From Thiotrichales bacterium 35-46-9 (GTDB taxonomy: Bacteria; Pseudomonadota; Gammaproteobacteria; Thiomicrospirales; Thiomicrospiraceae), in NCBI GenBank assembly GCA_002281095.1, contig NCFI01000006.1, positions 1 to 37,133 of the forward strand: DNA of 37,133 nt, written 5' to 3'. Below, in pieces: positions 1 through 37,133 of this stretch. How positions within the stretch are numbered: the stretch's first letter is position 1; the number at the start of each line of letters is the position of its first letter. Both the position numbers and the translations under genes were made by a program. The notes beneath the pieces are model-generated. The model saw only the letters and a program-made list of their open reading frames with translations. It was not told the DNA's origin and made no database searches.

Positions 1-2
1 AA

Positions 3-107
3 GAGCGTTATTTATCTTACCTAGAAAACATTTATTTGTCGGATGTTATTACTGCTAAAACAAAAGAAATTTTGTTTTACACCAATTATGATACGGCTCT
101 AGACTAA
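3..107 (+). CDS. C-terminal tail of an unidentified gene cut by the window edge
   Basis: The third frame is open from the window edge to a TAA at 105-107 and encodes 34 residues ending in NYDTALD. The composition (acidic, Tyr- and Leu-containing) looks like an ordinary cytosolic protein end, and the other two forward frames stop earlier. The tail is too short to assign a family. It would be the gene upstream of the HPP-family gene, with a gap of 55 bases. Confidence 0.4.
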   Translation, partial: ERYLSYLENIYLSDVITAKTKEILFYTNYDTALD

Positions 108-162
108 GACAATCATTGCAGACAGCACCATAGAAAATTGACCTGAACTAGAGAACAACAGC

Positions 163-888
163 ATGAATTTATTACTTAAAAACATCGGCAATGGATTAGA
201 ATCGCATAGCATCAAAGAAGCTTTGTTAACCACAACAGGAATCGTACTATCCGTGATCTTATTAATGTCACTATCACACTGGCTAAACCCCGAGACGACT
301 CCCTGGTTTCTCATGGCCTCGTTGGCTGCCAGTATACTGATTGTGTTTGCGACTCCGCACGCACCCATGGCTCAGCCGTGGTCGCTCATTATGGGACAAA
401 TGTTGTCTGCGATTGCGGGATTGTGTGCTTGGCAATGGGTAAATACTCCGTGGTTAGCAGCAACACTAGCGGTTGGTGCAAGCTCACTGGCTATGTTTTT
501 GCTTAGATGCCGTCATGCCCCTGGTGCTGCAACTGCACTATTTATTGCATTAGGTGGATCAACAGTGGAAAGCTATGGTTGGCTGTTGCCTGTGTCTCAC
601 TTGCTCCCTAGTCTTATGTTATTAGTTCTGGTTGCGGTTCTTTTTAATTATCCTTTCATCTGGAGACGCTATCCATTGTTTTTAATAAAACCACTGAAAA
701 AACAACCGACTACATTACAGGAAAATGCACAAGCATCCGCCACCTGCGATTTAAACCACGAAGATTTAATCTATGCGAGTGAGCGCTTAAAGAGCTACTT
801 TGAACTCAGTGAAGAAGAATTCATGAGCATTTACAGAACCGCTAAAGCACACCATGAATCAAAGTCTTTAACAGGGAATGACAACTAA
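163..888 (+). CDS. HPP-family integral membrane protein
   Basis: The 241-residue protein has about five or six hydrophobic segments in residues 20-175 and a charged cytosolic C-terminal tail. The middle resembles the HPP family: ATPHAPMAQPW, then a Leu-rich helix, then LLRCRHAPGAATAL. Family members usually carry His-Pro-Pro followed by Gly-Gly-Ala-Thr-Ala; here it reads His-Ala-Pro-Gly-Ala-Ala-Thr-Ala, so the name-giving motif is altered. Some HPP proteins in plants and cyanobacteria are nitrite transporters, but for proteobacterial members the substrate is generally unknown. The C-terminal region has an acidic segment (YFELSEEEF) and no recognisable CBS pair. The start is the first ATG with a membrane-compatible N-terminus; no strong ribosome site precedes it. 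Family assignment is fairly secure, function open. Confidence 0.7.
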   Translation: MNLLLKNIGNGLESHSIKEALLTTTGIVLSVILLMSLSHWLNPETTPWFLMASLAASILIVFATPHAPMAQPWSLIMGQMLSAIAGLCAWQWVNTPWLAATLAVGASSLAMFLLRCRHAPGAATALFIALGGSTVESYGWLLPVSHLLPSLMLLVLVAVLFNYPFIWRRYPLFLIKPLKKQPTTLQENAQASATCDLNHEDLIYASERLKSYFELSEEEFMSIYRTAKAHHESKSLTGNDN

Positions 889-959
889 TTAATACCAACT
901 TGCGCCTCTGAAAACCATGCTCAGATAACGTACAATAGAGGCATTAATAAGGAATAGCC

Positions 960-1775
960 ATGTCTGCGATTGAACAAAGCCAACTCGGTCATCACACCCA
1001 CTATCCCACCCATTACGACCCCAGCCTGTTGTTTGCTGTGCCGCGCGCACTCAATCGGGCGCAGTTGTCGCCTTCACCCATGCAGGGTGTCGATGTGTGG
1101 ACGGCTTATGAGCTTTCGTGGCTGAACGCTCAGGGACTACCGCAAGTGGCGATTGCCGAGTTTAGCATTCCTGCCTCCAGCCCGAACCTAATCGAGTCTA
1201 AATCCTTTAAGCTCTACCTCAACTCGCTCAATGCGCATAAGTTCAGCGATAGCCACGCCATGATGACGCAGGTGACACATGATTTATCGGGCTGTGCGGG
1301 TGCGATGGTGACCATGAGACTGCATGATGTCAATCACCTCAGCATCGGGCAGTTGCCGGGGCAATGTTTAGATAAACTCCCTGTCAATATTAATAGCTAC
1401 ACGCCCGACCCAGCGTTATTGAGTCTTGACCCGCATCTGTCGGGCGATGGCTGCTGGCACAGTCATTTGCTGAAATCGAATTGCCCTGTCACCAACCAAC
1501 CCGACTGGGGCAGCGTGGTGATTGAAATGCGTGCGCTGAAATTGCCTAAAGCAGAAAGCCTGTTGGCTTATATTGTTTCCTATCGTGATCACCAAGGCTT
1601 TCATGAACACTGTGTTGAAAGTATTTACAGCGATTTATGGCACACCTTTCAACCAGAACGCTTAGCTGTTTACGCCCGTTATGTGCGTCGTGGTGGGCTG
1701 GATATTAATCCTTGGCGTTGTCACGAAAAGCACGCCCCTACTTGGCCAGTCATGCCACGCTTAGCGCGTCAGTAA
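960..1775 (+). CDS. queF: NADPH-dependent 7-cyano-7-deazaguanine reductase, long (two-domain) form
   Basis: QueF reduces the nitrile of preQ0 to the aminomethyl group of preQ1 with two NADPH, in cytosolic queuosine biosynthesis. At 271 residues it matches the long bacterial type with tandem tunnel-fold domains. The NADPH-side motif ESKSFKLYLNS lies at 79-89. The catalytic region CPVTNQPDWG follows at 175-184, with Cys175 as the thioimide nucleophile and Asp182 as proton donor. The seven-residue spacing is the same as in the E. coli enzyme. The RHGG-like signature of the family is seen here as RRGG near 243-246. The ATG follows AAGGA at good distance. It stands alone between the HPP gene and yqgE. 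Confidence 0.95.
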   Translation: MSAIEQSQLGHHTHYPTHYDPSLLFAVPRALNRAQLSPSPMQGVDVWTAYELSWLNAQGLPQVAIAEFSIPASSPNLIESKSFKLYLNSLNAHKFSDSHAMMTQVTHDLSGCAGAMVTMRLHDVNHLSIGQLPGQCLDKLPVNINSYTPDPALLSLDPHLSGDGCWHSHLLKSNCPVTNQPDWGSVVIEMRALKLPKAESLLAYIVSYRDHQGFHEHCVESIYSDLWHTFQPERLAVYARYVRRGGLDINPWRCHEKHAPTWPVMPRLARQ

Positions 1776-1783
1776 AAGGGCAC

Positions 1784-1816
1784 CGCTAAAAACCCCACTT
1801 CGTGGGATTGTTAGCG
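1784..1816. other. Hairpin downstream of queF
   Basis: Outer arms CGCTAA (1784-1789) and TTAGCG (1811-1816) enclose an inner stem CCCAC/GTGGG with a TTC loop. It begins 9 bases after the queF stop codon. No T-run follows in the forward direction, so if it terminates queF it is not a classical intrinsic terminator. It could equally stabilise the 3' end of the mRNA. Confidence 0.5.
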
Positions 1817-1825
1817 TCCCCAAGT

Positions 1826-1935
1826 TTATTTGATCTCTGGTGGAAGGGATTAAATCAATGGGTTATATGATTTTTCTCTACACCCCTTCCCCCAGTACCC
1901 CCTTCCCATTAGCGTTTTTAGAGGTCATCAAATAA
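1826..1935. repeat. Imperfect inverted repeat in the queF-yqgE gap
   Basis: TTATTTGATCTCT at 1826-1838 and AGAGGTCATCAAATAA at 1920-1935 are inverted copies with a three-base difference in length. G- and A-rich sequence (GGTGGAAGGGA) just inside the left arm faces C- and T-rich sequence (CCCCTTCCC) inside the right arm. The element is about 110 bases and has no coding potential. It may be a degenerate MITE-like palindrome or simply a long RNA stem ahead of the yqgE operon. Confidence 0.35.
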
Positions 1936-1986
1936 CCAAAAGCTGTTAAAATAAACCAATCAAACAGAGTCGAACTTAGGAAACCC

Positions 1987-2562
1987 ATGCCACAGCGCGA
2001 AAATGAACAAGCGATAGCCAACAAACTGCTGATTGCCATGCCCGATCAGGGGGGCGGTTTTTTTGAAAAAAGCGTCATTTTAATGCTAGAGCACAACGAA
2101 CAAGGCGCTATGGGACTGACACTGACCCACCCTTCCGATATGGATATGCACGCCCTGCTCGACAATCTCGATATGCCCTTGCGTCATGAACAGCGTGATT
2201 TATCGCAACCGGTGATGATTGGTGGCCCTGTGCAACCAGATCGGGGCTTTATTTTGCATCATGGTCGTTCACGCTGGGAAAATACGGCACGACTCAGTGA
2301 TAACTTATCACTCACTGTTTCGCTCGATTTTTTGAAAGGCATCGCCGATGATCGCGTACTCGAAGAATATGAAGTCTACTTGGGTTACGCTGGTTGGGGT
2401 GCGGGGCAATTAGAACAAGAGTTGCGTAATAACCAATGGCTGTTTGCCGAAGCCGACCCTGAACTCATTTTCGACTTGCCACCCGAAGCGCGTTGGCAAG
2501 CGGCATTTGCGCGTTTAGGTATCAACACCCATCAAATTTCACGCACGGCAGGACACGCTTAA
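1987..2562 (+). CDS. yqgE: YqgE/AlgH family protein
   Basis: This is a conserved 191-residue cytosolic protein of the YqgE/AlgH (DUF179) family, whose biochemical role is still undefined. AlgH was named for an effect on alginate regulation in Pseudomonas. Recognisable blocks are NKLLIAMPD near the N-terminus, SVILMLEHNEQGAMGLTLTHP, a GGPVQPDRGFILHH block, and YLGYAGWGAGQLEQEL. All of these are typical of the family, and the length matches. The ATG follows TTAGGAAACCC. It is the first gene of a yqgE-ruvX-pyr cluster whose order is conserved in many gammaproteobacteria; only three bases separate it from ruvX. Confidence 0.95.
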   Translation: MPQRENEQAIANKLLIAMPDQGGGFFEKSVILMLEHNEQGAMGLTLTHPSDMDMHALLDNLDMPLRHEQRDLSQPVMIGGPVQPDRGFILHHGRSRWENTARLSDNLSLTVSLDFLKGIADDRVLEEYEVYLGYAGWGAGQLEQELRNNQWLFAEADPELIFDLPPEARWQAAFARLGINTHQISRTAGHA

Positions 2563-2565
2563 CTT

Positions 2566-3000
2566 ATGGCAAAGGGCGTGTTTATGGCACTCGACTGGGG
2601 CGAAAAACGTATTGGTCTGGCGGTCGGACAAAGCTTAACGGGACATGCACGCGGCTTGGCCGTTCTCAAAGCGAAACAGGGCGTACCCGACTGGCAAGAG
2701 CTGAAAAAGTGGCTGAGCAAATATCAACCCGAAGCCTTGGTATTGGGATTACCCCTGTTATTAGACGGTAAAGAGCAACCCTTAACCGAGCGGGTGCGCG
2801 AGTTTGCTAACCTGCTACTCAGCCAAATTCCGCTGCCCCTTTATTGGGTAGAAGAGCAACTGTCTTCCAGCGAAGCCAGTGAGCGTTGCGACAATCCCGC
2901 CATGCTCGATGCCGAAGCCGCTGCCGTTATTTTAGAAACTTGGTTATCTCAACCCATTGCCCACCGTGATGCCAGTCGTCACCCACCATTACCCGCATAA
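2566..3000 (+). CDS. ruvX: Putative pre-16S rRNA nuclease / Holliday junction resolvase-like protein YqgF
   Basis: This 144-residue member of the YqgF/RuvX RNase H-like family is implicated in 16S rRNA 5'-end maturation and was earlier proposed as a Holliday-junction resolvase. The first catalytic strand is [17 protein letters not shown], with an Asp in the usual place. The block [13 protein letters not shown] corresponds to the family's VGLP-NMDGT block. The later acidic strand reads [11 protein letters not shown] where most relatives have DERL. The last conserved acidic segment is [14 protein letters not shown]. The first ATG was kept because it gives the usual short lead before the first strand. 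It starts three bases after yqgE and ends ten bases before pyrB, and is probably co-transcribed with both. Confidence 0.92.
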
Positions 3001-3010
3001 GGAGTCACCC

Positions 3011-4000
3011 ATGTTTGGCTACCCTGGCTTATCTACGCCGAATATTCAATTAAACGACGCTGGCAAGCTCAAACATCTGCTGACGCTGGAAGGACTTAAA
3101 CCGCATCATATTCGCGATATACTAGACCGTGCCGATGGCTTTATTAACACCGACACGCGCCAGATTCACAAACAGCCGTTACTGAAAGGCAAAACCATCG
3201 TTAACCTGTTTTTTGAAGCCTCGACACGCACGCGCACCACCTTTGAAATTGCCGAGAAAAGTTTGGGCGCCGATGTCATTAACCTAAACGTCGCCACCAG
3301 TGCCACCAAAAAGGGCGAGTCGCTGCTCGATACCATCTACAACCTAGAAGCCATGCAAGCCGATATGTTTGTCGTGCGTCATGCCGAATCGGGGGCAGCG
3401 CACTTTTTTGCCCGTCACGTTGCGCCTCATGTGCATGTGCTCAATGCCGGCGATGGTCGCCATGCCCATCCTACACAAGCCTTGCTCGATGCTTACACCA
3501 TTCGTCACTTTAAGGGTGTCGACTTTTCTCAATTGCGTGTGGCCATCGTCGGCGACATTTTGCATTCGCGCGTCGCTCGTTCACAAATCCAAGTGTTGAA
3601 TCTATTAGAAACAGAAGAAATTCGACTGGTCGGTCCGAAAACCCTGCTACCACACGATGCCAGTGCCATGGGCGCTCATTGCTTTACCGACATTGAAGCT
3701 GGCTTGAAAGATGTCGATGTGGTGATCACCCTGCGTATGCAAAACGAACGCATGAGCAGCGCTCGCTTACCCTCGGAACAAGAATACTTTGAAACCTATG
3801 GCATTACCGAAGAACGCTTAAAACTCGCCATGCCCGATGCCATTGTCATGCACCCTGGCCCCATTAATCGCGGCGTAGAAATCGCCTCAAGGGTAGCAGA
3901 TGGTCCACAATCGGTTATTTTGGATCAAGTTACGTTTGGCATTGCTGTGCGTATGTCGGTGATTGCGGGGATTATGGAAGAACAGGTAACCAGCGCATGA
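3011..4000 (+). CDS. pyrB: Aspartate carbamoyltransferase catalytic subunit
   Basis: PyrB condenses carbamoyl phosphate with aspartate, the committed step of pyrimidine synthesis in the cytosol. The carbamoyl-phosphate motif [13 protein letters not shown] lies near 68-80, the mobile-loop [12 protein letters not shown] near 97-108, and the [11 protein letters not shown] block near the C-terminus. The length of 329 residues fits the class A enzymes that assemble with an inactive dihydroorotase. A longer reading frame opens at 2957 inside ruvX, but the ATG at 3011 is preceded by TAAGGAG and starts at the usual family position. No pyrR is seen between ruvX and pyrB, unlike in Pseudomonas. The stop overlaps the next gene by ATGA. 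Confidence 0.97.
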
Positions 4001-4851
4001 GTCATCAAACGAATGCCATTGTGCTCTTTAACGAACAAACCATTCGTCGTACTTGGCATAACGAAGAGTGGTGGTTTTCGGTTGTGGATATTGTTGGTGC
4101 GTTAACCAATAGCTCCGACGCAGGTGCTTACTGGCGCAAGCTCAAACAAAGACTTAAAGCCGAAGATAGTGAGGTCGTGACATTTTGTCACGCACTGAAA
4201 TTACCTTCTTCAGATGGTAAAAAATATGCTACTGACTGTGCCAACACCGAATCCCTGTTGCGCATTATCCAATCCATCCCTTCACCTAAAGCAGAACCTT
4301 TCAAGCGCTGGTTAGCTAAGGTTGGGTACGAGCGTATTCAAGAAATAGAAAACCCCGAGCTTGCACAAGCCAGAATGAAAGCATTATACGAACAAAAAGG
4401 TTACCCTAAAGATTGGATTGATAAGCGTTTGCGTGGTATCGCCATTCGTCAAAACTTGACGGACGAATGGCAAGCACGAGGTATTAGCAGCGCAAAAGAT
4501 TATGCGATTTTAACGGCTGAAATTTCGAAAGCTACCTTCGGTATGACACCCGCTGAGTACAAACAGCATAAAAACTTGCCCGCTAACAGCAAAGCCAGTT
4601 TGCGCGACAACATGACGGATTTAGAACTCATTTTTACCATGCTAGGTGAACGCGTCACCACCGAAATTTCTGCCAGCGAAAAACCAGATACGTTTGAAGA
4701 CAGTAAAAAAGTAGCTCAACGTGGTGGCCGTGTTGCAGGAACCGCTCGTACCGAAACTGAAAAAGAATTAGGTCGTAGCATTATCAGTAAAGACAACCAC
4801 CTCACCCTCACGCACACACATGCCGATGATGAACAAGGAGCCCAACCATGA
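3997..4851 (+). CDS. BRO-N domain protein, phage-antirepressor-like, embedded in the pyr operon
   Basis: The 284-residue protein starts with a BRO-N type domain (about residues 5-110). It contains [26 protein letters not shown], an aromatic-rich WRKLKQRL stretch, and an ETLLRII-like helix reading [23 protein letters not shown]. The rest resembles the chromosomal BRO/DinD-like proteins, with [14 protein letters not shown] and a conserved [18 protein letters not shown] block. BRO-N domains bind DNA in phages and insect viruses; the chromosomal versions have no settled role. The tail is charged and His/Thr-rich. The gene overlaps pyrB by ATGA and pyrC' by ATGA, so its start and stop are fixed by coupling. 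No other phage gene is nearby. What it regulates, if anything, is not shown. Confidence 0.85.
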
Positions 4852-6134
4852 TCGCCATCACCATTCAACAAGGTCGTCTGTTCGATCCCGCCAACCAACT
4901 GGATGTGATTACCGACCTTCACATCAATCATGGACGCATTATTGCCATTGGTGAGGCTCCAGCCGACTTTACGGCCAGCAAAGTCATTGATGCCAAAGGT
5001 ATGTTGGTTATTCCAGGCTTAATTGACTTGTCAACGCGCTTAGGTGAACCGGGATTAGAACACTTCACCACTATTGCCCGTGAAACCAAAGCCGCTGTTT
5101 CTGGTGGCATTACCAGTTTATGCGTGATGCCCGACACCGATCCTGTCAATGATACCTTTGCGGTGACGGAACTGATTCAGCGACGTGCACGTCAAGCAGA
5201 AACCGCTTATGTGCTGCCCGTTGGTGCACTAACCAAAGGACTGAAAGGGGAAGCTCTGTCGGAAATGGTGGCTATGCACCGTGAAGGCTGTGTTGCCTTT
5301 AGTCAGGCTAACCAACCTGTGGTGAACACGCAAACCCTATTTAATGCCTTCGACTATGCCGCCACACACAAACTATTGGTGATGATGCGCCCGATTGACG
5401 CCTATTTAGGCAAGGATGGCGTCGCTCATCGTGGCGCCATTAGTTCGGCACTGGGATTACCCGATATTCCTTCGGCGGCGGAAACCCTTGCCCTAGCAAG
5501 GCTATTATTATTGGCAGAAGAAACTGGGGTTCGCTTGCACCTGAGTCAAATCTCGACCGCTCGCGCTGTTGAGATGATTCAGGATGCTCAAGCGCGCGGC
5601 TTACCGGTCACCGCCGATGTCGCTATTCACAACTTACACTTAACTGAATTTGATGTCGCTGACTTTGCCAGCTTTATGCACGTTCAACCTCCATTGCGTA
5701 GTCAGCGTGACAGAGACGCGCTACGCGCAGGCGTTAAAGCGGGCGTGATCAGTGCTATCTGTTCGGATCACACGCCACTCATGCACGATGATAAGCTGCT
5801 GCCCTTCCCTGAATCGGTTCCCGGTATTAGTGGACTAGAAAGCTTATTGCCATTACTGCTCGCACTGGTACGCGAGCATGTACTGACATTGGAACAAGCG
5901 ATCAAAGCAGTGACGCATCAACCAGCCAGCCTATTAGGCATTAACCGAGGAAGTCTGCAAGTCGGTGCGCCAGCCGATATTGCCATTGTCGACTTGGAAG
6001 CCGATTGGTTATTTAATCGTCGCCAGTTGATTAGCGCCGGTGACAATACGCCTTTCCATAAATGGCCGTTCACGGGCAAGGTGCACACCACCCTATTCCA
6101 AGGACGCGTTGTACACCAACCTAAGTTGGCATAA
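4848..6134 (+). CDS. pyrC': Dihydroorotase-like subunit, predicted catalytically inactive
   Basis: The 428-residue protein has the class I dihydroorotase fold throughout: the N-terminal beta domain, GLIDLSTRLGEPG, a VCSDH-like metal strand reading ICSDHTP, and the C-terminal GSLQVGAPADIAIVDL. The metal-binding HxH that normally follows the Asp is lost: residues 62 and 64 are Ser and Arg. A later barrel His is also replaced (LHLSQIS where active enzymes have a second His). In Pseudomonas and relatives such inactive homologues are structural partners of PyrB in a large aspartate carbamoyltransferase complex. Position in the pyr cluster supports the same job here. An active PyrC would have to be encoded elsewhere. 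Confidence 0.9.
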   Translation: MIAITIQQGRLFDPANQLDVITDLHINHGRIIAIGEAPADFTASKVIDAKGMLVIPGLIDLSTRLGEPGLEHFTTIARETKAAVSGGITSLCVMPDTDPVNDTFAVTELIQRRARQAETAYVLPVGALTKGLKGEALSEMVAMHREGCVAFSQANQPVVNTQTLFNAFDYAATHKLLVMMRPIDAYLGKDGVAHRGAISSALGLPDIPSAAETLALARLLLLAEETGVRLHLSQISTARAVEMIQDAQARGLPVTADVAIHNLHLTEFDVADFASFMHVQPPLRSQRDRDALRAGVKAGVISAICSDHTPLMHDDKLLPFPESVPGISGLESLLPLLLALVREHVLTLEQAIKAVTHQPASLLGINRGSLQVGAPADIAIVDLEADWLFNRRQLISAGDNTPFHKWPFTGKVHTTLFQGRVVHQPKLA

Positions 6135-6138
6135 GTGC

Positions 6139-6697
6139 ATGACGACGCAACTCCCTCATAACTCGCCCAGCGTCACAAGCTTACCCAATGGCTGGACGCA
6201 GGTGAGCTTTACACTGAACATGCCCTTTACACTCGAACTGGGCGCGAGACTTCGATGGGGTGAAGCCCTGCTAGCACCTTGGCGTGTGCAAGACGCACAC
6301 ATTGACTGTTTATGCATGACCGCAGTCGATAACACCGCGCAAGCAGCCATTGAACTGGTTCATGCTGGGCAACCCCTACCACATCTAGACAGCCAGCAGC
6401 CACTACTCATAACGGGAGAAGGCTTAGGCATTGCCGATGCCTTGCGAGCCGCCAGTCAACTGAAAATGCTTGCCGCGCATAGCCTAGTGCTACTTAGCGC
6501 CGACCAGTTTCCCTGTGTCATCAAACCGGCCAAATTTATGGTCGAATCCCTTCCGAATGGCATTGCCGCTTGTCCGTTATTGGAAGATTGGGGCTTTGCC
6601 AACCGTCTAGTTCACGCCGAATTACCGGGGTGCATTGACAGCAACATCGACGAACTGATTCAGCAACCAGTCTTTGCAGCGTTTCAATTAATGAAGT

Positions 6698-6708
<11 letters not shown>
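6139..6708 (+). CDS. Hypothetical protein with weak flavin-reductase / PyrK-like features
   Basis: This is a 189-residue protein starting four bases after pyrC', so probably the last gene of the operon. A stretch near residue 95, LLITGEGLGIADALRAASQLK, looks like the nucleotide-binding GGGTGIAP loop of ferredoxin-NADP reductase-like modules such as the dihydroorotate dehydrogenase electron-transfer subunit. The N-terminal part could be the matching beta-barrel half. The cysteine cluster that binds iron-sulfur in PyrK is not present. The pyrimidine context fits a relic or altered electron-transfer protein, but this is inference from faint similarity. A longer frame opens at 6040 inside pyrC'; the ATG at 6139 is preferred because it follows the stop directly. 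Its 3' end overlaps the convergent gene by 11 bases. Confidence 0.7.
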
Positions 6709-9073
<2,365 letters not shown>

Positions 9074-9088
9074 TAAAGGGGCTGATTG

Positions 9089-10045
9089 ATGACCATTTTT
9101 GTCTCCATCGCTGCCTTTGCCGACCCTTACCTCATCTTCACCGTGCAAGACGCTTTGCGCAAAGCCAAACAACCACAAAACCTCGTTTTTGGGATTGTCG
9201 ATCAGCATCCGTTTAATCGACGTGACAACCTAAAAAATCTGCCAGAAAAGCCGCGTCTGCGCTATGTGCATTGCCACCCGATAGACAGTCGTGGTGTGTG
9301 TTGGGCAAGGTCGGTGGTGTTTTCGCTCTATCAAGATGAAGACTATTTATTGCAAATCGATTCGCACATGCTGTTTGAACAAGACTGGGATGAACAGCTG
9401 ATTAACGAATTGGAAGCCTTGCGCCCCAAACACACTAAGCCTATCTTAACCAACTATCCTTATGGCTTTGAGTTCATTAACGATGAACCGGTGATTAGCA
9501 TTGAAGACAGTGGTAGAACCACCTTAGTCATGCGTCCGCATGATGAAACCGATCTAACAGCCGACAATGCCACCTTGAGATTCAAATCAGAGCATGTGTT
9601 TGTGCGCGAACCTGTATTGGGCGGCCATATTGCCGGTGGTTTTTATTTCACACTGGGAAAATTTGTTTACGAAGTGCCTTACGATCCTTACCTTTACTTT
9701 CATGGTGAAGAGCAAAGTCTGGCCATTCGTGCCTTTACCCGAGCTTGGGATATTTTCCATATACCGCACATTCCCTTGTATCACCTGTACAAGCGCCCCG
9801 ACACCGAACACCACAACCATCACTGGCACAGCAGTTGGGAACAACATCGTGATTATCAATGGACAGAGCTACAAGAACGTGCCAAACAACGCTTAATCGA
9901 TTTGGTCTATCGTCGTACACTAATGGGGGCTTGGGGACTAGGCGATGCGCGTAGCCTAGCCGATTTTGCCGAACTTACTGGCATCGACTACGAACAACAG
10001 CGTTTGATTGATCGAGCTTATCGGAAAAGGTATGTGAGGAATTGA
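9089..10045 (+). CDS. GlcNAc-family glycosyltransferase (Skp1-GlcNAc-transferase-like)
   Basis: The 318-residue protein belongs to the GT60-like family typified by Dictyostelium polypeptide alpha-GlcNAc transferase. Bacterial homologues are known but mostly uncharacterised. Visible blocks are IFVSIAAFADPYLIFTVQDAL at the N-terminus, GVCWARSVVFSLYQDEDYLLQIDSHM with the metal-binding Asp-x-His in place of DxD, and the acceptor-side YLYFHGEEQSLAIRAFTRAWD with a following HIPLYHLYKR. A TTG codon immediately before the ATG could also start translation, but the ATG has the better spacing from AAAGGGG. There is no signal peptide, so it acts in the cytosol. The acceptor (protein or glycan) cannot be read from the sequence. 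It converges on gspN with a 17-base gap. Confidence 0.85.
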   Translation: MTIFVSIAAFADPYLIFTVQDALRKAKQPQNLVFGIVDQHPFNRRDNLKNLPEKPRLRYVHCHPIDSRGVCWARSVVFSLYQDEDYLLQIDSHMLFEQDWDEQLINELEALRPKHTKPILTNYPYGFEFINDEPVISIEDSGRTTLVMRPHDETDLTADNATLRFKSEHVFVREPVLGGHIAGGFYFTLGKFVYEVPYDPYLYFHGEEQSLAIRAFTRAWDIFHIPHIPLYHLYKRPDTEHHNHHWHSSWEQHRDYQWTELQERAKQRLIDLVYRRTLMGAWGLGDARSLADFAELTGIDYEQQRLIDRAYRKRYVRN

Positions 10046-10062
10046 TGCTGGGCAACCATTCA

Positions 10063-10485
10063 CTACCAAGCCTGCTGAAAATCGATTAAGCGCTGATTGG
10101 GCGCTTTGCCCACCGGTAGTAATTGCGCCCACTGGGGCAGTGGTTGAGTTTCGCTGGCAGTCACACTCCCCTTAACCGACCAGCCCGATGGCGTTAAGGC
10201 GCAAGCCACATTCACTTGCGCTTGTTCAACTTTGGCTTGCAGCTGCCACTGGGCTTTAGCCGAAATCAACTCACTAGCTTGCCACTGCCAATGCACCTGC
10301 GCGGGCTGTGCGCTCAGTAATCCACTCTGTACTTGGCTATTACCTTGCCACACCGTTCCTTGCGTTTGCGCAAAGCTCACCGGCACGGGCAAAGGTGGCA
10401 ATTGCTGAATGAGCCAACTGGCTGGCAACTGTACCAGTAAAAACAGCGTCGTTAACAGCACAAACCCCATCGACCAGCCTAGCAT
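10063..10485 (-). CDS. gspN: Type II secretion system protein N, short form
   Basis: This is the last gene of the gspF-N block. The 140-residue protein has one N-terminal transmembrane helix (about residues 7-27) and a periplasmic part. The AQTQGTVWQGNSQVQSG motif is typical of GspN, a non-universal inner-membrane component of the secretion apparatus. Most GspN proteins are near 250 residues, so this one covers only about the N-terminal half and part of the next repeat, then stops close to the convergent gene. It may be truncated or a genuine short form. The start at 10485 overlaps the gspM stop as TAATG; a longer frame opening at 10590 lies wholly inside gspM and is rejected. Confidence 0.8.
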   Translation of the reverse strand: MLGWSMGFVLLTTLFLLVQLPASWLIQQLPPLPVPVSFAQTQGTVWQGNSQVQSGLLSAQPAQVHWQWQASELISAKAQWQLQAKVEQAQVNVACALTPSGWSVKGSVTASETQPLPQWAQLLPVGKAPNQRLIDFQQAW

Positions 10486-10952
10486 TATTCTTGCCCCCAA
10501 GTTAACTGTCCCGATAACACGCCTTGTGTGGGCTGCGTTAAATTCATAGCGGAAAGCATCACGCCTTGCTGCTCTAGTGCCGTTAGCCACTGCATTAACG
10601 CTTGTGCTGGGGCGGCTTCAACACGCGCGCTCACCTTTTGTCCGACCAAGCGTAAATTGCTGATCTGACCCGTTAATCCCGTTAAGGGCTGTGCGGCAAT
10701 CTGTTGTAGTAAGGCATCGCCTTGTAAGGATTTCGCCTGAGTGGCGGGCAGGCTTTGCGCCAACACCAGCAACTGCTGATGGGTATGTTGCGCTTGCACA
10801 AACTGCTTTTCGACACTTTGTTGCCATTGCCACCAGACACTCAACACCACAGCCAACATCAGTGCCGCCAGTAATAACACACCGTTGCGCTGCTGTGTCG
10901 GCGACAGCAGTTTTAAGCCCTGCTGAAGGGGCTGGATAAGACCTTGCATCAT
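10485..10952 (-). CDS. gspM: Type II secretion system protein M
   Basis: This 155-residue bitopic inner-membrane protein has a short cytosolic N-terminus, a transmembrane helix at about 23-41 and a periplasmic ferredoxin-like domain. The architecture and length match GspM, the partner that stabilises GspL in the assembly platform. Sequence conservation in this family is low, so position between gspL and gspN carries much of the weight. Two adjacent ATG codons overlap the end of gspL; the first gives a four-base ATGA overlap. A longer frame opening at 11066 is inside gspL and would bury the membrane anchor, so it is not used. Confidence 0.88.
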   Translation of the reverse strand: MMQGLIQPLQQGLKLLSPTQQRNGVLLLAALMLAVVLSVWWQWQQSVEKQFVQAQHTHQQLLVLAQSLPATQAKSLQGDALLQQIAAQPLTGLTGQISNLRLVGQKVSARVEAAPAQALMQWLTALEQQGVMLSAMNLTQPTQGVLSGQLTWGQE

Positions 10953-11956
10953 GGTGTTTCTCCTTGTTTCACCAAGCTGAGTTGTTGCGTGCCAGGCCAA
11001 CTGGCTTGCCAACCGGGTAAAGCAACCGCTTGTGATAACTGAGCCTCGGTTAAGGGAGCAGACCAAGTTAACACCATGCCTTTATCCGACAGCTGCAACT
11101 GGCTAAGCGGTGGAAAATTGACCAAGGTGGCATCTAGCTGTTGCAAGGCTAATAAGGGCGAGCTTTGTAACTGTGTCTGCAACGCCTGACGTTCTTTCAG
11201 CACCGACTTTGCCTGTGCCAAGAGATTCACCTGACGTTTAATTTCCGGAAAATGGCTTTTAACCAAGGCTTGCGTTTGCTGTTGTAACCCTTCTGTGGCG
11301 CGACTCTGTTGTAGCGTGTTGGTTAAGCTGACCAGCGCAGTCATCACCAACACCCCAGCTAATAGCAGCGCAGGCGTTTTCCATGCCCCCAATCCCGACC
11401 ACTGCCACTGACGTTTTCCCGCGCCTTGACGTAAGTCGAAGCTGGGTTGAACGGCAGGTAACGCACTGAGCGGCAAGCGTTTGATGTTCCAATCGGACGG
11501 TAATGACTCAATAGCAGCTTCACCATAACACACCAGGGTTTGTCGTTGCGATGCAGGCAAGGTCTGTAATAGGGTCAACATGGTCGCTGGTTGACCCGCC
11601 GTGCCTTCCCATTCACCCCAACGCACCAGCCAACGCTGTTCGCTTTCACACAGCAAGGTCACTTGATCGGCTTGCCAAGGCAGGCGCATAAAATCCGGGT
11701 ACCAAGCGGCAGCCGTCTGTGCCGACTGCTCAGCGAAAGCCTGCCAGTCTTGCTGGGCAATCGCCACCACCCAGCCTTCACCCGATGCCCCTTCACGTAC
11801 AGCAATAAGTTCAAGCTGCTGCACATCGCTTGCCAGTCGTTCTTCTAGCGCATAAGGCAAAGCGGCGCGCCATTGCCGACCTTTAGGAAATACCAGCCGA
11901 TGCCAACTCATCCATTCGGATGGAAATGGCACCGCCAGTGCCGAATTTGGATTCAT
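10949..11956 (-). CDS. gspL: Type II secretion system protein L
   Basis: GspL links the cytosolic ATPase GspE to the inner-membrane platform. The 335-residue protein has an actin-like cytosolic part (about 1-190, with LPYALEERLASDVQQL as the most recognisable block). A single transmembrane helix lies at about 194-213, followed by a periplasmic ferredoxin-like domain that is Leu/Gln-rich. It is slightly shorter than the usual 380-400 residues. It overlaps gspK by one base (TAATG) and gspM by four, so this part of the operon is translationally coupled. Confidence 0.92.
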   Translation of the reverse strand: MNPNSALAVPFPSEWMSWHRLVFPKGRQWRAALPYALEERLASDVQQLELIAVREGASGEGWVVAIAQQDWQAFAEQSAQTAAAWYPDFMRLPWQADQVTLLCESEQRWLVRWGEWEGTAGQPATMLTLLQTLPASQRQTLVCYGEAAIESLPSDWNIKRLPLSALPAVQPSFDLRQGAGKRQWQWSGLGAWKTPALLLAGVLVMTALVSLTNTLQQSRATEGLQQQTQALVKSHFPEIKRQVNLLAQAKSVLKERQALQTQLQSSPLLALQQLDATLVNFPPLSQLQLSDKGMVLTWSAPLTEAQLSQAVALPGWQASWPGTQQLSLVKQGETP

Positions 11957-12927
11957 TAAGGCTCAACCTCCGTTAACCAACGCATCAGACTCAAGGTACG
12001 TCCGCCATCGCGCATTAATAGGCTATTTAACTGCCATTGATAGGTTAAATATTCCGCCTGTGTTTGTAACTGAAAATAACGCGTTGAAACCGACATCACC
12101 CGCTCATTCACCAGTTGATTTAATTCCGCATCGCTGACACTCGATTGCCGCAACACCTCACTCACTTGCGCCAGCCGCTCAAAGGGTTCGCTGCGCTGAC
12201 GCGCCACCAACGACTTAGCCAAGTCTTCAGTCAACAGTGGCGACAAGGCCATCAGCACCGGAGCGGAAGCCGTGTTGACATTAATGGGCGTGACATTCGG
12301 CAGTGCCGTAAGGTAGGGTTTCAGTGCCAACAAAATCGGTTCAGTCACCCCCGCCACTTGGCGCAACTCATCGACACTGAGCAAGGCTTGATTGGCAGCA
12401 CGACGCATCGGCTGTTGTGCCATGTAAAAAGCCGATTCTGCCCCACCCGCCTGCGGAATATCGTCTGTATCTATCCAATCCGCCACCGCTGGCCAAAAGG
12501 GACATTCTAGCGTCAGCACTTGGCACAGTCGGTTAAACACCGCCAGTTGCTGCTCGCGCTGCTGTGTGTCGGCAACACCCAACTGGTTCACATTCAGCTT
12601 CGATTGCGCATCAATCAACCAACCGCGCACCTGCCCACCATCGAAAGGCACCGCGGGCATGGGTTGCGCCCACAATTCTAACAAATGGTCGGTTTGTGAT
12701 TGCTCGGCATCGAATTTTAACGCACTTTTCACCCAATCCTGCGCACTGATTAACACCGCCCAAGCCTGCAACTGCGCTTGGCTCGACTGCGCACGCACTA
12801 TGGCGCTTTGCTGTTGCTGCCACAGCGGATACATTAGCCCAGCAATAACGGTAACAATCACCAACACCAGTAACAGTGCCACGCCTTGTTGGTGTTTGGG
12901 GCGTCGAATAGGCGATGCGCTCATCAC
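11956..12927 (-). CDS. gspK: Type II secretion system minor pseudopilin K
   Basis: GspK caps the pseudopilus tip together with GspI and GspJ. The N-terminus KHQQG^VALLLVLVIVTVI carries a prepilin-peptidase site after Gly15. As is normal for GspK it lacks the Glu at mature position 5. The protein then has the large alpha-helical domain characteristic of GspK, with NVNTASAPVLMAL (helix-hairpin-helix-like) and calcium-site-like acidic residues (DWIDTDDIP). The length of 323 residues is typical. It overlaps gspJ by ATGA. Two successive ATG codons are possible starts with no practical difference. Confidence 0.95.
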   Translation of the reverse strand: MMSASPIRRPKHQQGVALLLVLVIVTVIAGLMYPLWQQQQSAIVRAQSSQAQLQAWAVLISAQDWVKSALKFDAEQSQTDHLLELWAQPMPAVPFDGGQVRGWLIDAQSKLNVNQLGVADTQQREQQLAVFNRLCQVLTLECPFWPAVADWIDTDDIPQAGGAESAFYMAQQPMRRAANQALLSVDELRQVAGVTEPILLALKPYLTALPNVTPINVNTASAPVLMALSPLLTEDLAKSLVARQRSEPFERLAQVSEVLRQSSVSDAELNQLVNERVMSVSTRYFQLQTQAEYLTYQWQLNSLLMRDGGRTLSLMRWLTEVEP

Positions 12928-13520
12928 GGCTGCCGCTCACTGACCGGAAACACCATGCGCACCACTTCTTGTTGCGCCGATAACAACACCACATTGATAC
13001 TGCTGGGCAATTGCGTTAAGGTATTAGCTCCCGCTGGCGGCCATTGCGTAAAGGGTTGTCCTGTGGCATCTAACCACTCCACCGTCATAGCAGTCACCTC
13101 GGTTAACACTTGCTGACGCAAAGGCTCGGCAATACCGGCTCTGTCTAAACTCGGCCAACGCAAACGCCACAATCCCTCTTTATCAACAACATAGCCAATA
13201 CGCATTAAGCCGCTACCACCTTCTCGGTTATCGAAACGGGTACATTCAAACCCCCCATCGGCATAACTTAAACAGGCTGGCAAGGGCGTTCCTTGCACGT
13301 CGCTAATACTGCGCGGTGCCAATTGCAACAAGTCGCTCATCAACAAAGCTTGCGCTTTTAACAGCTGCGACGAAGCGGTCATTTCATCACTTAACTGATG
13401 ATACCAGCGTGTGACCTGATTCATGCCCGAAGCCAACACCACACCCAGCACCGCCAGCACCAACAGGGCAACCATTAATTCAATCAGAGTGAAGCCGTGT
13501 TGAGATGAAGCGGGTTTCAT
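12924..13520 (-). CDS. gspJ: Type II secretion system minor pseudopilin J
   Basis: The 198-residue minor pseudopilin has a short leader ending at Gly9 and a mature N-terminus [17 protein letters not shown], including the conserved Glu5. The C-terminal domain fits the GspJ size and has the usual late-strand sequence VEWLDATGQPFTQWPP. GspJ forms the tip complex with GspI and GspK in the periplasm. Processing needs the prepilin peptidase GspO/PilD, which is not encoded in this window. It overlaps gspI by four bases at its 5' end. Confidence 0.94.
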   Translation of the reverse strand: MKPASSQHGFTLIELMVALLVLAVLGVVLASGMNQVTRWYHQLSDEMTASSQLLKAQALLMSDLLQLAPRSISDVQGTPLPACLSYADGGFECTRFDNREGGSGLMRIGYVVDKEGLWRLRWPSLDRAGIAEPLRQQVLTEVTAMTVEWLDATGQPFTQWPPAGANTLTQLPSSINVVLLSAQQEVVRMVFPVSERQP

Positions 13521-13906
13521 GGCGTCACCACCAAGGCCGACAAGAGCAAAGCACGCCCTTTCAGGTCATCACTGGGCAGAACACGAATGGTCACTTGCCT
13601 AGTACCGGGAAAATCGGTGTCGGTAAATTCAGTGGTTACTTGCCAGTTTTGTTCGCCATGCACCACGGTGAGTTTTTCGTTTTTATACGCGACGCCTAGG
13701 CGCAAGCTTTGCCACTGCTGCCACGCCACCTGTTGCGCTTGCGCCTGTTGTCGTAATTGGCTTTGCGTATGAATAATCGCCCCCATGCCTTCCATCAGTG
13801 CCAACAAAGCAATGGCGACCACTATTAAGGCAATCAGCACTTCAATCAGGCTAAAGCCGCTTTCTTGACGACGGCGACGCTTAACGCGAGACACTGTTAC
13901 TGACAT
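13517..13906 (-). CDS. gspI: Type II secretion system minor pseudopilin I
   Basis: The 129-residue minor pseudopilin has a strongly basic leader (KRRRRQES) ending at Gly17, followed by FSLIEVLIALIVVAIALLALM with Glu5. The small C-terminal domain matches GspI in length. GspI nucleates the tip of the pseudopilus with GspJ and GspK. The ATG at 13906 lies 26 bases inside the end of gspH, an overlap consistent with the compact coupling seen through the operon. Confidence 0.93.
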   Translation of the reverse strand: MSVTVSRVKRRRRQESGFSLIEVLIALIVVAIALLALMEGMGAIIHTQSQLRQQAQAQQVAWQQWQSLRLGVAYKNEKLTVVHGEQNWQVTTEFTDTDFPGTRQVTIRVLPSDDLKGRALLLSALVVTP

Positions 13907-14366
13907 AACGGCCGTCTCCCGTCCAAGATAGACTCTGTGTCGCCAAATGGTTTCGACTCAGCTGCAACTCACCTGCCTGTTGGTCACCATCGGGGCGGCA
14001 AGTCCACGACATCACCTCATCTTTCATCAGTGGAAGCTGACGCTTAGGTGTCAGCTTCCAATCGGGCAAGCCGTTCAACGCGGCTACCGAAGGTTCATCG
14101 ACCCAATCGCGCACACTGCTATTCCAGCGTTGCACCCGTAATTGCTGCGCCAGCAGCACTCGATGACTGGTTTGCAATTGCGCTGCTAAGTCGCACGACA
14201 AGCTGAGTAAGCCTTCCGCTTGCGCCAACCACTGACGCGCCACCCGTTGCTGATCGGTTTGTAACATCGGCATCACGCTCGCCCACACAATGGCAATCAC
14301 CACCAGAACCACCAACAGCTCAATGAGGGTGAAGCCGGCTTGCCTTATTGGTCTGCTTTTGCCCAA
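13881..14366 (-). CDS. gspH: Type II secretion system minor pseudopilin H
   Basis: The 161-residue pseudopilin has the cleavage motif QAG^[17 protein letters not shown] and a C-terminal domain in the GspH position of the operon. There is no ATG upstream of the leader: the reading frame begins at a TTG at 14366, 22 bases inside gspG, giving an eleven-residue leader [14 protein letters not shown] is therefore the most likely start, which may lower translation relative to gspG. The usual role is joining the minor tip complex to the major pseudopilin. Confidence 0.9.
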
Positions 14367-14785
14367 TTGCCTATGTCCGCATTGTAGCCATCACCGCCGG
14401 CAACGCCATCAGCACCCAGTGAGTAAATGTCGATTTCGCCATGCTCACCCGGATTCAAATACAAGTAATCATTGCCCCAAGGATCTTGCGGTAAGCTTTC
14501 TAAATAGCCTTTCGGGTTGTAATTACGGGGCTTGGGATTGCCTTCGGGCTTTTTCGCCAAAGCTTCTAACCCTTGATCGGTACTGGGATAAGCAAAATTA
14601 TCCAGCTTGTACATCTTCAAGGCACTTTCAATACTGCGAATATCCTGCTGCGCTTTCACCACCCGCGCTTGCTCAGGTCGATCCATGATTTGCGGCACAA
14701 CAAAGGTTGCCAGTAGCGCCAAAATGACCACCACCACCATTAACTCGATTAGGGTGAAGCCCGCTTGTTTTTGACTTGTCTTCAT
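14345..14785 (-). CDS. gspG: Type II secretion system major pseudopilin G
   Basis: GspG is the main subunit of the periplasmic pseudopilus piston. The 146-residue precursor has a leader MKTSQKQAG^[23 protein letters not shown] with Glu5. The conserved [18 protein letters not shown] block follows, then [16 protein letters not shown], and the calcium-binding [20 protein letters not shown] near the C-terminus. This is the best-conserved pseudopilin and the call is secure. It starts 21 bases downstream of gspF. Confidence 0.97.
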
Positions 14786-14806
14786 ACAAAAAACCTCTAT
14801 TATGAA

Positions 14807-16030
14807 TTAACCAACCAACTGATTCATGGCAAAAATAGGCAATAAAATGGCCATGACAATGAGTAACACCACGCCACCCATGACCAAAATCAGTACCGGT
14901 TCAATCAGCTTCACCAACGAAGCTGATAAAGCTTGTGTGCTCACTTCGTAGTGATGCGCCACACGTCCCAGCATATCGGGTAGCCGTCCCGACGCTTCGC
15001 CACTTTCCACCAAATAGCGCACCAATGAAGGAAAGGCCTTAGATTCGGCCAAAGCGCGATACAAAGGCACGCCTTCACGCACTTGCACCGCCATGTTATC
15101 GACTGCCAAACGTTGCGGTAATAGGCTCAACACCTGTGCTGAAATGCGCAAGGCTTCTACCGCCGGTACACCGCTATTCAACAACACCGATAATGTACGC
15201 GCCCAACGCGCCGTATTCGACTCAGTCAGCAATTTACCAAACAGCGGTAAGCGCAATAACAGCCGATGCCAACGCAAGCGAAAGGCATCGCGCTTTAATA
15301 ACCACTTAAACACGCCAAACGCCACCAATAGCAGCAGTAGCAAGGCGAACCACCAGTTAGCTAACCAATCACTGACGGCAATGAGGCCTTGCGTCAACGG
15401 GGGTAGTGATTGCTTCATATGGGTGAACATCACCACCACTTTCGGCACCACCACCGTGAGCAAAAAAACAACAATCACAAGCGATAGGGTGAGCATTAAA
15501 ATAGGGTAAAACATAGCCCCTTTCATTTGCCCCGACACCTGCTCGCGTAATTCGATGGCATCGGCCAATTTGGCCATCACCACCGTTAAATTGCCCGACT
15601 CTTCGCCCGCACCAATCATCGCAACCACATCATCGGGCAGACGATAAGGCGCACTGCGAAAGGCATTCGCTAACGACTGACCTTCCTGCACCTGACCATG
15701 CACATGGGTCAGTAATCGCCCCAAGCGTTTACTTTCCGCCTGTGCCGATAAAATCGACAATACTTGCGCCAAGGGCAAGCCGCCTTCGAGCAGGGTAGCG
15801 ATTTGACGCGTCAGCAATACCAGCTCTTTCAGTGGTAAATACCCACGCCAAAACGAAGCCTGCCACCAACCACTGGTTTGCCGACTGGCCGTTTGCACTT
15901 CATTCACCGACACTGGCGTTAAGCCTTGCGCGCGCAAACTGGAGCGCAAGCTGTAAGCTGAGTCGGCGGTTTGAGTACCTTTAACCGACTTACCGTTAGC
16001 GTTTAAGGCTTGATAATCAAAGCTGGGCAT
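14807..16030 (-). CDS. gspF: Type II secretion system inner-membrane platform protein F
   Basis: GspF is the polytopic core of the inner-membrane platform. The protein starts MPSFDYQALNANGKSVKGT, as usual for the family, and has two T2SSF domains each followed by hydrophobic helices (GAMFYPILMLTLSLVIVVFLLTVVVPKV and the C-terminal PVLILVMGGVVLLIVMAILLPIF). From the ATG at 16030 it is 407 residues, the standard size; a GTG at 16081 would add 17 residues not found in the family. No strong ribosome site is visible for either. It is the first gene of the gspF-N block, and gspE, normally just upstream, lies 4.5 kb away beyond an opposite-strand cassette. Confidence 0.95.
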   Translation of the reverse strand: MPSFDYQALNANGKSVKGTQTADSAYSLRSSLRAQGLTPVSVNEVQTASRQTSGWWQASFWRGYLPLKELVLLTRQIATLLEGGLPLAQVLSILSAQAESKRLGRLLTHVHGQVQEGQSLANAFRSAPYRLPDDVVAMIGAGEESGNLTVVMAKLADAIELREQVSGQMKGAMFYPILMLTLSLVIVVFLLTVVVPKVVVMFTHMKQSLPPLTQGLIAVSDWLANWWFALLLLLLVAFGVFKWLLKRDAFRLRWHRLLLRLPLFGKLLTESNTARWARTLSVLLNSGVPAVEALRISAQVLSLLPQRLAVDNMAVQVREGVPLYRALAESKAFPSLVRYLVESGEASGRLPDMLGRVAHHYEVSTQALSASLVKLIEPVLILVMGGVVLLIVMAILLPIFAMNQLVG

Positions 16031-16094
16031 AAATTGAAATAAACCTTGAGGTGACGCTTGTTTAGCTCGTAAAGATAACACAATCTTAAGTCAT

Positions 16095-16115
16095 CGTCAT
16101 GACATTATCATGACG
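16095..16115. promoter_or_regulatory. Perfect inverted repeat, possible operator
   Basis: CGTCATGA (16095-16102) and TCATGACG (16108-16115) form an eight-base perfect dyad with a five-base spacer. It sits 65 bases upstream of the gspF start and 44 bases upstream of the -35 of the divergent lipoprotein gene. Its symmetry and place suggest a regulator binding site acting on gspF-N, the lipoprotein gene or both. The regulator cannot be named from this sequence. Confidence 0.5.
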
Positions 16116-16158
16116 GCTAAGCGTTGAACGAGTGGCAATGAAAATTGATATTCAGAAG

Positions 16159-16188
16159 TTGACAATTCGATATGGGGGGGGATAGCAT
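16159..16188 (+). promoter_or_regulatory. Candidate phase-variable promoter with G8 tract in the spacer
   Basis: A consensus -35 TTGACA (16159-16164) is followed after 18 bases by TAGCAT (16183-16188), a four-of-six -10. The spacer contains eight consecutive G (16174-16181). Slipped-strand changes in the G run would alter the -35/-10 spacing, with seven G giving the optimal 17. The likely ATG is 41 bases after the -10. The strand, spacing and homopolymer are read directly; switching is inferred. Confidence 0.6.
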
Positions 16189-16228
16189 AAGCAACAAATC
16201 TATTCAACCCTCAAAAGAGATAAAAACC

Positions 16229-18880
16229 ATGCAAAAAACCATGCGCAAATTGCCGCTAGCGGCTGTTATTGTGTCTGCGACTTTATTAACTGCCTGTGGT
16301 GGCGGTGGTGACTCACCGATCGGTGGCACATCTACTACAACTACTGGATCATCTTCTTCACTCTCTGGTACTGCCGCCAAAGGTATTATCAAACAAGCAC
16401 TTGTGACTGCCGAAGAATTAGTCGGCACTTCATGGGTTGCGCGTGGTACTGCTACCACCGACAACAACGGTGACTATACGCTGACGATGACTGGCTACAC
16501 CAACGGCGTGGTGCGCGTTACCGTCACGCCAACTGCTAGCACCCGCATGGTGTGTGATGCACCCAGCGGCTGTATTAGTGCCGACGGTAGCACAACGCCT
16601 TTCGGAAGCGATGCTACGCTAGCTAACGACTTTAGCATGAAATCGGTTGTACCTCCTGTCACCACAACAGACAACAAAGCCTACGTTACCCCTCTTACCG
16701 ATATGGTGGCGGCTAATTTAGAGCAAAATCCAGCCGGCATCAATAGCGATACCATTAAACAAAAGTCGAACCAAGTGGCTGGCATTTTTGGCTTAGGTGA
16801 CATTTTACGCACTCGTCCTATCGATATTACTAAAGGCATTGCTGGACAAGATCAATCTGAACAAAGCTATGCCTTAGCGCTCTCTGCCGTTGCAGAAATG
16901 GTCAATAAAAGTTCTACCAATGCTACAGGCGCAACACAAGCTTTAGCCAAATTAAGAAACAGTTTCTTAGATGGTAAATTCGATAGCACTGATAGCTTCA
17001 GTGGTAATAAAGATGTACTCACCAGCATTTTAGAAACCAAAACAGCCGTGCTTAACGACAACGTCATTTCTGGCAAAATCGATGCGCAAGTTAAAACCAT
17101 TATTCTGAACGATACAACTGACAAACAAACCAGCTATAAACCAGCGGAAGGCTACACACCGCCCGTCGTCGAAACCGCTGTTGCTAACGATATTGACAAA
17201 GCTAAAGCCATTGTTGCTCAAGCGCGTGCCTTACAATCGAGTATCAGCAGTATGGAAAGTCCGGCTCAGTCGTTTAGCAACCAAATCGATACGGTAAGTA
17301 AAGTGTGGAATGATCGCAGTAGTTTAATGGCCGTCTATTTATCTGAAATCATTCAAGACGTGGCTGCGCAACTCGGCTCTGGCATTACTGGTTCAGTAAC
17401 AGATCAGTCAGTAATAATCAATACAACGCAATCTCTAAGCTGTTATCCAGACAGCAATGGCACACTGAAAGTTAGCCTATATAACAACACCAATCAAACC
17501 ACATCGGTTCAAAATGCTTCTTGTCAGGTTTACGATTCGTACTACAATACTACCAACAATCCAATGGGCACGGTAAAAGTCAGTGTTGCTGATTCCGCAA
17601 ACGGATTGTTAATCACCGTTAGCAAAGCATTGGCCACCAATGGCGGCGATCTATTACCAGCTGTGAATTTAAGCCTCACACTCCCTGGTTTTACCACGGC
17701 TGACCTAACAGCCAAGAGCAAAACATTGTCGAACGCTTCCTTTGTTATTGGCGGCAATATCAGCGACACCCGTGCTAGCATGATCTTTAACAACCTGACG
17801 GCAACGGCTAACTTTTTAGAAGCTTACACGGCAAGTGATAGCAACACCACCATGCCTGTATTAACCAACGCCTCTTTCAAGGGCGATATTCGCTTGGCAG
17901 ATACAGTGACCAATGGTAGCTTTGTAGGCAATGTTGATATTACTGCGGTTCGACCAACCACTGCAGGCTCATCGGGCAACCTAAGTATTAGCAAAGTCGC
18001 TTTAGACGGTACTTTTAGCCATGCAAGTAATAGCCTTAAGGCTGCCGCGACATTTAACCTAACCAATGCCGCTTCGTTTGATTTAACTGCGTTCAGTAGC
18101 TATGAGAAAACGAAATATATTTATGCGGGTAGCTACTCAAACACGCCATTAAACCTTAATACAAGTAATATCGCGAGTTTAGCAACGCAAGCGGGAGTGC
18201 CCAGCGATATTTCAAACCTTTTTGTAAATTATTACAACTATGGATATAGCTACTTTAATGGACACACTACAGTCGAAATACCAAATAATAGTACCTGCTT
18301 CAGCTATTACACTGGTGCACCAACTTATACAAGCGGCAATAAGTGTACCGCAGGTGACGTATTAGGCTTCGCTGATGCACTCAAAACCCAAGCACCAAAT
18401 GCTATGGATTTCACACTGCAAAGTGGTTCCTACTCGCCAGCTAGTGAGTACAGTCCAGCTTATTCATCTGCTGGTGGCTACGCTACTTTCCCCGACTATG
18501 AGTCAGCCACTAACTTTGCTCAGGGTAACTTAACCCTTAGCCTAGATGCCAACTTAGCTGGCTTCCCCAATACTGTGGCAACCGTGACGGTAGATCGTCA
18601 AGGCTATCCTGATATTGGTACAGCAGTGGTATCGTTAAAACAGCAAAGCGTGAATCGTGGTCTGACCATTTCAGCAAGCAACAGCGTGGCGAATGGAGCT
18701 TCTAACATTAATGCCTTAACGGTTACCAGCTTAGACGGCACAACCATGATGCTGAATAAATCCAATAGTGGTGGTATTCAAGGCACCATTAAAGTGGGTA
18801 ATACGACCGTTGCCGACATTATTGATATGAAAGGTTGGACAAAAGTCAGCTTCAAGGATGGTACTTTTGAAAGCTTCTAA
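16229..18880 (+). CDS. Large surface-type lipoprotein of unknown function
   Basis: The 883-residue protein has a lipoprotein signal peptide: MRKLPLAAVIVSATLLTAC with the lipidated Cys at residue 23, followed by GGGGDS and a Thr/Ser-rich linker. Residues about 45-130 look like a carboxypeptidase-regulatory-type beta-sandwich (LSGTAAKGIIKQALVTAEEL, NNGDYTLTMTGY). The remainder is rich in Asn, Ser, Thr and Ala, predicted beta or mixed, without a motif I recognise. The absence of Asp at +2 fits outer-membrane sorting. An ATG at 16172 opens the same frame but would bury the signal peptide behind 19 residues; the ATG at 16229, after AAAGAGA, is chosen. It is followed, with a 23-base overlap, by a barrel-like protein. 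A T2SS-exported surface lipoprotein is plausible but unproven. Confidence 0.85.
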   Translation: MQKTMRKLPLAAVIVSATLLTACGGGGDSPIGGTSTTTTGSSSSLSGTAAKGIIKQALVTAEELVGTSWVARGTATTDNNGDYTLTMTGYTNGVVRVTVTPTASTRMVCDAPSGCISADGSTTPFGSDATLANDFSMKSVVPPVTTTDNKAYVTPLTDMVAANLEQNPAGINSDTIKQKSNQVAGIFGLGDILRTRPIDITKGIAGQDQSEQSYALALSAVAEMVNKSSTNATGATQALAKLRNSFLDGKFDSTDSFSGNKDVLTSILETKTAVLNDNVISGKIDAQVKTIILNDTTDKQTSYKPAEGYTPPVVETAVANDIDKAKAIVAQARALQSSISSMESPAQSFSNQIDTVSKVWNDRSSLMAVYLSEIIQDVAAQLGSGITGSVTDQSVIINTTQSLSCYPDSNGTLKVSLYNNTNQTTSVQNASCQVYDSYYNTTNNPMGTVKVSVADSANGLLITVSKALATNGGDLLPAVNLSLTLPGFTTADLTAKSKTLSNASFVIGGNISDTRASMIFNNLTATANFLEAYTASDSNTTMPVLTNASFKGDIRLADTVTNGSFVGNVDITAVRPTTAGSSGNLSISKVALDGTFSHASNSLKAAATFNLTNAASFDLTAFSSYEKTKYIYAGSYSNTPLNLNTSNIASLATQAGVPSDISNLFVNYYNYGYSYFNGHTTVEIPNNSTCFSYYTGAPTYTSGNKCTAGDVLGFADALKTQAPNAMDFTLQSGSYSPASEYSPAYSSAGGYATFPDYESATNFAQGNLTLSLDANLAGFPNTVATVTVDRQGYPDIGTAVVSLKQQSVNRGLTISASNSVANGASNINALTVTSLDGTTMMLNKSNSGGIQGTIKVGNTTVADIIDMKGWTKVSFKDGTFESF

Positions 18881-19964
18881 GGTTCAATTTGGTTTAACCC
18901 TGTTAGAGGTGGCACTTGCCGCCTCTTTTTTTAGCTCACAAACCCTGCTCGCCAAAGACACAGAGTGGCATCCTTATCTGTTGATAGATTCGTTCAATAT
19001 GTCTGAATCTATGGCCATTACCCAATTAGATGGTGGCAAAGGAGAGTTTCATAGTGGCGGCGAGCGAGCCTTTACCTCTAACTGGTTAGAAATAGGCGTA
19101 ACCTACCGTGATTGGTCACTCGGCGCGTTGTATCGTTACGAACAAAGTTATCGTTATTCGAGCGATTTTGCTGATTTTTATTACGCCATTAGTCAAGAAA
19201 ACCCGCTAACCAGTAACCGAAATTATCAACTCAACTTAGCCGCTGAACGTTGGCGAGGGTCTGGCTTGCGCCTAGCATATCAATTCGCATGGACTGACCA
19301 TCATCAACTACAACTAGGTGCTAGCTTGTTTAATGCAGACAATCTGAGCTATGGCACAATTGATGGTTATGCCAACTCTCCCACCCCTAAAACCTACAAC
19401 TACCAAGCGAATGTGAATTATCGCTATGAACAAGACGAACTCTTTGGTCGTACTACTCGCCAAGAAAGCCAAGGTCGTGGCTATGCGTTAGACCTGAAGG
19501 CAAGTGGTCAATTTAATAATGGCGTTCGTTACCAACTTTGGCTTCGCGACGCTTTAGGGAGCATTGATTGGGGCAGGACGCTGAAAACAACGGCAGTCGC
19601 AACATCGAAAGTGGTGAGTTACACGCCCGACGGCTACTTACAGGTAGCACCTGTTTTATCGGGACGAGAAGGCGCAAGTAACTTTACTCAATCCCTTTCT
19701 CCTTGGATTAATGCTAGTCTATCAGTACCTTTATCTAATCATTTTGATGCTATTCTTGCCTACCAAGAACACTACGCTTATGGTCAAAAAGGCATTGGAT
19801 TGGCGACTAAAGCACTATTTGATCGAACCAGTTTGGTTATCTTCCCCGAACAATCCTTAGTCAATCTTGGCATAGAACAAGGACACTGGCGTTTTGGTGT
19901 TGCGTCAGATGCGATTAACCTAGATGAAGCCAGAAGCTTTTGGCTAACGTTAGGTTATCGTTAA
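18858..19964 (+). CDS. Predicted outer-membrane beta-barrel protein
   Basis: The 368-residue protein has an N-terminal signal peptide, probably cut after LLA near residue 32. It then shows alternating aromatic and hydrophobic strands (WLEIGVTYRDWSLGALYRYEQ, YQLNLAAERW, YALDLKASGQF) and ends in YR after a final strand SFWLTLGYR, much like a terminal barrel strand. I do not recognise the family. It overlaps the lipoprotein gene by 23 bases, which implies coupled translation and a functional pair, for example a barrel that anchors, displays or secretes the lipoprotein. A TTG three codons downstream of the ATG is an alternative start. Assignment of location is reasonable, function unknown. Confidence 0.75.
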   Translation: MVLLKASKVQFGLTLLEVALAASFFSSQTLLAKDTEWHPYLLIDSFNMSESMAITQLDGGKGEFHSGGERAFTSNWLEIGVTYRDWSLGALYRYEQSYRYSSDFADFYYAISQENPLTSNRNYQLNLAAERWRGSGLRLAYQFAWTDHHQLQLGASLFNADNLSYGTIDGYANSPTPKTYNYQANVNYRYEQDELFGRTTRQESQGRGYALDLKASGQFNNGVRYQLWLRDALGSIDWGRTLKTTAVATSKVVSYTPDGYLQVAPVLSGREGASNFTQSLSPWINASLSVPLSNHFDAILAYQEHYAYGQKGIGLATKALFDRTSLVIFPEQSLVNLGIEQGHWRFGVASDAINLDEARSFWLTLGYR

Positions 19965-20034
19965 CCACCAAGCACGAACAACCTATTTTATTGTGCTAGA
20001 ATAATTCTTAAATAACATGCTAAGGGTGAACCAC

Positions 20035-20580
20035 ATGAGCGCACTACTTAAACCCGAATATCTACCCCATTACACTTACGACGACTATGCCCACTGGGAA
20101 GGGCAGTGGGAGCTGATTGAAGGCGTACCTTACGCCATGTCGCCAGCTCCTAATATTCGTCATCAATCGATATCGGGCAGACTTCATTGGCTCATTGCGC
20201 AGGCGCTCAAGGATTGCAAAGATTGCCAGTCACTACAAGCTGTGGACTGGAAAATCAGCCATGATACGGTCGTTCAGCCAGATAATTTGGTCACTTGCCC
20301 GAAAGCTTCGGGACAATACTTAACTCGTGCGCCCCAGCTTATTTTCGAGATACTATCACCCAGCACCGCCCACAAAGATCGCACACTCAAGTTCGACCTT
20401 TACGAACGTGAAGGCGTGCTATGGTATGTGCTAGTCGATGCTCAAGATCAGGTAGTGCATATTTTTCAACGCATTGAAGGTAAGTATCGCAAAATTGCTG
20501 ATATCAGTGATGCATCTTTTACCTTCGATTGGCAAGACTGCGCCATCAACCTTAATGTTAACGAATTGTGGGAAGACTAA
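20035..20580 (+). CDS. Uma2-family (DUF820) PD-(D/E)XK nuclease-like protein
   Basis: The 181-residue protein carries family blocks: YTYDDYAHWEGQWELIEGVPYAMSPAPNIRHQ at the start, DTVVQPDNLVTC with the catalytic-type Asp, and LIFEILSPSTAHKDRTLKFDLYEREGVLWYVLVD with Glu and Lys-like positions. The fold is a restriction-endonuclease-like domain. Uma2 proteins are abundant in cyanobacteria and scattered in proteobacteria, often in mobile or multi-copy form, with no agreed function. The ATG at 20035 follows TAAGGGTG at proper distance and is preferred over 20017. The gene converges on gspE with a six-base gap and could have arrived with the preceding pair. Confidence 0.85.
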   Translation: MSALLKPEYLPHYTYDDYAHWEGQWELIEGVPYAMSPAPNIRHQSISGRLHWLIAQALKDCKDCQSLQAVDWKISHDTVVQPDNLVTCPKASGQYLTRAPQLIFEILSPSTAHKDRTLKFDLYEREGVLWYVLVDAQDQVVHIFQRIEGKYRKIADISDASFTFDWQDCAINLNVNELWED

Positions 20581-20586
20581 CCCAGC

Positions 20587-22053
20587 CTACCCCTGCGTGA
20601 CTCTTAACACTTCGGCCAGTGTGGTATTGCCTGCTATGGCTTGCTCGAAGCCATTATCACGCAAAGATTTCATGCCCATACTGCGTACATAGGCTTCCAT
20701 CGCTTGTTCGCTTTCGCCTGAATGAATGAGATGGCGCAGGGTTTCATCAACGCTAATCCATTCATAAATGGCCATACGACCGGCAAAACCCGACGGGCAA
20801 TCGGGGCTAGACCCCGGTTCAAATAAAGACAAAGGCACCTCAACCGGACGCGACAATAAGCGACATTCCGCCTCATCAGCGGCACGGGAGAGCTTCACAC
20901 TGGGGCACAAACGACGCACCAGTCGTTGCGCCAAAATACCGACTAACGACGAAGCCAGCAAAAAAGGTTCGACACCCATATCACGCAAGCGGGTAATAGC
21001 ACCAATGGCGGTATTGGTATGCAGGGTCGATAACACCAAATGCCCGGTTAACGAAGCCTGAACGGCAATTTGCGCCGTTTCACCATCTCGAACTTCCCCC
21101 ACCATCACCACATCGGGGTCTTGACGCAAAATAGCACGTAGCCCACGGGCAAAAGTCATATCGGTTTTTAAGTTGACCTGCGTTTGACTGATGCCATTCA
21201 GCTCGTATTCAACAGGATCTTCCACCGTCATGATGTTACGCTCTACCGCATTCAAGTGCGACAATGCCGCATAAAGCGTGGTGGTTTTGCCCGAACCCGT
21301 TGGCCCGGTGACCAAAATAATACCGTGCGCTTTGGCTAAATTCGCATGAATACCCTTAAATACCTGTTCGGGCATACCTAATTGCGATAGGGATAACAAG
21401 CCTGCACTCTTATCGAGCAAACGTAACACCACCCGCTCACCATATTGCGAAGGCAGGGTCGAAACGCGCAAATCAACCATGCGCGAGCCTAATTGCAGCG
21501 CAATACGACCATCTTGTGGCAAACGTTTTTCGGCAATATCCAAACGTGCCATCACCTTTAAGCGCGAAATGAGCAAGGGCGCAAAGGTGGCTTTCGGTTC
21601 TAATACCGTTTGTAACATCCCGTCCATGCGGAAACGCACACGCAGAGTATCTTCAAAAGGTTCTAAATGAATATCCGAAGCTTTACGCTTAATCGCTTCG
21701 GCTAGGGTGGCATTCAAGAAACGAATCACCGGCGCTTCGTCATTAGAAGCGAGCAAGTCTTCCTTTTGCACCCGCATCAGATCAAAAGCGTCACTCATGT
21801 CTAATGCATCGAGCATGGTTTCACTGCCCGACAATTCGCCACCATCGGCATAAACACGCGACACGGCCAACTCATACTGAGCGACGCTAACAGGCTGCAC
21901 CTGTGGCGCAACAGAATGACTGGCACGTAAGGCTTCTAACAATGCCGAAGCTGTGGCATCGGGGCGCACCAACAGCATCCAACCTTCCAATTCATGCACC
22001 AACAGCACACCCTGTCCTTGCACAAAATGATAAGGGAAGCGCAAACTACTCAT
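20587..22053 (-). CDS. gspE: Type II secretion system ATPase E
   Basis: This hexameric cytosolic ATPase drives pseudopilus assembly. It has an N-terminal GspL-binding region, then a Walker A GPTGSGKTTTL at 250-260, the Asp box near 278 (VEDPVEY), Walker B MVGEVRDGETA at 317-327 and a His box LSTLHTN near 341-347. The length of 488 residues is normal. The C-terminal zinc-binding motif, CxxC...CxxC in most GspE proteins, is degenerate: single Cys383 (LCPSVK) and single Cys419 (PDCPSGF) remain, with Cys397 between them. It is the last gene of the gspCDE block, ten bases from gspD; gspF does not follow it. Confidence 0.97.
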   Translation of the reverse strand: MSSLRFPYHFVQGQGVLLVHELEGWMLLVRPDATASALLEALRASHSVAPQVQPVSVAQYELAVSRVYADGGELSGSETMLDALDMSDAFDLMRVQKEDLLASNDEAPVIRFLNATLAEAIKRKASDIHLEPFEDTLRVRFRMDGMLQTVLEPKATFAPLLISRLKVMARLDIAEKRLPQDGRIALQLGSRMVDLRVSTLPSQYGERVVLRLLDKSAGLLSLSQLGMPEQVFKGIHANLAKAHGIILVTGPTGSGKTTTLYAALSHLNAVERNIMTVEDPVEYELNGISQTQVNLKTDMTFARGLRAILRQDPDVVMVGEVRDGETAQIAVQASLTGHLVLSTLHTNTAIGAITRLRDMGVEPFLLASSLVGILAQRLVRRLCPSVKLSRAADEAECRLLSRPVEVPLSLFEPGSSPDCPSGFAGRMAIYEWISVDETLRHLIHSGESEQAMEAYVRSMGMKSLRDNGFEQAIAGNTTLAEVLRVTQG

Positions 22054-22063
22054 GCTGAAGCAC

Positions 22064-24157
22064 TCATGGCACTAGCGGCTCGCTGGTCATATTGAGTCGG
22101 TCTTCGACGGGCGCTGGTTTGGCTCTTTTGGCAATCACAAAATCCTCTGCCAACAACTCACTGACATTAAGCGGTAAACGGGGTGACACCAGCTCACGGT
22201 TATTGGTTTGTTTGCGCTCTATCAGCCCTTCCGATTGTTGCTGTAACTTATTGTATTTAGAGGCTGCATAAGCGACGGCTAATTGGTCATCACGCACAAT
22301 TCGCGGGCGTAGAAACACCATCAAGTTTTTGCGCTTAACGGTGTTTTCTTTGTAAGAAAATAAAGCGCCTAATACCGGAATATCTCCCAAGCCGGGGACT
22401 TTCGCTAAAGACTCACTTTCCGACTCATCCATCAAGCCACCCAGCACCACTAGGTTGCCATCGGTGACCAGCACATTGGTTTTGATTTCCCGTTTCGAGG
22501 TCACCAAATCAACCGAACCCAAGGTGGTTTTAGAATTGGGAATTAAGCTCGAAACCGATTGTTCAATTTCCAAGCGAATACTATCACCCTCGTTAATTTG
22601 CGGTTTCACTTTCAGTTTTAAGCCCACATCTTGACGCTTAATCGTTTGAAACGGACTGCCTATCGTTCCTGTCGTACCTGTGGTACCCGTTGCCGCATAG
22701 CTACCTGTGCTGAAAGGCACTTCTTGGCCAACAATCATACTCGCTTCTTCATTATCCATGGTCACTAACGAGGGCGTTGACAGAATGTTGTTATCGGTAT
22801 TCGAACGTAAAGCACGCAATAGCGCGCCCCAGCCTTGGTCATTGCCATAGCTCTCACCCACCACGGCGGTTACGCCCGTACCACTCACCGACCCTAATGC
22901 GCCCCCAGTACCCCCTGTTGCCGCACCCGTGGCAATTTTCGCTAAACTATCGTCTAAACTAAACACACCCGCCCCATTAGGGCCAACGGCTACCCAGCTC
23001 GCGCCCAGCTGCTGACGTTGCTCTTCTGACACTTCGGCAATAATGGCCTCAATAATGACCTGTGCACGGCGTACATCCAAACGACGAATCACTTCACGCA
23101 AGGTCGCAATCAGTTGCGGCGGTGCACTAATCACCACGGCATTCATGCGCTCATCGGCTTCGATACTGATATCACTATCCGATGAACCACTTTTTTTCTT
23201 CGCGACTTTAGCAACGGCAACCGGCTTAGTACCACCATCACCGATGTTCGGCTCACCAGCATCACCCCCAACTTGCTCGGCTGCCGCTAGGGTGGCACCT
23301 GCACCCGCAATATTTTGCAGAATCGGGGCTAAATCCGTTGCTTTGGCGTATTGTAAATAAATGACCTGAACCCGTCCTTGCTGCTGAACCGGTGAATCAA
23401 TTTGCGCCAGCAAGGCACGCGCAGCCATGCGTTGTGCTTCACCACCCGATAAAATCAAGCGATTCGCGCGCAAATCGGGCGCTACCACTAGGGCAAGCTC
23501 TTTATCTAGTCCTGTGTTCAGGGTTTTCATCAAACTGGTCGCTTCTTCCGCCGACAAGTAATTTAACTGCACCACTTCGTAACTGTGTTGAAAAGGCACA
23601 TCGACACGCGACACTACTTCCTTGATGCGAGCAATGTTGCCCGAACGATCGGTAACAATCAGCTTATTTGAATCGGGATTCGCCACTAAATGCCCTTCAT
23701 TCGCCACCAGCGGACGCAATAAGGCCACCAACTTATTGGCCGACACATGCTTGAGGCTAATCACTTGCGTCACCCAATCGTCTTCATCACGACTAGCACC
23801 AACGCGTTGCGCTCGATCACGCACCACATTCACCGGAACAATCTCAACCAAATCGCCATTTTCTAGGGCAGCAAAACCATGCACTTTCAGAAAAGACAGA
23901 AAGGTTTGATACAGCTTATTCGGCTGTAGTCCTGTATTAGTCGTGAAGCTCACTTTGGCTTTAACACGCGGATCAATGACAAAATTCTTGCCCGTTACCT
24001 GCGCCACGGCTTCAGCCACTTGGGCAATTTCAACCTCTTTTAGATTAATGACCATCGCCGCTTCTTTTGAGCTGGGCGAAGTTGTGGCGGCTTCCACGCT
24101 AGCACCGCTGAGTAAACTCACCAGCAACCATACACTGAGTTGAATTCTTGTTACCAT
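22064..24157 (-). CDS. gspD: Type II secretion system outer-membrane secretin D
   Basis: The secretin forms the outer-membrane channel. From the ATG at 24157 it is 697 residues, beginning with a signal peptide (VTRIQLSVWLLVSLLSGASVEA). It then has an N0 domain (INLKEVEIAQVAEAVAQVTGKNFVIDPRVKAKVSF), N1-N3 domains with repeated LNYLSAEEATSLM-type blocks, a Ser/Asp/Lys insert, and the secretin core with VPFSTGSY and LGGLMDESESESLAKVPGLGDIPVLGALF. The C-terminal tail is suited to pilotin binding, though no pilotin gene is seen. An earlier ATG at 24169 overlaps gspC by 19 bases and has only an AGGA one base before it, so the later start, about 12 bases after that AGGA, is favoured, though not certain. 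Confidence 0.96.
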   Translation of the reverse strand: MVTRIQLSVWLLVSLLSGASVEAATTSPSSKEAAMVINLKEVEIAQVAEAVAQVTGKNFVIDPRVKAKVSFTTNTGLQPNKLYQTFLSFLKVHGFAALENGDLVEIVPVNVVRDRAQRVGASRDEDDWVTQVISLKHVSANKLVALLRPLVANEGHLVANPDSNKLIVTDRSGNIARIKEVVSRVDVPFQHSYEVVQLNYLSAEEATSLMKTLNTGLDKELALVVAPDLRANRLILSGGEAQRMAARALLAQIDSPVQQQGRVQVIYLQYAKATDLAPILQNIAGAGATLAAAEQVGGDAGEPNIGDGGTKPVAVAKVAKKKSGSSDSDISIEADERMNAVVISAPPQLIATLREVIRRLDVRRAQVIIEAIIAEVSEEQRQQLGASWVAVGPNGAGVFSLDDSLAKIATGAATGGTGGALGSVSGTGVTAVVGESYGNDQGWGALLRALRSNTDNNILSTPSLVTMDNEEASMIVGQEVPFSTGSYAATGTTGTTGTIGSPFQTIKRQDVGLKLKVKPQINEGDSIRLEIEQSVSSLIPNSKTTLGSVDLVTSKREIKTNVLVTDGNLVVLGGLMDESESESLAKVPGLGDIPVLGALFSYKENTVKRKNLMVFLRPRIVRDDQLAVAYAASKYNKLQQQSEGLIERKQTNNRELVSPRLPLNVSELLAEDFVIAKRAKPAPVEDRLNMTSEPLVP

Positions 24158-25011
24158 GTGACCGACCATTCCTGTTCTTTTCCTGCTCGTAATACTTTGA
24201 CACTCGCACCTGCGCCATCAAGCACACTGGGCAAGCTGGCTAATTTAGCCATCCATTCGCTCATCGGTTGACCATTCAGGGCTAACAGTTGATCGCCCAC
24301 CATAAAACCGAGTTGCTTAAAAATCGCTTCTTGCCCTGACTTAGGCTGTACCAGCACGCTGACCAAACGACCCTGCTCAAATTGTGGTTGTAAATTGAGC
24401 CATTGCATGGCCGTGGTCGGATTTTGTTTTGCTTGTTGACGCAATTCACTCAAATTGACGGCAGACGATGCGCTGGGAGACACTGAAACCACTGCCGAAG
24501 CCGTGGGTTGTTGCTGTGACGAGGCCAGCTTGAGCCATTTACTGCCTTGCTTAGTGAGCAGTTGTACCTGTGTTGCTTCAATGCGCTCGACTTTTACCCC
24601 TTGAGGCGTGAGCTGATTTTCTTGCAACCAGACTAGCCCACCACCACTGCCTTGTTGCACCAAAGCGAGCTTTATGGCGTCATCGATCAGTACGCCCAAC
24701 AACTGCCAACCGTTAAGCACACTGGCATCGGCAAAGGCTTCAGACTGGGTAGTGATGGCAGAGGTGGTGGTGCTGGGAAATAGCTGTTGCCATGAAACGG
24801 ATCTTTCTGGAATATGAGCTACACTAGTTACGGTAGGTAAACTCGTTAAGTTTGTTGGCGTTAACACTAACCAGACCCAACGCGCCGTTTGCCAAGACAA
24901 AGTCACCAGCAATACTGCAGCCACCAACCAACGCAACCTTGGGCGATTGAGTTTAGAAAATGTTCGAGCTGAAGAAGCAATGAAACTTCTGTTTAACAAG
25001 GTTGTATTCAT
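24151..25011 (-). CDS. gspC: Type II secretion system inner-membrane protein C
   Basis: GspC bridges the inner-membrane platform and the secretin. The 286-residue protein has a cytosolic N-terminus, one transmembrane helix at about 28-50, and a periplasmic HR domain that includes LNGWQLLGVLIDDAIKLALVQQ. A C-terminal PDZ-like domain follows (RLVSVLVQPKSGQEAIFKQLGFMVGDQLLALNGQPM). Domain order and size fit GspC of the PDZ type. It is the first gene of the gspCDE block, 62 bases downstream of the diheme cytochrome gene on the same strand, and overlaps gspD slightly. No strong promoter is obvious in that gap, so read-through from the cytochrome gene is possible. Confidence 0.93.
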   Translation of the reverse strand: MNTTLLNRSFIASSARTFSKLNRPRLRWLVAAVLLVTLSWQTARWVWLVLTPTNLTSLPTVTSVAHIPERSVSWQQLFPSTTTSAITTQSEAFADASVLNGWQLLGVLIDDAIKLALVQQGSGGGLVWLQENQLTPQGVKVERIEATQVQLLTKQGSKWLKLASSQQQPTASAVVSVSPSASSAVNLSELRQQAKQNPTTAMQWLNLQPQFEQGRLVSVLVQPKSGQEAIFKQLGFMVGDQLLALNGQPMSEWMAKLASLPSVLDGAGASVKVLRAGKEQEWSVTW

Positions 25012-25073
25012 TGCTGCTTATTATAAGGCGTACTTAAACAGCACAAACGACTTTTTTAGTGTTTGATTAACCA

Positions 25074-27053
25074 TCACTTCACAAACGGTCGATAATCAGG
25101 CCAATAAGCACCACCCTGCTCAAAAGGCAGGTCTGGGTTAATTTCCGTCAAGCTATCACCAGCACGATAAGTCACACTAGCAGGATTATCCTGCTCGACA
25201 CTGCGCTCACTAATCACTTCACCAAACGCATGCGGCTGACCATTCAGTCTAAGTGGCTGTTGCTCAGCTGCACGATAGGCTTTGAACGTATGCGGTGTTT
25301 GTGCAAACACATCCTTACCCAAGGTATAACGCTGACTGACCACCACTTGGCGGTAACGTGCCGCGCCCGCTAAGGCATCCGCTTTCGGCGGATAAAAGAG
25401 ACTTGCATGAATTTTGCCATCGGCATTCACATAATCGCCCTTAGCCGTCATTTCGCGCAACAACTTTTGACGCTCTAGGTTACTGCTTCGATAGCCTTGC
25501 GCACTGCTGACATCAATAGCTGGCCAGTTACTCGAATAACCTTTGTCGGCACGAATATGATCAGCTAAAAAGACCTCGATACTTGTGGGCATGTCGCCGT
25601 AAAGATTGGCACCCACAACATGCTCTAAGAATAAGCGATACTCTCCTTTATTGGCATCGCGATTCTGCGGTTCGGCCAGAGTTACGCCCTTGGTTTTGTC
25701 GTAACCCAAATAGTTCATTTCTTGCCAGCCTAAGCCGTTGGGTAATTGGCGCGGAAATGCCCAAGTACTATCGACAGTATTGCCGACACCGCTGGTGAAA
25801 GTAGGCATTTCGGTTTCGCGCACACCCGAATGGCAACCAATACACTGCATCATTTCTTCACGATGTTGAGGACGTAAATCGCCCTTAGCATCTTCAATAA
25901 AGCCGACCAGATACCAACCCGCGCCATTATCTACCCAGCCTTGGCTATCGTTACCATAAATGGCGGTGGGTTCAGCCCCAGCAGTAGGGCGTTGCCCATT
26001 CGGGTTGTAGTCTTCCCATTTAATCATATAGCGCACTTCTTTCACTCGCTGACTGCGCATTCCGGGGAAACGACTGACACTGGCATCACGTCCATCGGCA
26101 TCGACATCGACATAATGTAAGGAATGCGCAAATTCAGTCCCTACAGGATAAACGCCTTTTTGCACGGCAACACCACTGGCTTTACCTAAGTAAGTTTTAG
26201 CGTCTTGTTCGGTTAGTCGGTCTTGAACCGCTTTAGCCAACAGATCAAGGTTCTGTGTATAAATAGTGGTATCAAACTTACCCTGATCATTTTGCATAAA
26301 CGCCACCGGTAGACGAATGTAAATGCCCGAAACCGAACCTGTCTGTGGACTAAAAATGCCATATGGCATGAAATTAATGGCACGCCACCCTGTCATGATG
26401 CCTTGCGCATCACGGTAGAAGCCCGCTTCCATGCGTTGACTGCGAACAAAACCGTCCGCTTGTGCTGGTAAATCGGCGGGGTTAAGAGCAGGCAATAATC
26501 GAAAAGGCGACTCACCACCGGCATCCCAGTAGGCATCTTGTTTCGGGCGTTGGGCATAGGCTTTCGACCAGTTGTCTTGTCGCAGATAACTTTGCATATC
26601 CCAAGCTTGGCTATCCACGCCCAAACCCGCTACATAAGCCGCAAGCTTTTCGGGATATAAGGTATTTTCCCAGCGATTAATGGTTGCCAGCGGCGTGCTG
26701 TTGTTATAGGGCGCAAAGCTATACTCTAATTGAAAGTTACCAATATCGGCAAAGGCACCCGCTTGCGGGTTATTGTTACCCATACCCGTTTTCCACACGC
26801 CATTGGTATGACAGAACAAACAGGCATTTTGTGTACCGCTCGCCGTTTCAATGTAACACTGAGCTGGCACTTGTGCATAAGGGTTACTGAAATGCGATGG
26901 CGGCGTCATGTCACCCACCAACGGCGTTATCCCTGTTGCGGCACTGGCTTTTTTTTCGGGCGTTAAGGCATCGGTATAGTAGAGATAACCCATCACGGCG
27001 ACGGTAATCAAGCCCGCGCGGATAGCGGAACTTTTCCAAATTGATGGCGTCAT
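25074..27053 (-). CDS. Large exported diheme c-type cytochrome of unknown function
   Basis: The 659-residue protein has an N-terminal hydrophobic segment (about residues 11-25) acting as signal or anchor. Two haem c sites are present, CLFCH at 78-82 and CIGCH at 404-408. Between and after them the protein is long, Trp/Tyr-rich and globular, with HREEMMQCIGCHSGVRETEMPTF preceding a conserved-looking TWAFPRQLPN. I do not recognise a named family; the architecture resembles uncharacterised large periplasmic or surface cytochromes. The ribosome site AAGGGAGA is strong. A sigma70-like promoter lies just upstream. It stands immediately before gspC on the same strand, which may be chance or may link it to secretion. 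Redox activity follows from the haem sites; the partner is unknown. Confidence 0.85.
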   Translation of the reverse strand: MTPSIWKSSAIRAGLITVAVMGYLYYTDALTPEKKASAATGITPLVGDMTPPSHFSNPYAQVPAQCYIETASGTQNACLFCHTNGVWKTGMGNNNPQAGAFADIGNFQLEYSFAPYNNSTPLATINRWENTLYPEKLAAYVAGLGVDSQAWDMQSYLRQDNWSKAYAQRPKQDAYWDAGGESPFRLLPALNPADLPAQADGFVRSQRMEAGFYRDAQGIMTGWRAINFMPYGIFSPQTGSVSGIYIRLPVAFMQNDQGKFDTTIYTQNLDLLAKAVQDRLTEQDAKTYLGKASGVAVQKGVYPVGTEFAHSLHYVDVDADGRDASVSRFPGMRSQRVKEVRYMIKWEDYNPNGQRPTAGAEPTAIYGNDSQGWVDNGAGWYLVGFIEDAKGDLRPQHREEMMQCIGCHSGVRETEMPTFTSGVGNTVDSTWAFPRQLPNGLGWQEMNYLGYDKTKGVTLAEPQNRDANKGEYRLFLEHVVGANLYGDMPTSIEVFLADHIRADKGYSSNWPAIDVSSAQGYRSSNLERQKLLREMTAKGDYVNADGKIHASLFYPPKADALAGAARYRQVVVSQRYTLGKDVFAQTPHTFKAYRAAEQQPLRLNGQPHAFGEVISERSVEQDNPASVTYRAGDSLTEINPDLPFEQGGAYWPDYRPFVK

Positions 27054-27107
27054 AATGCTGTCTCCCTTAATACCCTTGCCATAGCCAATATCAGTGCATA
27101 ACTTCTT

Positions 27108-27135
27108 ATTTTACGTGATTCATGCCCGTTCTCAA
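27108..27135 (-). promoter_or_regulatory. Sigma70-like promoter upstream of the diheme cytochrome gene
   Basis: Read on the minus strand, TTGAGA (27135-27130) and TAAAAT (27113-27108) are separated by 16 bases. Each hexamer matches consensus at five of six positions. The start codon at 27053 lies about 55 bases downstream of the -10, after a good ribosome site. It lies in the 101-base gap between the histidine kinase stop and the cytochrome start. Confidence 0.5.
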
Positions 27136-27154
27136 TCTTACATTTGTATGAAAT

Positions 27155-28237
27155 TCACGATTTAGGTCTAATGCCAGCACCCCCTAAGCAACGTTCTATA
27201 CGCAACCCTGCCATATCTGCCAACCAAAGGCTACTGAGCAACCCCAGCCCTACCCCTTTAGCCATCGGACGTTGATGTGACTTAACCGCTTTCCAAACGT
27301 TATCGGGTATTCCCGCTCCTTCATCGGTTATCTTTAATTGCCAACCCGTCTTACTGACTTGCAAAACCACGCGCACCTGTCCCTGACCATGCACCTGCGC
27401 ATTGACGATCACATTTTGTACAATACGGTTAAGCAAATTCGGCACTGACTGCTGCAATAGACTCTCAGAGGTCAGCTCGAACCATACCGAAGGAAAAGCA
27501 CGCTGCCAGCTTTGCCAACAGACACCCAGCGTCGTTTGAGGCAGCTTCCCCTTTTCATCGGCTTGCGCCAAGGTTAAGGCGGTTTCAATTTGCTCCGACA
27601 TGGTTTGAATCTGCTCGCTAAATAGCTTCTGTTCCGAAGCATCCAACTGCGGTAATAGCGCTAATTGCAATTGCAAGCGGGTTAAGGGCGTGCGTAAATC
27701 ATGCGCCAAGCCAGACAACATCACTTGCTGACGCAGCATTTGACGTTGCCACCGTTGTTGCCACCAAAGCGCCAATAACGTGCCCAACATGGCCACCGCA
27801 CTGACGGCAAAAAACAAACCAAAAATCCAACCCAAACGCGGACTGGGCGCACGCAACACAATGGGTTCATCCTCTACCAGCAGTAGCACCTCGACAATGC
27901 CCTGCTGCATGTGAACCTGATTAGGATATTCTCCCTGCGCAATGAGCGCCTGCTCAACCCAGTCGGCATACCAATGCGGTTTCCATGACTCATCCACAAG
28001 CGGCAATACACCGCGTTCGACAACCAGTCCTGTATCTTGTTGTAAACTTTCCATAAAAGCAGGGCGACGGTCGGGACTTAGTTCTTGCCAAGTTTTCGCC
28101 GAAATAGCCATCAAGCCAGCCAAATCGGCAGCAGATCGTTTTGCCAAAGGCACGGCAACAAACACCAGAGCCAACAGCAACACCAACAGTTGCAAAGTCA
28201 GTACCAGCCACCATAACCAACGACTGAAGCTTTTCAT
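27155..28237 (-). CDS. Membrane sensor histidine kinase, EnvZ-like architecture
   Basis: The 360-residue kinase has transmembrane helices at about 9-30 and 135-157 flanking a periplasmic sensing domain of roughly 100 residues. The HisKA H-box GLAHDLRTPLTRL follows with phospho-acceptor His169, then an N-box QNVIVNAQVHG (Asn265/Asn269), a G1-type box TDEGAGIP with Asp295 and a Gly-rich GVGLGLL. The layout matches EnvZ/RstB-type kinases that pair with OmpR-family regulators. It overlaps the response-regulator gene by ATGA. The periplasmic domain shows no obvious ligand motif, so the signal is unknown. Confidence 0.92.
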   Translation of the reverse strand: MKSFSRWLWWLVLTLQLLVLLLALVFVAVPLAKRSAADLAGLMAISAKTWQELSPDRRPAFMESLQQDTGLVVERGVLPLVDESWKPHWYADWVEQALIAQGEYPNQVHMQQGIVEVLLLVEDEPIVLRAPSPRLGWIFGLFFAVSAVAMLGTLLALWWQQRWQRQMLRQQVMLSGLAHDLRTPLTRLQLQLALLPQLDASEQKLFSEQIQTMSEQIETALTLAQADEKGKLPQTTLGVCWQSWQRAFPSVWFELTSESLLQQSVPNLLNRIVQNVIVNAQVHGQGQVRVVLQVSKTGWQLKITDEGAGIPDNVWKAVKSHQRPMAKGVGLGLLSSLWLADMAGLRIERCLGGAGIRPKS

Positions 28238-28926
28238 GATGGTGCTGACAACAAATGTTCACCCAATCGATAACCCTGCCCCCACACCGTTTCAATAAAG
28301 GCATCATCGCCCAACTTTTTACGCAAGCGCGAAATACGAATATCAATGGCTCGCGTACCCGCATCATGCTCATCCAAGGCTGCGAGCAACTGTTCACGCG
28401 TAACGATGCGATGCGGTCGTTGCACAAAATACCAGAGTAATTGCCATTCTTTAGCAGCCAGCTCGACCACTTGTGTGTCTGAGGTTAATTGCTGCCGCTG
28501 ACTATCCACTTGCCATCGACCTAAGCGTAGGTGTTGAGTCGTTTTATCATTCTGAAAACGGCGCAGCAAAGCGTGTAACCGCGCAATCAATTCGGCCGGA
28601 TCGAAGGGTTTCGTCAGGTAATCATCGACCACCGCTAAGCCTTGCACGCGTTGGTCGATAGTGGCATTGGCAGACAACATCAGCATCGGTGGACGTTCAA
28701 TTAATTGAGCCAGCTGTTGCGCCAGCACCAAACCGCTTTCACCGGCCAACATCCAGTCGAGCACGCACACATCAGCGCCTAGATTGTCTAAGGCACGCAC
28801 GAACTCGGCCGAAGTCGCTACCGCGGTAACAGAAAATCCTGACTGAGTGAGCAGCTTGACCATCAGTTGGCGCAGCATCACGTCGTCGTCTAAAAGTAGG
28901 ACGCGCGGTGTCATATTTTTTGTCAT
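28234..28926 (-). CDS. OmpR-family response regulator
   Basis: A receiver domain carries the acidic pocket (LLLDDDVML) and the phospho-acceptor Asp57 in VCVLDWMLAGESG, with the switch Lys in YLTKPFDP. The OmpR/PhoB winged-helix domain ends in FIETVWGQGYRLGEH. From the ATG at 28926 it is 230 residues. Upstream ATG codons at 28959 and 28989 and a downstream one at 28914 are also possible; none has a convincing ribosome site, and family alignment favours 28926 or 28914. It forms an operon with the kinase and is divergent from the Gln/Gly-rich exported protein gene, a natural target. Confidence 0.9.
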   Translation of the reverse strand: MTKNMTPRVLLLDDDVMLRQLMVKLLTQSGFSVTAVATSAEFVRALDNLGADVCVLDWMLAGESGLVLAQQLAQLIERPPMLMLSANATIDQRVQGLAVVDDYLTKPFDPAELIARLHALLRRFQNDKTTQHLRLGRWQVDSQRQQLTSDTQVVELAAKEWQLLWYFVQRPHRIVTREQLLAALDEHDAGTRAIDIRISRLRKKLGDDAFIETVWGQGYRLGEHLLSAPS

Positions 28927-28939
28927 TTGTGAAACACTT

Positions 28940-28967
28940 TTGAAAAATCTTTTTTTCATAATAGCAT
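28940..28967 (+). promoter_or_regulatory. Possible promoter of the small exported Gln/Gly-rich protein
   Basis: TTGAAA (28940-28945) and TAGCAT (28962-28967) lie 16 bases apart with a T7 run in the spacer. The ATG at 29017 is about 50 bases downstream with GGAG in between. The -10 hexamer is the same TAGCAT seen before the large lipoprotein gene. The match is moderate, and the region also precedes the divergent response-regulator gene. Confidence 0.35.
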
Positions 28968-29016
28968 CAAGCCAAACGAATTGGCGCATTATTCAAACCC
29001 AACTGGAGTCATTGTT

Positions 29017-29298
29017 ATGAAATCAATTGTTTTACCTTTTGTTGCTGCGCTGGGCGTTTTCACCAGCTTGACCACCTTTGCCGATGACACGCTCGTTTCA
29101 CCGGGTCGTAACGAATACCAACAACAGCAACAACGCGATAATGATTGGCAAAAAGATAACCAACGCCAGAGTCAAGCCAACAGTGAACGACAAGCACAAG
29201 GCGGCGGACAAGGTAAGGGCAAAGGACAGAATGGCAGCAGCTACGGCCAAGGCGGTGGTCAGGGTAAAGGCAAGGGTGGCGGACAGAGTCAGTACTAA
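29017..29298 (+). CDS. Small exported Gln/Gly/Lys-rich low-complexity protein
   Basis: The 93-residue protein has a clear signal peptide (MKSIVLPFVAALGVFTSLTTFA, cut before DDTLV). The mature chain is almost entirely Gln, Asn, Gly, Lys and Arg: a QQQQQRDNDWQKDNQRQSQ stretch and two copies of GGGQGKGKG separated by QNGSSYGQ. The two copies differ at synonymous sites, so the repeat is old or selected at protein level. Such sequences are usually disordered and may bind polyanions or self-assemble. I do not know the family. The start at 29017 follows CTGGAG; an upstream frame from 28981 would hide the signal peptide. It lies divergent from the response regulator and ahead of the DUF2202 gene. Confidence 0.75.
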   Translation: MKSIVLPFVAALGVFTSLTTFADDTLVSPGRNEYQQQQQRDNDWQKDNQRQSQANSERQAQGGGQGKGKGQNGSSYGQGGGQGKGKGGGQSQY

Positions 29299-29378
29299 GG
29301 TCAAGACCAACCTGAGATAAGCAACATTTTTAACCACACAATCATCACACAACAACGTTCACAACGAGGAATTTAGCC

Positions 29379-29954
29379 ATGAAAAAACAATTCGGCAAAA
29401 ACAAAGCAAACACAATTCAACCAACGCTGACAGCAGAAGAGCAAGCACACATTCTCTTTATGGCTGAAGAAGAAAAATTAGCACAAGACGTTTACGATGC
29501 CTTGGGGGACTTGTGGGATCTGTCTATTTTTGACAATATCGCCAACAGCGAAAGTAATCATGTAACCAGTGTGGAAAATCTGGCCGATCAATATGCTATC
29601 GTCACCCCTGATGAAGCTGAAGGCATATTTGTTAACCCTGAACTACAAGCCATGTACGATACACTTGTTGCCATCGGTAGCCAATCTATTGAAGACGCAC
29701 TGAAGGTAGGTATTGCCATCGAAACGCTTGATATTGAAGACCTGTTAGCGGAAATGTCAGTAACGCAAAACACCGATCTGCTCAGCACCTACAATAAACT
29801 CTTTTCTGCTTCTGAAAATCACTTGGATGCTTTTAGCAATACGCTGCTTCAACAAGGCGACAGCTTATTACCGGCTGATGTTGCCGACTGGTTAGCGCAA
29901 GAAACTATTGACCTGCAGTTAATAGGTCAAACACTAACAACCGATCTGTTTTAA
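29379..29954 (+). CDS. DUF2202 ferritin-like protein without a signal peptide
   Basis: The 191-residue protein is DUF2202-like: HILFMAEEEKLAQDVYDALGDLWDLSIFDNIANSESNHVTSVENL, then NPELQAMYDTLVAIGSQSIEDALKVGIAIETLDIEDL and LFSASENHLDAF. Carboxylate and His residues placed like a diiron site are visible: the Glu triplet at 30-32, Glu58-x-x-His61, and Glu146-x-His148. DUF2202 belongs to the ferritin-like helical-bundle group and has no proven activity. No signal peptide is visible, so it should be cytosolic or exported by another route. It has a GAGGA ribosome site and is followed 15 bases later by a lipoprotein with the same domain. Confidence 0.85.
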   Translation: MKKQFGKNKANTIQPTLTAEEQAHILFMAEEEKLAQDVYDALGDLWDLSIFDNIANSESNHVTSVENLADQYAIVTPDEAEGIFVNPELQAMYDTLVAIGSQSIEDALKVGIAIETLDIEDLLAEMSVTQNTDLLSTYNKLFSASENHLDAFSNTLLQQGDSLLPADVADWLAQETIDLQLIGQTLTTDLF

Positions 29955-29969
29955 GGGGTCATCATTTTT

Positions 29970-31292
29970 ATGCGCTTTGCGAAATCAACTTTAGCGGTAA
30001 CCATAGCTACCGCCAGCTTAATCAGTGCCTGTGACAGTGGAAACTCAAACACATCAGCCATAACTGCTTCAAGTGCCAACGCCGTACCTACCACAACCAC
30101 CATCACTGTTGAGCGTGGCCCCCTGTTATTCACCAATTTGGTCGATCAATATGGTTTTCCTGCCACTTCACAGGGTAATGGTAACTATGCGTTCACCAAC
30201 AACACACCCGTTTACCCGTTAAAAACAACGGGCGGTTATATCGACGTCAATCGCAATGGCATCATTGATGCAGGTGACATTAAAGCAGGCGAGTTGAGCT
30301 TACGCAGTATGGATTATGGCAACGCTGTTACCATCGCTTCGACATTAGGCAGTGATAGTACGATTCAAGCCAAACTGCTGACGCTGGGCTTTAGCGCCAC
30401 TCAACTCGCCAATAACACGCCCAGTCAGGACAAAATGATTGCTGCCCTCAGCGATGAAATTTACAAGTACGTTATTCAAAACAACCTGACCGACATGAGT
30501 CAAATCACCACGGCAGTGATCGACACTTTAACACCCGCCCTAAAAAGCCGCATCGCTAGCTACCAAACCTCAACCGCCACGGCAGCTCAGTTAGAACAAG
30601 TGCTCATAACAGAGTTATCTGCCTCGTTAACGGATCAAACGATTACTGAAACCATCGATACCGCTAACCAAAGCAATGTGGTGTTAGTACTGAATAGTCT
30701 ACCTATTTATTCACTAACGTCCGAACAACAAGACAGTCTCTACTACATGTGGAACGAAGAAAAGCTGGCCAAAGATCTGTACTTAGCACTCAATGCCGTT
30801 TACCCTGCCAATTCGCTACAAAACATTGCCAATAATGCCGAAACCCAGCATGTGAATAGCATGGAAGGCTTGTTAGCCAAATATCAACTCACCCAGAATG
30901 TGATTAACGCTTACAATCAAGCTAACCCAACACAAGTTCCCATTACGCAATTAAGCGAAATACCGGCGGGTGTGTTTACCGTACCGAGCTTACAGACACT
31001 GTACAACACTCTGTATCAAGAAGGCATCATTTCCGCGAATGCCGCCTTGCAAGCGGGCTGCAAAGTGGAAGTCACCGATGTCACTGACTTAAATCAAGAC
31101 ATCATCGATGCTGGCAATGCCAAAGACCTAGTCACCTTTTTTGAGATTCTGCGTGCTGGTAGCTACAACCACTATTGGTCGTTCGATAATGCCTTGATAA
31201 AAGCGGGGATCACCAATGGCTGTTTAAGTGCGGGCGTCGATGGTTCGGCTTTTCCCGATACCAGTACAAAGGGCGGCGGTCCGAAGCGCTGA
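29970..31292 (+). CDS. Lipoprotein with a C-terminal DUF2202 ferritin-like domain
   Basis: The 440-residue precursor has a lipobox SLISAC with Cys21. An N-terminal extension of about 230 residues carries an EF-hand-like calcium loop (DVNRNGIIDAGD), typical of extracytoplasmic proteins. A DUF2202 domain follows from about residue 255: YYMWNEEKLAKDLYLALNAVYP, NIANNAETQHVNSMEGL, FEILRAGSYNHYWSF. It resembles the preceding cytosolic-type gene domain for domain. The Glu of the SENH motif is Tyr here (SYNH), and the NEEKL and ETQH segments are kept. Envelope location follows from the lipobox; whether it is displayed on the cell surface is not shown. It probably shares a transcript with the two upstream genes. 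Confidence 0.85.
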   Translation: MRFAKSTLAVTIATASLISACDSGNSNTSAITASSANAVPTTTTITVERGPLLFTNLVDQYGFPATSQGNGNYAFTNNTPVYPLKTTGGYIDVNRNGIIDAGDIKAGELSLRSMDYGNAVTIASTLGSDSTIQAKLLTLGFSATQLANNTPSQDKMIAALSDEIYKYVIQNNLTDMSQITTAVIDTLTPALKSRIASYQTSTATAAQLEQVLITELSASLTDQTITETIDTANQSNVVLVLNSLPIYSLTSEQQDSLYYMWNEEKLAKDLYLALNAVYPANSLQNIANNAETQHVNSMEGLLAKYQLTQNVINAYNQANPTQVPITQLSEIPAGVFTVPSLQTLYNTLYQEGIISANAALQAGCKVEVTDVTDLNQDIIDAGNAKDLVTFFEILRAGSYNHYWSFDNALIKAGITNGCLSAGVDGSAFPDTSTKGGGPKR

Positions 31293-31334
31293 TTAGGGCT
31301 AACAAGCAAAACTCAACCCACGTAAAAGGAACCT

Positions 31335-31363
31335 CAACCCAGCGGTTAAAGCTTGCTGGGTTG
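31335..31363. terminator. Hairpin between two convergent genes
   Basis: CAACCCAGC (31335-31343) pairs perfectly with GCTGGGTTG (31355-31363) around an 11-base loop. It overlaps the last codons of the LuxR-type gene on the minus strand and follows the DUF2202 lipoprotein stop on the plus strand. No long T-run follows in either direction, so termination efficiency is uncertain. Confidence 0.4.
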
Positions 31364-31864
31364 ACTGGTGAGTAGATCTTCGAAAAAATAAGCCGACAGA
31401 GCGTGTCTTCCCGACACGCTCGCTTTGTTATAAATAGCCGAGGCCTGCTGACGCACCGTCTTTTCTGATCGTGAACGCAAGGCAGCAATCTCTTCTAAAG
31501 ACAAGCCTTTCAATAACAACAACGCAATCTCTTTTTCCGCATCTGACAAATGCCATGCATCGAATTGTTGGTGAATGATGGCCGACAACTCCCCCATCAG
31601 TCGAGCCGTTTGCGCCTCGGTTTTACCCAAAGACACTTGCGCTGCTTTTAGCGCATCACGCGCCATAGCCAACTCCATACCTCGGTGCGCAAATTGACGC
31701 CAAAGCACGATCAATCCAATAAACGCAAAAATAGCCAATAAAATATTGATACTCAAATGCGCTGAAGCACCATGGTGCGCTAGGTCATCCCAAGCATCCC
31801 AGCCATTACCCAGCATGGTCAGCAGAAACACCAAAAAGAACAGTAAATTGCTGTTATATAACAC
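31346..31864 (-). CDS. Membrane-anchored LuxR-type HTH regulator
   Basis: The 172-residue protein has two N-terminal hydrophobic helices (about 5-20 and 37-58). The short loop between them is rich in Trp, Asp and His (GWDAWDDLAHHGASAH). A coiled-coil-like linker (about 65-105) is followed by a LuxR/GerE helix-turn-helix domain, WHLSDAEKEIALLLLKGLSLEEIAALRSRSEKTVRQQASAIYNKASVSGRHALSAYF. There is no receiver, autoinducer or PAS domain. It therefore looks like a one-component regulator that senses from the membrane and binds DNA on the cytosolic side. It is divergent from the cytochrome lipoprotein operon across 159 bases, so that operon is the likeliest target. Confidence 0.85.
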   Translation of the reverse strand: MLYNSNLLFFLVFLLTMLGNGWDAWDDLAHHGASAHLSINILLAIFAFIGLIVLWRQFAHRGMELAMARDALKAAQVSLGKTEAQTARLMGELSAIIHQQFDAWHLSDAEKEIALLLLKGLSLEEIAALRSRSEKTVRQQASAIYNKASVSGRHALSAYFFEDLLTSQPSKL

Positions 31865-32023
31865 GCTTTATCCCCTCAATAACCATACGACATTTGTCTT
31901 ATATCAAGCCATCACCTGCATTTGCATCATCTGCACGATGGTAACGCCCAATGGAATTCGCTTAAAGTAGTACCAAAACGTAACAGAAAAACAGTGTAAC
32001 ACGAACCAACAGGATGCAAGCAA

Positions 32024-32953
32024 ATGAAAAAATGGATCATACCGATAGCGAGCAGTTTAACACTAGCCGCTTGTGGCGGCGGAGGCGATAGCACGTCAAC
32101 AACCGCCCCATTAGCCACATCCAGTCTAAGCGGTGTCGCAGTTGACGGCTATATTGCTGGCGCAACTGTCTGTTTAGACTTTAACAACAATATGCTATGT
32201 GATAATGGCGAACCAACCGCCACAACAAGTGGGAATGGTAGTTTCAGCCTCAACACAACCGGCATAGAAGTGAATGGCAAAACCTTACTGGTCATCGGCG
32301 GTACGGATATCGACACTAACACGGCATTAACCATTCCACTTACCAGTATCGTCGATTCCAGCTTGGTTCAACAAATTATTACACCATCAACTAGTCTGGT
32401 TCACGCGTATGTGAGCACCGATGGCATGTCACTCGCTTTAGCCAAACAGCGTGTCGCTACTCGCTTAGGCGTTAATAGCGATAACATCTATCAAGACCCC
32501 GTACTTCGCTACGATAGTGACGCAGAAACCTATGCTCGCAATGCAGCGCTTTACACCTATGCTAGCAAAAACAACAAAAGTTTTCGCAACATTAAATCCG
32601 ATGATGATGACCTTTATCGCCATTTTGATGATGACACTGACGACGAGGATGTACGCAAGCGCTACACAGATGCTAAAACCTACGGGCCTGTTGTCAATAA
32701 TAACAATACCAACTCAACCATTACCACTACTCAGCCCATCACAGATACAGGTCGCCTACTCGCCTCCAATTGTTTCCAGTGCCACGGCACTAATGGCACT
32801 GGTGGGTTTGAGCGTATTTCTGGCGGCGAAGCCAGCGAAATTTACGAGTATCGCGGCAAACTAGCGAATAGCGACATCATGGCACCCCATGGCCAAGGCT
32901 ATACCGATGCGCAACTTCAAGCACTTATCGGCTACCTCAATCAAGTGCGTTAG
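32024..32953 (+). CDS. Lipoprotein with a C-terminal cytochrome c domain
   Basis: The 309-residue protein has the lipobox LAAC at Cys17 followed by GGGGDS. Then comes a beta-domain (GVAVDGYIAGATVCLDFNNNMLCDNGEP), resembling the module found in many exported lipoproteins. An Asp-rich charged patch (KSDDDDLYRHFDDDTDDEDV) near 191-210 may bind calcium. The class I cytochrome c domain has CFQCH at 250-254 and a candidate axial Met286 in SDIMAPHGQGY. It is outer-membrane- or periplasm-exposed by the signal. It starts a three-gene operon with a small cytochrome and an FccB-like flavoprotein and may pass electrons between them. The start has AGGA upstream. Confidence 0.88.
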   Translation: MKKWIIPIASSLTLAACGGGGDSTSTTAPLATSSLSGVAVDGYIAGATVCLDFNNNMLCDNGEPTATTSGNGSFSLNTTGIEVNGKTLLVIGGTDIDTNTALTIPLTSIVDSSLVQQIITPSTSLVHAYVSTDGMSLALAKQRVATRLGVNSDNIYQDPVLRYDSDAETYARNAALYTYASKNNKSFRNIKSDDDDLYRHFDDDTDDEDVRKRYTDAKTYGPVVNNNNTNSTITTTQPITDTGRLLASNCFQCHGTNGTGGFERISGGEASEIYEYRGKLANSDIMAPHGQGYTDAQLQALIGYLNQVR

Positions 32954-32954
32954 T

Positions 32955-33296
32955 ATGATTAAATTCAGCTTAATCATCTTGTCGCTTTGTATGGCAACAA
33001 CGCCTTGTTTCGCCGACCATCATGAGCTGCCAAACAATGCCCTTGTTGATAGTCCCAATATCAGTAAAGGTCGACTATTAGCCTCCAATTGTTTCCAATG
33101 TCATGCAACACAAGGTAGCGGTGGGTTCGAGGCACTGCTCAACACATCACAAACAGGCATGTTTGCCGAGCTAATGGAACAACGCTTCAAGATCAAACGC
33201 AAAATAATGGCCATTCACGCCCAAGGTTATACCAAAGAACAACTGTGGGATTTATCTGGCTATTTAGCGAGTATTAACGTAACCGTTCAACGATAG
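32955..33296 (+). CDS. Small periplasmic cytochrome c, paralogous to the preceding haem domain
   Basis: The 113-residue precursor has a signal peptide (IKFSLIILSLCMATTPCFA). The mature part is a mono-haem cytochrome c with CFQCH at 46-50 and an axial Met85 in RKIMAIHAQGY. The block KGRLLASNCFQCHATQGSGGFE is nearly the same as in the preceding lipoprotein, so the two share a recent duplication or exchange. The ATG at 32955 comes one base after the lipoprotein stop; an upstream frame from 32889 lies inside that gene and would mask the signal peptide. It probably serves as an FccA-like electron carrier for the flavoprotein 12 bases downstream. Confidence 0.9.
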   Translation: MIKFSLIILSLCMATTPCFADHHELPNNALVDSPNISKGRLLASNCFQCHATQGSGGFEALLNTSQTGMFAELMEQRFKIKRKIMAIHAQGYTKEQLWDLSGYLASINVTVQR

Positions 33297-33308
33297 GAAT
33301 GACACATC

Positions 33309-34688
33309 ATGAATAGAAGAACTTTTTTACAAGCCCTCATGCTCACGGCCACAGGCGGCTTAACCAGCTTACCTGCTTGGGCAGATGATGACGAAGACGA
33401 CAACAAAACATCCACTAATGTTCGCTTCAGCCTTGCCAATACCGGCATCACCAACAAGCATGTGGTGATTGTTGGTGGCGGCATGGCAGGAGCCACTGCG
33501 GCGAAATACCTGCGTCTGTGGGGCGGAGCGGGTGTTAGTGTCACACTGGTTGAACCTAATCCTATTTATGTTTCCAATATCATGAGCGGTTTAGTGTTAG
33601 CCGCTAGTCGTACCCTCAGTAGCCTAAATTATAGTTACACAAATTTAATCAATAATTATGGTATTAGCTTAAAACAAGCCAGTGTGGTCAGTTTTGACAA
33701 CACGCGTAAAATCGTTACGCTATCCGACAACAGCAGTCTTAGCTACGATCGCCTTATTTTTGCAACTGGCATTCAACTAGATGACGCTTATGGGCTAACA
33801 GCAACTGATTATGCAGGCAACTATCCTCACGCTTGGCAATCAGGACCGCAAACCAGCAAACTCGCTAGCTTAATTGCTAACATGGGTAATAATGACACCT
33901 TTGTCATGACCATTCCAGCCAAGCCCTATCGTTGCCCCCCAGGACCTTATGAGCGCGCTTGTCTGGTTGCTGACTACCTGAAGCGAACTGGCAAAACAGG
34001 CACTAAAGTGATTGTGTTAGATGAAAACACGGCCATCGCTGGCAGTGATTTATCTGCACCTTACAACGCCATTCAGGCAGAACCACATAGCTTTCATCAA
34101 GCATTCACCCAAATTCACACCAATATTACCTACCATTCTGGTGTAACGGGTATTAGCGTCACTAAATCTAGCGCCAATGATGGTAGTGGCAGCATTAGCT
34201 GCTCAGCGGGTAATTTCTCGGCCAAGGTCATTAACATCATTCCCCCTCACCGTGCGCCTAGTGTTATGACCAACTTATGCAACGGTGGTCGCTGGGCTCC
34301 CGTGAACGTATTGAATTATGAATCTACCGTCGCCAACATGACAGGCATTCATGTGATTGGTGACGCCAGCCAAACGACTCAACCTAAAGCAGGACATATT
34401 GCTAACCAAGAAGCCAAAGTATGTGCCGATGCGATTATTCGCGCCTTTCAAAACCAGGGTGTTGATCCCGCTCCGGTCACCAACTCGGCCTGCTATTCAC
34501 CCATTACCAACACCACAGCCAGTTGGTTGACGGGCGTTTATCAATATGATGCAACCAGCAAAACCATGCGCCTATGGGCAAACGGCGCTTTCACCGACAA
34601 AGCCATCGAGTCGGCGGATATTAGCAGCAAAAATTTTAGCAAAATGAGTACTTGGTTCAATACGCTGATGGGCGATAGTTTTAGTTAG
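33309..34688 (+). CDS. Tat-exported FccB-like FAD oxidoreductase (flavocytochrome c sulfide dehydrogenase family)
   Basis: The 459-residue flavoprotein begins with a Tat-type signal (NRRTFLQ, hydrophobic core, cut near AWA). An Asp-rich stretch follows, then a dinucleotide-binding loop VVIVGGGMAGA at 52-62. The YRCPPGPYERAC block with Cys209 matches the FccB redox cysteine. Two other usual FccB cysteines appear absent: the FAD-attaching Cys region reads YVSNIMSG, and the second redox Cys is Ala330 in NGGRWAPVN, though Cys324 sits six residues earlier. So it may bind FAD non-covalently and act on a different substrate, or use Cys324. It is paired with two cytochromes upstream. Sulfide oxidation is the family role, not shown here. 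The start has AGGA upstream. Confidence 0.88.
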   Translation: MNRRTFLQALMLTATGGLTSLPAWADDDEDDNKTSTNVRFSLANTGITNKHVVIVGGGMAGATAAKYLRLWGGAGVSVTLVEPNPIYVSNIMSGLVLAASRTLSSLNYSYTNLINNYGISLKQASVVSFDNTRKIVTLSDNSSLSYDRLIFATGIQLDDAYGLTATDYAGNYPHAWQSGPQTSKLASLIANMGNNDTFVMTIPAKPYRCPPGPYERACLVADYLKRTGKTGTKVIVLDENTAIAGSDLSAPYNAIQAEPHSFHQAFTQIHTNITYHSGVTGISVTKSSANDGSGSISCSAGNFSAKVINIIPPHRAPSVMTNLCNGGRWAPVNVLNYESTVANMTGIHVIGDASQTTQPKAGHIANQEAKVCADAIIRAFQNQGVDPAPVTNSACYSPITNTTASWLTGVYQYDATSKTMRLWANGAFTDKAIESADISSKNFSKMSTWFNTLMGDSFS

Positions 34689-34727
34689 TCATTTACTCTG
34701 CGTGATAGACTCGAATCATAGCTTAAT

Positions 34728-34758
34728 AAAAAAGACCAGCCTAAGCTGGTCTTTTTTT
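34728..34758. terminator. Bidirectional rho-independent terminator
   Basis: GACCAGC (34734-34740), a CTAA loop and GCTGGTC (34745-34751) form a perfect seven-base stem flanked by A6 on the left and T7 on the right. It lies between the convergent FccB-like and PhoX-like genes and should end transcription from both sides. Confidence 0.9.
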
Positions 34759-34777
34759 GCAACAAAGTAACCAAGAA

Positions 34778-37069
34778 TTACTTAATCGCTGGCAAGCCAC
34801 CGATATAACCGACATTGGCATCAAACTTATCAATTTTAGCCAAGGATTCAGCAACAACTGCACTATCTTCAGCCTTTGGCTTCCAATCACCGTGATGCTG
34901 AGAGTTACTCATAATGTAGGCATGACCATTCAGGTTATCCACCACTTGCAAGCCAGTATTTTCTGCGCCCGTTACCGCACTTAAAATACGTGTCAGCTTT
35001 TTAGTGTCAACGTTATAGGCCCAAACAAAGTTATTGACGTGCGTACCTGAGTCTTCACCGATGAACAAAGTGCGCATACGATCAGAGAAGAAGACGTTAT
35101 CAGTATTAGCAACCTTGTTCGGGTTTGCTGTGTTACCCAAGGCATCACGTGTAATGTCTTCACCCAGTAAAGCAGGTTCAACATACATGCGTGTCGCAAC
35201 GTAATCTGAAGGAATTGCGTTACCTGCTGTGTCTTCTTGACCCGATTGTGCCGCTAAGGTGAAAGTCGCACCGGCGTTAATTTTCGGTAATTGCACATGG
35301 TCTGTTGGTGCAGAAGAGTTAGCTAACATACCACCATCTAAATAAGAAATAGCCATGTAAATGTGCTTGTCTTTGGCATTAACGGCAATCCCTTCCATTT
35401 TATTGAACTCAGCTGTCGCACCCAAAAGCGCTGCTGCACGACGAGACTCTAGGAAAGCGGCTGCCGTTTCCATTCCTGGTTTAATACTTAAACACTCATC
35501 TGATGAAGAACCAGCACGAATACGCGTACCGCCAGCACAGGTTTTAGTGGTGGTATCGTAAGCATAATTGTTGAAAATAGTTTCAAAAGTATTAGCATCA
35601 GCTAAGGCTTTGATTTCATCGTTCGATTTGCTTTCACCCAACTTCACCCAAGTTAAGTTGCCTTCACCGCCATTTGCTGCACTAACTTGCGTCCATTTAG
35701 CGGCGTACAAGCTACCGCCTTTGCTTAAGTCACCAGAAACATTGCCGACAAACATGAAAATAGCGACGTTAGAACCATCATCACCAAAGTAAACGGTTTT
35801 ACCATCAGGCATCACTTTACCCATTTCCCAAGTACCACGACCTAAACCGTAATGTTTGATGGGTGTTGCTTTACCGTCTTTACCAACCACAACTTCGGTT
35901 AAATAGCCATACTGGTATGGATTTGCTGAAGCATTACCATAAATATTTTTCATCACATCAACGCCTTTAAGTGTCGTAGCGTAACTGCTACCTAAAGGAT
36001 TGTATTGAAGATCATAGTCTTCTTCCGAACCCAAATGGGTATTCCAAGGGGTTTGCGAACCAAAACAGGGAATCCACAGACCACCAACACTAGAGAAGTT
36101 GATCGGTTCTTGACCTGTCGCCGTTAGCTTACCTGTCTTAGCGTCTTGGCTTACTTGTGTTAACGTCATACCCATTGGCATACGCGTCGCTGGACGAGAA
36201 CCATCGCTATTCAACCAGTCGTATTCTAAATGCGTTACTAGGTATAATTTACCGTCGATATTCAAAAGGCTATTAGCATCTGGAGTTTCCGCAATCACAG
36301 GCGCACCCAAACTATCTTTCAATGGGTTCATGTTAGCGTCAAACAATTGACCTGCTGGGAAAGGACTGCTACCTACCTTGTCTTTAACACCAAAGAGTTT
36401 GTTGTAGCTTAGCGGGAAGTCTTTTGTTGTACCGTCTGCATAAGTCACTGTTGCTACCGAAGTAGTATAGGTTCTAGCCATATCATCAGCAGTAGCTGGT
36501 GCAGGCGTTTCACTAAAACTGACACTCTTAACAAACGACTTGCTGGCAACGGTTGCTGCTAAATGCGCTGCTGCATCTGCATGAGAGACTAATGGCTTAG
36601 AACCGACACAAGCCTGCAAACCGGCATCAGAATCCAAGTTACAACCAGCTGCCAATTTTACATTGGTTAAATCAATACCGTCAGCAGCACTGGTTTTAAT
36701 GTTCATGGTTTGTAATAAACGAGCCAAACGAACGGATTTTTCACCCATTAAGTCTGCTTCACCGGTAACTGTATTGGTATAAACACGTGGCGCTCCGACA
36801 GCCGAACCGATCACCGTAGAACCAATTTTGAAGGTAACCAAATCACCCTCATTATATAAAAATTCACCTTTTTCATTGGTGAAACAGTTGCTCGCACAAG
36901 CCGAAGAAGTATAGGCTAGACCTTTGACTTCAGCATCTAAAAAAACACCAGTTGAAGGTGTTGTGGCAGTAGCAGATGAACCGCTATCATTACAAGCCGT
37001 TAAAAGCGTCATTGAACCAACAAACAATGCACCAATAGCCAATGCTAAAGGACGACGATTAAGTAACAT
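34778..37069 (-). CDS. PhoX-like (DUF839) exported lipoprotein phosphatase
   Basis: The 763-residue precursor has a lipobox (LLTAC, Cys26). The N-terminal module of about residues 40-180 (GVFLDAEVKGLAYTSS, NEKGEFLYNEGDLVTFKIGSTVIGSA, SVRLARLLQTMN) is common to exported lipoproteins. A PhoX-type beta-propeller follows. The signature IPCFGSQTPWNTHLGSEED at 333-351 includes Cys335, equivalent by position to the metal-site cysteine of PhoX enzymes. Later blocks are YFGDDGSN and NKMEGIAVNAKDKHIYMAIS. PhoX enzymes are calcium- and iron-dependent alkaline phosphatases, usually Tat-exported; this one has a Sec-type lipoprotein signal without twin Arg before the core other than NRRP. The site CGGAG precedes the ATG. 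Substrate use is inferred from the family. Confidence 0.88.
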   Translation of the reverse strand: MLLNRRPLALAIGALFVGSMTLLTACNDSGSSATATTPSTGVFLDAEVKGLAYTSSACASNCFTNEKGEFLYNEGDLVTFKIGSTVIGSAVGAPRVYTNTVTGEADLMGEKSVRLARLLQTMNIKTSAADGIDLTNVKLAAGCNLDSDAGLQACVGSKPLVSHADAAAHLAATVASKSFVKSVSFSETPAPATADDMARTYTTSVATVTYADGTTKDFPLSYNKLFGVKDKVGSSPFPAGQLFDANMNPLKDSLGAPVIAETPDANSLLNIDGKLYLVTHLEYDWLNSDGSRPATRMPMGMTLTQVSQDAKTGKLTATGQEPINFSSVGGLWIPCFGSQTPWNTHLGSEEDYDLQYNPLGSSYATTLKGVDVMKNIYGNASANPYQYGYLTEVVVGKDGKATPIKHYGLGRGTWEMGKVMPDGKTVYFGDDGSNVAIFMFVGNVSGDLSKGGSLYAAKWTQVSAANGGEGNLTWVKLGESKSNDEIKALADANTFETIFNNYAYDTTTKTCAGGTRIRAGSSSDECLSIKPGMETAAAFLESRRAAALLGATAEFNKMEGIAVNAKDKHIYMAISYLDGGMLANSSAPTDHVQLPKINAGATFTLAAQSGQEDTAGNAIPSDYVATRMYVEPALLGEDITRDALGNTANPNKVANTDNVFFSDRMRTLFIGEDSGTHVNNFVWAYNVDTKKLTRILSAVTGAENTGLQVVDNLNGHAYIMSNSQHHGDWKPKAEDSAVVAESLAKIDKFDANVGYIGGLPAIK

Positions 37070-37133
37070 GAGTAAACTCCGATAAAAGTTGATGTTTGAA
37101 ATACTCTGTAACTTTATCCTCCTAATATGACAA

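Follow-up and report, generated by a model that had tools for sequence, protein, structure and literature searches.

A run of eight G residues (G8) lies between the -35 and -10 hexamers of a predicted sigma70-type promoter directly upstream of a large lipoprotein gene in Thiotrichales bacterium 35-46-9, and the conservation of this arrangement in a second species leaves little doubt that the promoter is real and under constraint. On balance, this promoter is probably fixed, or tunable only slowly, and would drive an uncharacterised pair of lipoprotein and beta-barrel genes; a dedicated high-frequency switch is less likely than a fixed promoter whose spacer is unusual.

Promoter architecture and conservation

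The window, i.e. the whole 37,133-nucleotide stretch of DNA that was analysed, is one contig (NCFI01000006.1) of a 1.83-Mb draft genome (GCA_002281095.1). The original prediction of a phase-variable surface lipoprotein had described TTGACA, TAGCAT, an 18-base gap and G8, and re-reading of the sequence returned all four at exactly the coordinates claimed (Table 1). The large lipoprotein gene it had placed directly after the promoter is likewise present, its ATG following the end of TAGCAT by 40 bases. Transcription would begin near 16195, as predicted from the hexamer positions. On the other side, correction of the start of the divergent gspF gene to 16030 leaves a shared intergenic region of 198 bp.

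Table 1 Features of the lipoprotein promoter region and its flanking genes, in window coordinates
Feature	Position	Strand	Remarks
gspF (type II secretion), divergent neighbour	14807..16030	-	start corrected to 16030 (MPSFDYQ)
-35 hexamer TTGACA	16159..16164	+	read from the sequence; same hexamer in G003
18-base spacer ATTCGATAT-G8-A	16165..16182	+	15/18 identical to ATTCGTTATT-G8 of G003
Upstream in-frame ATG	16172..16174	+	judged a non-start: 5' of the inferred transcription start, frame not kept in G003
G8 homopolymer GGGGGGGG	16174..16181	+	sole noncoding tract of at least eight G in the genome assembly
-10 hexamer TAGCAT, 4/6 to consensus	16183..16188	+	same hexamer in G003
5' leader, 40 bases, ending before ATG 16229	16189..16228	+
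Shine-Dalgarno-like AGAG	16216-16219	+	9 bases 5' of ATG 16229
Lipoprotein gene, 883 aa	16229..18880	+	lipobox LTAC, then GGGG; C-terminal DGTFES-like motif conserved
Probable partner gene, 368 aa	18858..19964	+	overlaps the lipoprotein stop

The nearest sequenced ortholog, and the sole one found, comes from a MAG assigned to this genus, Thiotrichales bacterium isolate 2016_B01_C_3 (JAEMQD010000028.1, hereafter G003); a scan of 84,980 species genomes for the promoter returned this record alone. The promoter of G003 reads TTGACA-ATTCGTTATTGGGGGGGG-TAGCAT, with the hexamers, the 18-base spacer and G8 as in the window, and the homopolymer lies between the -35 hexamer (which ends at 16164 in the window) and the -10 hexamer (which starts at 16183) in both genomes, offset by one base in G003. 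It precedes a lipoprotein N-terminus of 177 aa, cut by the contig end, that is divergent from gspF as in the window. Identity between the two genomes amounts to 27/30 over the promoter and 15/18 over the spacer, compared with about 51% at four-fold degenerate sites (93/183 in gspF and 43/84 in the lipoprotein N-terminus), and it is this difference that identifies the promoter as real and constrained. Against the neutral level of about 51%, a simple binomial calculation in which sites are treated as independent put p at about 7e-6 (promoter) and 0.005 (spacer).

The intergenic DNA 5' of the -35 hexamer is mostly unalignable. The non-G part of the spacer (8/9 conserved) and the leader (32/40 columns identical, with two one-base indels) are kept as well as the G run, so that the constraint spans the whole region from the -35 hexamer to the start codon; the Shine-Dalgarno-like site and ATG 16229 are conserved as well. 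As tract length and spacer are unchanged despite the one-base shift of the tract, the spacing itself looks to be under selection. A G8 tract in an 18-base spacer was thus found in both species compared, although equal length in two species, each represented by one draft assembly of a kind that hides minority tract lengths, is weak evidence of fixity. As a rule, the spacers of sigma70 promoters show no sequence conservation, and the G run may therefore have a special role, either in slippage or as a regulator site.

The lipoprotein gene and its probable beta-barrel partner

The lipoprotein begins with MQKTMRKLPLAAVIVSATLLTAC-GGGG and carries a clear lipoprotein signal, and its 368-aa partner is predicted from its sequence character to be an outer-membrane beta-barrel; with this signal peptide and a barrel-like partner, the lipoprotein may be surface-exposed. 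No relative of the lipoprotein was detected in Pfam, NCBIfam or PDB by sequence or profile, nor of the two-gene unit in the same three collections, and single-sequence folds of the lipoprotein and the barrel protein were uninformative (mean pLDDT 30 and 35). Homologs of the lipoprotein (750-900 aa) with the C-terminal DGTFES-like motif in common occur in scattered gammaproteobacteria, in 17 of 369 genomes sampled across the class, a count that takes in the source genome itself and several partial or weak matches. A barrel homolog adjoins the lipoprotein homolog in seven other gammaproteobacterial loci. The uncharacterised unit of a large lipoprotein with the DGTFES-like motif and a barrel-like protein of ~370 aa was observed at 16229-19964 of the window and at L076, L078, L079, L080, L082, L083 and L085. 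No barrel gene was found in G003, where the contig ends within the lipoprotein gene. No poly-G was seen 5' of homologs outside the genus among the upstream regions read, a few of which were incomplete or started inside the gene, which makes the tract a feature of the genus and not of the family.

Two further observations concern the barrel gene. A hairpin of 9 pairs followed by a T run, strongly terminator-like, lies at 18905-18926, in the first codons of the gene just past the lipoprotein stop, and might attenuate its expression. The barrel N-terminus (18858-18950; KVQFG-LTLLEVALAASFF), which is encoded in part by the hairpin sequence, resembles a type IV prepilin/pseudopilin signal, unlike the homologs.

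The cargo on the gspE-gspF side of the type II secretion operon differs from one genome of the genus to the next (window 16030-20587; L072 8256-10530; L073 1-6301), the cargo genes other than Uma2 having been named by eye. The source genome has the lipoprotein, barrel and Uma2 genes there. In G001, Uma2 is joined by a Phd/YoeB-like pair and an Rpn/PD-(D/E)XK-like gene; G002 has type I restriction-modification genes on the upstream side of gspF, and G003 an apparent remnant of the start of the Rpn-like gene.

G runs in the genome and genus

Counted on either strand of the 1.83-Mb genome, tracts of at least seven G number 19 and those of at least eight G number 5, against about 146 and about 36, respectively, expected from base composition (24.5% G assumed). 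Runs of at least seven G are therefore roughly 7-fold rarer than expected genome-wide. Seventeen of the 19 fall within ORFs, for the most part where ordinary genes encode Gly-Gly or Pro-Pro, and the promoter tract is the only run of at least eight G outside a gene. The four coding runs of this length lie in different genes from those carrying such runs in G001 or G003, and runs of at least eight G other than the promoter tract turn over quickly. The promoter tract is the sole run of this length seen in common between genomes and is therefore maintained.

None of the four genomes representing the genus contains a G run longer than nine, and runs of G8-G9 are present in the housekeeping genes mnmE, hemL, nadE and fliM (gene names taken from translated motifs, not from a family search). 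Since housekeeping genes tolerate such runs, no marked hypermutability attaches to them in this organism, in which the mismatch repair gene mutS1 is intact. No other poly-G contingency locus was found across these four genomes, where the noncoding G8-G9 runs are without switch-like gene context; a G001 candidate (L118) that had looked promising at first was rejected, being not a gene.

A search of 63 family genomes for TTGACA-(7-12)-G6-(0-5)-TA returned eight distinct places, compared with seven matches (six genomes) in the reversed control, and a regulon defined by TTGACA and a G-rich spacer was rejected for want of any excess. In another genus of the family, L087 (G078:C53; contig 11667-11691, minus strand) carries TTGACATTAGTTA-G8-TATAAA with a 15-base spacer ~150 bases 5' of a gene whose small product is probably secreted; it is a second candidate poly-G promoter, and such matches occur at background frequency. 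A C8 run was also observed in a membrane sensor gene whose end is GGDEF-like (L007; G000:C19:18035-18042; MKNTPPKASF...); it lies at codons 4-7, a classical position for translational phase variation.

Comparison with known homopolymeric promoters

Of the two parallels drawn originally, that with Neisseria meningitidis porA holds in so far as poly-G lies between the -35 and -10 hexamers of an outer-membrane protein gene, where single-base changes alter spacer length. The porA tracts, however, vary between 9 and 11 G, and expression is graded with them (high at 11G, two-fold lower at 10G and thirteen-fold lower at 9G; PMC3639595), whereas the candidate tract is G8 in both species seen and has no sequence relationship with porA. 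The parallel with N. meningitidis opc had to be given up except for a promoter homopolymer controlling an outer-membrane protein, since the opc tract is a poly-C encompassing the -35 region, not a poly-G spacer (PMC7864442).

Treponema pallidum tp0126 comes closer than either. The tp0126 gene encodes an OmpW homolog, has poly-G between its -35 and -10 hexamers and is best expressed with 17 bases between them (PMC7864442). Outer-membrane protein gene promoters with 7-11 G are known from both tp0126 and tprL; the tprL tracts vary over this range in vivo, and in an E. coli reporter G8 was active and G10 near background (PMC7864442). In contrast to the present case, length variation and reporter effects have been measured for these two genes, which belong to a different phylum and are unrelated to the lipoprotein. 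Bordetella pertussis fimX also has a short homopolymer within its promoter, a C7/C8 stretch in which one base causes a 3.8-fold transcript change, but this is an activator-dependent fimbrial promoter for which between-strain polymorphism was shown (PMC1891110). Among published cut-offs for contingency loci, G8 falls below the 9 used for Neisseria (PMC5953494) and above the 7 used for Campylobacter (PMC6321876).

Weighing of the rival explanations

Phase variation in the manner of porA and tp0126, whereby slipped-strand mispairing would shift the spacer among 17, 18, 19 and 20 bases and change the dose of the lipoprotein (and the beta-barrel), is a serious possibility that we regard at present as less probable than its negation. 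The tract position matches both systems, a lipoprotein with an outer-membrane partner is a typical class for such control, and the G run was kept in two species despite the depletion of such runs genome-wide. Tracts of similar length, 7-9 G, do vary, not only in tp0126 and tprL but also in Campylobacter; in C. jejuni NCTC 11168 those of 8 or more are variable (PMC6321876). The identical tract and spacer in both species point the other way, as do the G8-G9 runs in housekeeping genes, the homologs of other genera that have no tract and the absence from the genus of any other sign of a poly-G contingency system. The presence of mutS1 also counts against frequent switching, given that loss of mismatch repair raises mononucleotide slippage 100- to 1000-fold in Neisseria (PMC3639595), and a Neisseria survey with a cut-off of G>=9 put the occurrence of a G7 run, which switched at <1e-5, down to chance (PMC5953494). 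The G run might instead form part of an operator, with a regulator binding across the G-rich spacer. We hold this to be unlikely: it would account for the non-G spacer and the leader being conserved as well as the G run, but no dyad symmetry was noticed, a second copy of the motif was not found in the genus, and no regulator gene was noticed adjoining the promoter. As a fixed promoter could contain such an operator, the likelihoods given to the rival readings overlap in part.

That G8 stands beside promoter-like hexamers by chance and without a role is very improbable. The 6.2 kb of the region hold six promoter-like sites, against 9.5 +/- 3.1 in shuffles, so that taken by itself the match to a promoter does not exceed chance expectation, even if 16159-16188 is one of the two top-scoring sites and no other has a perfect -35; by a dinucleotide-shuffle test, a G7 run in the 37-kb window does not exceed it either. 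The lack of excess in the family-wide pattern search is also in keeping with coincidence. What lifts the poly-G promoter above chance is the genome-wide scarcity of G runs together with the conserved arrangement at the orthologous position in G003, where bases, spacing and G run are retained at a level that neutral identity would not lead one to expect. Least credible of all, and rejected here, is the translational alternative also raised in the original prediction, in which slippage would move an N-terminally extended lipoprotein, read from ATG 16172 through the G run, in and out of frame. The frame is indeed open as described, the ORF from 16172 (902 aa) being in frame with that from 16229 (883 aa) when the tract is G8. 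In G003, however, ATT replaces this ATG, and the leader differs by two one-base indels (net -2) although the tract remains G8, so that no frame, and no translated leader through the tract, is conserved between the two genomes; the Shine-Dalgarno-like site and ATG 16229 are kept instead. Placed between the -35 and -10 hexamers, the tract at 16174-16181 lies 5' of the predicted transcript and outside the translated frame. The extension would also bury the signal peptide, as had been foreseen, and a comparable over-long ORF starting upstream of the tract in tp0126 was corrected experimentally as a mis-annotation (PMC7864442).

A fixed or slowly tunable promoter is thus the reading we favour. RNA polymerase would use the TTGACA/TAGCAT hexamers at 16159-16188 to transcribe the lipoprotein gene, in a transcript that probably includes the following beta-barrel gene, and with the spacer constrained at 18 bases and its G8 run maintained, the promoter would normally run at one fixed, moderate strength. 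Slippage at G8 must be expected at some low rate; by the known spacing rule, loss of one G (G7, 17-base spacer) should strengthen the promoter and gain of one (G9, 19-base spacer) should weaken it, making it tunable at most slowly and in a graded way.

Significance

Most known examples of poly-G switches in promoter spacers come from host-adapted pathogens. It is possible, if less likely than not, that the present case is an environmental one, in which a poly-G spacer varies the dose of an uncharacterised outer-membrane lipoprotein and beta-barrel and the switch has been kept across species of a genus of free-living sulfur-oxidising gammaproteobacteria, a lifestyle assigned from taxonomic placement. 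If the tract is fixed, it cautions usefully against taking conservation of a G8 spacer by itself as evidence of phase variation; if length variation were shown, it would add another case to the known poly-G promoter switches. In a free-living sulfur oxidiser, phase variation of these proteins might serve the evasion of phages or predators, and a switch kept across environmental species would suggest that contingency control of surface proteins also serves escape from phages and grazers outside hosts.
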